DNA from: Flavobacterium luteum | GTDB lineage: Bacteria; Bacteroidota; Bacteroidia; Flavobacteriales; Flavobacteriaceae | Assembly: GCF_008806775.1 (NCBI RefSeq) | Contig: NZ_WAEM01000002.1 | Span: forward strand, 1-64,000 | Direction: 5' to 3' | DNA: 64,000 nt | Shown here: piece by piece, positions 1 through 64,000 of the stretch | Layout of the letters: each line of letters starts with the position of its first letter | Numbering within the stretch: position 1 is the first letter of the stretch | Made by a program: the position numbers and the translations under genes | Notes under the pieces: generated by a model | Seen by the model: only the letters and a program-made list of their open reading frames with translations | What the model was told of the DNA's origin: nothing | The model's database searches: none

Positions 1-1600
1 CCATAAGCGGAACGCCTACAGCATCTGGAACATTTAACTACACCGTTACAACCACTGGTGGTTGTACTCCAGCGACAACTACTGGAACAATTACAGTTAC
101 CCCTTTAAATACAATTGCAGCAGGAATTAACAGAACAACTTGTATTAATACAGCAATATCAAGCATTACTTTAGCAACATCAGGGGCTACTGGGGCTACA
201 TTTAGCGGACTTCCTGCTGGGGTGACTGGAACTTGGGCTTCTAATGTTGTTACCATAAGCGGAACGCCTACAGCATCTGGAACATTTAACTACACCGTTA
301 CAACCACTGGTGGTTGTACTCCAGCGACAACTACTGGAACAATTACAGTTACCCCTTTAAATACAATTGTAGCAGGAATTAACAGAACAACTTGTATTAA
401 TACTGCAATATCAAGCATTACTTTAGCAACAACTGGTGCTACTGGAGCTACATTTAGCGGACTTCCTGCTGGGATGACTGGAACTTGGGCTTCTAATGTT
501 GTTACCATAAGCGGAACGCCTACAGCATCTGGAATATTTAACTATACTGTTACAACTACTGGCGGTTGTACTCCAGCAACAACTACTGGAACAATTACAG
601 TTACACCTTTAAATACAATTGCAGCAGGAATTAACAGAGCAACTTGTATTAATACCGCAATATCAAGCATTACTTTAGCAACAACTGATGCTACTGGAGC
701 TACATTTAGCGGACTTCCTGCTGGTGTGACTGGAACTTGGGCTTCTAATGTTGTTACCATAAGCGGAACGCCTTCTGCATCTGGAACATTTAACTATACC
801 GTTACAACTACTGGTGGTTGTACTCCAGCAACTACTACTGGAACAATTACAGTTACACCTTTAAATACAATTGCAGCAGGAATTAACAGAACAGCTTGCA
901 TTAATACCACAATATCAAGCATTACTTTAGCAACAACTGGTGCTACTGGAGCTACATTTAGCGGGCTTCCTGCTGGTGTGACTGGAACTTGGGCTTCTAA
1001 TGTTGTTACCATAAGCGGAACGCCTACGGCATCTGGAACATTTAACTACACCGCTACAACCACTGGTGGTTGTACTCCAGCAACAACTACTGGAACAATT
1101 ACAGTTACACCTTCAAATACAATTGCAGCAGGAATTAACAGAACAGCTTGTATTAATACCGCAATATCAAGTATTACTTTAGCAACAACTGGTGCTACTG
1201 GAGCTACATTTAGCGGGCTTCCTGCTGGTGTGACTGGAACTTGGGCTTCTAACGTTGTTACCATAAGCGGAACGCCTTCAGCATCTGGAACATTTAACTA
1301 TACTGTTACAACTACTGGCGGTTGTTCTGTATCAACAACAGGTATTATAACAGTTACACCTGTAAATACAATTGAAGCAGGAATTAACAGAACAGCTTGT
1401 ATTAATACCGCAATATCAGGTATCACTTTAGCAACAACTGGTGCTACTGGAGCTACAGTTACTGGTTTACCTGCTGGTGTGACTGGATCTTGGGCTTCTG
1501 ACGTTGTTACCATAAGCGGAACGCCTACAGCATCAGGAACTTTTAACTACACCGTTACATTAACGGGTGGTTGTGGCTCTGTGATAGCATTAGGAACCAT
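1..1600 (+). repeat. Tandem 252-bp coding repeats (84 aa Ig-like modules)
   Basis: The same block beginning CCATAAGCGGAACGCC recurs at 1, 253, 505, 757, 1009, 1261 and 1510. The spacing is 252 bp five times and 249 bp once. Copies are nearly identical at the DNA level, and differences concentrate in the last two copies. The first copy is cut by the window edge, so the array is longer than seen here. Confidence 0.97.
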
Positions 1601-4600
1601 CACTGTAAATGTCGTTCCTACAATTACTGGCACAACAACTGGTTCAAGAACTGGAATAGGAACTGTATTATTGGGTGCAACTGCTTCACATACAACTATA
1701 AATTGGTATGATGCTTTAACTGGAGGTACATTATTAGGATCAGGGACAAGCTTTATTACCCCAACAATATCATCAACCACAACTTTTTATGTTGAAGCTG
1801 TTAATGGGCCTTGTACTTCTTCACTAAGAACTGCTGTTACTGCAACTGTGAATTATCCTGAAATAGAGGTTCAAGGAAATACAACTACAATAATAAGCGG
1901 TGAGGTATCACCTTCAGTAACAAATGGGACAGATTTTGGAACTTCAAACACCACTAGAACTTTTGCAATACGTAATCTTGGTAATGCTTTACTAACAGTT
2001 GGAACAATTACAATTTCTGGAGTTAATGCTAGTGAATTTTCAGTTACAACTGATCCAAGTAGTATAGTAGCAATAGGTTCTAGCACTACTTTTGTAGTAA
2101 CTTTTGCCCCAACAGCTATTGGTGTAAGAACAGCAACAATTTCTATTGCAAATAATGATACTGACGAAAGTTTATATACTTATGATATACAAGGTACTGG
2201 TATCGAGCAAGAAATAGACATTCAAGGTAATGCTACTTCAATTGTAAGCGGCAGCATTACTCCTTCAACTGCAAACTGGACTGACTTTAGTTCTGTTGTT
2301 GGAACTAGAACCTACACTATCCGTAATATCGGAAATATACCATTAACTATCGGTGCTATAACAATTGGCGGAACGAACGCCTCCGATTTTACTGTTACCA
2401 CGCCTCCAGCAGCAGCAATTGCGGCAAATAGTAGTACTACTTTTGTAGTAACATTTGCCCCAAGTGCAATTAATACTAGGACAGCAACTATTAGTATCGC
2501 GAATAACGATAGTACTGAAAACTCATATACTTTTGCAATTCAAGGATTTGGAATAATCCCTGAAATTGATATTCAAGGAAATGCAACTTCAATACCTGAT
2601 AGTTCAGTTCCAGCACCAATTACGACTAATTGGACTGATTTCAGTTCAGTGGCAGCAACAAGAACATTCACTATTTTCAATAATGGAAACATGCCATTAA
2701 CAGTTGGAGCCATAACTTTTACAGGTACAAATGCTTCTGAATTTACTATTACTACATCACCAAGTGCTACTGTTGGAGCTTTTAGTAGCACCTCATTTGT
2801 AGTCAAATTTACTCCTACGGCACTTGGAACAAGATTGGCAACAATTAGTATTTTAAATAATGACAGTAATGAAAGTCCTTACGATTTTAATCTTCAAGGA
2901 ACAGGAACTGTAAGAGAAATTGATCTATTAGGAAACAGCGTATCAATTCCTAACAATACTCCTACGGCCTCAATTACTACTGGCTCTGATTTTGGCCCTG
3001 CAGATATAAATTTAGCTACTGTTACCCGAACTTTTACTATTGTAAATACTGGCTCACTTCCTTTAACAATAGCTAATCCAACTATCACAGGCACAAACGC
3101 ATCTGAATTTAGCATAACTACAAATCCTAGCACACTTACAATTGGAGCGGGAGCGGGGACAACATTTTCGGTAACTTTTAATCCAAGCGGAGTATTTACA
3201 AGACTTGCTCAGATTAATATAGCAAATGACGACAGTGACGAAAACCCTTATACTTTTGTAATTCAAGGTACAGGATTACTAGATAATGATGGTGACGGCA
3301 TAGAAAACAACATTGATCAAGATGATGATAACGATGGTATTATAGATACTGTAGAATGTGGCGCCTGTCTTAGTGACCCATTTGTAAACGGAAGCTTTGA
3401 AGCTCCTGTTATAGGAACTTCAACTTATAGTATTGAACCGTCAGTTAACGTTACTGGATGGGCAAACAGTGCAGAAAACTTTATTGAAATATGGAGTAAG
3501 GGATTTGGTGGAGTACCTGCTGCTGCTGGGAATCAATTTGCTGAACTAAACGCTAATGTCGCAGGAAATCTTTACCAAACGTTTTGTTTGAACGGTGCTG
3601 GTGGAACTATCAACTGGGCACTTAAACACAGAGGAAGATCAGGTACAGATGTCGCAGCGGTTAGATTTGGTCCTACTTTGGCAACTATAGCAACAGTTGC
3701 AACCATGACTGACGGGAATACTGCATGGGGTTCTTATTCAGGCACTTTCAGCATTCCTATTGGCCAAACTCAAATCGTTTTAGCATTTACTGCAATTTCT
3801 TCTACAGGAGGATTATCCTATGGTAATTTTGTAGATGACATACAAATCATCATCAACCAAAACTGTATCGACTCAGATTTAGACGGAGTCGCAGACATTG
3901 TTGATGTAGATGACGAGAATGATGGTATTCCTGATATTGAAGAAGCTGGCTTTAAAGCATATAGTAATGGTAAATCAACTATGGACAAAACTAACATTGC
4001 TACTTGGAAAGACACTAATGCTAATGGTATTAATGATTATATTGACACTATGATTAATGCTGGCACGTACATAATTCCTGATACTGATGGTGATGGCGTA
4101 CCTAATCATTTAGACCTTGATAGTGATAATGACACTTTATTTGATGTCGATGAAGCAAACTTATTAAATGGTGATGGAGACATTACAGGCGATGGTAAAG
4201 GTGATGGATTAGACTCTGAAGGAGATGGCCTATTAAATCTTTACGATAACTCTACTGTTTTTGGAACAACTACAAGAGCTTATGCACAAGATAGTGATGG
4301 CAACGGTATTCCTGATTATTTGCAACTAGACTCAAATGATGACGGTATTAATGATATTCAAACAGGTTTATACGGAAGTAATGATGCTAATGGAGACGGA
4401 AGAATTGACAGTCCTGGTGATGCTGATCGCGATGGCATTACCGATACTTTCGATACTAATGATGCAACTATAGGTTCTCCAAGAGATTTAAACAGAAAAC
4501 TCTTCTTAGATTTTGACGGAAGAAATGATTATGCACAAGATGCTACTGCTCTAGGTATATTACCAAATGCATCTATAATGGCTTGGATAGATTTAAACCC

Positions 4601-7010
4601 TGCATTTTCTTCAACTGGAGTTGTTATGGGGACACCTAATTTCCTATTGAGAGTTACAAGTGCAAGAAATTTAGAAGCAGTAGTTAACGGGACAACCGTG
4701 GCTTTTAATACCACAACACTAAACAGATCACAATGGTATCATGTTGCTGCTGTGTATGACGGGTCTACAGTAAAATTATTCCTAAATGGACTAATGGTAA
4801 ATAGCACTGTAGCTACTGGCAATATACCTTCCAACATTTTAACTTTAGGAAAAAATCCAAGCGCAAGTTCTAACTTCTTCAGAGGTAAAATTGATGAAGT
4901 AAGGGTTTTTAACCTAGCACTTACAGACATACAAGTACAACGAATGGTATATCAAGAAATTCAAAATACAGCGTCACAAGTAAGAGGAGCTATAGTTCCT
5001 AAAAATGTAGGTGATGCAGTTATAGGTACTTTACCATTTACCAACTTATTACGATACTATAGAATGGACGTTTATAAAGATGACATTATTGATGACTTAA
5101 CTACCACATCAATAGATTTAGTAACTGGAATGAAAATCTTTAACCATAAAGTAATTAATGTGCAACAAGCTCCAATGCCATTTACAACTGTAAGAACTGG
5201 GACATTTGCAACAGCTGTTAATGACATAACAAAAGATATCAGAGGTTTAGATGTTGTAGATTTTGATTATTCAATAATCCAGGTAAACCATAATATTACT
5301 GAGACTGCTAACAACACCGATTTGGGTATGTTTGTAAACTCTGGTGTTACTATCGTAATGAATAACAATACTAAAATACAAAACGATTGGTATTTAAAAT
5401 TAGATGGTAAGATAGATTTACAAGGGAGATCACAATTGATACAAACCACAAACAGTGATTTAGATGTTACTAGTGCAGGTTCTATAGAGAGAGACCAACA
5501 AGGGCAATCTAGTAATTTCAATTACAATTATTGGTCATCTCCTGTTGGAGGAATAAGTACAACTAGCAATAACAATTCCTATACTGTAGATAGTGTCATG
5601 AAAGACGGAACTGACCCTGCAAATATTAAAAACTTTACTTGGACTACTGGTTATAATGGTGCACCAACTACACCAATAACTTTAAGTAACTACTGGATAT
5701 TTAAATTTCAAAACGTAAGTCCTATTTATGCCAATTGGGCTAAAATTTTACAAACAGGAACGCTATTTGCTGGTCAAGGTTTTACTTTAAAAGGTAGTGG
5801 TGCTGCAAGTGCTACTCAAAACTATACTTTTATTGGCAAGCCTAACAGCGGAGCTATATCTAGTCCTATTGCTGCCAATAATTCTAATTTAAGTGGTAAC
5901 CCTTACCCTTCAGCTTTAGATGCAAATGCGTTTATAACTGCTAATCTTAGTTCAACTACTGGAACATTGTATTTCTGGGAACATTTTAGCACAAACGTAT
6001 CTCACAATCTTGCAGCCTATCAAGGGGGGTATGCAACAAGAAATCTTGTTGGAGGCACTACTCCTGTATCACCAGCTGGTATTAGTGGTTTAGGTTCTAG
6101 TACTAGAATACCTGGCAGATATATCCCTGTTGGACAAGGATTCTTTGTAAACGGAAGTGCATCAGGTGGAACTATTAATTTTAACAACAGTCAACGATTA
6201 TTTATAAAAGAAGACGATGCAGTAAATTCTAATGTGCTTTTTAGACACAATGCTAATACTAGTACAAGTCCTGTCGTTCAAAAAGAGTTCGACAACAGAC
6301 AAGATGCTATTCCTCAAGACAATGAATTTACTAAAATACGATTGAGTTATATCTCTCCTGATAACAATCGCAGAGAGTTGTTATTAGGTTTCATGAACGA
6401 AAATGCTACTAGTGCCGTAGACCCTGGATATGATGCTATACAATTGGATACGCAAGCTAGTGACATGTACTTCTTAAACAACAAAACTAGATTAGTTATT
6501 CAAGGTGATACTTATTTTGATTCTGCTAGTACTTTCCCTCTTGGTGTAAAAACTGCTGTTGAAGGAAAAGCAAAATTTGTTCTTAATCAAACTGAAAATT
6601 TCGATGAAAATTCTAGTATTTACATATATGACAATGTAACGATGTTATACCACGACATTAAAGAAAAAGATTTAGAAATTAATTTACCTGCCGGAACACT
6701 ATCTGATAGATTCTCTTTAAGATTCAAAAACGCAACACTAGCTGTAAACAACTTTAACTTGAAAGAAGCTGTGAAAGTAGTATTTGCCAACAATGACAAT
6801 ACGATTAATATAAAAAATAGCCTTTTAAACGAAACTGTTCAATCGGTTACTTTATATAACATTCTTGGTCAGTCTATTAATAAATGGAATGTAAAAAATC
6901 AAGAACAAACTAAAATTAAAATTCCTGTAACCAATGTGAGCTCAGGAACGTACATTGTAAAAGTACAAACCACAAATGGTGATATCAGTAAAAAAGTTAT
7001 CATCAGATAA
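1..7010 (+). CDS. Giant T9SS type A sorted surface protein (3' part, start outside window)
   Basis: The reading frame is open from the first full codon at base 3 to the stop at 7010 (about 2335 residues), so the true start lies upstream. Module order by base position: tandem 84-residue Ig/putative-Ig (He_PIG-like, GLPAGVTG and ISGTP motifs) repeats to about 1600; a CHU-type Ig-like domain about 1615-1860; four choice-of-anchor D/ASH-like domains about 1860-3270, each opening with EIDIQGN or a variant; Asp-rich calcium-binding thrombospondin-3-like stretches (DNDGDG, DSDLDG, DTDGDG) at 3283-3350 and 3868-4480; a NGSFE-type domain between them; a LamG/concanavalin-like domain about 4498-4960; and a C-terminal type A sorting domain about 6790-7007 ending in KKVIIR. 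The likely role is a cell-surface or secreted adhesin exported across the outer membrane by T9SS. The family assignment is firm; the ligand is unknown. Confidence 0.9.
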
Positions 7011-7035
7011 ATGCCCTTTTTTCCCCAAAGAAAGT

Positions 7036-7068
7036 AAAAAAGCTTCTCATTTTTGAGAAGCTTTTTTT
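7036..7068. terminator. Bidirectional intrinsic terminator between adhesin and hisS
   Basis: A stem AAAAAGCTTCTCA / TGAGAAGCTTTTT with a TTTT loop is followed by a T-tract on the plus strand and preceded by an A-tract, so it can serve both the adhesin gene (+) and hisS (-), which converge here. Confidence 0.85.
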
Positions 7069-7090
7069 AATTTATAGCAACTTATGAATG

Positions 7091-8467
7091 CTAATTGATT
7101 GATAGTATATTTTTCAATTCATCAAAACCAACTAAAATTTGTTCTCCAGAAACCAAATTCTTTAATGCAAATTTTCCCTCATTCATTTCTGTTTCACCAA
7201 CAATAACTGCATAAGGAATTTGTCTTTTATCAGCATGCATAAACTGCTTACCGACTTTTACGGTGTCTGGATACAATTCGACTTTTATATTAGCAGCTCT
7301 TAATTTAGTAATGGCTTGCATGGCATAAAAAGCTTCTTTTTCGCCATAATTTATAAACAATGCTTTTGATGTTGCAAGTACCGTTTCAGGAAATAGATTC
7401 AATTCTTCTAAAACTAAATAAATTCTATCCAATCCAAAAGAAATCCCTACTCCACTCATGTCTTTCAAACCAAAAATACCTGTCAAATCATCATATCTTC
7501 CGCCTCCACCAATAGAGCCCATAGCTACTCCTTCGGGCGGAGCAACTTCAAAAATAGCACCCGTATAATAATTTAACCCACGAGCTAAAGTCACATCTAA
7601 ATCTAAAATTGATTTATTTAGTCCTAATTTTGACACGTTATCACAAATAAACTGCAACTCGGAAACTCCTTTCATTCCTTGTTCTGATGAAGTCAATAAG
7701 ATTGAAAGTTGGTTTATTTTATCAGAAACACTTCCAGTAAAATTAAAAAGCGGTTGCACTTTCTCGATAGCATTTTCCGAAATTCCTTTTTCTATCATTT
7801 CTTTTTTTACACCGTCCTCACCTATTTTGTCGAGTTTGTCTAAAGCTACTGTAAAATCAATTAATTTATCCGATGCGCCAATCACTTCAGCTATTCCTGA
7901 AAGAATTTTTCGGTTATTGATTTTTATGGTAACGCCTTTTAAACCCAATGCAGTAAAAACAGCATCGTATAATTGCACCAACTCTACTTCTTGCCATAAT
8001 GATTTAGACCCTACCACATCGGCATCGCATTGATAAAACTCTCTAAAGCGTCCTTTCTGAGGACGATCAGCACGCCAAACTGGTTGTATTTGGTACCTTT
8101 TAAAAGGAAACTCAATTTCGTTTTGATGTTGCACTACGTATCTTGCAAATGGCACGGTTAGGTCGTAACGAAGTGCTTTTTCGGAGATTTTAGAAGTTAA
8201 TGGTTTGTAATTTATAGTTTGTAGTTCTTCTAAAGATATCTTATCCAAAAAATCCCCAGAATTCAATATTTTAAAAATCAATCGATCGCCTTCTTCTCCA
8301 TATTTCCCCATCAAGGTTTCGGAGTTTTCGAATGAAGGTGTTTCTATCGGTTGAAACCCGAATTTTTCGAAATTGCTTTTTATGATTGAAATAATATATT
8401 GGCGTTTTGCCACCTCAGCCGGTGAAAAATCTCTAGTACCTTTAGGAATGCTTGGTTTTGATGCCAT
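7091..8467 (-). CDS. hisS: Histidyl-tRNA synthetase
   Basis: 458 residues, normal length for HisRS. It charges tRNA-His with histidine in the cytoplasm. Class II core signatures are present: LTVPFARYV, the motif 2 region [10 protein letters not shown], the histidine-binding RGLNYYTG segment, and [11 protein letters not shown]-terminal anticodon-binding domain follows ([13 protein letters not shown] onward). The start [14 protein letters not shown] fits the usual N-terminus ending in the KGTRDF motif. It converges on the adhesin gene and diverges from the ABC permease, with an inverted repeat in the 170-bp upstream gap. Confidence 0.97.
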
Positions 8468-8474
8468 TTTTTAA

Positions 8475-8540
8475 ATTTAGGATTTTAGATTGAGGATTGA
8501 GGATTTAATTGCTGGGTAAATCCCAAATCGAAAATCCTGA
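8475..8540. repeat. Imperfect inverted repeat in the hisS upstream region
   Basis: Left arm AGGATTTTAGATTGAGGATT (8479-8498) is roughly the reverse complement of AAATCCCAAATCGAAAATCCT stretching 8518-8538. Inside the left arm the motif GATTGAGGATT is itself tandemly repeated. Transcribed leftward, it would lie in the hisS leader and could fold into a long imperfect hairpin. Confidence 0.6.
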
Positions 8541-8638
8541 ATCTTTAATTCGCTTTGCAAATATCTTATTTTTAAAATAAATAACATGGCTTCCAAATCA
8601 AACTTGTAACAAAAATTGTAATTTCGTGTCAAATTGAT

Positions 8639-9883
8639 ATGATGCTGAACTTATTTAAAGAAAATGTCCGAATTGCACTAAGCTCTATAAAAACGCAATT
8701 GTTACGCACCATTCTTACGGTTTTAATCATCGCTATTGGCATTACCGCTTTGGTATGCATTTTAACAGTTGTCGCCGCATTAGAAAACACGGTTTCTAGC
8801 GATTTTGCTTCGATGGGATCAAACACTTTTACCATTAATCAATATGATTTTTCTGAAAGAATTGGTCGTCATAACAAAGCCAAAATAGACAATCCTATTA
8901 TTAGTTATACAGAAGCCGTAGCTTTTAAACAAAAATACGATTATCCTTTAACACATACTTCGCTTTCTTTTACAGCTACTTCTAATGCCGAAGTGAAATC
9001 GGAAACTAAAAAAACCGACCCAGAAATTACCGTTTTAGGTGTCGATGAATATTTTCTTTTAAACTCGGGTTTAGAAACGACAAAAGGAAGAAATTTTACC
9101 ACTTTTGACATTGCAAACAATACTTATTCCTGTGTTATAGGATCTGATTTTGTAAAACAACTTTTTAAAGATGTTAATCCTATCAATCAAATTTTATCCA
9201 TACGAGGCGCTAAGTTTAAGGTTATAGGTTTATTGAAAGAAAAAGGTTCCACTTTTGGAAACAGTCAAGATTTAAGAGTTTTAATTCCGATACAAGTAGC
9301 CCGATCACTATTTACAGCACCTGACATAAACTATACTTTAAGTGTTATGGTTGATAAAAAAGAATTATTAGATAATGCAACTGATGAAGCCAATAATACG
9401 ATGCGGAGAGTTCGTAAACTGAGTCCAATAAAAGACAATAATTTTGGAATATCTAGAAGTGATGATTTAATTAATCGCATCTTGAGCATCACTCAATACT
9501 TAGGTGTTTCAGCATGGGTAATCGGAATCATTACTATTTTTGGTTCTTCTATTGCACTAATGAATATCATGCTGGTTTCGGTAACCGAAAGAACACGTGA
9601 AATAGGCATTAGAAAAGCACTTGGCGCAAAACGAGGTACAATAGCTTTACAGTTTTTTATGGAAACATTGGTTATTGGACAATTTGGCGGATTACTAGGA
9701 ATAATTTTAGGAATACTAGCGGGTTACGGAATTGCATCTGCTATGACATTTATATTTGTCATCCCATGGCAGGCAATTACTGCAGCTTTTTTAACCACAT
9801 TTGTTGTAGCAGTTGCTTCAGGTTCTTATCCCGCATTAAAAGCTTCTCGACTTGACCCAATTGAGGCTTTGAGATATGAATAG
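8639..9883 (+). CDS. MacB/FtsX-type ABC transporter permease
   Basis: 414 residues with the MacB layout: an N-terminal membrane helix (about residues 17-41), a large periplasmic MacB_PCD-like domain, then three membrane helices at the C-terminus spanning an FtsX domain (SVTERTREIGIRKALGAKR, about residues 316-334). It probably acts with a separate MacB-like ATPase in mechanotransmission or lipoprotein/peptide export, but no ATPase gene lies nearby. Two adjacent ATGs (8639 and 8642) could start it. The C-terminus ASRLDPIEALRYE is the standard end of this family. It converges with prmC. The substrate cannot be read from sequence. Confidence 0.9.
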   Translation: MMLNLFKENVRIALSSIKTQLLRTILTVLIIAIGITALVCILTVVAALENTVSSDFASMGSNTFTINQYDFSERIGRHNKAKIDNPIISYTEAVAFKQKYDYPLTHTSLSFTATSNAEVKSETKKTDPEITVLGVDEYFLLNSGLETTKGRNFTTFDIANNTYSCVIGSDFVKQLFKDVNPINQILSIRGAKFKVIGLLKEKGSTFGNSQDLRVLIPIQVARSLFTAPDINYTLSVMVDKKELLDNATDEANNTMRRVRKLSPIKDNNFGISRSDDLINRILSITQYLGVSAWVIGIITIFGSSIALMNIMLVSVTERTREIGIRKALGAKRGTIALQFFMETLVIGQFGGLLGIILGILAGYGIASAMTFIFVIPWQAITAAFLTTFVVAVASGSYPALKASRLDPIEALRYE

Positions 9884-9898
9884 TTTATACAGAAATTA

Positions 9899-10804
9899 TT
9901 ATATTTCACATCGAATCATTCTATCGTTTCCATAAATATCTTTCCTTAATTCTATATTTTTGAAATTCATTTTTGCTAATAAATCGACAGTTTCTTTTCC
10001 TAAATATTGATTAATTTCAAAATACAACCGCCCGTTTTTTGCGAGATTTATTTTAGCTAATTGTGCTATCTTTCTATAAAAAATAAGAGCATCGTTATCG
10101 TCAATAAACAAGGCCAAATGAGGCTCGTTATCTAATACATTTTTCTTTATTTCTGCTTTTTCAAGATTACGCACATACGGTGGATTAGAAACTATTATGT
10201 CATATTTAATGGGAATTTGGTTGTTGGTTGTTGGAAGTTCATCGAGGTCGTTACATTTAAGAATATCCGTTTTAATGAAATGTATTAAAACATTGTTTTT
10301 TTTGACATTTTTTTCAGCTAATTCTAATGCCTTTTCGGAAATATCAATAGCAAAAACTTGAAAGTTTTGAAGGTGTTTAGCCAAAGAAATTGCAATACAA
10401 CCGCTTCCGGTTCCAATATCTAAAGCTTTCGAATCTTCGCCTATCACTTCCGACTTCTGACTTCTATCTTCAAACTTTTGACTTTCAATAATCCAATCGA
10501 CTAATTCTTCTGTTTCAGGCCTAGGAATTAAGACATTTTCATTGACTTTGAAATCCAAACCATAAAAATTTGTTTTACCTAATATATATTGAATAGGAAT
10601 TTCTTGCTTGAGTTGCTCGACAATAGTGTTCCAATTTTGAATTTCATATTCTGAAAAACCCAAATCATTTTGCAAAGCCAAATCTATTCTTTTAAGTTTA
10701 TGCTTATCTTCTAAAATCAAATAGAAAAAACTCTCCACTTCACCTTCATCATAAATGGAAGAAAGTTCCTGAATAAAATAACTTCTGTATTCTTTAATTT
10801 GCAT
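9899..10804 (-). CDS. prmC: Peptide chain release factor N5-glutamine methyltransferase
   Basis: 301 residues. It methylates the GGQ glutamine of release factors RF1/RF2 using SAM. An N-terminal helical PrmC domain is followed by a Rossmann methyltransferase with SAM motif LDIGTGSGCIAISLA and the catalytic NPPY motif (SNPPYV). Two low-complexity insertions interrupt the fold: one coding SQKFEDRSQKSEV just before the SAM motif, and one coding PTTNNQ just before NPPY. Both arise from short DNA repeats and keep the frame. The start MQIKEY is preceded by a possible -7 box at 10836-10843. It is divergent from ribD. Confidence 0.94.
   Translation of the reverse strand: MQIKEYRSYFIQELSSIYDEGEVESFFYLILEDKHKLKRIDLALQNDLGFSEYEIQNWNTIVEQLKQEIPIQYILGKTNFYGLDFKVNENVLIPRPETEELVDWIIESQKFEDRSQKSEVIGEDSKALDIGTGSGCIAISLAKHLQNFQVFAIDISEKALELAEKNVKKNNVLIHFIKTDILKCNDLDELPTTNNQIPIKYDIIVSNPPYVRNLEKAEIKKNVLDNEPHLALFIDDNDALIFYRKIAQLAKINLAKNGRLYFEINQYLGKETVDLLAKMNFKNIELRKDIYGNDRMIRCEI
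10211..10236. repeat. Heptamer-type microrepeat inside prmC (GGTTGTT units)
   Basis: The plus strand reads TTTGGTTGTTGGTTGTTGG, tandem GGTTGTT units, coding Pro-Thr-Thr-Asn-Asn-Gln on the minus strand in a non-conserved spot ahead of the NPPY motif. Confidence 0.7.
10446..10490. repeat. Degenerate decamer repeats inside prmC
   Basis: Tandem variants of ACTTCTG (ACTTCCG, ACTTCTG, ACTTCTA, then ATCTTCAAACTTTTG) occupy this stretch. On the minus strand they encode an in-frame Ser-Gln-Lys-rich insertion. Confidence 0.7.
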
Positions 10805-10835
10805 GAATAGTAAATTGATATTTTTAAGTAAAAAG

Positions 10836-10843
10836 CAAAGGTA
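10836..10843 (-). promoter_or_regulatory. Candidate flavobacterial -7 box for prmC
   Basis: On the minus strand this reads TACCTTTG, matching TAnnTTTG, about 30 nt upstream of the prmC start. No TTG lies at the expected distance. Confidence 0.4.
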
Positions 10844-10945
10844 TTCAATCCCAACTTTTTTTTATCACTTTTATAGAAATCAGATAAGAAAAGTGTTTTC
10901 CCGTATTTATGTTCAATTAATGCAATTCCATATAAAAGTAAATCT

Positions 10946-10953
10946 TATTTTTG
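10946..10953 (+). promoter_or_regulatory. Candidate -7 box abutting the ribD start
   Basis: TATTTTTG matches TAnnTTTG and ends only 4 nt before the GTG start codon of ribD, so transcription would begin at or within a few bases of the start codon. No clear TTG is seen 17-19 nt upstream. Confidence 0.45.
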
Positions 10954-10957
10954 TAAT

Positions 10958-11965
10958 GTGAAGATAGAGGAAAAATACATCAAACGGTGTTTAGAAATTG
11001 CCAAAAAGGGGTTGCCTGCTGCTTTGCCAAACCCTTCGGTTGGTGCGGTTATTGTATATGAAGACAAAATTATTGGCGAAGGTTATACATCGGCATACGG
11101 AGGTGCTCATGCAGAAGTAAATGCTATTCAAGCAGTAAAAGATAAATCTTTACTTAAAAAAGCAACTATTTATGTGAGTCTGGAACCATGCAGCCATTTT
11201 GGAAAAACGCCACCTTGTTGTAATTTAATTATAGAACATAAAATACCTAATATAGTCATAGGAACTGTTGATCCAAACGCGAAAGTAGCTGGAAACGGAA
11301 TTAAAACATTAATCGAATCTGGTAAAAACGTTATTGTTGGAATTCTTGAAAAAGAGTGCAAGGAATCGAACAAAAGGTTTTTTACTTTTCATGAGAAAAA
11401 ACGTCCTTATATTATTTTAAAATGGGCAGAAAGTCAAGATGGCTATATTGCTCCAAAAGAAAAATCAGAACAAAAACCAGTTTGGATTACCAATGAAATT
11501 TCACGGCAATTGGTTCACAAATGGCGCAGTGAAGAACAAGCAATTCTAGTAGGAACGCAAACAGTAGTAGATGATAATCCGAGATTGAATGTAAGAGATT
11601 GGGTTGGTAAAAATCCTATTCGAATTGTTTTAGACCAAAACAATAGAATTCCAAAAGAAAGTTATATCTTTGATAATCAAGTAGAAACAATTATTTTTTC
11701 ATCAACAGAAATCGATTTTAGTGCAACTATTGCTTGTCAGATTAGTGCCATTTTATTTGAACGAAATATTCAATCAGTATTAATTGAAGGAGGAAAAAAA
11801 ACGTTACAAACTTTTATTGATGAAAATCTTTGGGATGAAGCCAGAGTTTTTAAAGGAAATTTGTTTTTAGAAAACGGTACAAAAGCACCAATTTTAAAAT
11901 CAAAATGGATAGAAAGACAATTCATTTTAGATGATGAACTTTTAATTTTTAAAAATTATGATTAA
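10958..11965 (+). CDS. ribD: Bifunctional riboflavin biosynthesis deaminase/reductase
   Basis: 335 residues. The N-terminal deaminase domain carries the zinc ligands and catalytic Glu of the family: HAE (H51, E53) and PCxxxGxTPPC (C78, C87). The C-terminal reductase domain (about residue 147 onward) reduces the ribosyl moiety with NADPH. Together they perform the second and third steps of riboflavin synthesis. The start is a GTG coding MKIEEKYIKRC, which matches the usual N-terminus of the family; an ATG at 10956 is out of frame. The 3' end overlaps the HAD gene by 8 bp, suggesting co-transcription, which fits HAD phosphatases being needed later in flavin synthesis, although that link is inference. 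Confidence 0.95.
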   Translation: MKIEEKYIKRCLEIAKKGLPAALPNPSVGAVIVYEDKIIGEGYTSAYGGAHAEVNAIQAVKDKSLLKKATIYVSLEPCSHFGKTPPCCNLIIEHKIPNIVIGTVDPNAKVAGNGIKTLIESGKNVIVGILEKECKESNKRFFTFHEKKRPYIILKWAESQDGYIAPKEKSEQKPVWITNEISRQLVHKWRSEEQAILVGTQTVVDDNPRLNVRDWVGKNPIRIVLDQNNRIPKESYIFDNQVETIIFSSTEIDFSATIACQISAILFERNIQSVLIEGGKKTLQTFIDENLWDEARVFKGNLFLENGTKAPILKSKWIERQFILDDELLIFKNYD

Positions 11966-12560
11966 TGCTATTATTTTCGATTTTGGAGATATATTTATCA
12001 ATCTCAATAAAGATTCATGTAATAATGAATTCAAAAAATTAGGTTTATTATCCTTAGACGATGCATTATTAGTAAAAAACGATTTGTTCGAAAAAGGAAA
12101 AATTACCGAAAAAGAATTTATACAGAGTTTTCAAACCTTTATTCCAAATGCTTCATTTGATGAAATAAAAAGTGCTTGGAATACAATATTGGGTGAATTC
12201 CCTTTGTATCGACTAGAATTTTTACAAATGTTGACTGGCAAATACCGACTTTTTTTATTATCTAATACTGATTCAATTCACATTGATTTTTTTGAAAACA
12301 AATATGGACCTTCTTTTACTAAAGATTTTTATCAATGTTTTGAAAGAGTTTATTTTTCCTTCGAAATGGGAATGAGAAAACCAGATGAAGCTATTTATAC
12401 TTATGTTTTAAAACAAAATGATTTAACTGCAAGAAATACTCTATTTATTGATGATAAAAAAGCAAATACTGATTCGGCAAAAGCTTTAGGTATTCAGGTT
12501 TGGAATTTACAAGTGGGTCAAGAAGATGTGGTTGATTTATTTGAAAAAGAAGTATTTTAA
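11958..12560 (+). CDS. HAD-IA family phosphatase-like hydrolase
   Basis: 200 residues with the four HAD motifs: FDFGD (motif I, nucleophile D8), LLSNTDS (motif II), MRKPDEAIY (motif III Lys) and FIDDKKAN (motif IV acids). The second motif I Asp is replaced by Gly, as in many DFG-type HAD-IA members. It overlaps ribD by 8 bp and is followed 6 bp later by the IMPACT gene in the same frame, so the three probably form an operon. The substrate is unknown; a role as flavin-pathway phosphatase is possible only from context. Confidence 0.88.
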   Translation: MINAIIFDFGDIFINLNKDSCNNEFKKLGLLSLDDALLVKNDLFEKGKITEKEFIQSFQTFIPNASFDEIKSAWNTILGEFPLYRLEFLQMLTGKYRLFLLSNTDSIHIDFFENKYGPSFTKDFYQCFERVYFSFEMGMRKPDEAIYTYVLKQNDLTARNTLFIDDKKANTDSAKALGIQVWNLQVGQEDVVDLFEKEVF

Positions 12561-12566
12561 AACATT

Positions 12567-13178
12567 TTGAACACTACAGACAGTTATAAAACCATTGCAA
12601 CGCCATCAGAAGTAATACTTTTTAAAGAAAAAAACAGCAAATTTTTTGGCTATGCTTTTCCGATAACTTGCGAAAATGAAATTAAAACATTAATTGAGCC
12701 TTTAAGAAAAAAACATTTTAATGCGGTTCATTTTTGTTATGCTTTTCAAACTGGATCTACACTAGTACATTATAGAGTAAATGACGATGGTGAACCTAGC
12801 AATAGTGCAGGAATTCCTATTTATGGACAAATTCATTCGTTTGGTTTAACCAATATTTTGGTAGTTATAGTAAGATATTTTGGCGGAACAAAATTAGGTG
12901 TTGGCGGATTAGTTCCAGCATACAAAACTGCTGCTCAGTTAACTTTAGAATCTGCAACAATAATCGAAAAAACAATAGATGTGCATTATATTATTTCATT
13001 TGAATATAAAAACATCAATAAAGTTATGAGGGTAATAAAAGAGAAAAATGCAGCTATTATTTATCAAAAAATGGAATTAGGTTGTGAAATTGAAATTGCA
13101 ACGCGAAAAAAAAATGCCGAAATACTATTTGAAGCCTTTAATTCTATGTTTGAAATTAATATAAAAGAGAAAGAATAA
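12567..13178 (+). CDS. IMPACT/YigZ family protein
   Basis: 203 residues, the usual size for bacterial YigZ. The UPF0029 N-terminal domain signatures are visible: FFGYAFPI, HFCYAFQTG, NDDGEPSNSAGIPIYGQI and VRYFGGTKLGVGGLVPAY. A smaller C-terminal ferredoxin-like domain follows. The family is linked to translation regulation, but the bacterial role is not settled. No ATG exists: the frame is bounded by the HAD stop at 12558-12560, leaving only ATT (12564) or TTG (12567) as starts, and TTG is the better choice. Last gene of the ribD operon. Confidence 0.9.
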   Translation: MNTTDSYKTIATPSEVILFKEKNSKFFGYAFPITCENEIKTLIEPLRKKHFNAVHFCYAFQTGSTLVHYRVNDDGEPSNSAGIPIYGQIHSFGLTNILVVIVRYFGGTKLGVGGLVPAYKTAAQLTLESATIIEKTIDVHYIISFEYKNINKVMRVIKEKNAAIIYQKMELGCEIEIATRKKNAEILFEAFNSMFEINIKEKE

Positions 13179-13184
13179 AAATAT

Positions 13185-13592
13185 TTATTCCTGCATTTCA
13201 TCTAAAAGTAATTTTATAGCATCTGGAGGTGTAGTTGGACGACCTGTTTTTAAGTTTACAAATACTAAAATAAAAGCGGCTGTTGTTAATAACTCATTTT
13301 GTTCACTCCAAATTTCACAATCAAATTCTATCTTTACAGAACTGTGTTTTTTGAACTTAGTTCTTACTATTAATAGGTCATCATAACGTGCTGACTTTTT
13401 GTAATTTATAGTCATAGAAACTATTGGTAAAGCAATACCGCTTTCTTCTAGGCTTTTGTAGGAAATCCCTTTGTTTCTAAGCCATTCCACTCTACCTATT
13501 TCAAAATAAGGAATGTAATTACCGTGATAAACAACTCCCATTTGATCTGTTTCTGAATAACGAACCCGTACTTCAATTTGATGCTCTTTCAT
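13185..13592 (-). CDS. Acyl-CoA thioesterase, YbgC/FadM hotdog family
   Basis: 135 residues, a single hotdog domain. The 4-hydroxybenzoyl-CoA-thioesterase-like signature RYSETDQMGVVYHGNY is present near the N-terminus, with D16 in the catalytic position. It likely hydrolyses short acyl-CoA or acyl-ACP thioesters in the cytoplasm. It converges with the IMPACT gene (6 bp apart) and diverges from dnaA. In this phylum it commonly lies next to dnaA. Confidence 0.9.
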   Translation of the reverse strand: MKEHQIEVRVRYSETDQMGVVYHGNYIPYFEIGRVEWLRNKGISYKSLEESGIALPIVSMTINYKKSARYDDLLIVRTKFKKHSSVKIEFDCEIWSEQNELLTTAAFILVFVNLKTGRPTTPPDAIKLLLDEMQE

Positions 13593-13651
13593 CTTGTTTT
13601 TAATAAAATTATTGTATATTTAAGCCTGTGAAAAAAATCGCCTTACAACAA

Positions 13652-13659
13652 TATTTTTG
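13652..13659 (+). promoter_or_regulatory. Candidate -7 box upstream of dnaA
   Basis: TATTTTTG matches TAnnTTTG, giving a dnaA leader of roughly 125 nt. No TTATCCACA-type DnaA box is seen in 13593-13791, so an adjacent oriC is not supported. Confidence 0.4.
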
Positions 13660-13791
13660 AAAAATCAATGTGCTTTTAATTTTTTTTTAACGATTTTTGT
13701 TCACATATTTGTTACCCCGAAAAAGAGATAAAAACAACACTTATTTCTTTGTAAGATAACCTTTAATAAAAATACAAATCTAACAAAAAAT

Positions 13792-15219
13792 ATGAGCAAA
13801 ACTGCGCAATCAGTATGGGAAAATTGTCTATCATTTATAAAAGACAATATCCAAGACCAAGCTTATAAAACTTGGTTCGAGCCGATTAAGTCTGTTGAGC
13901 TAACCGATAATGCTTTATATATTCAAGTTCCTAGCAAATTTTTCTACGAATGGCTTGAAGAACATTACGTAAAATTGTTAAAAGTAGCCTTAACCAAAGA
14001 ACTTGGTAAAAACGCTAAACTATTGTATAAAATTAAAATGGAAAATACTTATGGTAATAAGCAACCTTTTATGGAGCAATTACCAAGCGCACACAGAAGC
14101 TCTATGAAGACTCAAGAAGTAGATGCTCCTTTTAAAAACCTAAGCCCTGAATTAAAAAACCCGTTTGTTATTCCAGGAATTAGAAATTTAAAAATTGAAT
14201 CTCAACTAAATGCCAATTATAGTTTTGATAATTTTCTTGAAGGCGATTCTAACAGACTTGCACGTTCCGCAGGAATGGCTGTAGCCAATAAGCCAGGAGG
14301 AACTTCATTTAATCCGTTATTAATTTTTGGTGGAGTTGGTTTAGGAAAAACCCATTTAGCACATGCTATTGGCGTAGAAATAAAAGATAAATACCCTGAA
14401 AAAACCGTTTTATATATTTCAGCGGAAATTTTCACACAACAATACATCGATTCTGTAAAGAAAAACAATCGAAATGATTTTATACATTTCTATCAGTTAA
14501 TTGATGTTTTAATTATAGATGATGTGCAGTTTTTATCAGGAAAATCAGGAACTCAAGATGTGTTTTTTCACATATTCAACTATTTACATCAAAACGGAAA
14601 ACAGGTAATCTTAACTTCCGACAAAGCACCTGTTGATATGCAAGACATAGAGCAACGTTTGCTCTCTCGTTTTAAATGGGGGTTATCCGCAGAATTGCAT
14701 CAGCCCGATTATGAAACTAGAATTTCGATCTTAAAAAATATTTTATATAGAGATGGTGTAGAAATGCCTGACGAAATTATAGAATATGTTGCCAGAAATA
14801 TCAAAACGAATGTTAGAGAATTAGAAGGTGCCATTATCTCATTAATAGCACAATCGTCTTTCAACAAAAAAGAAGTTACTTTAGATTTAGCCAAACATGT
14901 TGTAGAGAAATTTGTTAAAAATGTAAAGAGAGAAATTTCTATAGATTATATTCAAAAAATTGTTTCTGATTATTTTCAATTGGATTTAGAAACCTTACAA
15001 TCTAAAACTAGAAAACGTCACGTTGTACAAGCAAGACAACTTGCAATGTTTTTTGCAAAAAAATTTACTAAAGCTTCTTTGGCAAATATTGGTTCTCAAA
15101 TTGGAGATCGCGACCATGCAACAGTACTACACGCTTGCAAAACAGTAGATAATTTAGTTTCTACTGACAAGCAATTTAAAAAATTTGTTGAAGACATCAA
15201 TAAAAAATTAACACTATAA
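13792..15219 (+). CDS. dnaA: Chromosomal replication initiator DnaA
   Basis: 475 residues, full length. Domain I occupies residues 1-90 (IQDQAYKTWFEPI); a short linker follows; then the AAA+ domain with Walker A GGVGLGKTH (about 180-188) and Walker B IIDDVQFL (about 240); then domain IV with the DnaA-box recognition signature GDRDHATVLHA (about 437-447). It binds DnaA boxes and opens the origin. Its stop is followed with zero spacing by the start of the phosphatase-methyltransferase fusion, indicating co-transcription. Confidence 0.98.
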   Translation: MSKTAQSVWENCLSFIKDNIQDQAYKTWFEPIKSVELTDNALYIQVPSKFFYEWLEEHYVKLLKVALTKELGKNAKLLYKIKMENTYGNKQPFMEQLPSAHRSSMKTQEVDAPFKNLSPELKNPFVIPGIRNLKIESQLNANYSFDNFLEGDSNRLARSAGMAVANKPGGTSFNPLLIFGGVGLGKTHLAHAIGVEIKDKYPEKTVLYISAEIFTQQYIDSVKKNNRNDFIHFYQLIDVLIIDDVQFLSGKSGTQDVFFHIFNYLHQNGKQVILTSDKAPVDMQDIEQRLLSRFKWGLSAELHQPDYETRISILKNILYRDGVEMPDEIIEYVARNIKTNVRELEGAIISLIAQSSFNKKEVTLDLAKHVVEKFVKNVKREISIDYIQKIVSDYFQLDLETLQSKTRKRHVVQARQLAMFFAKKFTKASLANIGSQIGDRDHATVLHACKTVDNLVSTDKQFKKFVEDINKKLTL

Positions 15220-16419
15220 ATGTCCGTTAAAATTTTAATGGTATGTTTAGGTAATATTTGCCGTTCTCCTATGGCGGAAGCAATATTAACCTCTAAACTC
15301 CCAAAAGATTTGTTTTTTGTAGATTCTGCGGGAACAGGGAATTGGCATGTTGGAAAACAACCCGATGATAGAGCTATTGCTGTTGCCAAAAAAAATAAAC
15401 TCGATATTTCTCTACAGAAAGGCAGACATTTTAAAAGTTCTGACTTGGATACTTTTGATTATATTTATGTAATGGATAATTCCAATTACAATGATGTACT
15501 TGCCTTAGCTAAAAACGAAGAACAAAAAAGCAAAGTTCAACTTATTTTAAATGAACTTTTTCCGGGAGAAAATGTTGATGTTCCTGACCCTTATTATGGA
15601 TTACAAAATGGATTTGATTCTGTTTTTGCCATGTTAGATAAATCATGTGAAATAATTGCCGAAAAATTACTTACTAAACATAGTAAAACGACACCAGCCA
15701 AAAATACTGCTACTCGCGGAAAACTTTATTTAATCCCTACAACTCTTGGTGAGAGTGACCCTATGGATGTTTTACCTCAAACAGTAAAAAGAGCTATTGA
15801 TTTGATTGATACTTACATTGTTGAAAACGAAAAAACAGCTCGTAAATTTATAAAAAGCATACATCCTGAGAAAGTTCAAGCTTCTTTGAAGTTAAGTGCG
15901 TTAAACAAACATACCGAAGTTTCTGAACACAATAAAATGATTCAACCGTGTTTAGAGGGCAAAAATATTGGATTAATGTCAGAAGCGGGTTGCCCAGGAA
16001 TTGCAGATCCAGGAGCTGTAATCGTGAAATTAGCACATGAAAAAAATATTCAAGTGATACCATTAGTAGGTCCGTCGTCCATTCTTTTGGCCTTGATGGC
16101 ATCAGGAATGAACGGTCAAAATTTTGCTTTTAACGGCTATCTTCCTATTGATAAGTCAGAGAAAAAAACAGTTATAAAAAATTTAGAGAAATTATCTCAG
16201 GACAAAAATCAATCGCAAATTTTTATAGAAACACCTTTTAGAAACAACAAAATGTTGGATGATATTTTGCAAGCATTACACCCTAGTACTCATTTATGCG
16301 TAGCAGCAGATATTACGTTACCAACCGAATACATTAAAACGATGCGCATTTCCGATTGGAAAAAAGCAACTATCGATTTGCACAATAGACCTACTATTTT
16401 TATTATTCATAAATCATAA
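15220..16419 (+). CDS. Fusion: low-molecular-weight tyrosine phosphatase + RsmI-like SAM methyltransferase
   Basis: 399 residues in one uninterrupted frame. Residues 1-153 form a complete LMW-PTP: P-loop C9-x5-R15-S16 (CLGNICRS) and general-acid motif DPYYG (D123). A linker rich in Lys/Thr/Ala (about 154-166) leads to GKLYLIPTTLGE at 167, the usual N-terminus of a free-standing tetrapyrrole-methylase-fold SAM methyltransferase of the RsmI/YraL type. Further motifs are MSEAGCPGIADPG and VGPSSILLALMASG. In relatives the two enzymes are, to my knowledge, usually separate neighbouring genes. ATG directly follows the dnaA stop. The methyltransferase may act on 16S rRNA, but the second-domain substrate is not certain. 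Confidence 0.9.
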   Translation: MSVKILMVCLGNICRSPMAEAILTSKLPKDLFFVDSAGTGNWHVGKQPDDRAIAVAKKNKLDISLQKGRHFKSSDLDTFDYIYVMDNSNYNDVLALAKNEEQKSKVQLILNELFPGENVDVPDPYYGLQNGFDSVFAMLDKSCEIIAEKLLTKHSKTTPAKNTATRGKLYLIPTTLGESDPMDVLPQTVKRAIDLIDTYIVENEKTARKFIKSIHPEKVQASLKLSALNKHTEVSEHNKMIQPCLEGKNIGLMSEAGCPGIADPGAVIVKLAHEKNIQVIPLVGPSSILLALMASGMNGQNFAFNGYLPIDKSEKKTVIKNLEKLSQDKNQSQIFIETPFRNNKMLDDILQALHPSTHLCVAADITLPTEYIKTMRISDWKKATIDLHNRPTIFIIHKS

Positions 16420-16421
16420 AA

Positions 16422-16445
16422 AAAATCCTGACAAAGCAGGATTTC
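16422..16445. terminator. Short bidirectional hairpin between convergent genes
   Basis: AAATCCTG / CAGGATTT with a 6-nt loop is flanked by an A-run on the left and a short T-run on the right. It lies between the fusion gene (+) and the lysozyme-like gene (-). The T-tract is short on the plus strand and better on the minus strand. Confidence 0.55.
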
Positions 16446-16464
16446 TTAATGAGTAAATATTTTG

Positions 16465-17100
16465 CTATCTTACTTTTGCATTATTATCGGCTATTATTCC
16501 TGATGTTTCATAACCACCAAATTCTCTCATGTAAGTTTTTACAGAAGTACCATAATTGTCTTTACATTTTTTAGCACCGTTAGAATTTAGAAATCGCTTT
16601 ACAGAACCAGCACCACCTAAATGAGCTGCTGCTAAAATACCAGATTCAGTAACTTTAACGCCACTTATAATTTTTCCCGAAAATTTTTCGATTTCGTCTT
16701 CCAATTCCCATTTGTTTTTGGATAGTAGAGCTACAAATGCTTTTTCTTGTAATTTTGGACTGTTTAGAAAGGATAGGCTATCTTCAATTCCAATGGTTTT
16801 AAGTGTCTCTAAACCAAATTGGTACTTCCCCATATAGCCTAAGGTATTTATTTTTTTGTATTTCCCTTGTGATTCTCTAAAAGCAACAGCTTCTTTAAAA
16901 CCTATAAAAAACTTTGCAGTAAAAGGGACATTTAAATTAGGATAATCTTTTTGTTCTTTTGAAGGAAATAAGTATGATAATTCATCATTATTATTTGCCT
17001 GAAACCAATTATGATTTTGTAATTCGAAGGGTTTAAAACCAGAACTTAAATAAGCAATTATTACAATCAAACTTGTGTAAAAAAACCATTTTTTTATCAT
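16465..17100 (-). CDS. Lysozyme-like (transglycosylase-fold) exported protein
   Basis: 211 residues. A hydrophobic N-terminal segment (IKKWFFYTSLIVIIAYLSSG) is a signal peptide or anchor. The core AFRESQGKYKKINTLGYMGKYQ resembles the catalytic-Glu region of lysozyme-like peptidoglycan hydrolases (Glu in FRESQ, followed by the GKYQFG box). A later ILAAAHLGGAGSVKRFL segment also fits the fold. It probably acts on peptidoglycan in the periplasm. The assignment rests on motif resemblance, so the exact family is uncertain. It sits 97 bp downstream of the DUF2279 gene. Confidence 0.72.
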   Translation of the reverse strand: MIKKWFFYTSLIVIIAYLSSGFKPFELQNHNWFQANNNDELSYLFPSKEQKDYPNLNVPFTAKFFIGFKEAVAFRESQGKYKKINTLGYMGKYQFGLETLKTIGIEDSLSFLNSPKLQEKAFVALLSKNKWELEDEIEKFSGKIISGVKVTESGILAAAHLGGAGSVKRFLNSNGAKKCKDNYGTSVKTYMREFGGYETSGIIADNNAKVR

Positions 17101-17197
17101 GTTTTGTTTTTCTTCTTAACCTGTCACTTCAAGAAATTTCTACAGTGCAAATGTACGACAAAAAATACAAAACTGAAAATCAATCAGTTAAAGTTTT

Positions 17198-18103
17198 CTA
17201 AAAGTAAAAATAGTGAAATCTCAAATTTCCTTTACCATTGATTTCAAACGTTGGAGTTGGAATTTTGACAGAATTAAATATTGAAAAAAAAGTTTTTAAC
17301 AGATGAGATTTTGTGGGAATTTTAGTCAAATCGGCATCGAAACTGAAGTAAAATTGGCGGTATCTTTTTGATTCTGGGAGAAAAATAGTGTTTATAAAGG
17401 CATCATTTCCTGTAATCATTCCTTCTGCTCCATATCCAATAGCTATATTGAACCATTTAGGAACTTTGGAATCTTTCAAAAAAGAATGTAAGTTAACTGA
17501 CAACCAATACGTTTGCCCATTATAGTCCTTTAAAATTTGTTCGCTTAAAGCATTTCCTAAAACATTTGGCCGAACTGGTGCATAAGGAGTGGTATGAAAG
17601 GAAAATTTTGGAACGATACGCTGCTCTTTCCACAACAACTCTTGCGAAACATAAATGGCAGTTCCTGATGCATTAGCAACAATATCTCCAACTGAAGCTC
17701 CCCAGTTAGACGAATACCCATCCATAACCTCAACTGCTGAAAGAAATACAAATCCAAAAGTTGACCCATATAGCAATTGATTTTTTCTACATACACCACT
17801 CCATTGTAATGCCTCTTTACTAAATCGGCCTAATTGATAGGCTGAAAATACATGACCCGCCTTATCCATTTGAAGCCATTCGGAATTGTCATTTATGAAA
17901 TGAAAATCTGATTTTGGATAGTCTGCATACCAAAGTTGATGCAATCCTATTAAAACTCCTGTAGAAAGAGCCGCTTCTGTAATTATAACTGCATTTCTCC
18001 TTTTAGTATTTAAAGTATCGTTTGGCTTTAATATTTGAGAGAAAACAGAAGAAGAAAATATAAAAACAAATAGAATTAAATAAATATGTGTTTTATATTT
18101 CAA
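17198..18103 (-). CDS. DUF2279 (YfiM-like) exported protein
   Basis: 301 residues with a signal peptide ending at SSSVFSQ. The DUF2279 signatures are visible: a WLQMDKAGHVFSAYQLGR segment and an EVMDGYSSNWGASVGDIVANASG segment, both with the His/Asp/Gly pattern of this membrane-associated family. The function is unknown. It is separated by only 3 bp from mltG, so it is the last or near-last gene of the dapF-GNAT-mltG operon and may have a role in the envelope. Confidence 0.85.
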   Translation of the reverse strand: MKYKTHIYLILFVFIFSSSVFSQILKPNDTLNTKRRNAVIITEAALSTGVLIGLHQLWYADYPKSDFHFINDNSEWLQMDKAGHVFSAYQLGRFSKEALQWSGVCRKNQLLYGSTFGFVFLSAVEVMDGYSSNWGASVGDIVANASGTAIYVSQELLWKEQRIVPKFSFHTTPYAPVRPNVLGNALSEQILKDYNGQTYWLSVNLHSFLKDSKVPKWFNIAIGYGAEGMITGNDAFINTIFLPESKRYRQFYFSFDADLTKIPTKSHLLKTFFSIFNSVKIPTPTFEINGKGNLRFHYFYF

Positions 18104-18106
18104 AAT

Positions 18107-19150
18107 TTATCTTTTTATACCTTGCTGATTAACCCAAGCCACGTATTTCTGACGGTTTACTTCATGTTGAGCAGTAGTTACCGCAAATTCATGATACCCA
18201 AAGTTAGTGACACTGGCACAGAAATAAATATAATTATGTTTTTCAGGATTTAACACTGCTTCTAAAGCGGTGATATCTGGCATAGCTATTGGACCTGGAG
18301 GCAACCCTTCATATTTATAGGTATTATAAGGCGAATCTGTTTCTAAATCTTTATACAAAACTCTTTTGATAACTTGATTAAAGTCGCCTGATTTTAATTT
18401 AACAGCATAAATGACCGTTGGATCAGCTTCTAATTTTATACCTCTTTGCAATCTATTCAAATAAACTCCCGCCACTTTTGGTCTTTCGTCTCTTTTTACG
18501 GTTTCTTTGTGCACTATCGATGCTAATATAGAAACTTGAATAGGAGTTAGATTTAGCAGTTTTGCCTTTTCTAATCTAGCATCTGTCCAAAATTTACGAT
18601 ATTCCTTGGACATTTTATCTCGAAACTTGTTTGCATTAGTGTTCCAGAAAAACTCATAGGAATTAGGCACAAACATGCTTAATACATTCTCTTCTGTAAA
18701 TCCGTTTTCTTCTAAAAACTTTTTATCTTTAAATGCTGTTAATAAACTCAAACTGTCGGCTTCAATTTGAGAACCAATACGTCCTGCAAAATTCTCTAAT
18801 CGTTCTTGATTGTTAAAAGCCAAATTAACAGGAATATTTATACGTAACGCATTTACAATTTCATTACTGTTCATTCCTTTTTTAAGTATAAATCGACCTG
18901 CTTTTTCGGCTCTATCTGGATATGATTTTTTATTAGCTACCATTTCAAATCGACTCATATTATCTATATAAGGAGTAACTATTTTTTTTACTGCTTCATA
19001 ATCTGAATCCGTTGGAATATATATATAAACTTCATTTTCACTAAACTTTGTATTGGCACCAAATATATCTCGATACAAAATATATCCATAAACAATCAAA
19101 CCCGTAATTAGAAGTACTGAGAATATAGTAATAATTTTTTTTAAATTCAA
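18107..19150 (-). CDS. mltG: Endolytic murein transglycosylase MltG
   Basis: 347 residues, normal length. One N-terminal membrane helix (about residues 5-25) anchors it in the inner membrane, followed by a LysM-like region and the YceG catalytic domain. The hallmark ASIVHKETVKRDERPKVAGVYLNRL region contains the catalytic Glu (E216 by comparison with E. coli E218), and GLPPGPIAMP follows. It cleaves nascent glycan strands and ends their elongation. Operon neighbours are GNAT upstream (11 bp) and DUF2279 downstream (3 bp). Confidence 0.95.
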   Translation of the reverse strand: MNLKKIITIFSVLLITGLIVYGYILYRDIFGANTKFSENEVYIYIPTDSDYEAVKKIVTPYIDNMSRFEMVANKKSYPDRAEKAGRFILKKGMNSNEIVNALRINIPVNLAFNNQERLENFAGRIGSQIEADSLSLLTAFKDKKFLEENGFTEENVLSMFVPNSYEFFWNTNANKFRDKMSKEYRKFWTDARLEKAKLLNLTPIQVSILASIVHKETVKRDERPKVAGVYLNRLQRGIKLEADPTVIYAVKLKSGDFNQVIKRVLYKDLETDSPYNTYKYEGLPPGPIAMPDITALEAVLNPEKHNYIYFCASVTNFGYHEFAVTTAQHEVNRQKYVAWVNQQGIKR

Positions 19151-19161
19151 AATAGGTAAAT

Positions 19162-19692
19162 TTAGGATGGATTAATTAATTGAAACAAAGCTTCGTCTTT
19201 GTATTGACCGTTAACCAAGTTCCATTGTTTTTTGATTCCAATGTTCTGAAAACCAAAATTAGTAAAAAGTGTTAAACTAACCTCGTTTTCTATATCTATA
19301 TTAGCATATAATTGATGTACATTTAATTTTGAGAAAGCATAATGAATTAACAAATCTAATGCTTCAGAGCCAATTCCAGAATTTCTATTTTTTGAATCTT
19401 TTATAAGAATACCAACTCCTGCTCTATTATTTTTAGGATCAAAATCAAATAAATCTATTAAACCTATTGCGGAGAAATCTTGATTTTTGCATATTGCTAA
19501 TCGAAGTTGCTTGGCTTCATAAATGTCTTGATGCGCATTTTCTAAATACTGACGAATCAAAAATCGGCTGTAAGGGGTTTGTGTATTGCTTACTTCCCAA
19601 ATGGACTCATCGTTTTCTATTGAATAAACGAACTCCAAATCATCAGGTTCGAGTGCACGCAAATAAATATTTTGACCTCTTAGAGTTACCAT
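19162..19692 (-). CDS. GNAT family N-acetyltransferase
   Basis: 176 residues of the RimJ/RimL-like GNAT type: N-terminal LRALEPDDLEFVYSIEND, an acetyl-CoA binding region GVGILIKDSKNRNSGIGSEAL (R/Q-x-x-G-x-G/A-like), and a C-terminal NFGFQNIGIKKQ. The acceptor is unknown. It overlaps the dapF 3' end by 7 bp and is followed by mltG, a pairing that suggests translational coupling. Confidence 0.9.
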   Translation of the reverse strand: MVTLRGQNIYLRALEPDDLEFVYSIENDESIWEVSNTQTPYSRFLIRQYLENAHQDIYEAKQLRLAICKNQDFSAIGLIDLFDFDPKNNRAGVGILIKDSKNRNSGIGSEALDLLIHYAFSKLNVHQLYANIDIENEVSLTLFTNFGFQNIGIKKQWNLVNGQYKDEALFQLINPS

Positions 19693-20489
19693 TTAATCGT
19701 TCCTTTAAAAACAAATTCGGCGGGCCCTTTAAGAAAAACATTGTTGAACTTTCCATCGGTTTTATCAAATGAAACTTGTAATTCACCACCTTGAACATGA
19801 AGTTGAATCACATTGGAATTGGTTTTTCCTAAACTATTCATAGCAATTGCAGCTGCTGTAGCACCAGTTCCGCAGGATAGCGTTTCATCTTCCACACCTC
19901 TTTCATAGGTTCTTAGAGCAAATGTGTTTTCAGAAATTTGTTTGACAAAATTTATGTTACTTCCTGCTTTACCATACAACTCGCTGTAACGAATTTTTGC
20001 TCCAACTTCTTTTACATTAAAGTGTTCTAAATCTTCAACTAATTGAATGTGGTGAGGCGAGCCAGTATCTAGAAAAACATATTCGGGTGTTGTTTTTACA
20101 GCATCTACTGATTTCATTTGAAGCGAAACGATTCCATTATCAGAGATGGTTGCGTGATGCAAACCATCTGTAGCGATAAAAACAGTTTGATTTTCAATAA
20201 TATTTAATTTTTTGGCGAAAGCAACTAAACATCTGCCACCATTGCCACACATCGAACTTTGATTACCATCGGAATTGTAATAGACCATTTTGAAATCAGT
20301 AGCATTTGCGAGATTCGAAGCAATCGAATCGTTTTCTAAAAGAATTAATCCGTCAGCTCCTATTCCAAAACGACGATCGCATAACTGTTCAATTAATTTG
20401 ATATTGTCTTTTGGGAAAAAATTAGTGCGATTGTCAATCATCACGAAATCATTTCCTGTTCCTTGGTATTTGTAAAATTCTATTTGCAT
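19686..20489 (-). CDS. dapF: Diaminopimelate epimerase
   Basis: 267 residues from the ATG at 20489 (MQIEFYKYQGTGNDF). A longer in-frame start at 20519 is rejected because it lies inside the candidate -7 box and adds ten non-conserved residues. It interconverts LL- and meso-diaminopimelate for lysine and peptidoglycan synthesis. Both catalytic cysteines are present: C81 in CGNGGRC and C206 in SCGTGA. It heads an envelope operon with GNAT, mltG and DUF2279. Confidence 0.96.
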   Translation of the reverse strand: MQIEFYKYQGTGNDFVMIDNRTNFFPKDNIKLIEQLCDRRFGIGADGLILLENDSIASNLANATDFKMVYYNSDGNQSSMCGNGGRCLVAFAKKLNIIENQTVFIATDGLHHATISDNGIVSLQMKSVDAVKTTPEYVFLDTGSPHHIQLVEDLEHFNVKEVGAKIRYSELYGKAGSNINFVKQISENTFALRTYERGVEDETLSCGTGATAAAIAMNSLGKTNSNVIQLHVQGGELQVSFDKTDGKFNNVFLKGPAEFVFKGTIKW

Positions 20490-20508
20490 TTTTAAAATTG
20501 TAATAACA

Positions 20509-20516
20509 CAAAAGTA
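20509..20516 (-). promoter_or_regulatory. Candidate -7 box for the dapF operon
   Basis: The minus strand reads TACTTTTG (TAnnTTTG). It lies 19 nt upstream of the chosen dapF ATG. No TTG at 17-19 nt upstream is seen. Confidence 0.45.
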
Positions 20517-20621
20517 CAACTATTAATTAAAAGTTAATCATTGTTAAACGTGCGTTAAACTCGATTTGTAAAAAAAATATTTTTTTAATTTTACTTTAAA
20601 ATAACTTAAAAACGATTTACA

Positions 20622-22016
20622 ATGAAAAGATTTGGCAATTTATTTTTAGTTTCTTTATTAAGCGGAGCAACTACTCTTGGGGCCTACAAATTATTATTTG
20701 ATAGCGATTTAATACATTCAAAATCAATTGTAACCGTTGCACCTGAAAATTATTCTAGAAATGTTGGTCTGGGTGCCGAAGCCATTGATTTTACTGAAGC
20801 TGCAGATAAAACCGTTCATACGGTAGTTCACGTAAAAAATGTTTCCTACAGAACAACAACGAATCCTATGTTGGAATTTTTCTACGGTTTTGGTGGTGGC
20901 CAGCAACAACAAGAGCAAGTAGGAACTGGTTCGGGAGTAATTATTTCTGAAGATGGCTATATTGTTACTAATAATCATGTGGTTAAAGATGCTTCAGATA
21001 TAGAAATTACGTTGAATAATAAAAAAACGTATAAAGCAAAATTGATAGGAACTGATATTAAAATGGATATAGCTGTTCTAAAAATTGATACTAATGAAAA
21101 ATTACCGTATTCTGTTTTTGCCGATTCTGATAATGTAAAAGTGGGTGAATGGGTTTTGGCTGTTGGAAATCCCTATAATTTGACCTCAACTGTTACTGCC
21201 GGAATTGTTTCCGCAAAAGCAAGAAATTTAGACACTAACGGTATTCAATCTTTTATTCAAACGGATGCTGCTGTAAATCCAGGCAATAGTGGTGGTGCAT
21301 TGGTCAATACTCATGGTGAATTAATAGGTATAAACACCATGATTTCTTCCCAAACCGGCTCTTATGTAGGGTATTCCTTTGCCGTTCCTTCTAATATTAC
21401 TCGAAAAATTATTCAGGATATTATGGAGTTTGGCAATGTTCAAAGAGGAATACTTGGAGTTGAAGGATCTGAATTGAATGGCTCTGCTTCAAAAGAATTA
21501 GGCATTAAGGAAACACTAGGTTTTTACATTAAAAAAACAACTAAAAATTCTGGGGCAGAAAAAGCAGGTTTGCAAACTGGAGACATCATTATTAAATTAG
21601 ACAATCAGAATATTTCTACCTTTGCGGAGTTATCTGGTTACGTTAATACAAAAAGACCTGACGACAAGGTACTAGTTACTTTTATTCGAAAAGAAAAAAC
21701 GATGACGACTACTGTAACTCTATCAAAAATTAGTGTGTCTAGTACAGAATTTAAAGGCCTTGAACTAGAAAATATTACTGCTGCTGACAAGAAAAAGTTC
21801 AGAGTAGATTATGGTGTAAAAATAAAAGAACTTAATAATGAGCGCTTAAATGTTTATGCAAATGATTTAAAAGGCGGAATTATTTTAAGCATTGGCAATA
21901 CTAAAATTACAGACATTGAATCGGCTTCGAAAATCTTTTCAAACATTGACGAAAAAGAAACTGTTCAAATAGAAATGATGACGGCAAATGGACAAATCAT
22001 CCGATTAATTTTATAA
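20622..22016 (+). CDS. HtrA/DegP-type periplasmic serine protease
   Basis: 464 residues. The N-terminal hydrophobic segment (LFLVSLLSGATTLGAYKLL) exports or anchors it. A trypsin-like domain has the full triad H119 (TNNHVV), D149 (MDIAVLK) and S223 (NPGNSGGA). PDZ1 covers about residues 275-365, and a second, more divergent PDZ ends the protein. It degrades or refolds damaged envelope proteins. A Gly/Gln-rich loop (residues 91-99) lies before the protease core. It is monocistronic, with a strong terminator at 22040. Confidence 0.95.
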   Translation: MKRFGNLFLVSLLSGATTLGAYKLLFDSDLIHSKSIVTVAPENYSRNVGLGAEAIDFTEAADKTVHTVVHVKNVSYRTTTNPMLEFFYGFGGGQQQQEQVGTGSGVIISEDGYIVTNNHVVKDASDIEITLNNKKTYKAKLIGTDIKMDIAVLKIDTNEKLPYSVFADSDNVKVGEWVLAVGNPYNLTSTVTAGIVSAKARNLDTNGIQSFIQTDAAVNPGNSGGALVNTHGELIGINTMISSQTGSYVGYSFAVPSNITRKIIQDIMEFGNVQRGILGVEGSELNGSASKELGIKETLGFYIKKTTKNSGAEKAGLQTGDIIIKLDNQNISTFAELSGYVNTKRPDDKVLVTFIRKEKTMTTTVTLSKISVSSTEFKGLELENITAADKKKFRVDYGVKIKELNNERLNVYANDLKGGIILSIGNTKITDIESASKIFSNIDEKETVQIEMMTANGQIIRLIL

Positions 22017-22039
22017 ATCATCTAACTTATTATATTTTG

Positions 22040-22070
22040 AAAGGCCATCAATATAAAGATGGCTTTTTTT
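22040..22070 (+). terminator. Intrinsic terminator of the htrA-like gene
   Basis: A stem AAAGGCCATC / GATGGCTTTT with an 8-nt loop is followed by a run of T residues, ending just before the convergent Lrp gene. Confidence 0.85.
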
Positions 22071-22076
22071 TATACA

Positions 22077-22535
22077 TTAAATCGGCAAAACTGTTGTTCC
22101 CTTTACTTCCGATATTATAAAAAAACTATTTATTAATGAAACTTCGGATAAAACAGAAAGTTTTTTTTGATGAAAATTATGATAGCTTTCCATATCTGGA
22201 AGAACAATTTTTAGCATGTAATCAAAATTTCCGGACACAAAATTACATTCTACGACTTCCGGTAAATTTAGAATAGCTTGATTGAATGCCTCTGAAATGT
22301 CAATGGTTTGCTTAATTAAAGTTATTTGACAATAAACCGTAAGGTGCATTCCTAACTTTTTTTTATTTAAAATAGAAACATATTTTTCAATAATCCCATC
22401 TTTTTCCAATCGCTTTACTCTATCGTGCACAGGAGTGAGCGAAAGATTAATTTGATTGGATATATCTTTTAAAGTAAAATGAGCATTTTCCTGTAAAAGG
22501 CGTAAGATTTTTTTGTCAGTTTCGTCAATATTCAT
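22077..22535 (-). CDS. Lrp/AsnC family transcriptional regulator
   Basis: 152 residues. An N-terminal winged helix-turn-helix (DKKILRLLQENAHFTLKDISNQINLS) precedes a C-terminal RAM/ligand-binding domain (about residues 65-145, GNFDYMLKIVLPDMESYHNF). It is divergent from alanine dehydrogenase across a 199-bp gap, so it probably senses an amino acid, likely alanine, and controls ald. This is inferred from position and from the known AldR-type arrangement. Confidence 0.93.
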   Translation of the reverse strand: MNIDETDKKILRLLQENAHFTLKDISNQINLSLTPVHDRVKRLEKDGIIEKYVSILNKKKLGMHLTVYCQITLIKQTIDISEAFNQAILNLPEVVECNFVSGNFDYMLKIVLPDMESYHNFHQKKLSVLSEVSLINSFFIISEVKGTTVLPI

Positions 22536-22734
22536 AATTAAAAATCAGGTTCAAAATTAATTTTTATAGTTATTTTTTCTTTTAAGAAGAACTATATACA
22601 GATTGAAAAGAATTATTTACTTCAAAAATACTAAAATAAAATAATATTTACCTATTTATTTGTTCAATGTATAAATTTTTTCTTTATCCTTATTTTTACA
22701 TACCAAAAAATAATAACCTTAAAATATAAAAAAA

Positions 22735-23847
22735 ATGACAATAGGAATCCCTAAAGAAATCAAGAATAACGAAAACAGAGTGGGTCTAACTCCTGCTGGA
22801 GTTGCAGAGATGAAAAAATACAATCACGTAGTTTATGTACAAACAAATGCAGGAGAAAGCAGTGGTTTTAGCGATGCCGAATACGAAGAAGCAGGAGCAA
22901 CAATTCTAGTATCGATAGAAGAAACATATGCAATTGCTGAAATGATTATAAAAGTAAAAGAACCAATCGAATCAGAATACAATCTTATTAAGAAAGATCA
23001 ATTACTATTTACCTATTTTCACTTTGCATCGTCAGAACCATTAACACATGCTATGATGGAACGTGGAGCAGTATGTTTGGCATACGAAACCGTAGAAAAA
23101 TTAGACCGTAGCTTACCATTATTAGTTCCAATGTCAGAAGTTGCAGGACGGATGGCAATCCAGCAAGGAGCTAAATATTTAGAAAAACCACAAAAAGGGA
23201 AAGGGATTCTTTTGGGAGGCGTTCCGGGTGTTCCTCCAGCGAAAGTATTGGTTTTAGGTGGAGGAATTGTAGGGACTCAAGCTGCTAAAATGGCTGCTGG
23301 TTTAGGAGCCAGAGTAGTGATTATGGATGTGAGTTTGCAACGTTTACGTCATTTATCAGATATTATGCCTCCAAATGTAATTACAATAATGTCTAACTAT
23401 TATAATATTCGTGAAGCCATTGCTGAAGCTGATTTAATTGTCGGAGCGGTATTAATTCCTGGTGCAAAGGCGCCAAATCTAATTACTCGAGATATGCTAA
23501 AGTTAATGCGTCCTGGAACTGTAGTTGTAGATGTTGCAGTAGATCAAGGTGGTTGTATAGAAACTTGTAAGCCAACAACTCATGAAAATCCAACTTATAT
23601 CATTGATGACATTGTTCATTATTGTGTGGCAAATATGCCTGGAGCTGTTCCTTATACTTCTACACTTGCATTGACCAACGCAACTTTACCTTATGCTTTA
23701 CAACTTGCCAACAAAGGTTGGAAAAAAGCCTGTCTTGAGAATGATGAGTTAAAAAAAGGATTGAACGTAGCAAACGGAAAAATTGTTTACAAAGGAGTGG
23801 CTGAGGCTTGGGGATTGCCATTTATTGAAGTAAATACTATTTTATAA
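22735..23847 (+). CDS. ald: Alanine dehydrogenase
   Basis: 370 residues, the full family length. It oxidatively deaminates L-alanine to pyruvate with NAD+. The N-terminus MTIGIPKEIKNNENRV is standard. The active-site residues K75 (KVKEP) and H96 (YFHFAS) match the family, and the NAD-binding Rossmann motif GGGIVG lies at 176-181. It is preceded by a divergent Lrp-type gene and followed by a strong terminator, so it is monocistronic. The adjacent amino-acid permease on the opposite strand suggests an alanine/amino-acid use module. Confidence 0.97.
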   Translation: MTIGIPKEIKNNENRVGLTPAGVAEMKKYNHVVYVQTNAGESSGFSDAEYEEAGATILVSIEETYAIAEMIIKVKEPIESEYNLIKKDQLLFTYFHFASSEPLTHAMMERGAVCLAYETVEKLDRSLPLLVPMSEVAGRMAIQQGAKYLEKPQKGKGILLGGVPGVPPAKVLVLGGGIVGTQAAKMAAGLGARVVIMDVSLQRLRHLSDIMPPNVITIMSNYYNIREAIAEADLIVGAVLIPGAKAPNLITRDMLKLMRPGTVVVDVAVDQGGCIETCKPTTHENPTYIIDDIVHYCVANMPGAVPYTSTLALTNATLPYALQLANKGWKKACLENDELKKGLNVANGKIVYKGVAEAWGLPFIEVNTIL

Positions 23848-23880
23848 TTTATGGTATTATCCTGAATTTTGAAACCACAA

Positions 23881-23914
23881 ATCCGTCTCGAAATAAAATG
23901 AGACGGATTTTTTT
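23881..23914 (+). terminator. Intrinsic terminator of ald
   Basis: A stem ATCCGTCTC / GAGACGGAT with a 10-nt loop is followed by seven T residues. It can also act leftward only weakly. Confidence 0.85.
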
Positions 23915-23928
23915 ATTATACAAAACTA

Positions 23929-25338
23929 CTATTCATCTTTTGGTTTAGAAATATAATAAATTGGAATTCCAATTAACATAATTAAAACTCCCCAACCGCA
24001 AGTACTCGTTTTGGTAAACAATAATGCTATTGAAATGGCACTTGCCACAATAATATAAAACATAGGTAAAAATGGATAACCGAAAGCTTTATATGGTCTT
24101 TCGATATTTGGCATACTTTTACGAAGAATAAAAATTCCATATATCGTCAAAATATAAAAAATCAAAACAATTATTATCACAAAATCTAGTAAGTCACCAT
24201 ATTTCCCTGTTAAACACAATGCCGATGCCCAAATGCATTGCGCCCACAAAGCCCATGCAGGAACACTAGATGCATTAAGTATAGCTGCTTTCTTAAAAAA
24301 CAATCCGTCATTTGCCATGGTATAATAGACACGAGCTCCTGCCATTATCAAACCATTATTACACGCAAATGTTGAAATCATAATCATAATGGCAATAATA
24401 TAAGTTCCTATATCTCCAAAAATATATTGAGAAGCTACAACTGCAACCCTATCTGATTTTGCCGTTGCAATTTCATCAAAAGGAATTACCGCTAGGTACA
24501 TTAAATTTGTCAACACATAAATAATGGTTACGATAAAAGTTCCTAGAAACAAACTTAAACCAACATTTCGTTTCGGATTTTTGATTTCACCAGCTATAAA
24601 AGTAACACCAACCCAAGCATCACTCGAGAACAAAGAACCTACCATTGCTGCAGAAATTCCTGAAATTAATGCTACACCACTTATAGGCAACCAAGAATTT
24701 GAATCTTTAACGAATGATTTGGTAGTCCACATGTCTGACCAATTGGCATTCCAAATATCCCCTTTTGCAGCTAAAAGAAAACCGAAAATAATTAACCCAA
24801 AAAGCGATAGAATTTTGATAATTGTTAAAACAGTTTGCATCATTTTACTCTTTTTGACGCCACGACTATTTAAATACGTAAGAAAAAAAATAGTTATAAT
24901 GGACACAATTTGTGCTGCATTAAGTTTGAAATTACCTATTTCAAAAAGAATATTTTCGTCGCTCATTGGAGGAAATAAATAGGCAGCGAACTTCGAAAAG
25001 CCCACTCCAACGGCTGCAATTGTTCCTGTTTGGATAACCGCAAAGAAACTCCAACCGTATAAAAAAGCAATTAACTTTCCATAAGCTTCTCTTAGATACA
25101 CATATTGTCCACCAGCTTTAGGAAACATGGAGCTCAACTCTCCGTAGCTAATAGCCGCTATCATTGTAATTAAACCAGAAATTATCCAAATCATGGTAAG
25201 CCAACCAGCAGAACCTACTTGACGAGCAATATCTGAGCTTACGATAAATATTCCAGAACCTATCATAGATCCAACAACAAGCATTGTACCGTCTAGTAAT
25301 CCGAGTTCTCTTTTAAATTGATCTTTATTATCTGCCAT
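23929..25338 (-). CDS. APC family amino acid permease
   Basis: 469 residues with about 12 hydrophobic helices. The N-terminal helix carries the APC signature GSMIGSGIFIV followed by GSAGWL. The family imports or exchanges amino acids across the inner membrane; the substrate cannot be read. It converges on ald, so a role in alanine or related amino-acid uptake is plausible. The start MADNKDQFKRELGLLDG is typical. Confidence 0.92.
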   Translation of the reverse strand: MADNKDQFKRELGLLDGTMLVVGSMIGSGIFIVSSDIARQVGSAGWLTMIWIISGLITMIAAISYGELSSMFPKAGGQYVYLREAYGKLIAFLYGWSFFAVIQTGTIAAVGVGFSKFAAYLFPPMSDENILFEIGNFKLNAAQIVSIITIFFLTYLNSRGVKKSKMMQTVLTIIKILSLFGLIIFGFLLAAKGDIWNANWSDMWTTKSFVKDSNSWLPISGVALISGISAAMVGSLFSSDAWVGVTFIAGEIKNPKRNVGLSLFLGTFIVTIIYVLTNLMYLAVIPFDEIATAKSDRVAVVASQYIFGDIGTYIIAIMIMISTFACNNGLIMAGARVYYTMANDGLFFKKAAILNASSVPAWALWAQCIWASALCLTGKYGDLLDFVIIIVLIFYILTIYGIFILRKSMPNIERPYKAFGYPFLPMFYIIVASAISIALLFTKTSTCGWGVLIMLIGIPIYYISKPKDE

Positions 25339-25429
25339 AAAATTTTACTTTGAGTTTGGTTAAAGATATACTTTTTCATGAAAAGTAGAAACTGTAATAT
25401 AAAATTAGTGCTTCCCTAATCTAAAAACC

Positions 25430-25466
25430 AGAAAAACCCGCTCTATTTAAAGAACAGGTTTTTCTT
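25430..25466 (-). terminator. Intrinsic terminator downstream of the DUF4832 gene
   Basis: On the minus strand GAAAAACCTGTTCT pairs with AGAGCGGGTTTTTC using two G-U wobbles, ending in a T-run. The wobble pattern works only on the minus strand, which fixes its direction. Confidence 0.75.
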
Positions 25467-25508
25467 TGAGAAAACTTAAAAGCAAAAAATCAATCCTTAA
25501 TTCCCTAA

Positions 25509-27098
25509 TTAAACTTTATAAATTTTTTGAGTATATATAATTCCTCCTGAGTATACTTTCACAATATAATATCCGCTTTTTAAATAAGAAATATCAGTTG
25601 ATCTTGATCTAACTCTACCGGATAAATTGTATACCTGTATGGTAAATGTTGGCGTTGGTAAATTGCTTACTGTAATTGTTGAGTTATTTATTACAGCAAT
25701 TACAACTGGCGCAACAACTACTGGTGTAGGAGTTACAACCGGCTCAACTACTATTGGTTCTGTAATTACTATTGGATCTGGAGTTATAACTACAGTAGAT
25801 GTTGATTTAGTATATGTTTGATTTAAATTATTATACCCTTTAGCAGCATCCCAAACACCAATATTTGCAAATTGAATAGAGAATAAAGGATTGGCTATTT
25901 TTGGATCCGGTAAATTTAAAAATAATGAGTAAGTCCCTATTGGTATATCTAGATCTAAACTTTGGGTAATTTGGGTTTGAGTTCCGCTTTGCCATAAACG
26001 CACATCTGAATTTATAGGGAATGAATATTCTACTTTAGTTGAAGTATTTCTTAATACAATGAATGCCTTTCTTTGATTAAATATGTTACCAAAACCTACA
26101 TTTTGCAAATTGATAGTTAGGTTATTATTAGTAATTGTAGAATTCAACAATTCAAATCTATACCCTAATCTTCTTTGTACTTCATCGTAACAGCCACTTG
26201 TTTTCCATAAATCTAAAGTAGCACCATAATAACCTATATTTAAATAGTTATAATGAAACTTATTCATCATACTAACAGCATTGGTACAATTTTGATACGT
26301 ACTATTCAATTGATTGGATTCGCCTCCGCATAGTGTATATTTAGATTGGCTTTCTAAGTAAGGGTATTCTACGGAAGTATTTTTAAAAGTACCCACGTCA
26401 GAAGAACTTGATAAAAACGCATCATTGTGCAATGCAATTCTTGATCTAGCAGAACCATTATATGCTTCAGCAGTGGTTATCGGAGTTGTTCCTCCTATTA
26501 AGTTTTGAAAACTTGGCGTTCTAAAAGACACCATTCTTTCTGGAGCTAATTCTAATATTTTTAAACCAATTTCTTTTCTATCAGCTAGGTTTTGGGTCGA
26601 CATAACACCATTGTTGCCAAAATTAGTAGTGTAATACCATTCACCGTACTGACCTATAAATCCAGCTTCAATATTAGATATTACGTCTTGGTTAGGTACA
26701 GTAATCGTTTTTAATTGTTCGATATGAGAAATGATTTGTGCTTTTGTCGCATCAATAGCATCAACTTCAGTATATCTAAACCGAACTATAGCCTTCACAC
26801 CCGATAATCGTAACGTACTAAAATCTTTTAGAATATTATCTAAAAAAGTTTGAGAAATTGGGGTATTCTTAAAAGCTCCTAAATCATAAATTCTCAGAAT
26901 TAAAGTGATTTTTTCATTTACCCGAGAACTAGTCAAGGAAGATTGGCTTAAGAAAGAAAATGTAGTTGTGCTTTGAGCTTTAGAGTACTTGTACCATCCT
27001 CTTTCTGGATTTGTAAAGACTTCAGAACTCGAGGTGTAGTTTTGAGTCTGCGACTGCATAGCTACTGTAGTAAGTAGCATTAGTACTAGTTTTTTCAT
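25509..27098 (-). CDS. T9SS-sorted DUF4874/DUF4832 protein
   Basis: 529 residues. A signal peptide ends near TTVAMQSQTQ. Residues about 20-190 match the DUF4874 type (NPERGWYKY at the start, VKAIVRFRYTE, IEAGFIGQYGEWY), followed by a DUF4832 region to about 420. A linker very rich in Val/Pro/Thr/Ile (about 433-470) leads to a C-terminal type A sorting domain (IQVYNLSGRV, KSGYYIVKVYSGG, YTQKIYKV). The catalytic-like part resembles glycoside-hydrolase-fold proteins, so polysaccharide binding or cleavage is possible but unproven. It is secreted or surface bound through T9SS. It is preceded by a long AT-rich upstream region. Confidence 0.85.
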   Translation of the reverse strand: MKKLVLMLLTTVAMQSQTQNYTSSSEVFTNPERGWYKYSKAQSTTTFSFLSQSSLTSSRVNEKITLILRIYDLGAFKNTPISQTFLDNILKDFSTLRLSGVKAIVRFRYTEVDAIDATKAQIISHIEQLKTITVPNQDVISNIEAGFIGQYGEWYYTTNFGNNGVMSTQNLADRKEIGLKILELAPERMVSFRTPSFQNLIGGTTPITTAEAYNGSARSRIALHNDAFLSSSSDVGTFKNTSVEYPYLESQSKYTLCGGESNQLNSTYQNCTNAVSMMNKFHYNYLNIGYYGATLDLWKTSGCYDEVQRRLGYRFELLNSTITNNNLTINLQNVGFGNIFNQRKAFIVLRNTSTKVEYSFPINSDVRLWQSGTQTQITQSLDLDIPIGTYSLFLNLPDPKIANPLFSIQFANIGVWDAAKGYNNLNQTYTKSTSTVVITPDPIVITEPIVVEPVVTPTPVVVAPVVIAVINNSTITVSNLPTPTFTIQVYNLSGRVRSRSTDISYLKSGYYIVKVYSGGIIYTQKIYKV

Positions 27099-27454
27099 AA
27101 TAATATAGGTTAAGATTTTTAATATGCTCTAGGAGCAATATTTATCAATTGGGGAATTAATAAATATTAATGCAAATTAATACGATTAAAAGCAAACTAT
27201 ATCGATTAAGTGATAATATTAACATTTTTAATCGATGAAATACATAAAATAATATATCTTATAAGAATAATATTACTGTTTTTTTTATTGTAATATTCAC
27301 AATTAATTTTTTTAATAGTAATAACCTTAAAATTTGGTAACAACCTGATTTTTAGTAGTAAATTATTGAATAAAGTGTAGTAAACAGCTATTTATTTCAT
27401 TTTTTTAAATAAACAGTTATATCAATTAGGAGTATAAAAAAATTATTTTAAATA
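27099..27454. other. AT-rich intergenic stretch upstream of the DUF4832 gene
   Basis: No reading frame, RNA gene or clear TAnnTTTG promoter was recognised. The sequence is very AT-rich, with long A and T runs, and holds the upstream region of the leftward DUF4832 gene. Confidence 0.6.
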
Positions 27455-27481
27455 AAAAATCCCCGAATTTCTTCGAGGATT
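27455..27481 (-). terminator. Intrinsic terminator of aconitase
   Basis: On the minus strand AATCCTCGAA pairs with TTCGGGGATT (one wobble) around a GAAA loop, followed by a T-run. It lies 20 bp beyond the aconitase stop. Confidence 0.85.
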
Positions 27482-27500
27482 GTATATTCATAAATGCACT

Positions 27501-29768
27501 TTATGCTTTTCCAGCAGCAGCAATCAAGTTTAATGCTGAACCAGCAACAAACCAACCTATTTGCCCTTCGTTATAGGTATGGTTTGCTAATATTATATCT
27601 TTGGTTCCATCTGCGTGAGCAAACTCCAAGGTTAAAGGTTTCCCAGGAGCAAAATCCACTAAGTCTACAAAGTTTATGGTATCGTCTTCTTGTATTTTAT
27701 CATAATCTGCTTCATTGGCAAACGTCAACCCAAGCATTCCTTGTTTTTTCAAATTCGTTTCGTGAATACGAGCAAATGATTTTACCAAAACTGCTTTTAC
27801 ACCTAAGAAACGGGGCTCCATGGCAGCATGTTCACGAGAAGAACCTTCTCCATAGTTATGGTCTCCCACAACAACAGAAGCAATTCCCGCGGCTTTATAA
27901 GCTCGAGCTACAGCAGGAACAGTGTCGTATTGTCCTGTTATTTGATTTTTAACTGAATTCGCTTTTTGGTTAAAAGCATTTTCAGCACCTATCAACATAT
28001 TATTTGAAATATTATCTAAATGTCCACGGAAACGCAACCAAGGTCCAGCCATAGAGATATGATCGGTAGTGCATTTTCCGAAAGCTTTGATAAGCAATTT
28101 AGCTCCAATAATGTTTTTTCCATCCCAAGCATCAAATGGAGCTAATAATTGTAAACGATCTGATGTTTCACTTACAACAATTTGTACTTGTGAACCATCT
28201 TCAGCTGGTGCTTGAAATCCTGCATCTTCGACAGCAAATCCTTTTTTAGGTAGTTCATCTCCATAAGGCGCACTCAATTTAACTTCTTCGCCTTTATCGT
28301 TTATCAAAGTATCAGTTATAGGATTAAAATCTAAGCGACCTGAAATAGCTAAAGCAGCAACCATTTCTGGTGAAGTAACAAAAGCATGAGTGTTTGGGTT
28401 ACCATCGGCACGTTTAGAAAAGTTTCTGTTGAAAGAGTGCACAATAGTGTTTTTCTCCCCTTTATCAGCTCCTGCTCTATCCCATTGTCCGATACATGGT
28501 CCACAAGCATTTGTAAATACTTTAGTTCCCATTTTTTCGAAAGTTGCTATCATGCCATCCCTTTCAATTGTATATCTAATTTGTTCAGAACCTGGATTGA
28601 TACCAAATTCCGCTTTTGGACTAATCCCAAATTCGACTGCTTGATTTACGATAGAAGCTGCACGAGCCATATCCTCATAAGATGAATTAGTACAAGAACC
28701 TATTAAACCCCATTCAACTTTAATTGGCCATCCGTTTGCAGCTGCTTCAGCTTTCATTTGAGAAACAGGAGTTCCTCTATCTGGAGTAAAAGGACCATTG
28801 ATATGAGGCTCTAATTCAGAAAGATTAATTTCAATTACTTGGTCGAAATAAGTCTCTGGATTAGCATAAACTTCTGGGTCAGCTGTTAAATATGAGGCTA
28901 CTGTATCAGCAGCATCAACGACATCTTGACGACCAGTTGCTGAAAGATATCTCCTCATAGATTCGTCATAACCAAATGTAGAAGTTGTAGCACCAATTTC
29001 AGCTCCCATATTACAAATAGTTCCTTTTCCTGTACATGACATAGATATAGCACCTTCGCCAAAATATTCAACAATAGCTCCTGTTCCTCCTTTTACGGTA
29101 AGAATATCCGCTACTTTTAGAATTACATCTTTTGGAGCTGTCCAACCAGATAATTTTCCAGTTAATTTTACGCCTATTAATTTGGGAAACTTCAATTCCC
29201 AAGACATTCCTGACATTACATCTACCGCATCAGCTCCACCAACACCAATAGCCAACATTCCTAATCCACCTGCATTTACAGTGTGCGAATCGGTACCAAT
29301 CATCAAACCACCAGGAAAAGCGTAGTTTTCTAAAACGATTTGGTGAATAATTCCTGAACCCGGTTTCCAAAAACCAATTCCATATTTATTAGAAACAGAA
29401 GAAAGAAAATCAAAAACCTCTTTAGATTGAGTATTGGCTACAGCTAAATCGCTTGAAGCACCAACTTTTGCTTGAATTAAGTGATCACAATGAACTGTAG
29501 TAGGAACTGCAACTGTTTTCTTTCCAGCATGCATAAATTGCAATAATGCCATTTGAGCAGTTGCATCTTGACATGCTACTCTATCAGGTGCAAAATCAAC
29601 ATAATCAACCCCTCTTTTAAAAGCTTGAGTTGGATTACCTTCCCAAAGGTGGTTGTATAAAATCTTTTCAGTTAATGTTAGTGGACGCCCAACTATTTCT
29701 CGCGCAGCATCAACACGAGAAGTCATGTTTGCGTACACTTTTTTAATCATTTCAATATCAAAAGCCAT
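27501..29768 (-). CDS. Aconitate hydratase (mitochondrial-type)
   Basis: 755 residues, the length of mitochondrial-type aconitase rather than the 890-residue AcnA type. It interconverts citrate and isocitrate in the TCA cycle. The three [4Fe-4S] cysteines are present: C359 in [11 protein letters not shown], and C422 and C425 in ACGPCIGQ. The swivel domain ([15 protein letters not shown]) follows near residue 640. It is monocistronic, with its own terminator and a candidate -7 box at 29815. Confidence 0.96.
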
Positions 29769-29814
29769 ACTATGAGTGAATTATATTATTACTGTTTTTT
29801 TTATATAAGTGGCA

Positions 29815-29822
29815 CAAAATTA
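29815..29822 (-). promoter_or_regulatory. Candidate -7 box for aconitase
   Basis: The minus strand reads TAATTTTG (TAnnTTTG), about 46 nt upstream of the aconitase ATG. Confidence 0.4.
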
Positions 29823-29985
29823 AACAATCTTATTGAGAATAAAAAGCTTTTAGTACTATCGTATTCTAATCAAAAACTTATAAAACATTACAATAAAATT
29901 TACTTAATTTTAAAGAATCAAAAATTCGTAATTTAAGCCTGTCATATTAATCAATTATTTAAAAATTAAGAGTAAAATAGAGAAT

Positions 29986-31110
29986 TCAATTATTTTTGTG
30001 CTTATTTCTCAAATTCATGATTGGTTTTTCAAAATAATTATACAAGAAAAAACTCAGTAGAAAAGTGACTAATAAATAACAAAAAGTAAAAATGTGCAAT
30101 TGTATCATTGAAAACGAACTGATATTAAAACAAGATTTCATTATTTGTAATACAATACTATAATGCAATAAGTAAATAGAGTATGATAATAAACTTAATA
30201 AAGTTATGGGTCTAAAAAACCATTTAGGAACGGATTGCCAATTTGAAAAAACCGGAAGAAATAAAGTGAATGTTACAGATACTAATGGTAAATATAAAAC
30301 ATTCCAAAAAAAAGGACATGTATTAATAAAAAATCGTAAATAGCCAACACCTACAAATAGAATAATTGAAAAAAAACATCCAAGAAAAAACAATTTTACC
30401 TTATGTTTTATCCAAAATTCATTATAACTTAAAGCAAACCAACTAGAAAGTATTCCTATTAAAATAGCATCTATTCGATACACGACAACCGACTTCAAAG
30501 AAACATTCCATTGCTCTATAGTCGTTTTTGACGTTGTAAAATAATATATGATTTTATTAAAAACAAAAATCACTATTAGAATCGCAATAACTATAATAAA
30601 GAATCTAGATTTGTGTTTTGGTTTAACTAAAGATGTTAAAAAATACAATGCAAAAGGCGTAAATAAATACCCAAATTCTAGAATAGACAAACTCCAAGAC
30701 TCTGGAAAAAAAGTCAGCATAGGCTGAGAAAAATTTTGGAAAAAGAAAAAATAATATCCAACATTTTCTATTTGAAAATGAAACGTTACAGCAATAACTA
30801 TGTTTAAAAGTAAAACCAAAAAATAATTAGGTAAGGTTCTAAACCAACGTCTTTTTAAAAAAGAAAAAACCGATTGAATAGTAAAATCATTCTGAATATA
30901 TAACTTGAACAAAATATTTCCAATTAAGAATCCGCTTAAAACAAAGAAAATCTCAACACCCCAAAAACCAAATAAAATCAGCATTTGAGACAACTTATTA
31001 TTTAAATTAGGATAAATTAAAAGCAAATTAGAAAACAAAACCATCAGGATTGCAATAGCCCGAAAAAAATCTAATCCGAAAATTCTTGGAACATTTTGTT
31101 CTTCATTCAT
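29986..31110 (-). CDS. Acyltransferase-3 family membrane protein lacking the motif His
   Basis: 374 residues with about ten hydrophobic helices, the acyltransferase-3 (OafA/YrhL-like) fold that O-acylates sugars of surface polysaccharides. It is a paralog of the gene immediately upstream (same length, alignable throughout: FGLDxxR, GFLIG, FPESWS, VVYRIDAILIGI, YSIYLLHYSIV). In the first helix the family RX10H motif reads R17...N28: the His is Asn (codon AAT). The active site may therefore be impaired or altered. It is only 5 bp downstream of its paralog, so they are co-transcribed. Confidence 0.85.
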   Translation of the reverse strand: MNEEQNVPRIFGLDFFRAIAILMVLFSNLLLIYPNLNNKLSQMLILFGFWGVEIFFVLSGFLIGNILFKLYIQNDFTIQSVFSFLKRRWFRTLPNYFLVLLLNIVIAVTFHFQIENVGYYFFFFQNFSQPMLTFFPESWSLSILEFGYLFTPFALYFLTSLVKPKHKSRFFIIVIAILIVIFVFNKIIYYFTTSKTTIEQWNVSLKSVVVYRIDAILIGILSSWFALSYNEFWIKHKVKLFFLGCFFSIILFVGVGYLRFFINTCPFFWNVLYLPLVSVTFTLFLPVFSNWQSVPKWFFRPITLLSLLSYSIYLLHYSIVLQIMKSCFNISSFSMIQLHIFTFCYLLVTFLLSFFLYNYFEKPIMNLRNKHKNN

Positions 31111-31115
31111 AGCAA

Positions 31116-32240
31116 TTACATTTTTATGTCTCTGAGTTTTGTTACAGGCTTTTCAAAAAAAGTATACAAAACGTAACTCAATGAAATAGTAAGAACCAAG
31201 TACAATACTGCAAACAAATGCAATTGTATGATACTAAAATTTGACGTGTCGATAAAATGCTTCAATAAATAAAGTACAATACTATAATGTAATAAATAGA
31301 TTGCATAAGATAATTCGCTTATATGCTCTACTGCTTTTTGAATACATGATGAACCCATTTTCCATTCAGAAAAAAACGGCAAAAAACAAACCAAAGCAGC
31401 CGTATTTAATGGTAAACAAATCACATTCCAAAAAAAAGGAAAATCTGCAATTTTTAGTTTTAAATAACCAAGACAGAAAAGTAAAATAAAAATTAATAAA
31501 AAGCCTAAAGTTCCAAATTTGAATTTTTGTTTTTGCCAAAATTTAGAATATTCACAAGAAATAAAACCAAATAAAACTCCTGCTAAAACGGTATCAATTC
31601 TATAAATAACTACAGAACGTAACGAAATATCCCATTGTGCCATAGTTGTGTTTTGAGTATTGAAATAGTAACTTATTTTCAGCATAAAAAAGAAAAGAAT
31701 CATCCCAGAAATGACCCACAAAAAAAGCATTTTTCTTGAAACTTTTTTAAAAATTATAGAAACTAGCAACAACAAAAAAACGGTAATTAGATAGCCATAT
31801 TCTTTTATAGGCATACTCCACGATTCAGGAAAAAAGGGTAATAAAGGCGTAGCAAAATTTTGAAAAAAGAAAAAATATTTCCACGAATCTACAATTGGGT
31901 AACCAATAAAAAAACCGATTATTATATTTACAACTATTATTAAATAATAGTTCGGCAAAATTCGAATCATACGTCTATTAAGAAAAGACATCATGGATTT
32001 AAATCCATAACCCTCATGCAAAAATTGCTTGTAAATAATACTTCCTATAAGAAATCCGCTAAGAACAAAAAAAAGCTCAACGCCAAAAAAACCACACATA
32101 TCAACTGCTTTTGCTAATAAACTAGAGCTTGGCGGATAAATCCAAGACGTATGTGAACACAATACTAGTGCAATTGAAATGACACGCAACAAATCCAATC
32201 CAAAAATTCGTTTGGTAGGTTTTCGTTCAGTTTCAATCAT
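31116..32240 (-). CDS. Acyltransferase-3 family membrane protein
   Basis: 374 residues with about ten membrane helices. The RX10H motif is intact (R19, H30 in LRVISIALVLCSH), and the downstream conserved blocks GVELFFVLSGFLIGS, FPESWSMPIKEYGY, YRIDTVLAGVLFG and YAIYLLHYSIV are present. It probably transfers an acyl group to a cell-surface glycan from the cytoplasmic side. First gene of a two-gene paralogous pair, divergent from the PHM-like gene with a 37-bp gap; candidate promoters for both directions overlap in this area. Confidence 0.88.
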   Translation of the reverse strand: MIETERKPTKRIFGLDLLRVISIALVLCSHTSWIYPPSSSLLAKAVDMCGFFGVELFFVLSGFLIGSIIYKQFLHEGYGFKSMMSFLNRRMIRILPNYYLIIVVNIIIGFFIGYPIVDSWKYFFFFQNFATPLLPFFPESWSMPIKEYGYLITVFLLLLVSIIFKKVSRKMLFLWVISGMILFFFMLKISYYFNTQNTTMAQWDISLRSVVIYRIDTVLAGVLFGFISCEYSKFWQKQKFKFGTLGFLLIFILLFCLGYLKLKIADFPFFWNVICLPLNTAALVCFLPFFSEWKMGSSCIQKAVEHISELSYAIYLLHYSIVLYLLKHFIDTSNFSIIQLHLFAVLYLVLTISLSYVLYTFFEKPVTKLRDIKM

Positions 32241-32249
32241 TTAAAATTG

Positions 32250-32257
32250 TATTTTTG
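32250..32257 (+). promoter_or_regulatory. Candidate -7 box for the PHM-like gene
   Basis: TATTTTTG matches TAnnTTTG, about 20 nt before the ATG at 32278, in the short divergent gap. Confidence 0.45.
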
Positions 32258-32277
32258 ATTTTCGATTCGATTAAATT

Positions 32278-33411
32278 ATGACAAAATCAAAGATATATAA
32301 ATTTTCAGGAGTTTTTGTGCTGCTTTGCACAATTGGTGCTGGAATATGGTATTGGCAACTACCCAACCGTCACAAAGCAATTATAAAGACGGTTTTCCTT
32401 CAGGAAACTGGAATTGTTGATAATAAATGGATAATCGATAATTCTCACTTAGAGTATAAAATGATTTCCCCAACTTTCTATATTGACGGGATTTACAAAT
32501 CTATGGAAGGGCCAAAATCTTCCAATTATATAAAGCTTTCGCAAGACTCAACATTACTTTGGCTTACTGGTTTTCATGTTAAAGCATTAGACTCTAAAAC
32601 CAAGAAACAAGTATCTAACGATTTTATTTGCCATACCAATATCGACTTTAATGATGTAAAATATTTTAGCAATTTTAATCTTAATGAAAGAATAGGAATC
32701 TATTATCCAAGATTGACTTCGCTCTCTCATGGGTTAGAAAATTTTACTTTTCCAAATGGATATGGCATTCCGATGAAAGGAAATGACTTGCTTTATATTA
32801 CTACCGAATCTTTAAACCACAATATTACTAATGCAAATTTTTGTATAAAGCATGAAGTTACTGTCGATTATTCTAAAAAAAATACAAATATTAAACCCTT
32901 ATTAAGCAGAACTGCTTTTATTATGTTACCTTATAACAAATCCGACCCGTATAAAAGTACAATAGATACAGGAAAAGACTATTGCGTTCCTGTAGAAACT
33001 AAAAATCATAGTTATGATTTTGGTGACGGAAATGTATTATCTGGGCATTGGATTATTCCTATTGGAAAAAAAACATATAGCAGCTCTATCGATGGACAAT
33101 TGCAAATTAAAGATAGTTTACAATTGCACGCTGCTGCGGTTCATGTTCATCCTTTTGCAACTGCATTAACTTTGTGGGATAAAACTACCAAAACAGCAAT
33201 TTTTAAAAGCAAAATGACAAACCATACAAACAAAATTGGACTTTCAAACATTAATTCTTTTAGTTCAGAATCTGGAGTTTGGATGTTTAAAAATCACGAA
33301 TACGAATTGGTTTTAGAAGTTAATAATACTACCAAAAGCAATCAAGATATGATGGCAAGTATGTTTTTGTTTTTTTATGATGCCGAATTGGATTCGATAG
33401 TAAATAAATAA
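32278..33411 (+). CDS. Membrane-anchored PHM-fold (copper type II monooxygenase-like / Nod19-like) protein
   Basis: 377 residues: one N-terminal membrane helix (about 8-26), then an extracytoplasmic domain. I recognise no close named family, but the motif order follows the two-domain peptidylglycine alpha-hydroxylating monooxygenase (PHM) fold, also found in plant Nod19 proteins: a CHTN segment at 118-121 in place of the first copper His-His pair; PNGYGIPM...LLYITTESLNHN (159-182) in place of the PHM PKGVGF...LQVHYG block; an HVH pair at H289/H291 like the PHM HTH copper ligands; and a Met cluster (M358, M359, M362) before LFFYD, like the PHM Met ligand. One copper site looks intact and the other incomplete. 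It diverges from the acyltransferase pair. Fold call moderate; activity unknown. Confidence 0.6.
   Translation: MTKSKIYKFSGVFVLLCTIGAGIWYWQLPNRHKAIIKTVFLQETGIVDNKWIIDNSHLEYKMISPTFYIDGIYKSMEGPKSSNYIKLSQDSTLLWLTGFHVKALDSKTKKQVSNDFICHTNIDFNDVKYFSNFNLNERIGIYYPRLTSLSHGLENFTFPNGYGIPMKGNDLLYITTESLNHNITNANFCIKHEVTVDYSKKNTNIKPLLSRTAFIMLPYNKSDPYKSTIDTGKDYCVPVETKNHSYDFGDGNVLSGHWIIPIGKKTYSSSIDGQLQIKDSLQLHAAAVHVHPFATALTLWDKTTKTAIFKSKMTNHTNKIGLSNINSFSSESGVWMFKNHEYELVLEVNNTTKSNQDMMASMFLFFYDAELDSIVNK
32288..32295 (-). promoter_or_regulatory. Candidate -7 box for the acyltransferase pair
   Basis: The minus strand reads TATCTTTG (TAnnTTTG) inside the start of the divergent gene, giving an acyltransferase leader of about 40 nt. 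Confidence 0.35.
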
Positions 33412-33479
33412 TCAAATACTTTTTTAAACCATTGAGAAATCTAAGGATATTATGACTTATTTCTTAAAAAATTTAATAA

Positions 33480-34433
33480 CTAAAAAAGAGAGGCTATAAT
33501 TTTTTCTATTGTAATTCCTTCGGCATCGGCTTTGTAATTTTTCACCACACGATGTCTCAAAATTCCTGTAGCTACGGCTTTTACATCTTCAATATCTGGC
33601 GAAAATTTACCGTTAAAGGCAGCATGTGCCTTTGCAGCCAAAATCAAATTTTGCGAAGCTCTTGGCCCTGCTCCCCAATCGATATAATTTTTTATAAAAT
33701 CATTAGAAAGCACATTATCCGGACGCGTTTTACTTACTAAAGTAACCGCATATTCTATTACATTATCAGTAACTGGTATTCTTCGAATTAAATGTTGAAA
33801 ATCGATAATTTCTTGTGCTGTAAACAACGGATTTACTGAAACTTTTGCATCAGTAGTGGTGCTTTTTACCACCTGTACTTCTTCAGCAAACGATGGATAA
33901 TCCAATTTGATAGAAAACATAAAACGGTCTAATTGCGCTTCTGGTAAAGGATACGTTCCTTCCTGCTCAATTGGATTTTGTGTAGCTAAAACGAAATAGG
34001 GTAATGACAATTTATAATTATGTCCGGCAATAGTAACAGCACGTTCTTGCATGGCTTCTAGCAATGCGGCTTGTGTTTTAGGAGGTGTTCTATTGATTTC
34101 ATCTGCCAAAATAATATTCGAAAAAATAGGTCCTTTTATAAATTTAAAATGGCGGTTCTCATCAAGAATTTCGCTTCCTAAAATATCAGAAGGCATTAAA
34201 TCAGGAGTAAATTGTATGCGTTTAAAATCTAATCCTAATGCTTGCGCAATAGTATTAACCATCAAAGTTTTAGCCAAACCAGGAACACCTACTAAAAGCG
34301 CATGTCCTCCTGAAAAAATACTTAATAAAACTTGGTCTACTACGTCATCTTGACCTACAATTATTTTAGAAATTTCCTTTTTTAATTCGGTTCTTTTCTG
34401 GACTAAGTTTTGTATTGCTGCTACGTCGGACAT
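33480..34433 (-). CDS. MoxR-family AAA+ ATPase
   Basis: 317 residues. Walker A GVPGLAKT lies at 49-56, Walker B IILADEINR near 110-118, with sensor and lid helices after residue 190 (GAGPRASQNLILAAKAHA is the MoxR signature). MoxR proteins act as chaperone ATPases for assembling metal- or membrane-bound complexes, often with DUF58/VWA partners; none lies in the adjacent window sequence. It is 45 bp downstream of the SurA-like genes, so it is probably the last gene of that operon. Confidence 0.93.
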   Translation of the reverse strand: MSDVAAIQNLVQKRTELKKEISKIIVGQDDVVDQVLLSIFSGGHALLVGVPGLAKTLMVNTIAQALGLDFKRIQFTPDLMPSDILGSEILDENRHFKFIKGPIFSNIILADEINRTPPKTQAALLEAMQERAVTIAGHNYKLSLPYFVLATQNPIEQEGTYPLPEAQLDRFMFSIKLDYPSFAEEVQVVKSTTTDAKVSVNPLFTAQEIIDFQHLIRRIPVTDNVIEYAVTLVSKTRPDNVLSNDFIKNYIDWGAGPRASQNLILAAKAHAAFNGKFSPDIEDVKAVATGILRHRVVKNYKADAEGITIEKIIASLF

Positions 34434-34478
34434 TTGATTTCAGATTTTTTATTAACTTAGATATTACTTTACTAAAAT

Positions 34479-35888
34479 CTACTTTTTTAACCAATTATTA
34501 GTAAACGAACATTCTCTATACTCACCATTAATTTTGATGTACGTTTCTTTAATTTTTTGTTCAGACCATTTTGCAATGGCATTTATTTGTTTTTCTTTTA
34601 AAGCAATCTCTTTAATCTTTATATAATCTTTAGCATAATCAGCAGTATGCTCATTGATTCTGTTGGTCACTGTCACTAATTTGTATTTCTTTTTTCCATT
34701 CTGATCAGTATCTAGAATCGGTAATGAAACCTCACCTTCTTTTAAATTTGAAACTTGACTATATAAAGACGGATCCATCTTAGTCAATTCAAAATGGGTA
34801 TCTTGAGTTTTTGGATTTACTAAAAGACCTCCGTTTGCTTTCGTTTCTTTTTCATCAGATTCGGCTCTTGCAGCTTCTGCAAAAGTTACTACTTTCTCAT
34901 CAATTTTTTTCTTAATTTGAGTTATTTTTTCTTTGGCTTCTTTGAGAGATTCGGCAGAAATTGCTGGCACTAAAAGAATGTGTCTTAACTCTACTTCCTG
35001 TCCTTTAATTTTTTCAACATAAATGATATGAAAACCGAAATCAGTTTCAAAAGGCTCAGAAATTTCACCTTCTGCTAGACTAAATGCAACATCTTTAAAC
35101 TCCTTTACAAAAGGTGTTTTTTTGTTCATTTTATAATAGCCTCCATTAGAGCTTGATCCAGGATCTTGTGAATATAAAACTGCTTTTGTAGAAAAACTCG
35201 AACCTTCCTGAACTTCTTTCTTAAACTCTTTGAGCTTATCAATTACTTTTTGTTTTTCTGCTTCGGTTATCTTGGGTTTTATGACTATTTGGGCAACTTC
35301 CATCTCTGCACCAAATGTAGGCAAATCACTTGCTGGTATTTTTTTGAAAAAATTACGAACTTCTTCAGGAGTAATTTCGACTTTATCAACAATTCGCTTA
35401 GTCATTTCTGAAGACAATTTATTCATTTTTATGATTTCAAAAAGATCTGCCCTGAATTCTTCTTCATTGGCTTTTTTGAAATACTGTACTGCTTTTTCCA
35501 TAGAACCTAATTGTTCAACCATATAATTAAGTTGTTCTTCTAGTTTAGATTTAACTTCTTCATCAGTAACTATTATACTATCTTGTACTGCTTGATGTGC
35601 GTAAAGCTTGTCTTCTAATAATTTTCCTAACATTTGACATCTAGTAATATCTTTTACAGAGCCTCCTTGACTTGAAATTTCAAGAAAGGACTTATCAATA
35701 TCCGAATCTAATATCAAATAATCTCCAACAGTTGCAATTACTCCATCAATCTTTTGTCTTTGAGTAGGGATTTTTTCAGGCACTGCCTTTTTAACAGTAT
35801 CCTTAATGATTTCTTGTGCATTTATGGTTGTTGCGGAAAAAATAAAAAAGAAAATAAATAGTGTTGCTCCTTTATTTATAAATTTCAT
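34479..35888 (-). CDS. SurA-type periplasmic peptidyl-prolyl isomerase
   Basis: 469 residues from the ATG at 35888 (MKFINKGATLFIFFF, a clean signal peptide ending at TINAQ). A start 42 nt further upstream would put 14 polar residues before the signal and is rejected. A SurA-like N-terminal domain precedes two parvulin (rotamase) domains, about residues 160-270 and 280-385 (SQDPGSSSNGGYY, FETDFGFHIIYVE). It chaperones outer-membrane proteins. It overlaps the upstream lipoprotein gene by 17 bp, indicating translational coupling. Confidence 0.92.
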   Translation of the reverse strand: MKFINKGATLFIFFFIFSATTINAQEIIKDTVKKAVPEKIPTQRQKIDGVIATVGDYLILDSDIDKSFLEISSQGGSVKDITRCQMLGKLLEDKLYAHQAVQDSIIVTDEEVKSKLEEQLNYMVEQLGSMEKAVQYFKKANEEEFRADLFEIIKMNKLSSEMTKRIVDKVEITPEEVRNFFKKIPASDLPTFGAEMEVAQIVIKPKITEAEKQKVIDKLKEFKKEVQEGSSFSTKAVLYSQDPGSSSNGGYYKMNKKTPFVKEFKDVAFSLAEGEISEPFETDFGFHIIYVEKIKGQEVELRHILLVPAISAESLKEAKEKITQIKKKIDEKVVTFAEAARAESDEKETKANGGLLVNPKTQDTHFELTKMDPSLYSQVSNLKEGEVSLPILDTDQNGKKKYKLVTVTNRINEHTADYAKDYIKIKEIALKEKQINAIAKWSEQKIKETYIKINGEYRECSFTNNWLKK

Positions 35889-36723
35889 AATCCTTGTCTT
35901 TAATAGCATCATCTGTAATTTCTTTTTCAAATTTTTTAATTAATTCTAACTTTCTTTTATTTAAGATAACTTCTTTTAATGTTGGTTTCAGATATTCATA
36001 AGGTCCAATTTGATTCTTGTCTATTGTTTGTCTAATTTTTACTAAGTAAACATCAAGTGAATCTGAATGCTGAATTGTTTTTCCTGAAGCTATATATTGA
36101 TCCCTATTATCAGGATTAATGAATGGTAATTTACTGTAAATACTACTCAAATTTACCCAAATAGAATCATTTAAGGCAAAACTCTTACATTGTAGTGCAT
36201 AGGTATCCCAAAATTTCTTATCAGATTTTTTAAAATCTAAAAACTTACTTTTTATAGTTTCAAATCTGGGGTTGTCTTTCCTCAAATTAATATATCTTAA
36301 ACGAACTAAAGTCCCGTTTGTTTTAAAATTTTCTTTATTGTTTTTATAATATGCTTTTAATTCCTCTTCTGAGATTATTGTATCTAAAGTTTTTTTTACA
36401 ACCTTTTCAATATATGCTTTAGTATATAAATCTATCTTATATTGTTTTATTAATAAATCAAATGCTGCTTTTTCTTCATCATCTAAATTTACTTCCGCTG
36501 CGTTTATTAATAATTTCTGTGAAGCCCAACGGTCAATGAAACTTCTTACTATGAGTAGGCTATCTTGTTTTGAAGTTCCTTGCGGGACCAAATTATTTAA
36601 GTCCTCCTTATACAAATAACTGTCTTTTACTTTAGCTATAGCAGTAACCTTTACTTCATTATTAAAAAAATGACATGAAGAAAATGTCAGAATTATCAAA
36701 AACAGAAAACAACATTTGTTCAT
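35872..36723 (-). CDS. SurA-related lipoprotein with degenerate parvulin region
   Basis: 283 residues. The signal peptide ends in a lipobox-like SSC (MNKCCFLFLIILTFSSC), so it is a predicted lipoprotein. The N-terminal half resembles the SurA chaperone module (WASQKLLINAAEV, a charged helical region, ITEEEL-like SEEELKAYYKNN). The C-terminal half lacks the GG...F and FG(Y/F)H signatures of active parvulin domains. It lies between two canonical isomerases and shares a base with the start/stop of its upstream neighbour. It probably acts as a chaperone without isomerase activity. Confidence 0.78.
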   Translation of the reverse strand: MNKCCFLFLIILTFSSCHFFNNEVKVTAIAKVKDSYLYKEDLNNLVPQGTSKQDSLLIVRSFIDRWASQKLLINAAEVNLDDEEKAAFDLLIKQYKIDLYTKAYIEKVVKKTLDTIISEEELKAYYKNNKENFKTNGTLVRLRYINLRKDNPRFETIKSKFLDFKKSDKKFWDTYALQCKSFALNDSIWVNLSSIYSKLPFINPDNRDQYIASGKTIQHSDSLDVYLVKIRQTIDKNQIGPYEYLKPTLKEVILNKRKLELIKKFEKEITDDAIKDKDYEIYK

Positions 36724-38693
36724 TATTTTTGAAGTTGTTTTTTTACGTTCTCAAAAACATCTTTGTTTACTTTAATTGTAAACTCCTTTTTTAAATCATT
36801 AACCCAGTTTTCTTCTAAAAACTGTTGGTAGTCATTAATCGCTTTTCCTTTGCATTCTTCTAATGTCTTTGGAGCGGCAGGAATTACTTTATCAGTCTTT
36901 ACTACAAAATAATATTCGCCTTCTTTTAAAATGTCTGAAACGCCAACTTTGAATTTTAATTCTTTTGGTAAAGATTCTGAACCTTCTTCAAAAACACCAG
37001 TATTAGTCATTATCTGCACTTTATCTTTGGTGTTTAATTTTTCTTTAATTTGCTCAGAAGCAATATTTTGGTTAAACATTTTTTGAGCTTTTTTAATAAC
37101 TTCAATATCAGTAGAGGAAGCTATTGTGGCGTCTACTCTGTTTTTCCAAGTATACTCTAATTTTTTGGTTTCATAAAATGATTGCAAACCTATAGAATCG
37201 GTTTTTGATTTTTCCCAAATTTCTTTTTCCATCAAATCGAAAAGTAATAATCCATCTCTATACTCTTCAATAACATTAGCAAAATCAGGAAATTCAGACT
37301 CTAAATTGTCATTATAATAACTATTCAATTTAGTATCAAGAAACTTTTCGTACAAATTATCAACTAGTTTATTTATGGGTTTTAACTTACTTCCTCCTTG
37401 TTGTTGCTCTTTTATATAGTTCAAAAAATCAGTCCCTGTAATGGTTTTTTCTTGTATGGCAAATAACTTTCCATCATATGGTTTTGTCACAGTTGGCAAT
37501 TCCCATTTACTTTCATAAAAATCATCAGTAACTGTTTTTGCTGCTGATTTATACATCTTATTATCTCTCTTAACAGCATATTTTTTTCTTAGCTTATCAT
37601 TCAATGAATTGACAATCAGTCTTGATCGATCGTCTTTTCCTACTTTGTCCTCTAATTCTGATTTTACTTCTTCAAAAGCTTTTACAGGATGTTTCTCTAT
37701 TAATTTTACTATATGCCAGCCAAACTCACTTTGAAAAGGAGCTGAAATTGGTTTTTCTTTAGTTAAAGAAAAAGCAGCATTTTCAAATTCTTCTGAACTC
37801 AACTGTCCTGATCCAAAACGATTAAGAAGCCCTCCTTTTGGCGATGATGATTTATCGTCTGAAAACTGTTTTGCGAGTTCTTCAAAATTTTCACCTTGTT
37901 GAATTTTTTGATAAATATCCTGAATTTTCTTATTTGATTTATCCCTTTCTTCTGCGGTAGCATCCTTTGGATCTAAAATCATTATATGCTCTACTGTAAC
38001 CTCTCCTCTATTGTCTCTAACATCCTCAACTTTAATAATGTGATATCCAAAACGAGTTCTAATAGGTCTTGAAATTTTTCCTTTTGGCGTTTTATAAGCA
38101 GCTGATTCAAAGGTATACACCATTCTAAATGCAGAAAAATAGCCTAAATCACCTTTGTTTTCCTTGGCAGATGGATCTTGCGATAATTCTTCAGCTAAAT
38201 TTCCGAAATCTTCTCCTTTAACTGCTCTATCGTAAATGGCTTTGATTTTGTTAAAGGCAATAAGTGTATCTGCAGCAGAAGCATTTTCATCAACTGTAAT
38301 CAGTATATGCGCTGCTTTAATCTCCTTAAGCGAACGATTGTATCCTTCTTCAACTAGTTCTTTTGTTACTTTGGAATCTGTTAAATAATTTTTTGAAAGC
38401 TGAGTTCTGTATGAATTAAGTTCGTTTTTATATGCCTCACCATTTTGCAATCCAAGCTTATTTGCTTTATTTATTTTAAGCTTATATCCAACAAATAACT
38501 CTAAATATTGGGTTAAATCTTTTTGAGATTCGTCTTTAACTAAATCTAAATTTTTATTGTAAACCCTCGAAAATTCGTCAGTATAGTAAGGTTTATCATC
38601 AATTGTAAATAAAATTTCTCTTTTAATATTTTGAGCATATGTTATGAATTGAAAAGAAAGTAATAATCCGACAAATAATTGTTTTATTTTCAT
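36723..38693 (-). CDS. Large two-parvulin-domain periplasmic isomerase
   Basis: 656 residues with a signal peptide (MKIKQLFVGLLLSFQFITYAQ). Two parvulin domains occupy about residues 120-225 (AAHILITVDE, GDLGYFSAFRMVYTFE, RTRFGYHIIKVED) and 230-340 (EHIMILDP, GGLLNRFGSGQLSSEEFE, QSEFGWHIVKL). A long C-terminal extension of about 300 residues has no recognised motif. It assists folding of exported and outer-membrane proteins. First gene of the chaperone operon; its stop abuts the next start. A full TTG-N19-TAnnTTTG promoter lies about 80 bp upstream. Confidence 0.92.
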   Translation of the reverse strand: MKIKQLFVGLLLSFQFITYAQNIKREILFTIDDKPYYTDEFSRVYNKNLDLVKDESQKDLTQYLELFVGYKLKINKANKLGLQNGEAYKNELNSYRTQLSKNYLTDSKVTKELVEEGYNRSLKEIKAAHILITVDENASAADTLIAFNKIKAIYDRAVKGEDFGNLAEELSQDPSAKENKGDLGYFSAFRMVYTFESAAYKTPKGKISRPIRTRFGYHIIKVEDVRDNRGEVTVEHIMILDPKDATAEERDKSNKKIQDIYQKIQQGENFEELAKQFSDDKSSSPKGGLLNRFGSGQLSSEEFENAAFSLTKEKPISAPFQSEFGWHIVKLIEKHPVKAFEEVKSELEDKVGKDDRSRLIVNSLNDKLRKKYAVKRDNKMYKSAAKTVTDDFYESKWELPTVTKPYDGKLFAIQEKTITGTDFLNYIKEQQQGGSKLKPINKLVDNLYEKFLDTKLNSYYNDNLESEFPDFANVIEEYRDGLLLFDLMEKEIWEKSKTDSIGLQSFYETKKLEYTWKNRVDATIASSTDIEVIKKAQKMFNQNIASEQIKEKLNTKDKVQIMTNTGVFEEGSESLPKELKFKVGVSDILKEGEYYFVVKTDKVIPAAPKTLEECKGKAINDYQQFLEENWVNDLKKEFTIKVNKDVFENVKKQLQK

Positions 38694-38771
38694 TATTTTA
38701 AAATTTCTATTTAATTACTAAATTAAGTCTTAATTGATTTTTTGAATTCTTTTTGAATGAATTTCAATCAA

Positions 38772-38801
38772 CAAAAATAACAATTCGATTGCATTATACA
38801 A
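38772..38801 (-). promoter_or_regulatory. Flavobacterial promoter of the SurA/MoxR operon
   Basis: On the minus strand TTG (38801-38799) is followed after exactly 19 nt by TATTTTTG (38779-38772), a complete match to the TTG-N17-19-TAnnTTTG consensus. Predicted transcription starts near 38766, about 73 nt before the first ATG. Confidence 0.65.
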
Positions 38802-38920
38802 CTATGGGCAATACTATTAACAAAAAATTATTAACGGAATTCCTCTCAAACATTTTTAATAGAAAATCGATTGAATAATAGTTGTTTAGAACAAAGTCTA
38901 TTTATTTGTTGAATAAATAC

Positions 38921-38928
38921 TATTTTTG
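38921..38928 (+). promoter_or_regulatory. Candidate -7 box for prfC
   Basis: TATTTTTG (TAnnTTTG) lies 20 nt before the ATG at 38948, which supports that start over the longer in-frame start at 38882. Confidence 0.5.
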
Positions 38929-38947
38929 CATTCCATTTACAATAAAT

Positions 38948-40537
38948 ATGAGCTTTTTACAAGAAATACAACGTCGACGAACCTTCGGAATTATATCACA
39001 TCCCGATGCTGGAAAAACCACACTAACTGAAAAACTATTGCTTTTCGGTGGAGCTATTCAGGAAGCAGGTGCCGTAAAAAACAACAAAATAAAAAAAGGT
39101 GCCACTTCTGATTTTATGGAGATTGAGCGCCAAAGAGGTATTTCGGTTTCTACATCTGTCTTGGCTTTTAATTACAAAGGCAAAAAAATAAACATTCTTG
39201 ATACACCAGGTCATAAAGATTTTGCCGAAGATACTTTCAGAACACTAACAGCTGTAGATAGTGTTATTGTGGTTATTGATGTTGCTAAAGGTGTCGAGGA
39301 ACAAACTGAGAAGCTAGTTGCAGTATGCCGAATGAGAAAAATTCCTATTATTGTATTTATTAATAAATTAGATCGTGAAGGAAAAGATGCTTTCGATTTG
39401 ATGGATGAAGTAGAACAAAAATTAGGATTAACAGTTACTCCTTTGAGCTTTCCTATTGGAATGGGGTATGATTTTCAAGGCATTTATAATCTTTGGGAAC
39501 AAAACATTAACTTATTTAGCGGTGATAGCCGAAAAAACATTGAAGAAACGATAGCATTTTCTGACGTAAAAAGTCCTGAATTAGATAAAATCATTGGAGA
39601 AAAACCAGCAAGTAGATTACGAGAAGAATTAGAATTAATTGACGAAGTCTATCCAAAATTTGATAGACAAGAGTATTTAGACGGAAAAATGCAACCTGTG
39701 TTTTTCGGTTCGGCATTGAATAATTTTGGAGTTAGAGAATTATTGGATTGTTTTGTGGCAATTGCGCCATCGCCAAGACCAAAAGATTCTGAGACTCGAT
39801 TGGTAGATCCTAAAGAAGAAAAAATGTCTGGTTTTGTTTTTAAAATCCATGCTAATATGGATCCAAAACACAGAGATAGGCTGGCCTTTATTAAAATTGT
39901 TTCAGGAACTTTCGAACGAAATAAACCCTATTTACACGTTAGACAGAATAAAAATTTAAAATTTTCGAGTCCAAATGCTTTCTTTGCAGAGAAAAAAGAA
40001 ATTGTAGACATTTCCTATCCAGGAGATATTGTTGGCTTACACGATACTGGTAATTTTAAAATAGGTGATACTTTAACTGAGGGAGAAGTGATGAGTTTTA
40101 AAGGAATCCCGAGTTTTTCTCCAGAGCATTTTAGATATATCAACAATGCCGATCCCATGAAATCGAAACAGCTCGACAAAGGAATAGACCAATTAATGGA
40201 TGAAGGTGTTGCGCAATTATTCACCCTCGAAATGAATAATCGTAAAATTATAGGGACTGTAGGAGCGCTCCAATATGAAGTGATACAATACCGACTAGAA
40301 CATGAATATGGTGCGAAATGCACCTATGAAAATTTTCCAGTTCATAAAGCGTGTTGGGTTAAACCAAATGACCCAAAGAGTGAAGAATTTAAAGAATTTA
40401 GACGTATTAAACAAAAGTTCCTAGCACATGACAAATACAAACAATTGGTTTTTTTAGCCGATTCTGATTTTACCATTCAAATGACTCAAAATAAATATCC
40501 TAATGTAAAGCTGTTTTTTACTTCAGAATTTGATTAA
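38948..40537 (+). CDS. prfC: Peptide chain release factor 3
   Basis: 529 residues from ATG 38948 (MSFLQEIQRRRTFGII). The in-frame ATG at 38882 would add 22 non-conserved residues and lies upstream of the predicted transcription start. GTPase motifs: G1 SHPDAGKTT (17-25), G3 DTPGHKDF, G4 NKLD. RF3-specific C-terminal domains follow. It recycles RF1/RF2 after peptide release. Monocistronic. Confidence 0.96.
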   Translation: MSFLQEIQRRRTFGIISHPDAGKTTLTEKLLLFGGAIQEAGAVKNNKIKKGATSDFMEIERQRGISVSTSVLAFNYKGKKINILDTPGHKDFAEDTFRTLTAVDSVIVVIDVAKGVEEQTEKLVAVCRMRKIPIIVFINKLDREGKDAFDLMDEVEQKLGLTVTPLSFPIGMGYDFQGIYNLWEQNINLFSGDSRKNIEETIAFSDVKSPELDKIIGEKPASRLREELELIDEVYPKFDRQEYLDGKMQPVFFGSALNNFGVRELLDCFVAIAPSPRPKDSETRLVDPKEEKMSGFVFKIHANMDPKHRDRLAFIKIVSGTFERNKPYLHVRQNKNLKFSSPNAFFAEKKEIVDISYPGDIVGLHDTGNFKIGDTLTEGEVMSFKGIPSFSPEHFRYINNADPMKSKQLDKGIDQLMDEGVAQLFTLEMNNRKIIGTVGALQYEVIQYRLEHEYGAKCTYENFPVHKACWVKPNDPKSEEFKEFRRIKQKFLAHDKYKQLVFLADSDFTIQMTQNKYPNVKLFFTSEFD

Positions 40538-40629
40538 TTTGAAATTAACGTTGTTGTTGTTATTTTTATAAAATAATGTCAATTTTAAAATTTTTAAAAA
40601 AGAGAAATGATTTTTAAAAATTTGATTCG

Positions 40630-40637
40630 TATATTTG
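40630..40637 (+). promoter_or_regulatory. Candidate -7 box for the small secreted protein
   Basis: TATATTTG matches TAnnTTTG, 17 nt before the ATG at 40655. Confidence 0.5.
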
Positions 40638-40654
40638 CACAAATTTAAATAAAA

Positions 40655-40864
40655 ATGAAAAATAATTTTTTTAAGTTATTCATACTTTCCTTTTTTTTAT
40701 TGACTGATATTATGTTATTTGCTCAAGGACAAGATCAACCAGGAGGTGGATTAGAAGGCAGTGACCCACCATCTGCTCAAATAAATGCTAAATTAATTTG
40801 GCTTGGGATTGTGGCAATATTGTTTGCTTTTTATTCCTACAAGAGAAGACTTTCAAAAATATAA
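40655..40864 (+). CDS. 69-residue secreted protein with C-terminal anchor (PID-CTERM-like)
   Basis: The N-terminal signal peptide (FKLFILSFFLLTDIMLFAQ) is followed by a short Gly/Gln/Asp/Pro-rich mature part (GQDQPGGGLEGSDPPSA), then one hydrophobic helix and a basic tail (KRRLSKI). The layout Pro-x-Ile-Asn then helix then Lys/Arg resembles the small PID-CTERM-type anchored proteins common in this family; the usual Ile-Asp is Ile-Asn here. It has its own promoter and terminator and lies beside two giant T9SS cargo genes. Function unknown. Confidence 0.75.
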   Translation: MKNNFFKLFILSFFLLTDIMLFAQGQDQPGGGLEGSDPPSAQINAKLIWLGIVAILFAFYSYKRRLSKI

Positions 40865-40875
40865 TAATATAACGG

Positions 40876-40908
40876 AAAACCAGCTTTAAATAAAGCTGGT
40901 TTTTTGTT
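40876..40908 (+). terminator. Intrinsic terminator of the small secreted protein gene
   Basis: A perfect stem AAAACCAGCTTTA / TAAAGCTGGTTTT with a tiny loop and T-run, 12 bp beyond the stop. The flanking A-run could also let it act leftward for the giant gene ending at 41016, but it lies more than 100 bp beyond that stop. Confidence 0.88.
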
Positions 40909-41015
40909 TTATCTATTTATATTTATCGTAAAATGTTAGTTTAATATCGTTTAGAAAATAATCGATTCTATAGTAAATTACTTAGTATTCTTATACTATA
41001 AGTATCTAAACTCCT

Positions 41016-44000
41016 TTATCTTTTTAATGAAAAATGCGCTTTGAATGATTTTAATACATCATTTTCAAAATAATTAATGGTAAACCAATAGTCACTAGCT
41101 GGAAGTTGTTTGCCGTTATAGTTACCATCCCAACCCTCTCCAAAAGTTGAAAGTTGTTTTAATAGTTTTCCATGACGATCAAAAATATATAATTTAGCAT
41201 TAGATTGATCACTAAGATCTATTACATTCCATGTATCATTATAACCATCACCATTAGGTGTAAAAAATTTAGGGTAGCTAATTACTCGAGCAGGAGTACT
41301 TAAATCTGTACAACCTATTGCATCTGTAACTCTAATTATATGTGAACCTCCTTTTACCTGAGTAAATTCATTAAAATCTTGTAACGGCCCAAAATCCATC
41401 TGATAGAGATAATAGTCAGTTGGCGGGAATACATTAATTATTATAGTCGCATTATCAGTAAAAGCATCACTAACTATTGGAGGGTCTATATAATCAGCTG
41501 GACTAATTTTTGTTATCAAAGCGGTATTTGATTCTGCATAGCAAGTAGTCAATTTGTTTGTAATAGCAACATAATAATCTCCTATTTCGGTGGCTTCATA
41601 ACTACTTGTAGGCGGAAGCAAAGGTGGTATAGGCGGTGGTATAATTACATTATCTTGATGCCAAACAAAATCATAATCGGCATCACTTAAATTAGTATTC
41701 AAAATAAATGAACTTTTAACTGTCCCATCTTTTCGAATACAAAGCAATCCTTCTTCTTGTATCATAGCAACTGGCAAAGGATTAACATTTATAATTACTG
41801 GATTTGGAGAGCCCTCACAGCCGTTTAATATTGGAGTTATTATATATTCAGCGGTACCAAGTACAGTTCCCGCTTGTAGTGTTTGTTCTATTGATGCACC
41901 TGTCCCTTTTATAGCGCCTGATACACCTGTTTGAATTACAGTCCAATTAAAACTTGCTCCAATTGTAGAAGACAAATCTATTTTTGTAGTTTCACCGCTA
42001 CATATAGGGTTTTTAGCAACTACTGGTGTACTGTCTGGCAATGGATCAACCGTAATTGTTACATCAATTGCAGTGCCCAGACAACCATTACTATCAGGAG
42101 TTATGCTATATACAACACTTCCTTGAGTTAAACCATTAATACTCAATTCCTGCTGTATCAAATTACCATTCCCTGGCAAAGCTCCTAATACATTAGGTGT
42201 CGCATTTACCGTCCACGTATAAGTTGTTCCTACTACACCGCTTGTTAGCGAAATATTTGTATTCGTTCCTGAACAAATAGTGCTTTTTTCAGTATTGACC
42301 TTAACATCAGGAATAGGATTAACGGTTATTTTAACTTCTATCGATGCTCCTTTGCAACCACTATTGTTTGGAGTTATAGAGTAGACTGCCTCTCCTGATT
42401 TATTACTAACTGCTTCTAAATTTGGCTCAATTCGAGTGCCTGTACCAGCTGTAGCTCCTGTAGCATTTGTTTGTACAACATTCCAAGTAAATGTTGTTCC
42501 TGGAATATCACTACCCAAATTAATAAATGTTTTATCTCCTGAACATACCGATTTTGGTCCAGTAGTATTTGTAGCTACCGGCAATTGTATAATAGTAACC
42601 GTCTGGTTTGTTAGAGTTGCACATTCTCCTGAATTTGGTGTAAAGGTATAAGGAGTAGTTTGCAAAGGATTAAAAGGTGGTGACCAAACACCAGTAATAT
42701 TGTTAATTGAAGTTGTTGGCAAAATAATATTGGTTCCCTTACATACAGAACCTATTGTATTAAAAGTAGGAGTTTTAATTGGATTTACGGTAATTGCCCG
42801 TTCTTCTTTTGCGCTAGGGCAAATTCCCGTTGAATTAACAGTGTAAACTATTTTTGTTGAACCTGCAGATACTGCAGTAATTAATCCTGCAGCATCTACT
42901 GTAGCAATTGCAGTATCTAAAGAACTCCATATTCCGCCTACAACTGATGATGAAAATGGGGTAGTTTCCCCAATACAAATACTTTGATTTCCCTTTAAAG
43001 TTCCTGCATTAAGTAAGGCAGTTACTTTTATAGGTAAGGTAGATTCAGCGTCAAGACATCCATTGGTTCCTTTGACTGTATATTTGATTGATGTTGTTCC
43101 TGCTGAAACTCCTGTAACACTTCCAGAAGAAGCGTTTACAGTCGCAATTGCCGAATTTAATGAACTCCAAGTTCCGCCTATAACAGTTGAAGTAAATAAA
43201 ACGGATTGGCCCTGACATACATCAGGTCCTCCAATTAGTGATCCTGCATTTGGTGGAGCAGTTACTGTTACCATGTACGGCTTTTTATCTAAAGGACAAA
43301 CTCCTGAACCTGTAACAGTATATTCTATTGTCGCTGTTCCTGGCGATACTCCAGTAACTATGCCAGAAGCATTGACTGTTGCAATTGTTGGATTCAATGA
43401 AGTCCAAATCCCTCCTGAAACTGTTGATGTTAGAGTTGTCGTTCCAGTACCACAAATATTTTTATTTCCGGATATTACCCCTGCATCATTCAATGCAGTA
43501 ACTTTTATTAGTAAAGTTGGCTCTGCATCAAGACATCCATTGGTTCCTTTTACTGTATATTTGATTGATGTAGTTCCCGCAGAAACTCCTATAACACTTC
43601 CAGAAGAAGCGTTTACAGTTGCAATTGCCGAATTTAAAGAACTCCAAGTCCCACCTAAAACTGTTGATGTAAATAAAACGGATTGACCTTGACATAAATC
43701 GGGTCCTCCAACTAGCGATCCTGCATTTGGCGGAGCGGTTACTGTTACTTGATAAGGCTCTATATCAGGAGAACACACTCCTGAACCCGTAACTTTATAT
43801 TCTATTGTAGCTGTTCCCGCCGATACTCCAGTTACTATGCCTGTAGCATTTACTGTTGCAATTGCTGGATTCAATGAAGTCCAAGTCCCTCCTGAAACTG
43901 TTGATGTTAGAGTTGTTGTTCCAGTACCACAAATATTTTTATTTCCAGATATCACTCCTGCATCGTTTAAAGCTGTAACTTTTATTGGTAATGTTGACTC

Positions 44001-47000
44001 AGCATCAAGACATCCATTGGTTCCTTTTACTGTATATTTGATTGATGTAGTTCCCGCAGAAACTCCTGTAACACTTCCAGAAGTTGAATTTACTGTTGCA
44101 ATTGACGAATTTAAAGAACTCCATGTTCCCCCCGATACTGTTGATAAATAAGTAATAGACTGACCCTGGCATACATCAGGACCTCCACTTAACACACCCG
44201 CATTTGGTGGAGTGGTTACTGTTACTATGTACGGCTTTTTATCTGCAGGACACACGCCTGAACCCGTAACTGTATATTCTATAGTCGCTGATCCTGCTGT
44301 TACTCCTGTAACTAACCCTGCAGCATTTACAGTGGCAATTGCTGGATTCAATGAAGTCCAAGTTCCGCCTGAAACTGTTGATGTTAGTGTTGCTGTTCCA
44401 GTACCACAAATATTTTGATTCCCAGATATAATTCCTGCACTATTAAGAGGAACAACTACAACCTGTTTTGAAACCTTTGATGCACAAGGGAATAAAATGG
44501 CATCTGGAGTAAACTCATAAGTTCCAGTTGCAATATTACTAACCGTTGCAGGCAACCAAGATCCTGAAATTCCGTTATTAGAATTTAAAGGTAATACAGG
44601 TGCTGTTGAGTTTACGCAAATGGACTGAGTTGCAAGTAGAGTTGGAAAATCTGCAACTGTAGTTGATATACATTCTAATGGACATGTCTTTGATTGCGGA
44701 ACATAACAGGGTACTCCGGGCACATTTAATATAGTGATCTCAACTGATTGCCCTGGAAGGACTCCAAATACTTCTAATGAAGTTAAGTCTGTTCTTCCGA
44801 AAACAAGAGGCCCCCCCGCAATAGAATAACTATACCCATAATCATTTGTTGAACGACCAGGAACATGATTCCAATCAAAATAAACTGAACTAACTGGATT
44901 TGATGTCGTAACTTGCGTTTTATCACATTCAAAATAAGTAATTTTAGCTCCTGTATCTGCTATAACATTTACCACAATAGCCGCACGTGGTCCTTCACAA
45001 GTGCCTATGGTTTGGCTTACATAATAAGTGACACTACTAACAATTGATGTATTAGGAGTTGGAGCAACTGAAGAAACTGTTCCACCTGTAGCATTAGTAC
45101 CATACCAATTTAAAGTAGCTCCAGAATCTGGTGTTGCTGTTAATGCAGTTGCTGTACTATTTAAACAATATTCTACAGGCGTTTTTACTGTAGGCTTAGG
45201 TATTGCTCCATTTGAAGTAATTGTCGCTTTAATTTCAACTCTTGGACTGCTTGTGCAAGAACCAGAAGTAACCTCCACCCAATAGCTGGTAGTTACGGTG
45301 ATATTTGGTGTTGTAAACGATGTTCCAGTAGCAATTGCTGTACCTCCAGTAGCGGATACATACCAACTAATTGTTCCTGAAGTAGTTGTCGCTCCTAAAG
45401 ATACGGTTCCAGAACCACATCTACTATTTGGAATTGGTGTTACTGTAGGAATTGGATTCACCGTTAATGTAATCGTAAATGTACTTGTACAACCTCCTGA
45501 ATTTGCAGTTATGGTATAAGTTGCCGTTGCAACTGCACTAGTAGTATTGGTTAGAATTTGTGAAATACTTGTTTGTGGAGTTGTTTGTGCACTTCCACCC
45601 GTAATAGCTGCGGATGGTGCAATAACTGGTGCTGTCCAAGTATAAGTAGTACCTGCAGGAACAACATCTGGCAAAGTATTGGAAGGGGTTACTGTAAAAG
45701 CTGTACCGCTACAAATAGGTACTTGTTTATTTGCTATCACTGGCCCACCTGAACCAATACTATTTATTATTACAGCATTTGAAGCCGTGTAACAAGTAGC
45801 TGTATTTTCTCTAACCTGACAATAGTATTGATACCCTTCTAATCCGGTTACAGAAGAAATAGTTAAAGTCGCTGTAGTAGCACCCGTATAAATTCCTCCA
45901 GTGGTTAAGGCGGTCCAAGTTATACTATTAGGTGCAAGTTCATACCATCTATATGCTAACGCATTCAATCCAGGAAATCCTTCGGTACCCGCAACGGTAA
46001 AAGTTACGCTGGTGCAAGAAGGAGAGAATACGGGTTGTAATGTAACAACTGGTGGCTTTTTTGTTGGTGGAGTATAGGGAAAAATTCCCAAGTCTGTGCA
46101 ACTCTCACTAATTGTCGTTGTCCAGTCTGCACTTGAAAATATAGCCTTAGGGCCAGTAGCATTTACATCTCTTTGTATAGAATACCCTTTATATGTGGGA
46201 CACTCAATAACATCTACTACTACTCCGTTTTTAGTTAATTTTATTTGATCCCCGTCATTTATACCAGCACCAGACTCTGTAAAACCAAATACTTTTGTAC
46301 ATGAAGTACCAGAATCCCCTAAATTTATTAAAAATATGCCTCCAGCAGGAATAATTCCACTTAGCACTACTGTTCTTGTTGGAGCTAGATCTCCTATTGT
46401 TCCATATCTTTCTAAGACATAATTTGATGCAGTTAAATCGATTGGAGAAGATGTTGGGTTGTACAACTCCATATGCCAAACGTTTTGCGAAGCAGAGTCA
46501 TATACTTCAGTAACAATTAAATCACTAAAACTTCCTGAACCTCCCACACCGTCACAACTAGTTCGATCCTCTTTTAATATCGTAAATGGTGTTGAAACTG
46601 AACAGGCTGACGTATTTGTAACTATTAAATTTCCAGTTGTTGCTCCAGCAGGAACTACAACAACCATTTGTGTTGCAGTAGTAGAAACTACAGTTGCTGC
46701 TAAACCATTAAAAGTTGCCGTTGCTCCAGATAAATTTCCTGTACTTGCATTTATGATAACAGTTGTGCCTACAGGTCCTGAAGTTGGGAAAACACTTGCT
46801 ATAGTAGGCGATATGCATCCTTTTACTTTAAAATCATCAACAACCCATCGCTCGCTGGCACTATTATTTTTTAAGGTAATCCTAAATCGCAAAGTGGCAG
46901 TTGCTGGCAATCCAATTATTGTTAGAGTGGAATAGCCATCCGTTGTTCGAGCACTACCTCCAGACGGAGAAAAACTATCGGGAAAAGCATCACCGTCATA

Positions 47001-47480
47001 GGAAGTTGATGCATTTCCTGTTCCTCCAGCATAGGACCAATATGCATTTGTGGTTCCTGTTACCTCTAATGTTTCGAACCAATTTGTTCCCCCATCAGGG
47101 CTAACCTCAACAATAAGGTTATCAGTTGCGTCAAGACCATTTCCTGATCCTATAGAAAAAGCGGCTAATCTCAAGGTCATAGTTATAGCCGAATATCCAA
47201 CTGTATTTATATTTGCATTAGAAGTTAAAGTCGCAGTACCATTTGATACTCCACGCGAGTGTGTACCTTCCGAAAAAAAAGGAGAACTTGCAGGCAAATC
47301 TCCGCCAGCAGAATTTCCTGTATAAAAATTCCCCGTACCTAAAGTGAATAAGGTTGAGGAATTGTTTAAACCATCGGAAGCGATTATAACTTGACCCCAA
47401 CTAAATGTTGTGAACATAAAAGCTATAAGGATAAATTTTATTTTAAAAATTGTATGGATATCAACTTTTGTATTATTCAT
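41016..47480 (-). CDS. Giant T9SS type B sorted surface protein
   Basis: 2154 residues. A signal peptide ends near TTFSWGQ. Then: a beta-sandwich module (about 30-218) with WVVDDFKVKG at its end; an IPT/TIG domain (about 220-305); a lamin-tail (LTD) domain (about 310-460, DLIVTEVYDSASQNVWHMELYNP); a run of CHU-type Ig and PKD-like domains; alternating BIG2-like domains (about 1007-1563) built from a 159-residue double unit; four more PKD-like domains; and a C-terminal gliding-motility-associated CHU_C/type B sorting domain (about 2070-2154, FFTPNGDGYNDTW, YIFDRHGKLL, GWDGNYNGKQLPASDYWF). It is exported by T9SS and probably held on the surface or released. Adhesion is a reasonable inference; no enzyme domain is seen. 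Confidence 0.92.
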   Translation of the reverse strand: MNNTKVDIHTIFKIKFILIAFMFTTFSWGQVIIASDGLNNSSTLFTLGTGNFYTGNSAGGDLPASSPFFSEGTHSRGVSNGTATLTSNANINTVGYSAITMTLRLAAFSIGSGNGLDATDNLIVEVSPDGGTNWFETLEVTGTTNAYWSYAGGTGNASTSYDGDAFPDSFSPSGGSARTTDGYSTLTIIGLPATATLRFRITLKNNSASERWVVDDFKVKGCISPTIASVFPTSGPVGTTVIINASTGNLSGATATFNGLAATVVSTTATQMVVVVPAGATTGNLIVTNTSACSVSTPFTILKEDRTSCDGVGGSGSFSDLIVTEVYDSASQNVWHMELYNPTSSPIDLTASNYVLERYGTIGDLAPTRTVVLSGIIPAGGIFLINLGDSGTSCTKVFGFTESGAGINDGDQIKLTKNGVVVDVIECPTYKGYSIQRDVNATGPKAIFSSADWTTTISESCTDLGIFPYTPPTKKPPVVTLQPVFSPSCTSVTFTVAGTEGFPGLNALAYRWYELAPNSITWTALTTGGIYTGATTATLTISSVTGLEGYQYYCQVRENTATCYTASNAVIINSIGSGGPVIANKQVPICSGTAFTVTPSNTLPDVVPAGTTYTWTAPVIAPSAAITGGSAQTTPQTSISQILTNTTSAVATATYTITANSGGCTSTFTITLTVNPIPTVTPIPNSRCGSGTVSLGATTTSGTISWYVSATGGTAIATGTSFTTPNITVTTSYWVEVTSGSCTSSPRVEIKATITSNGAIPKPTVKTPVEYCLNSTATALTATPDSGATLNWYGTNATGGTVSSVAPTPNTSIVSSVTYYVSQTIGTCEGPRAAIVVNVIADTGAKITYFECDKTQVTTSNPVSSVYFDWNHVPGRSTNDYGYSYSIAGGPLVFGRTDLTSLEVFGVLPGQSVEITILNVPGVPCYVPQSKTCPLECISTTVADFPTLLATQSICVNSTAPVLPLNSNNGISGSWLPATVSNIATGTYEFTPDAILFPCASKVSKQVVVVPLNSAGIISGNQNICGTGTATLTSTVSGGTWTSLNPAIATVNAAGLVTGVTAGSATIEYTVTGSGVCPADKKPYIVTVTTPPNAGVLSGGPDVCQGQSITYLSTVSGGTWSSLNSSIATVNSTSGSVTGVSAGTTSIKYTVKGTNGCLDAESTLPIKVTALNDAGVISGNKNICGTGTTTLTSTVSGGTWTSLNPAIATVNATGIVTGVSAGTATIEYKVTGSGVCSPDIEPYQVTVTAPPNAGSLVGGPDLCQGQSVLFTSTVLGGTWSSLNSAIATVNASSGSVIGVSAGTTSIKYTVKGTNGCLDAEPTLLIKVTALNDAGVISGNKNICGTGTTTLTSTVSGGIWTSLNPTIATVNASGIVTGVSPGTATIEYTVTGSGVCPLDKKPYMVTVTAPPNAGSLIGGPDVCQGQSVLFTSTVIGGTWSSLNSAIATVNASSGSVTGVSAGTTSIKYTVKGTNGCLDAESTLPIKVTALLNAGTLKGNQSICIGETTPFSSSVVGGIWSSLDTAIATVDAAGLITAVSAGSTKIVYTVNSTGICPSAKEERAITVNPIKTPTFNTIGSVCKGTNIILPTTSINNITGVWSPPFNPLQTTPYTFTPNSGECATLTNQTVTIIQLPVATNTTGPKSVCSGDKTFINLGSDIPGTTFTWNVVQTNATGATAGTGTRIEPNLEAVSNKSGEAVYSITPNNSGCKGASIEVKITVNPIPDVKVNTEKSTICSGTNTNISLTSGVVGTTYTWTVNATPNVLGALPGNGNLIQQELSINGLTQGSVVYSITPDSNGCLGTAIDVTITVDPLPDSTPVVAKNPICSGETTKIDLSSTIGASFNWTVIQTGVSGAIKGTGASIEQTLQAGTVLGTAEYIITPILNGCEGSPNPVIINVNPLPVAMIQEEGLLCIRKDGTVKSSFILNTNLSDADYDFVWHQDNVIIPPPIPPLLPPTSSYEATEIGDYYVAITNKLTTCYAESNTALITKISPADYIDPPIVSDAFTDNATIIINVFPPTDYYLYQMDFGPLQDFNEFTQVKGGSHIIRVTDAIGCTDLSTPARVISYPKFFTPNGDGYNDTWNVIDLSDQSNAKLYIFDRHGKLLKQLSTFGEGWDGNYNGKQLPASDYWFTINYFENDVLKSFKAHFSLKR
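42994..44460 (-). repeat. 477-bp tandem coding repeats (alternating BIG2-like domain pairs)
   Basis: The anchor GTTCCAGTACCACAAATATT occurs at 43441, 43918 and 44395, exactly 477 bp apart. Each unit encodes two related Ig-like domains (A: GNKNICGTGTTTLTSTVSGG..., B: GGPDVCQGQSVLFTSTV...). Three A-B units are near-identical, followed by one diverged A-type domain. Confidence 0.93.
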
Positions 47481-47687
47481 AATTCATTATAATTTATATG
47501 GCATATATTAATAGAATCTATATACTAGATGTTTGGAAATTGATTCTAATCCCATTTTACCATTTTAAAAACTATCTAAACTTTAGGGTTAAAATTTAAA
47601 TCATTTATTCATTTACATAAAATAAACTTCAAATTGTAGTAAATACAATTTAGTTATTTTATAGAAAACAAATATAAGGGTATTTTA

Positions 47688-50600
47688 TTATCTATTAATA
47701 TAAACCCACCCAGTTATAGGAGTATTTCCTTCTTCTTCTATGACATAGTAGTATGTAGCGTCTGGCAACTCTTGTCCACCATCGCTTTTTCCGTCCCATT
47801 CCTTTTTGTAGTTGGTTTTACTGTATACTTTTACACCATAACGGTTAAAAATTTCTAGTTTCTTAACAATAAGATTACTCAAATCGAAATACTCATTCGA
47901 CTCATCTCCATTTGGTGAAATCCCTTTGGGGATATCACAATAAAAAGAAGTAACATTTTTAGTAGCCTCGGCTGTACAGCCTGAATTATTAATTTCGACA
48001 GTATAGGAGCCAAGTATTTTTACTGATAATTTATTCTTAGTTTCTAGTAATGGACTAGTTCCTTGAGACCATTTATAGGTTACACCACTACTTGGAAATG
48101 CTTCCAAAGTATATTCTTTACCTATACAACGTCCAGAAACAGTGACTACAGGTGTTGTGCTAATTGTCACCAATCGTTGCTCAGTTGCTACATTAGTACA
48201 ACCGCCTGTTCCTGCTACAGTATAAGTCATTGTAGCAGTTCCGCTAGAAACTACTGTAATTTCTCCACTAGTGGCGTCTATAGTTGCTGCTGAATTGTCT
48301 GATGACGACCAAATACCTCCTGATACAGTTGAAGAAAAAGTAGTTTTACCGTTTGAACAAATTACTGAATCACCACTTATAATTCCAGCATTAGGAGGAG
48401 TTGAAACAATAACTATATCTGTATTAGCTACAGTCACACTACAAGAACTCAAACTTATTTGACTTAGAAGAATTGTTATGTCTGAGGCAACTTGATTGAC
48501 TACTACTTGAGCGTTTCCTGATGCATTTAAAACAACAGTTTGTGCAGGCTCTGTATTTATACTATAAGAAACTGTTGCCCCAGATGTGCCATTTATCGTA
48601 AAAACAGCATTCGATCCTGAGCATATTGGAGAAGTTCCTTTCGACAAACTTGTAATTACTGGTAAAACTGCTGTGTTACCAACGGTTATTGTTTTAGTTG
48701 CATTGCATAAAGAAACCAAATCAGTAACTAATACATTGTAAGATCCTGGACAAAGTTCGGTTGCGGTTGCGGAGGTTTGTGCTAAAGTATCGTTCCATAA
48801 ATAAGAATACGAACCCGAACCAGTTGGAGTTAAAGTTGCAGAACCGTTACAAGGAACTGTTACACTCTGACAAACTGAATTATCTGTTTTTGAAATTGAA
48901 GCAATCAATTCTGGGTTAATTAAAACGATAGGCGTGTTGTTTGTATAACTACCACAAGTTGCTTTTACTACAAAATTAGAATAGCTACCTGCATTTAAAC
49001 CTGAAATAACTATTACTCCACTAGCATCTGAGGAAATTGTAATTGGTCCTTCAGCTACAGCATCATCATTGTATGAAACTTCATAACTTGTACTGGCTAA
49101 CAAAGCTGAAATGGAAATTGTCCCTTCACTACCCGAACATGTCGAGGGATTGGTACTCGTATATTGCGGAGCTCCCTGAATAGAAAATGAAGATCTATAA
49201 TTTAGTCCGTTGTTATTAATTAGCTTCGTATCATCGCATTGTGAATTAGAATCACCATCGCCATTAACAGAATAATACACTTCTAAAACGTAATTTCCTG
49301 GAGAAAGTGCCGTCATATCTAACAAACCACTAGTAACAGTTTGCCATTTCTGATCTCTGTCATTACAAGGACCTCCACCTTTAAATGAACCCGAATTACA
49401 ATCACTAAAAAAATCTAATATTAAAGGTGTAAAAATACCTGCTGGATCAGTTTGAAGGTGTACATTATAAAACATGGTCGCACCACACACATTGCCCGTA
49501 GGAGCTTTAAATGTTTTAATTTCACCGCCACCAAAAGTTAATGCCCCAGAATTTTGAATGTATGAACCTAGATTAGTAATAAAAGAACCCTCTGGCGAGC
49601 TCGGATTAATTAAATCGACACCTGAACCTGTAATATTATAAAATTGACCACTAGGAAAGTTGCAATTTGCCAACCAACCTGCTGAAGCAAAGACACCAAA
49701 TCCACAACTATCAACAGTTACAGGCAACTTAGTAGTAGTGCCACATTGTCCTGCATTAGGAGTAAAAGTATATTCGGTAGTACCTAAAGCACTTGTATTT
49801 ATAACCGAATTCCAGGTTCCTGAAATAGGAGGAACATTGGTAGAAAAATTTGGTAAAAGTGGTGGAGTTGCATTTTGACAAATAGTAGGAATGGCATCGA
49901 AAGTAGGAATAACTACAGTATTCACAATCGCAGAAACAGGCAACCTTGAAGATGTACAATCGCCTAATTTTGCTTCTAGCCAATATATCTTAGTTTCTGA
50001 TATTGAAGGAGTTGTAAAAACATTTCCCGTTGCCAATGAAGCACCACCACTAGATTGATTATACCAATTAATTGTACCTGAACTTAATGCAGATAATTCT
50101 ACAACTCCCTCTCCGCAACGATTGTTTGGTGTTACAACTAATGTTGGTATTGCATTAATTTTTACAGAAATATTTTGTGGGCTACTACTCAAACCTGTAG
50201 TTGTACTAGTAACAATTAAGCTTGCAGTATAGGTACCCGGATTTGCTGAACTAGAAATAGAAATTGTTAATGGTGATGTAGTTAAATTACCATCAACAAT
50301 ATTTGTAAATCCTGAACTCAAGGCAGCTGTATTCCAAGTAATTGTATACTTGTCAGGATTTTCTGTTACAGTATATGGCATAGTTGTAGTTGTAGAACCA
50401 AAACATATTTCTGAAACAATTCCAGGATTAATAGTAGGAGGTAATGAAAAAGAACAACCATTATTACCATACGCAGATTCGCCTGTACCGTTCCATGAGA
50501 CAAAATTTCCATCCTTATCCGAAGACCATCCATTATCAAAAATTCTGACATTAGAAGAACAATTACTTGAGCCATTTGTAATTTGTAAATATCTATTTGA

Positions 50601-51107
50601 AGTTGGAGTATTTCCAAAAGTTCCTCCAGCCTGCCAATTAGGAGTAGGTGAACTTGCATTAATATCTATGTAAACCACATAAATCCCTACTCCTGAACAT
50701 AGAATACTAAAATCATAATCTTGCTCAAAATTAGACGGAATAAAAACTACTTTGCTACCCGACGGAATTATGGTGCTAGGCGATGTCACAAAATTTAAAC
50801 TTGAGCTACAATTTTTAGACGTAATTGTTCCTGTTCCATTTTTTTCCCTTGCATTTTCTCCAGATAAAATATTGAGTGGTTTGTCAACTGCATTAGAATC
50901 ATTATCATAATATAATTCATAATTTCTTGTAGCAGCATTAACAGTGGTTGTAAATACAACAAACTCATTTACTCCTTCAGTAGATCCTGTTGCGCATGAA
51001 TTGATAAGTGCATAATCTATTGTTGGACATTGAGAAAAGGATTTTTGAGCACTAAAAATATTTATAACAATAAAAAATACTAGGCTTAGTTTGATTTTTA
51101 ATTTCAT
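47688..51107 (-). CDS. T9SS type B sorted surface protein
   Basis: 1139 residues. A signal peptide (LSLVFFIVINIFSAQKSFSQ) is followed by an N-terminal module related to LTD-like surface domains (about 26-220), CHU-type Ig and PKD-like domains, one BIG2-like domain (GIISGDSVICSNGKTTF, near 920-1000) closely related to the repeats of the neighbouring giant protein, and a C-terminal CHU_C/type B domain (FNRYGVKVYSKTNYKKEWDG, ELPDATYYYVI) ending VYINR. It is exported by T9SS and probably surface associated. Same orientation as the 41016-47480 gene with a 207-bp gap, so they may be separately transcribed members of a surface-protein pair. Confidence 0.9.
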   Translation of the reverse strand: MKLKIKLSLVFFIVINIFSAQKSFSQCPTIDYALINSCATGSTEGVNEFVVFTTTVNAATRNYELYYDNDSNAVDKPLNILSGENAREKNGTGTITSKNCSSSLNFVTSPSTIIPSGSKVVFIPSNFEQDYDFSILCSGVGIYVVYIDINASSPTPNWQAGGTFGNTPTSNRYLQITNGSSNCSSNVRIFDNGWSSDKDGNFVSWNGTGESAYGNNGCSFSLPPTINPGIVSEICFGSTTTTMPYTVTENPDKYTITWNTAALSSGFTNIVDGNLTTSPLTISISSSANPGTYTASLIVTSTTTGLSSSPQNISVKINAIPTLVVTPNNRCGEGVVELSALSSGTINWYNQSSGGASLATGNVFTTPSISETKIYWLEAKLGDCTSSRLPVSAIVNTVVIPTFDAIPTICQNATPPLLPNFSTNVPPISGTWNSVINTSALGTTEYTFTPNAGQCGTTTKLPVTVDSCGFGVFASAGWLANCNFPSGQFYNITGSGVDLINPSSPEGSFITNLGSYIQNSGALTFGGGEIKTFKAPTGNVCGATMFYNVHLQTDPAGIFTPLILDFFSDCNSGSFKGGGPCNDRDQKWQTVTSGLLDMTALSPGNYVLEVYYSVNGDGDSNSQCDDTKLINNNGLNYRSSFSIQGAPQYTSTNPSTCSGSEGTISISALLASTSYEVSYNDDAVAEGPITISSDASGVIVISGLNAGSYSNFVVKATCGSYTNNTPIVLINPELIASISKTDNSVCQSVTVPCNGSATLTPTGSGSYSYLWNDTLAQTSATATELCPGSYNVLVTDLVSLCNATKTITVGNTAVLPVITSLSKGTSPICSGSNAVFTINGTSGATVSYSINTEPAQTVVLNASGNAQVVVNQVASDITILLSQISLSSCSVTVANTDIVIVSTPPNAGIISGDSVICSNGKTTFSSTVSGGIWSSSDNSAATIDATSGEITVVSSGTATMTYTVAGTGGCTNVATEQRLVTISTTPVVTVSGRCIGKEYTLEAFPSSGVTYKWSQGTSPLLETKNKLSVKILGSYTVEINNSGCTAEATKNVTSFYCDIPKGISPNGDESNEYFDLSNLIVKKLEIFNRYGVKVYSKTNYKKEWDGKSDGGQELPDATYYYVIEEEGNTPITGWVYINR

Positions 51108-51210
51108 TAATTTTGAAGATTTTAGAGATGCAATGTATTATTATTTTTAATTTTTATACTCAGTATAACTATTATATGATTGTTATTTAATTAATAATTG
51201 GAAATTGAAA

Positions 51211-51218
51211 CAAAATTA
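51211..51218 (-). promoter_or_regulatory. Candidate -7 box for the 1139-residue T9SS protein
   Basis: The minus strand reads TAATTTTG (TAnnTTTG), about 104 nt upstream of the ATG. TTG triplets lie 11-14 nt further upstream, a little closer than the consensus distance. Confidence 0.4.
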
Positions 51219-51298
51219 GCCAAATTTTACAACAACCCTAGTGTAATATGTTAAAAAATGCAGTAATTTTAAACTTAAATTAATTTTAACTACAACTT

Positions 51299-51700
51299 AT
51301 GACTTTAAATATTGAAACCCCAGCACTGCTTTTCTCTGCAACTTCCTTAATTTTATTGGCTTATACCAATCGGTTTTTAACTATTGCAACAATTGTTCGT
51401 GGTTTAAAAAAGAATTATGAAGAAAAAGAAAGTTCTAAAATTTTACTAGAAATAAAAAATCTAAATTTAAGAATTTCTCTTATTAGATATATGCAAATGT
51501 TTGGAGTTTTGAGTTTGTTTTTATCGGTTTTCGCCATGTTAATGCTTTTTATAGACCAAGAAGTATTCGGAATCTATTTTTTTGGTTTAAGTTTATTCAG
51601 CTTACTTATTTCTTTGGGTATTTCTTTTTGGGAAATTAGCATTTCTGCAGATGCACTTAGATTGCATTTAAGCGGATTAGTTGAAGACGATAAGAATTGA
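51299..51700 (+). CDS. DUF2721 family membrane protein
   Basis: 133 residues with three hydrophobic segments (about 8-28, 66-85, 88-110). The central NLRISLIRYMQMFGVLSLFLS and the C-terminal FWEISISADALRLHL blocks are characteristic of DUF2721. The function is unknown. It is divergent from the T9SS gene and apparently monocistronic; the region beyond its stop holds a possible gene remnant. Confidence 0.85.
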   Translation: MTLNIETPALLFSATSLILLAYTNRFLTIATIVRGLKKNYEEKESSKILLEIKNLNLRISLIRYMQMFGVLSLFLSVFAMLMLFIDQEVFGIYFFGLSLFSLLISLGISFWEISISADALRLHLSGLVEDDKN

Positions 51701-51794
51701 TTTTTATTATAAATTAGTATTGGAATTTCTAATTGCTTTTTAAATAATTTAATCTTAACCCATTTATTAACTAAATTATAATACAATGAAAAAA

Positions 51795-51937
51795 CTATTT
51801 GCAGAATTTTTTCGCCAATTCTTCTGTAAATCCCACTAAATCATTGTCGCAAGCGATATTTATTCAGTGCGAAGCAAAATAAAACGTTCGGCTGTTTTGG
51901 TTTGCACCAATTTTGGAGCAATTGTAATAGAACTAAT
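51795..51937 (-). pseudogene. Possible broken coding remnant, leftward, frameshifted
   Basis: Between the DUF2721 stop (51700) and the efflux operon terminator lies DNA of higher GC than its surroundings. On the minus strand one frame reads ITIAPKLVQTKTAERF then ILLRTE and a stop at 51860-51862; a second frame then reads IACDNDLVGFTEELAKKFCK and a stop at 51795-51797. The two peptides look like one protein end split by a frameshift. I cannot name the family. A plus-strand reading (from about 51838) is also open for about 45 codons, so the call is tentative. Confidence 0.3.
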
Positions 51938-52003
51938 TTATAAAAACACATCACAAGTTGATTCAGAAGTGTGACTTTTTATACTTTTACTATTTATTAT
52001 TAT

Positions 52004-52036
52004 AAAAAAAGAGCCGGTATATTTTCCAGCTCTTTC
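52004..52036 (-). terminator. Intrinsic terminator of the RND efflux operon
   Basis: On the minus strand AAAGAGCTGG pairs with CCGGCTCTTT around an 8-nt AT loop, with one mismatch or wobble, followed by a T-run. It lies just beyond the outer-membrane factor stop. Confidence 0.85.
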
Positions 52037-52050
52037 ATTTAAAAATTACA

Positions 52051-53481
52051 TCATTTCCAACCTCCGCCAAGATCTCTATAGACATATACAGAGGCATTAA
52101 GCAATTCTTTTTTAGACTCTATCAAATCTAACTTATTTTCCAGTGCATCTCGTTGTGTCATTAGTACTTCAAAATAATCTACTCGTGCCGATTTAAACAA
52201 ATCATTAGAAACTTCTATCGACTTATTCATAGCATCAACCTGTTGAGATTTTAAAGCATAACTATTTTGTAAATTATTGATTTTCGAAAGCTGATTTGAA
52301 ACCTCTAAATAAGCATTTAAAATGGTTCGTTGATAGTTATACAAAGCCTGTAATTGACGTGCATTAGCATTTTTAAACTCTGCTTTAATCGCATTTCGGT
52401 TAATAAGCGGTCCTACAATATCACCAGTTAAGGAATAAAGCAAAGATTCTGGCAAAGTCAGCAAATAGTTTGCTTTAAATGCTTGTAGTCCGAAACCTGC
52501 TGAAATATCTAGAGATGGATAAAATTCAGCACGAGCTACTTTTACATCTATTTTTGCGGCAACTAGCTCTAATTCAGCTTGTTTAATATCAGGACGATTA
52601 ACTAATAATTGAGAAGGAATTCCTGATTGAACTATTCCAGGTAACAACCTTAAAAAATTTGTCTTTTCACGCTTTATTTCCTGCGGGTATTGACCCAACA
52701 AAAAGTTTATCCTATTCTCAGATTCTTTTATACGTTGCAAAATTTCAAACTCCATACTTTTTGAACCCATTACTTCAGCCTGAAACTTTTGAACAGCCAA
52801 CTCAGTTGTTCTACCAGCCTCCTTTTGAATTTTTACGATTTCTAAGGCATTGTTTTGAAGTATAATGTTTTGTCTTACAATATCTAATTGGTTATCAAGT
52901 GCCAACAATTCATAATACGAATCAGCTACTTCGGCAATAATATTAGTTAACACAAAGTTTTTGCCTTCAATTGTAGATAAATAGCGACTTACGGCAGCTT
53001 TTTTTGAATTCCGTAATTTTTTCCAAATATCCACCTCCCAGTGGGCATAGGCTCTAATGGTCAAATCTGTTAAAGGATCTGGAAATTCTTTTCCTGGCAT
53101 TATTTCGGTAGTAGCATCACCAGCTCCTTGACTCGTGTATCTACCTACTTTTTCTACTCCACTCCCTGCTCTTAAACCAACCGTTGGTAACAATGCTCCT
53201 TTTCTAAAACGTATATCATTTTTGGCAATTTCAATTTCCTGTAACGTAATTAGAAGCTCCTGATTGTTTTTTAAAGCTACATCAATTAAATCCACTAAAT
53301 AATTATCCTTAAAAAAGTTTTTCCAAGGAACAGATGACATATTTGTAGTGTCTAAACTAGTATTAAAAGAGTCTGGAACTTTAGCACTTTCATTTATTGG
53401 CACTAAAACTGGCGCACAACTAACTACTACCAAACCAATACCTAGTAGCATAAGGTGCTTATATATTTTGAATTTATACAT
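52051..53481 (-). CDS. RND efflux outer-membrane lipoprotein (NodT/OprM family)
   Basis: 476 residues. The signal peptide ends in a lipobox (GIGLVVVSC), so it is a lipoprotein. Two outer-membrane efflux-protein repeats follow (WWEVDIWKKLRNSKKAA-type AHWEVDIWKKL motif near residue 145; VNRPDIKQAELELVAA near 300). It forms the trimeric outer-membrane channel of the pump. It overlaps the RND gene by 8 bp and is the last gene of the operon. Confidence 0.95.
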   Translation of the reverse strand: MYKFKIYKHLMLLGIGLVVVSCAPVLVPINESAKVPDSFNTSLDTTNMSSVPWKNFFKDNYLVDLIDVALKNNQELLITLQEIEIAKNDIRFRKGALLPTVGLRAGSGVEKVGRYTSQGAGDATTEIMPGKEFPDPLTDLTIRAYAHWEVDIWKKLRNSKKAAVSRYLSTIEGKNFVLTNIIAEVADSYYELLALDNQLDIVRQNIILQNNALEIVKIQKEAGRTTELAVQKFQAEVMGSKSMEFEILQRIKESENRINFLLGQYPQEIKREKTNFLRLLPGIVQSGIPSQLLVNRPDIKQAELELVAAKIDVKVARAEFYPSLDISAGFGLQAFKANYLLTLPESLLYSLTGDIVGPLINRNAIKAEFKNANARQLQALYNYQRTILNAYLEVSNQLSKINNLQNSYALKSQQVDAMNKSIEVSNDLFKSARVDYFEVLMTQRDALENKLDLIESKKELLNASVYVYRDLGGGWK

Positions 53482-56400
53482 TGTGATCTATTTCTTCGGT
53501 TAATGGATTTTCTTCTTCGTTTTTTACAAATTTTGTTTTCTCAGAAATTATACCAAATATGTAATACAAACCTGGTATAAGTAGGACTCCGAAAATGGTT
53601 CCTATAAGCATTCCACCTGCCGCCGCAGAACCAATTGTACGATTACCCACTTTGCCAGGTCCTGACGCAAAAACTAGAGGAATTAATCCTGCAATGAATG
53701 CGAAAGAGGTCATTAAAATTGGACGGAATCGTATTGCAGAACCTTCAATTGCAGCTTGTAGTACGGAATCTCCGGCTCGGTGTCTCTGAACAGCAAACTC
53801 AACAATTAATACAGCATTTTTACCCAACAATCCTATTAGCATTACCATAGCAACTTGAGCATAAATGTTGTTTTCTAAACCAAATAGCTTCAAAAATAAA
53901 AAAGCTCCGAAAATACCTGCCACAAGCGAAAGAATAACTATAAAAGGCAAAATAAAGCTTTCATATTGTGCGGCCAAAATAAGATAGACAAAACCTAAAC
54001 AAATTAGGAATATATATATTGCTTCATTGCCACGTCCTACCTCATCTTTAGAAATACCAGCCCAATCAATCCCATATCCTCTTGGTAATTTTTTTTCAGC
54101 AACTTCTTGAATGGCTTTAATAGCTTCTCCACTACTATACCCTGTAGCTGCCTGGCCGCTTATTTCTGAAGCGTTGTACATGTTTTGTCTTGTGATTTCT
54201 GACAATCCATAAACTTTATCCATTTTCATAAAAGCAGAAAAAGGCACCATTTCATCACGATTATTTTTTACATAAAGCTTCATAATATCTTCTGGCAATG
54301 CTCTATATTCAGGAGATGCTTGGACCATTACTTTATATTGGCGACCAAATTTAATAAAACTTATTTCATAATTACTACCGATAAGTGTAGAGAGTGTATT
54401 GGTTGCATTTTCAATAGTTACCCCTTTTTGTTGAGCAATATCATTATCAATATCGAGCATATATTGAGGAAAACTGGCACTGTAAAAAGTAAATACAGAC
54501 GACAATTCAGGACGTTTGTTAAGCTCTTTTACAAAATCATTGCTTATTGTTTCCATCTTTTTGTAATCACCTGACCCTGCTTTGTCTAACAAACGCAACT
54601 CAAAACCACCTGCTGCTCCATAACCTGGAACGGCTGGAGGCTGAAAAAATTCAAGTGTCGCTCCAGGAATATCTTTCGACTTTTCTTCCAATTCATTAAT
54701 GATTTCTTGAGAAGATTTTGAACGTTCATCCCAATTTTTTAGATTAATTAAACAAGTCCCTGAATTTGCTCCTGTACCTTCTGTTAGAATTTCATATCCA
54801 GCCAATGATGATACTGACTTAACTCCTTCTATCCCTTCGGCAATTTTTTGCAATCTTTCTGCAATTTGGTTGGTTCTTTCTAAAGTAGAACCAGGTGGAG
54901 TTTGAATAACTGCATAAAACATACCTTGATCTTCATTTGGAATAAAACCAGAAGGAAGGCTTCCATTCAAAAAATAAGTTCCTACACAGAAAAAAGTTAA
55001 CATACCGTAGGTAACTACTCTACGATTTACTATGAGACCTAATAGATTTTTATATTTTGATGAAACTCCGGTGAACCATTTATTAAAGCCATCAACAATT
55101 CTATTTACAATTGTTGCTTTTTTAGGTTGTCCGTGTGTATTTTTCAACATCATTGCACATAGCGCAGGAGTAAGTGTTAATGCAACAACTCCTGAAAGAA
55201 TAATTGATGTAGCCATTGTGATGGAAAACTGTCTGTAGAAAATCCCTACAGGACCAGACATGAAAGCCACTGGAATAAAAACCGCTGCCATTACAAAAGT
55301 AATTGCAATAATTGCACCAGCAACTTCGTGCATAGCCTCTTTTGTGGCTTTCATCGGTTTTAAATTTTTGGTTTCCATTTTAAAGTGAACGGCTTCAATT
55401 ACTACAATAGCATTATCCACTACGATTCCAATAGCCAACACGAGTGCGAATAAGGTGATTAAGTTTAATGTAATTCCGAAAAATTGCATAAACATAAATG
55501 TCCCAATAAGTGATACAGGAACAGCAATAGCGGGAATTAAAGTTGAACGCCAATCTCCTAAAAATAAAAAGACTACTAATCCCACCAAAATAAATGCCTC
55601 AATTAATGTATGCAACACTTTCTCTATCGAAGCATCTAGAAATTTAGAAACGTCATAACTAATTTCATAATCCATTCCTTTTGGAAACGATTTTGATTTT
55701 ATCTCTGCTAATTTTTCTTTAACATTCTTAATAACTTGACTGGCATTACTTCCGTAGGATTGTTTTAAAACAATAGCGGCTGATGGTCTTCCGTTTAGAT
55801 TTGAATAGATATCATACATTGAACTTCCAAACTCAACCTTCGCTACATCTTTTAATCTTAACAATTCACCATCAGGATTGGCTCTTAAAACTATATTTCC
55901 ATATTGTTCTTGGGTTGTAAATCTTCCAGGATATTTCAAGACATATTCAAATGCTTGCGAACGTTTGCCTGAGCTTTCGCCCGTTTTACCAGGAGATGCC
56001 TCCAAACTTTGTTGGGCTAATGCTTCCATTACCTCTTCGGCAGAAATTTTATAGGCTAACATTCGGTCTGGCTTCAACCAAACACGCATGGCATATTCTC
56101 TATTTCCTAAAATATCTGCAACACCAACTCCATCTACTCTTTTTAATTCTGAAAGAATGTTTATATCTGCATAATTAAAAAGGAATTTTTGGTCTGCTTT
56201 AGGGTCAGTGCTATAAAGATTGACATACAATAGCATATTAGACTCTTCGCGTGTTATTTTTACACCTTCACGCACTACAATTGGAGGCAATTTGTTTACA
56301 ACTGAGGCAACTCTGTTCTGAACATTTAATGAGGCTTGATTGGGATCAGTTCCTAAATTAAATATTACTTGAATTGTACCTTCACCATCATTTCCAGCAT

Positions 56401-56641
56401 CCGAAGCTATATATTTCATTCCTGGAACACCATTAAGTGCTCTTTCTAGTGGAATGATTACAGATTTAATTAACAATTCGTTATTTGCTCCAGGGTAAGC
56501 AACAGTTACATTTACCTTAGGTGGTGATATAGAAGGAAATAATGTTATAGGCAACTGAACTAGAGCCAAAACTCCAAGCAAGACAATCATTAGCGATATT
56601 ACTATCGATAAAACGGGTCTTTGAATAAATTTATTGAACAT
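53474..56641 (-). CDS. RND multidrug efflux transporter, HAE1 family
   Basis: 1055 residues, the normal AcrB length, with twelve membrane helices and two large periplasmic loops. The N-terminus MFNKFIQRPVLSIVISL is typical. Proton-relay positions: TM4 reads VVDNAIVVIEAV, so AcrB D407 is D409 here while AcrB D408 is N410; the TM10 Lys (GLLGKNAVLIVEFA) and the TM11 Arg/Thr (RFRPILMTSFAF) are present. It exports hydrophobic compounds by proton antiport. Middle gene of a complete adaptor-pump-channel operon. The Asp to Asn change is unusual against AcrB and may be compensated or clade-typical. Confidence 0.95.
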   Translation of the reverse strand: MFNKFIQRPVLSIVISLMIVLLGVLALVQLPITLFPSISPPKVNVTVAYPGANNELLIKSVIIPLERALNGVPGMKYIASDAGNDGEGTIQVIFNLGTDPNQASLNVQNRVASVVNKLPPIVVREGVKITREESNMLLYVNLYSTDPKADQKFLFNYADINILSELKRVDGVGVADILGNREYAMRVWLKPDRMLAYKISAEEVMEALAQQSLEASPGKTGESSGKRSQAFEYVLKYPGRFTTQEQYGNIVLRANPDGELLRLKDVAKVEFGSSMYDIYSNLNGRPSAAIVLKQSYGSNASQVIKNVKEKLAEIKSKSFPKGMDYEISYDVSKFLDASIEKVLHTLIEAFILVGLVVFLFLGDWRSTLIPAIAVPVSLIGTFMFMQFFGITLNLITLFALVLAIGIVVDNAIVVIEAVHFKMETKNLKPMKATKEAMHEVAGAIIAITFVMAAVFIPVAFMSGPVGIFYRQFSITMATSIILSGVVALTLTPALCAMMLKNTHGQPKKATIVNRIVDGFNKWFTGVSSKYKNLLGLIVNRRVVTYGMLTFFCVGTYFLNGSLPSGFIPNEDQGMFYAVIQTPPGSTLERTNQIAERLQKIAEGIEGVKSVSSLAGYEILTEGTGANSGTCLINLKNWDERSKSSQEIINELEEKSKDIPGATLEFFQPPAVPGYGAAGGFELRLLDKAGSGDYKKMETISNDFVKELNKRPELSSVFTFYSASFPQYMLDIDNDIAQQKGVTIENATNTLSTLIGSNYEISFIKFGRQYKVMVQASPEYRALPEDIMKLYVKNNRDEMVPFSAFMKMDKVYGLSEITRQNMYNASEISGQAATGYSSGEAIKAIQEVAEKKLPRGYGIDWAGISKDEVGRGNEAIYIFLICLGFVYLILAAQYESFILPFIVILSLVAGIFGAFLFLKLFGLENNIYAQVAMVMLIGLLGKNAVLIVEFAVQRHRAGDSVLQAAIEGSAIRFRPILMTSFAFIAGLIPLVFASGPGKVGNRTIGSAAAGGMLIGTIFGVLLIPGLYYIFGIISEKTKFVKNEEENPLTEEIDHNV

Positions 56642-56665
56642 TTGATTACGATTTAAAGATTAGAC

Positions 56666-57745
56666 CTATTCTGCTTTTAATTTCAAGTTGGCTAGCACTT
56701 CTTTTGGTTTTAAATAATCGTATATAATTATATCGTCATCTTTAACTTTCTGAACTCCTTCTAGTAATATCTTATCATTTATAGTTATGCCACTTTTTAC
56801 AACATATAAGTCTGGCATTTCACCTGTAATAGTAATTTCTCTTGATTTAACTGTGCTTTTTTCGACAACAAAAACATATATTTTATCTTGAACTTCATAT
56901 GTCGCTTTTTGTGGAATAATTAATGCATTTTTAATAGGCACTGACAAGAGTACTTTTCCGGTTTCTCCATTTTTAAGTAACTTATCAGGATTAGGGAAAC
57001 TGGCTCTAAAGGCAACATTACCTGTTTCACTATTAAATTCACTCTCTATGACCTCAACTTTTCCTTTATATTTCAATAGTTCATTATTTGCCAAAAGCAA
57101 ACTTACATTGCTACTGGCGCGTCCGCTTACATTCGATTGGTATTCTAAATATTCAGGTTCTGAAACATTAAAATAGGCAAACATTTTTACATTGTCTGAA
57201 AGTGTAGTTAGCAATTCTCCTTCTTCAATAAGGCTACCTAATTTCTTTGGAATTCGATCAATAATCCCAGCAAAAGGAGCTCTAATGTCCGTGAAGGACA
57301 AATGTGTTTTTGCTAAAGAAACTTCTGCTCTTGCTTGATCTAATTTGGCTTTAGCCATGGCTTGCTCCGTTTTAGAAACTACGTTTTTATCGACAAGAGC
57401 CTTGGCATTTAGCAGCTCTATTTCAGCGGCATTTGCTTCAGCTTCCGCTTTTTGCAATTCGGCTTCGTATATTTTTGGCATAATTTTAAACAGCAATTGG
57501 CCTTGTTTTACATACTGACCTTCATCAACATATATGCTTTGTAAGAATCCTTTTTCCTGAGCTCGTATCTCTATATCTCGAACTGATCGTATCTGAGAAA
57601 CGTATTCTTTAGTGAATGAAGTATCAATAATGGCCGCATTGGTAACGGTAAACTTACCAGACTCTTCTTTTTCATGTTTTTTAGTTGTACAACTTGTAAG
57701 ACACAACAAGGCAACTAAGCCTGTAAAAAGGACATTTCTGTTCAT
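56666..57745 (-). CDS. RND efflux periplasmic adaptor (membrane fusion protein)
   Basis: 359 residues. A lipoprotein signal ends LLCLTSC. HlyD/AcrA-type domains follow: barrel-sandwich lipoyl half (RAQEKGFLQSIYVDEGQYVKQGQLLF), a coiled hairpin rich in Ala/Glu/Lys (about 88-150), the second lipoyl half (IRAPFAGIIDRIPKKLGSLIEEGE) and a beta-barrel. It bridges pump and outer-membrane channel. First gene of the operon, 24 bp before the pump gene. No regulator gene is adjacent, so control is not visible here. Confidence 0.94.
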   Translation of the reverse strand: MNRNVLFTGLVALLCLTSCTTKKHEKEESGKFTVTNAAIIDTSFTKEYVSQIRSVRDIEIRAQEKGFLQSIYVDEGQYVKQGQLLFKIMPKIYEAELQKAEAEANAAEIELLNAKALVDKNVVSKTEQAMAKAKLDQARAEVSLAKTHLSFTDIRAPFAGIIDRIPKKLGSLIEEGELLTTLSDNVKMFAYFNVSEPEYLEYQSNVSGRASSNVSLLLANNELLKYKGKVEVIESEFNSETGNVAFRASFPNPDKLLKNGETGKVLLSVPIKNALIIPQKATYEVQDKIYVFVVEKSTVKSREITITGEMPDLYVVKSGITINDKILLEGVQKVKDDDIIIYDYLKPKEVLANLKLKAE

Positions 57746-57915
57746 GATAAAATGGAATTTAATCGTTTATAAATAGGAAATAAGATATTCCTTAAAAAGA
57801 TAAAAGGGCATCAGCATTAAGAAGAATACATAAGAATAACATAAATATAATGAAATCACTATAATTACAAGTTCACAAAAACAGTATTATAATTTTAGTA
57901 CTGATGTAAATTATA

Positions 57916-58302
57916 TCAAATTCTTAAAACTTTTTGAGTAATATAAATAGGTGGTGAATTGCCATATGAAGGCAAAAGGATTTTAAAACTTTTATCTTTA
58001 AAATTTGAAATGAAATAAAGGGAGTGTGTAGAATATAATTTTAGAACAACAGTGTTTTTTTTAATAAAAGCTTTTTTTTCAAGGGTATCATGATTGTCTT
58101 CATCACTTGAATATTCTTCCTCTATGTCTAAATAGGTATAATCTAATAACTTAAAATTATTAGTTTCATTTATAAATTTATGATACTGAGTACTTGAAAG
58201 ATTTTTTGCAAAAGAACCATTTATATTATCATAAGGTAAAGCATAGGACGGAACAATCCCTCCTATTATAATAAAAAATAAAATAAATTTAACTATCCTC
58301 AT
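57916..58302 (-). CDS. Small secreted protein of unknown function
   Basis: 128 residues from the ATG at 58302 (MRIVKFILFFIIIGGIVPSYA, a good signal peptide). The TTG at 58311 would add three residues but overlaps a candidate -7 box, so it is rejected. The mature part has an acidic stretch (DIEEEYSSDEDNHDT) and a C-terminal beta-rich region with no recognised family. It is divergent from the AlkB-like gene and 170 bp from the efflux operon. No function is proposed. Confidence 0.7.
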   Translation of the reverse strand: MRIVKFILFFIIIGGIVPSYALPYDNINGSFAKNLSSTQYHKFINETNNFKLLDYTYLDIEEEYSSDEDNHDTLEKKAFIKKNTVVLKLYSTHSLYFISNFKDKSFKILLPSYGNSPPIYITQKVLRI

Positions 58303-58308
58303 TGGCCT

Positions 58309-58316
58309 CAAAAGTA
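58309..58316 (-). promoter_or_regulatory. Candidate -7 box abutting the 57916 gene start
   Basis: The minus strand reads TACTTTTG (TAnnTTTG), ending 6 nt before the ATG at 58302, which implies a leaderless or near-leaderless mRNA. Confidence 0.4.
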
Positions 58317-58401
58317 ATGTTAAAATTAAAATTTTGAAAAAAAATATAGTTAATAAAAGTATAAACTAACGAAAACGATTTCTTAATACTATAATTAACA
58401 T

Positions 58402-58409
58402 TATTTTTG
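58402..58409 (+). promoter_or_regulatory. Candidate -7 box abutting the alkB-like start
   Basis: TATTTTTG matches TAnnTTTG and ends 4 nt before the ATG at 58414, the same spacing as at ribD. Transcription would begin at about the start codon. Confidence 0.45.
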
Positions 58410-58413
58410 AACC

Positions 58414-59016
58414 ATGAACTCTCTATTTGAATCGGAACCTGTATTTCTTGAATTACCAGATTCAGAAATAATTTATTACCCTAATTTTTTTGATAAAATA
58501 GAAGCCGATTTAATTTATAAAGAATTATTAGAAAACACATTTTGGCAACACGACAAGATAACAGTTTACGGAAAAACACATCTGCAACCTAGGCTAACGG
58601 CTTTATATGGCAATGAAGGAAAGCCCTATTCCTATTCTAACATAAAAATGCAACCGCACAACTGGACAGTTTTATTACAAAAAATAAAATTTTATGTTGA
58701 AGAACCAGCTAACGTAAATTTTACCTCTGTTCTTATAAATCAGTACCGAAATGGAAATGACAGCAACGGTTGGCATGCCGATAATGAAAAGGAACTTGGA
58801 CTAAATCCAGTTATTGCTTCTCTCAGTTTTGGAGCTGAACGCACATTTCAATTAAAGCACAATACTGATAAAAGCCTTAAAAAAAATATTGTATTAGAAC
58901 ATGGGAGTTTATTGCTAATGAAAGGAACAACTCAACACTTTTGGAAACATCAAATTCCTAAAACTGCAAAACCAGTAGGCTCAAGAATAAATTTAACGTT
59001 TCGTGAAATTAAGTAA
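58414..59016 (+). CDS. AlkB-like Fe(II)/2-oxoglutarate dioxygenase
   Basis: 200 residues, the size of short bacterial AlkB homologs. The iron ligands H121 and D123 (NGWHADNEKELG) and H179 (FWKHQIP) are present, with the 2-oxoglutarate-binding R191 (SRINLTFR) and R197. The substrate lid contains LQPRLTALYG. It likely repairs alkylated bases by oxidative dealkylation. It appears to be monocistronic; the 254-bp gap downstream contains no recognised gene. The exact alkylation substrate cannot be read. Confidence 0.93.
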   Translation: MNSLFESEPVFLELPDSEIIYYPNFFDKIEADLIYKELLENTFWQHDKITVYGKTHLQPRLTALYGNEGKPYSYSNIKMQPHNWTVLLQKIKFYVEEPANVNFTSVLINQYRNGNDSNGWHADNEKELGLNPVIASLSFGAERTFQLKHNTDKSLKKNIVLEHGSLLLMKGTTQHFWKHQIPKTAKPVGSRINLTFREIK

Positions 59017-59270
59017 TATCCTTTTGTGTTCAATTTTTACAATTTTCTACTTTAATATAAACCCGTTTAGACAACAAAAAAAGAGTAAAATGCGAAGCTA
59101 TTACTCTCAATTTACACAAAAATCAATTCAAAATTCATCCAAAAAGAAAAAAAACCCTTTAGAAATAAAAAATCAATAAAATTTTATTCATCTTTAAAAA
59201 GTAATTACTATTTTTACTAATATTGATATAGAATTTAAACAATAACCAAACCTGAATTAATTTTCAAGTA

Positions 59271-59549
59271 ATGAAGAAAAGTAAGCGTATAGAATTAAAT
59301 TGGGAACAATCCGAAAGACTAATTACATTAGCTTTAGAAGAAAGAAATCCTTTCGAAATCATCAAAAAAGAGTTAGGAATTGATGAAAAAGATGTTCTTG
59401 AAATCATGAAAAAAAAGTTAACTGCTGATAAATTTGAAATTTGGAAGAAGAAAGCCAATGCAGCTAAGCCTAAACCAAAGCAAATCAAAATCGATGATTT
59501 TGATGACGATTTAGACGGTAAATATTATATAAAAAATAAATTCGATTAA
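59271..59549 (+). CDS. DUF2805 / TIGR03643 family small protein
   Basis: 92 residues. The core matches the TIGR03643 pattern: WEQSERLITLALEERNPFEIIKKELG, then VLEIMKKKLTADKFEIWKKKA. It is short and highly charged, suggesting a nucleic-acid or protein binding role, which is unproven. A Lys/Pro tail (KPKPKQIKIDDFDDD) ends the protein. It is followed at once by a strong terminator, so it is transcribed alone. Confidence 0.85.
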   Translation: MKKSKRIELNWEQSERLITLALEERNPFEIIKKELGIDEKDVLEIMKKKLTADKFEIWKKKANAAKPKPKQIKIDDFDDDLDGKYYIKNKFD

Positions 59550-59554
59550 ATTTC

Positions 59555-59582
59555 AACTCTTGTTCTTCAAGAGTTTTTTTTG
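59555..59582 (+). terminator. Intrinsic terminator of the DUF2805 gene
   Basis: A stem AACTCTTG / CAAGAGTT with a 5-nt loop followed by a long T-run, 6 bp beyond the stop. Confidence 0.85.
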
Positions 59583-59674
59583 TTCAAATTGTATTTATAA
59601 AAAACACAATTACAGAAATTTGTAATTTTTATTGTTAATTATTTAAAAATGATTTAAAATGATTAACAATTTTA

Positions 59675-59682
59675 TACTTTTG
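59675..59682 (+). promoter_or_regulatory. Candidate -7 box for the M61 peptidase gene
   Basis: TACTTTTG matches TAnnTTTG, 25 nt upstream of the ATG at 59708. Confidence 0.45.
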
Positions 59683-59707
59683 AGGCCTTATCTGAAAAAA
59701 TATAAAA

Positions 59708-61573
59708 ATGTTTACAAAAAAAACAATCCTATTAATAGTATTTATAGGGTCTTTATTTAATTTTAATGCCAACAGTCAAAACAAATTTAAAGATCAAGTT
59801 GAAGCTACTATCGATTTAAATAGTATAAAAGACGACAAAGTTAGTGTTACTATTACTCCACCCAAATTCAAGACTGAAGAAGTACTTTACCATCTTCCAA
59901 AAATCGTTCCTGGAACCTATACTGAAGACAATTATGGCAAATACATTGACAACCTAAAAGCCTATACTAATAAAGGCGAAGCAGTTTCTGTCTCAAAAAT
60001 TGATGACAATACTTGGCAAATAAGTAATGCTAAAAAGGTAATTAAAATTACCTATAACGTAAATGATACTTTTGATACTGAAATTGGAGACGGTTTTGGC
60101 AAAACAGATATCTTTTCTCCAGCGGGATCAAACATAGAAGAGGGTAAAAACATTATGCTAAACACACACTGTTTTATCGGTTATTTTTCAGGTATTTCTG
60201 ATGAAATTGATTATAAAGTAACCATTACTCACCCTGCTTCATTATGGGGAGCAACATCGATGACTGACATAGACTCGAGTGACGCTAGCGATGTTTTTAC
60301 TACCAGCAGATATGCCGAATTGGTTGAAAATCCAATTATGTACTCTAAACCAGATTATACTTCATTTACCATTAACGGTATGGATATTCTAATTGCTGTG
60401 TATTCTCCAAACGGAATTCATACTGCTGAGAGTTTAACACCAGAAATGAAAAAAATGATGTCGGCACAAAAGAATTTTTTAGGCACATTTAATACTACAA
60501 AAAAATATAGTGTTCTCATTTATTTATCGGATGTTGAAAAAAGCAATGATGCAAAAGGTTTTGGAGCTCTAGAACATCCTACAGCAACAACTGTTGTTAT
60601 GCCTGAAGCAATGCCTCTAGAAGAGTTATCAGAACAATTGAAAGATGTTGTATCGCATGAATTTTTTCATATTGTAACCCCATTAACCATTCATTCTAAG
60701 GAGATTCAATTTTTTGATTACACCACCCCAAAAATGTCAGAACACTTATGGATGTATGAAGGCGTTACGGAATATTTTGCCAATTTATTTCAGATCAATC
60801 AAGGTTTGATTTCTGAAGAAGAATTTTACGAAAGAATGTCAGGAAAGATAGCCAATGCTAATGAGCTTAACGACACGATGTCTTTTACTAAAATGAGTGA
60901 AAACGTACTAAACCAGCCGTATAAAGATCAATACTTAAATGTATACGAAAAAGGCGCTTTGATAGGAATGTGTCTGGATATTATTATTAGAGAAAAAAGC
61001 AATGGTGAAAGAGGAATTTTAGATTTAATGCAAAAATTATCTAATGAATATGGTGCTAATAAACCGTTTAATGACAATGAACTTTTTGATAAAATTACTG
61101 CATTTACATTTCCAGAAGTTGGCACATTTTTAACCACTTATGTTGCTGGTGAAACTCCAATTCCATATGAAACTTTTTTTGCCAAAGTAGGTGTTACAAA
61201 AATAAATGTAAAAGTTCCTGGAAACGTATTTATAAAAGACAAAACGCCATACATCACTGTAAACCCTGAAACTAAAACGATAAGTATTGTTCCAAATATT
61301 GAATTGAATGATTTTTTTAACGAACTTGGTTTAAAAGGCGGTGACGCGATACTAGCTATAAATGACATCAATTACAATTTAGAAAACATTTATGATATGC
61401 TAACCTTAAGCGAATCATGGAAAAATGATGAACTTATTACTGTAAAAATAAAGCGTGATGGAAAAGAACAAATCGTAAAAGGAAAAACCAAACTTACTTT
61501 TGAAGATAAAGAAGGCTATGAAGCATCAGATAAAAGCAAAACCAAACTAAAAGAAGCTTGGCTAAAAGGTTAA
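59708..61573 (+). CDS. M61 family metallopeptidase (glycyl aminopeptidase-like)
   Basis: 621 residues. A signal peptide (LLIVFIGSLFNFNANSQ) exports it. A beta-sandwich N-terminal domain is followed by the zinc peptidase: HEFFH at residues 317-321 and the third-ligand region WMYEGVTEYF (E351). A C-terminal PDZ domain (about 535-600, LGLKGGDAILAINDINY) is typical of M61. It probably trims peptides in the periplasm. It has its own -7 box and a terminator downstream, and lies upstream of the DUF4369 lipoprotein gene. Confidence 0.93.
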   Translation: MFTKKTILLIVFIGSLFNFNANSQNKFKDQVEATIDLNSIKDDKVSVTITPPKFKTEEVLYHLPKIVPGTYTEDNYGKYIDNLKAYTNKGEAVSVSKIDDNTWQISNAKKVIKITYNVNDTFDTEIGDGFGKTDIFSPAGSNIEEGKNIMLNTHCFIGYFSGISDEIDYKVTITHPASLWGATSMTDIDSSDASDVFTTSRYAELVENPIMYSKPDYTSFTINGMDILIAVYSPNGIHTAESLTPEMKKMMSAQKNFLGTFNTTKKYSVLIYLSDVEKSNDAKGFGALEHPTATTVVMPEAMPLEELSEQLKDVVSHEFFHIVTPLTIHSKEIQFFDYTTPKMSEHLWMYEGVTEYFANLFQINQGLISEEEFYERMSGKIANANELNDTMSFTKMSENVLNQPYKDQYLNVYEKGALIGMCLDIIIREKSNGERGILDLMQKLSNEYGANKPFNDNELFDKITAFTFPEVGTFLTTYVAGETPIPYETFFAKVGVTKINVKVPGNVFIKDKTPYITVNPETKTISIVPNIELNDFFNELGLKGGDAILAINDINYNLENIYDMLTLSESWKNDELITVKIKRDGKEQIVKGKTKLTFEDKEGYEASDKSKTKLKEAWLKG

Positions 61574-61588
61574 AATTGAAAAAATATT

Positions 61589-61624
61589 ATCCCCAAGTTG
61601 TATGAAGAATTTGGGGATTTTTTT
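61589..61624 (+). terminator. Intrinsic terminator after the M61 peptidase gene
   Basis: A stem ATCCCCAA / TTGGGGAT with a 14-nt loop and T-run. Confidence 0.85.
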
Positions 61625-61656
61625 ATTTATTTGTAAAATACCAAAAGTATCTAAAC

Positions 61657-62367
61657 GTGAAATATTCTATCATTACCGTATTTTTTTTAGTAATAATTTC
61701 CTCTTGCAACAAACCCGAATCTAAAAGCAATTTGCATATTACAGGAAACGTAAAAGGATTAAAAAAAGGCACCCTATATATTCAAAAAATAGTCGATACA
61801 TCACTCGTAGCCATTGATACTATTGAAATCAATGGAGATTCACATTTTACAAGTGATTTATTTATTAAATCTCCTGAAATGTATTATTTGTTTTTGGATA
61901 GAGGCGTTACCAATTCGTTAGATAATAATTTATCATTCTTTGCCGAAGCTGGAACTATAGACATTCAAACGAGTTTAGACTATTTTAACTCTGATACTAA
62001 AATAACGGGGTCTAAAAATCAGGATAAATACGACGAATTTAAAAAAATCACTTCTCGTTTCAATGATGAAAATTTATCTTTAACAGAGCTAAAATTCAAT
62101 GCTTATAAAAACAAGAACTTTAGAAAGGTTGATAGTATAGAAGCAAAACAAAATCTAAACTTAAAAAGAAGGTATTTATTTACCACTAATTTTGCGCTCA
62201 ACAATAAAGACTATGAAATTGCTCCTTATGTTGCATTAACTGAGATTTCAAATATCAATTTAAAATATTTAGATACAATACAAAAATCGATGACACCAAA
62301 AATTGCACAATCACTTTACGGAAAAAAATTAATTCAATTTTATAAAGAGAGAAAGAAACAAGAGTAA
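61657..62367 (+). CDS. DUF4369 domain lipoprotein
   Basis: 236 residues, starting at a GTG (KYSIITVFFLVIISSC is the signal and lipobox, Cys near residue 17). The DUF4369 pattern (ITGNVKGLKKGTLYIQKI) fills the first half of the mature protein. The C-terminal half is helical and charged, without the thioredoxin domain that many relatives carry after DUF4369. It is membrane-anchored and outside the cytoplasm; the function is unknown. No ATG lies at a sensible position upstream, so the GTG start is chosen. Confidence 0.85.
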   Translation: MKYSIITVFFLVIISSCNKPESKSNLHITGNVKGLKKGTLYIQKIVDTSLVAIDTIEINGDSHFTSDLFIKSPEMYYLFLDRGVTNSLDNNLSFFAEAGTIDIQTSLDYFNSDTKITGSKNQDKYDEFKKITSRFNDENLSLTELKFNAYKNKNFRKVDSIEAKQNLNLKRRYLFTTNFALNNKDYEIAPYVALTEISNINLKYLDTIQKSMTPKIAQSLYGKKLIQFYKERKKQE

Positions 62368-62432
62368 AATCACTTAGCAACTTTTGAAATAATTATACGA
62401 AAATTGAAATAACTTCAAACAGGTATAAAAAC

Positions 62433-62463
62433 AAAAAGACCGTCCCAAAACTGGAACGGTCTC
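62433..62463 (-). terminator. Intrinsic terminator of tRNA-Thr
   Basis: On the minus strand GAGACCGTTCC pairs with GGGACGGTC (one bulge/wobble) and ends in a T-run, directly beyond the tRNA 3' end. Confidence 0.85.
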
Positions 62464-62466
62464 TTG

Positions 62467-62540
62467 AGCCGGCGGAGGGACTCGAACCCACGACCTGCTG
62501 ATTACAAATCAGCTGCTCTAGCCAACTGAGCTACGCTGGC
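62467..62540 (-). tRNA. tRNA-Thr (anticodon TGT)
   Basis: A cloverleaf folds on the minus strand: acceptor GCCAGCG/CGCCGGC, D-arm GCTC-AGTTGGCTA-GAGC, anticodon arm GCTGA-TTTGTAA-TCAGC with TGT at 62504-62506, and T-arm GTGGG-TTCGAGT-CCCTC. CCA is not encoded. Two internal mismatches are visible: A-C at acceptor pair 4:69 and T-T in the T-stem (pair 50:64). A complete promoter lies upstream and a strong terminator downstream. Confidence 0.93.
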
Positions 62541-62555
62541 GGTATTATATGATTA

Positions 62556-62585
62556 CAAATATAGAAGTGTATTTTATATTTGCAA
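62556..62585 (-). promoter_or_regulatory. Flavobacterial promoter of tRNA-Thr
   Basis: On the minus strand TTG (62585-62583), then exactly 19 nt, then TATATTTG (62563-62556): a full TTG-N19-TAnnTTTG match. The predicted start is about 10 nt before the tRNA 5' end. Confidence 0.7.
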
Positions 62586-62615
62586 AATAAAACAACACTT
62601 TTTTATTGACTTTTT

Positions 62616-62885
62616 TTATTGCAATTCATTGATTTTAGCAACCAATTGATTTGCAGCTTGTTCTAATTCAACATTTATTTGTTTGAAATGTGCTTTTTTG
62701 TTTTCTACTTTTTTAGCGTTTACTTTAGTAATTAAAGTATCAAAAGTGGCGATTGCTTCATCAATCAAAGCGTTAGTTGCTTCAGTTGGTTTTCCCGTAG
62801 TCGACATTTCAAATAAGTAAACCGCTTCTATAATATCTCCTAAAACGTAGTTAATGTCTTTTTTTAAATTTTTAACGTTTGCCAT
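62616..62885 (-). CDS. Small conserved-looking helical protein, unknown function
   Basis: 89 residues, almost entirely helical (INYVLGDIIEAVYLFEM, LIDEAIATFDTLITKV, FKQINVELEQAANQLVAKINEL). No known motif. It starts MANVKNLKKDI and has a candidate -7 box about 36 nt upstream, so it is probably expressed. Downstream of manA on the same strand, with a 65-bp gap. Confidence 0.75.
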   Translation of the reverse strand: MANVKNLKKDINYVLGDIIEAVYLFEMSTTGKPTEATNALIDEAIATFDTLITKVNAKKVENKKAHFKQINVELEQAANQLVAKINELQ

Positions 62886-62920
62886 GGTATTCTTAATTTT
62901 TAAATTTCTTAATTCGGGTG

Positions 62921-62928
62921 CAAAAATA
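62921..62928 (-). promoter_or_regulatory. Candidate -7 box for the 89-residue protein
   Basis: The minus strand reads TATTTTTG (TAnnTTTG), 35 nt upstream of the ATG, in the gap after manA. Confidence 0.4.
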
Positions 62929-62950
62929 CATATAATCTTTCTATAACCTA

Positions 62951-63922
62951 CTACGAAATGTAAATTTCTAAAATCGACCCTTTTCCTGACAACTTATATT
63001 CTGTTAATGAAGCAGGTATTAATACCGTATCCCCTTTTTTATAGTGATAGAAAGTTTCATTGGCTACAATTTCAAAAAAACCATCTACACACATATAAAC
63101 TGTAAATGAATTTCCGTTTTTATCCACAGAAATAATTCCGTCAAGAGGAATAAAATTGGTTGTAAAATAGTCACAATTCACTATTTTATTAGACGCATTC
63201 GCAATTCTAGTATACTCTTTTTTAGTTTCTGTTTTATTGTAATTGATAGCTTCCAAAGCCAAATCGACGTGCAATTCTCTGGTATTTCCTTGCGCATCTA
63301 CCCTGTCAAAATCATAAATACGATATGTAATATCAGACGTTTGCTGAATTTCGGCAACTAGCAATCCAGCTCCTATGGCGTGAACGGTTCCAGTTTCTAA
63401 AAAGAAAACATCGCCAGCTTTTACCTTTACATCATTTAGAATCGATAATACTGTTTTGTTTTCTAAATTTTCGATGTATTCTTTTGCATTCGATTTTTCT
63501 TTAAAACCAACTATAATTCTAGCATTTTCATCGGCTTGCATGATATACCACATTTCGGTTTTACCAAAAGAATTATGACGTTTTTTTGCCAATTCGTCAT
63601 TAGGATGCACCTGAATAGACAAATCTTCTCTAGCATCTAAAAACTTAAAAAGCAATGGGAATTGTTTGCCAAAACGTTTGTAAACTTCAGTTCCAAGAAG
63701 TTCATTTGGAAAATCATTTATAATTTCGATTAATGTTTTTCCAGCTAAATGACCGTTTGAAACAACACTTACATCACCTTCAACTGTGGATAATTCCCAG
63801 CTTTCTCCTGTAATATCCGAAGTTATAGGCTTATTTAGTGACGACTTTAGTTTCGTCCCTCCCCAAATTCTTTCTTTAAGAATTGGATTAAACAATAAAG
63901 GGTATAGTTTTGAATTTATCAT
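62951..63922 (-). CDS. manA: Mannose-6-phosphate isomerase, class I
   Basis: 323 residues, the short Bacillus-type class I enzyme. It interconverts fructose-6-phosphate and mannose-6-phosphate, feeding GDP-mannose and surface glycans. Zinc-site motifs are visible: QVHPND, KTEMWYI and ETGTVHAIG, then a final cupin barrel (GDTVLIPASLTEYKL). The start MINSKLYPLLFNPI is preceded by a weak AT-rich leader. Monocistronic or followed by the 89-residue gene. Confidence 0.94.
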   Translation of the reverse strand: MINSKLYPLLFNPILKERIWGGTKLKSSLNKPITSDITGESWELSTVEGDVSVVSNGHLAGKTLIEIINDFPNELLGTEVYKRFGKQFPLLFKFLDAREDLSIQVHPNDELAKKRHNSFGKTEMWYIMQADENARIIVGFKEKSNAKEYIENLENKTVLSILNDVKVKAGDVFFLETGTVHAIGAGLLVAEIQQTSDITYRIYDFDRVDAQGNTRELHVDLALEAINYNKTETKKEYTRIANASNKIVNCDYFTTNFIPLDGIISVDKNGNSFTVYMCVDGFFEIVANETFYHYKKGDTVLIPASLTEYKLSGKGSILEIYIS

Positions 63923-63961
63923 CTTTTTTTGGAAACTTTTCTATTGTAAAAATTAATAGTG

Positions 63962-64000
63962 ATGAACAAAACTATGATAATTTTTTTAATGAGGATAATG
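63962..64000 (+). CDS. Possible 5' start of a gene running off the window
   Basis: An ATG at 63962 opens a frame reading MNKTMIIFLMRIM to the window edge, which could be the start of a signal peptide. Thirteen codons are not enough to confirm a gene. Confidence 0.2.
   Translation, partial: MNKTMIIFLMRIM

Follow-up and report, generated by a model that had tools for sequence, protein, structure and literature searches.

A membrane-anchored protein of PHM fold in Flavobacterium luteum that probably holds a single copper

Peptidylglycine alpha-hydroxylating monooxygenase (PHM) and dopamine beta-hydroxylase (DBH), copper type II ascorbate-dependent monooxygenases with which animals complete peptide hormones and produce noradrenaline, are among the closest described counterparts of the protein analysed here. 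According to passages of PMC6123673, the CuH site of PHM is formed by His107, His108 and His172, and passages of PMC4846438 describe the CuM site of DBH, homologous to that of PHM, as two histidines and one methionine. Both enzymes have been described in a closed state. In the H108A variant of PHM with citrate (6ala), the C-domain turns by about 18 degrees, a single copper is bound by His107, His242 and His244, and Met314 leaves the copper (PMC6123673). Chain A of DBH is also closed, with the copper sites 4-5 A apart (PMC4846438). The transfer of electrons between distant coppers in PHM and DBH and the role of the closed form are discussed as open in passages of both papers (PMC6123673, PMC4846438). 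A natural family that is predicted to be closed and has kept CuM alone would offer a test case, and would show a catalytic copper fold recast for another redox task.

The gene studied here is located at 32278-33411 of the window, the 64,000-nucleotide stretch of contig NZ_WAEM01000002.1 that was analysed, on the forward strand, as are all features of the protein given below. It starts with ATG and encodes 377 amino acids, and the genome carries a single copy of it. The ORF and every motif named in the original prediction proved to be real and in place, with CHTN at residues 118-121, PNGYGIPM at 159-166, ESLNHN at 177-182 and HVH at 289-291; the segment QDMMASMFLFFYD corresponds to residues 356-368. 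The membrane anchor it had proposed was recovered as a helix of residues 4-26 (32287-32355) in the secondary structure of the model, with a borderline hydropathy maximum, taken over 19 residues, of 1.61 at residue 6. Public genome records yielded relatives at 36 loci, 43-92% identical in their best segment. Purifying selection was indicated by a dN/dS of 0.091 against L010, while dS was saturated against L001. The motif residues did not vary across the 36-row alignment (A1) or across 19 further loci, of which three duplicate rows already included. These related loci, the purifying selection and the invariance of the motif residues demonstrated that the ORF is not a chance one.

The gene was sparsely distributed. 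In the family-level sample 28 of 397 genomes matched, including the window genome, and eight of the 28 yielded no locus and are absent from the alignments. The matches in the phylum sample (4/395) were the window genome, two genomes of the same genus and the remote relative L060, and the broader profile A3, run across the phylum, returned the same four among 390 genomes and nothing further. Profile A2, which included L060, matched 19 of 395 genomes in the class sample. Apart from the window genome, one congener and a false match, these comprised 16 genomes outside the family, which provided 20 distant proteins. The false match, L079, was rejected as its sequence resembles what we take to be an efflux-type membrane fusion protein. 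The 77 rows used for residue counts thus consisted of 38 (the 36 of A1 with L058 and L059), the 20 distant proteins and the 19 further loci with their three duplicates. The incomplete L012 and L035 were retained, and L023 was excluded because it was frameshifted, with 18 stops in one frame. L023 is the copy of Flavobacterium sp. JAD_PAG50586_2, in which neighbouring ORFs are also split, and may reflect an assembly error rather than a pseudogene. Relatives were not found in the viral contigs searched, and PADLOC found nothing.

The family is without a name in the Pfam and NCBIfam copies searched, and the members scanned gave no meaningful match. The hmmscan of the window protein against Pfam-A matched no family up to E 10, PF01082 and PF03712 included. 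With E up to 1, A1 (36 members) and A3 (26 members) gave neither of these two but scattered unrelated families only, with a best E of 0.041. Plant SURNod19 was covered through the Pfam-A scan only, likewise with no family up to E 10, and the HMMER filters applied in it discard most weak matches. The NCBIfam search gave no match up to E 10 for the window protein and, across the 26 sequences in A3, single matches only, at E 0.025 or worse. Searching the PDB by sequence with the single protein, A1 and A3 gave no PHM match (the rows listed looked like chance), and no recognised description of this Cys-His PHM-fold family was found in the literature search. The present assignment would name a family that these libraries leave blank.

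The PHM fold claimed in the original prediction was examined by structure prediction and superposition. The AlphaFold2 model of the window protein, built from A1, had a pLDDT of 86.0 and a pTM of 0.84, and a second model, of the 42% identical L033 with the same 36 sequences, had a pLDDT of 89.6. In the Foldseek search with the window model, the top 29 matches were all PHM or DBH chains (best E 3.1e-9). VIA-align superposed this model on PHM 6ala_C with a Z of 17.9 (rmsd 3.5 A, 243 residues aligned) and on DBH 4zel_A with a Z of 15.9 (rmsd 3.6 A, 246 residues), and the first fold other than PHM and DBH was PNGase at 9.2; the corresponding values for the L033 model were 17.5, 16.3 and 8.9. The paired beta-sandwich domains that characterize PHM and DBH were present in the predicted models, and both models matched over the two domains. 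A two-domain PHM fold is near certain on these predictions. A comparison of profiles with A4, the Bacteroidia set positive for PF03712, was weak (P 0.032 for A3 and 0.15 for A1), and this weak comparison sets H289 and H291 on H319 and H321 of L104 and, with A3, M359 on M402.

When compared with PHM (rat 1phm and 6ala), the window family shares both beta-sandwich domains, the HxH and Met of CuM and the order of the motifs. It differs in the Cys-His pair at the proposed position of the CuH His-His, a third CuH His that is not kept family-wide, an interdomain segment bearing C236 and H257, the membrane helix, and invariant cysteines numbering only two. The catalytic core of DBH (4zel) likewise resembles both models in the closed arrangement of its chain A, whereas DBH has a three-His CuH site and carries DOMON and dimerisation domains that are missing from the window protein.

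The second of the two copper sites was kept throughout. The CuM histidines of H289-V-H291 (33142-33150) are in register with those of PF03712 proteins, and the CuM methionine position, M359 (33352-33354), with Met402 of L104. H289 and M359 were present in all 77 aligned rows, and H291 in 76 with one unreadable letter in the remaining row. Among the distant homologs the counts were 20/20 for H289, 20/20 for M359 and 19/20 for H291, again with one unreadable. The HxH and Met ligand set of PHM and DBH is thus kept in the alignments, and the site, previously predicted to be complete, is fixed in the 36-row alignment, the distant homologs and the 19 further loci. Copper is likely held at H289, H291 and M359; copper binding, already suggested by the original prediction, would be the natural reading and is backed by the SCO gene adjoining in other genera, described below.

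The first site was different. The original prediction had placed one His there instead of two, but the alignments showed a Cys-His pair, C118-H119 (32629-32634), in 76 of the 77 rows, with C118 and H119 each in 19 of the 20 distant homologs; the three-His CuH site of PHM and DBH was not found. Conservation and the MAFFT register with L060, a relative with His-His, suggest that this pair stands at the position of PHM His107-His108. The proposed position of the third ligand (PHM His172), H181 (32818-32820), is invariant within the Flavobacteriaceae group, as are C118 and H119. In the distant homologs it was kept in 12 of 20, the others having Leu (5), Gln (1), Asp (1) and an unreadable letter (1). 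As the pair is Cys-His in nearly every row and H181 is replaced in seven of the 20 distant relatives, the classical tri-His CuH site has been lost, and the first site looks rebuilt rather than simply one ligand short. The interdomain segment at about residues 219-262 (32932-33063), mostly missing in L060, bears C236 (32983-32985), by the alignments the sole other invariant Cys and a possible disulfide partner or ligand, as well as H257-W258 (33046-33051), which is missing in L060 and present in 20 of 20 distant homologs (H257 likewise 20/20).

The register of Cys for His was partly shown, through one remote relative in a global alignment. L060 reads D-V-L-H-H-F-N where the family reads D-F-I-C-H-T-N, ungapped in the MAFFT alignment, and C118 and H181 are 63 residues apart, compared with 65 for His107 and His172 of PHM (numbers from passages of PMC6123673). 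The significant genome-search match of L060 to A1 covered profile positions 282-353 only (E 1.6e-5, calculated for a single genome among the 395 in the search). A profile without L060 detected its C-domain at E 5.7e-13 (one sequence) and its N-domain marginally, and the Cys-His stretch fell outside every local profile match to L060. Because only the C-domain of L060 matches significantly and the Cys-His stretch is aligned globally only, this register is weak; C118 likely, though not provenly, occupies the position of His107. The Met of L060 was in register in the MAFFT alignment and misplaced in the broad one, and L060 was accordingly omitted from the residue counts. This protein (L060:1357-2382), PHM-like and free of Cys, sits on a very long tree branch and is a possible outgroup to the Cys-His family.

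If the protein were a dicopper monooxygenase whose first site has been altered, it would hold its second copper at C118, H119 and H181 (or H257) and feed electrons from there to CuM, as PHM does. Dicopper enzymes have this fold, and the invariance of C118, H119 and H181 in the Flavobacteriaceae group agrees with such a site. However, H181 is exchanged for Leu, Gln or Asp in seven of the 20 distant homologs, L088 has Gly-Arg in place of Cys-His while keeping CuM, and any single His-to-Ala mutation at CuH inactivates PHM according to passages of PMC6123673. We regard this modified dicopper enzyme as quite improbable, and the classical dicopper mechanism is unlikely.

The arrangement of the domains bears on how a single copper could be bound. 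6ala was the best VIA-align fit of both models, ahead by about 2 Z of 5wja_D, which gave 15.8 (rmsd 4.3) with the window model and 15.6 (rmsd 4.2) with the L033 model; both models were built from the same alignment members and are not independent, and the fit may include a bias toward the closed form. The remaining PHM entries gave Z of 13.0-15.2 (rmsd 5-6 A) with the window model and 13.0-14.8 with the L033 model. The lead of DBH over 5wja_D, and over 1yip with the window model, was below 1 Z and amounts to a tie, though with lower rmsd. The Foldseek TM-scores, unlike its E-values, favoured 6ala and 4zel_A.

We propose, with a probability of roughly 0.4, that the protein is a closed single-copper redox protein with an interdomain Cys-His2(-Met) centre, in which C118 serves as a ligand, and not a dicopper hydroxylase. 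The protein would be anchored in the membrane on the periplasmic side, its two-domain PHM fold rebuilt to take one copper. A CuM-type copper would stay on H289 and H291, close to M359, whereas the electron-transfer site of the dicopper enzymes would have lost its tri-histidine character, its first His having become C118. With the domains closed, C118 could reach the CuM copper and complete the centre. The protein might then act in electron transfer, as a copper/thiol redox protein or as a one-copper oxidase, rather than as an ascorbate-dependent dicopper hydroxylase. Among the observations against such a centre, Met314 leaves the copper in closed 6ala (PMC6123673), so that the Met may not ligate when the domains are closed, and the E-values of Foldseek placed open PHM entries first, with 6ala_C sixth for the window model and ninth for the L033 model.

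The cysteines suggested another role for C118, in which a C118-C236 disulfide seals the old first site and H289, H291 and M359 hold one copper on their own. The protein would then be an oxidase with one copper, an enzyme that uses peroxide or a carrier of copper. Apart from L088 and L091, every aligned member has both C118 and C236. L088, which lacks C118, has a Cys six residues further and still exactly two Cys, a parity that favours the disulfide; L091 has a Cys a few residues off the aligned column, and the His-His protein L060 lacks Cys altogether. On the other hand, the loop of C236 had a pLDDT below 50 at residues 226-237 of the window model, unusual for a firm disulfide (the L033 model was better, with block means of 67-73). 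Moreover, H119 and H257 are conserved, which a sealed site would not require, and some homologs, L081, L085 and L087 among them, seem to carry three soluble Cys; these conserved histidines and odd Cys counts favour a metal role. We regard a lone CuM with such a disulfide as the main rival, only slightly less probable than the shared centre.

Returning to the closed Cys-His2(-Met) centre, the residues of a type 1 (blue) copper site, Cys-His2-Met, are conserved in the alignments as C118, H289, H291 and M359. A stronger form of the proposal, in which a blue-type centre arose between the domains of a PHM fold fixed in the closed state and produced a one-copper electron-transfer or thiol-redox protein scattered over Bacteroidia, is doubtful.

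PHM proteins positive for PF03712 were common in the class Bacteroidia, being found in 103 of 198 genomes (E up to 0.01). Twelve such proteins (L104-L115) share the register of HxH and Met with the window protein, but differ from its family in keeping the His pair (one second letter unreadable) and the third His and in bearing a CxxCH haem motif at the N-terminus, ahead of the PHM core. In the two of them scanned with Pfam, which pass the Pfam cut-offs for PF01082/PF03712, a type IX secretion tail is also present. The haem may be a built-in electron donor.

Outside Flavobacterium (the genus being judged from records or handles), an SCO1/SenC gene (PF02630, E 2.2e-18 for L028) was located directly downstream on the same strand. 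This was the case at six of the seven loci L028-L034, with the two ORFs adjoining or sharing up to 14 bases, and at 15 of the 19 further loci. Without the three duplicates, the linkage was found at 19 of 23 non-Flavobacterium loci, or 19 of 24 with the truncated L035. None of the 30 rows in the Flavobacterium-side clade of the tree had an SCO neighbour, and in L021 the gene is followed by a 217-aa ORF that did not match the SCO profile. The linked SCO proteins carry CPSIC (CPTIC in one) and a YHS motif, and nearly all have lipoprotein-like starts as judged by eye. The window genome encodes two SCO proteins elsewhere, about equally distant from those that are linked (33-39% identity for the best matches). 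A membrane protein of MauE-like type (E 1.3e-7) was encoded divergently or nearby at seven of seven loci L028-L034 and at five of the 19 further loci (two of them duplicates).

In the proposed single-copper centre, the copper would be loaded by an SCO-type lipoprotein, encoded adjacently in other genera and elsewhere in the window genome. The direct linkage and the membrane anchoring would also suit a copper delivery or storage protein that partners SCO in oxidase assembly and has no catalysis of its own. We give this only a slight chance, as the Flavobacterium-side members keep the gene without an adjoining SCO, and a part in general oxidase assembly is argued against by the presence of the gene in so few genomes of the family sample.

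On the other side of the gene, 37 bp away (32241-32277), a divergent acyltransferase gene lies at 31116-32240 on the reverse strand, followed in tandem by a second at 29986-31110, also reverse (both Acyl_transf_3, Pfam E 2.2e-27 and 2.1e-21). The original prediction had drawn a surface-glycan or lipid context from this link. The divergent gap is real and the neighbourhood frequent, with acyltransferase genes in the flank at 31 of 35 loci with upstream sequence and at 19 of 19 further loci; they were missing at L013, L022, L024 and L027, and the link is dispensable. As it fails at these four of 35 loci, it offers weak context for a surface-glycan or lipid role. The SCO and MauE-like neighbours point to copper/thiol redox more than to surface glycans.

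At the 20 distant loci, local profiles detected no SCO, acyltransferase, MauE-like, aconitase or MoxR neighbour, and no neighbour family was common to more than three. The promoter scan was near the shuffle level (11 found against a mean of 8.3, sd 2.7), and no terminator was found. Where the sequence reaches, the gene in Flavobacteriaceae lies mostly between genes that we take to be those of aconitase and a MoxR-type protein. In the closely related L003 and L005, the ORF directly downstream, for a PMT_2-type glycosyltransferase, shares 4 bases with the end of the gene (Pfam, L003 only), and in L009 and L016 an ORF for a MarR-type regulator follows directly downstream on the same strand (Pfam, L009 only). 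Beside the MoxR-type gene, the window contains three consecutive ORFs at 34479-38693, the two larger of which cluster together by blastp and are presumably peptidyl-prolyl isomerase chaperones.
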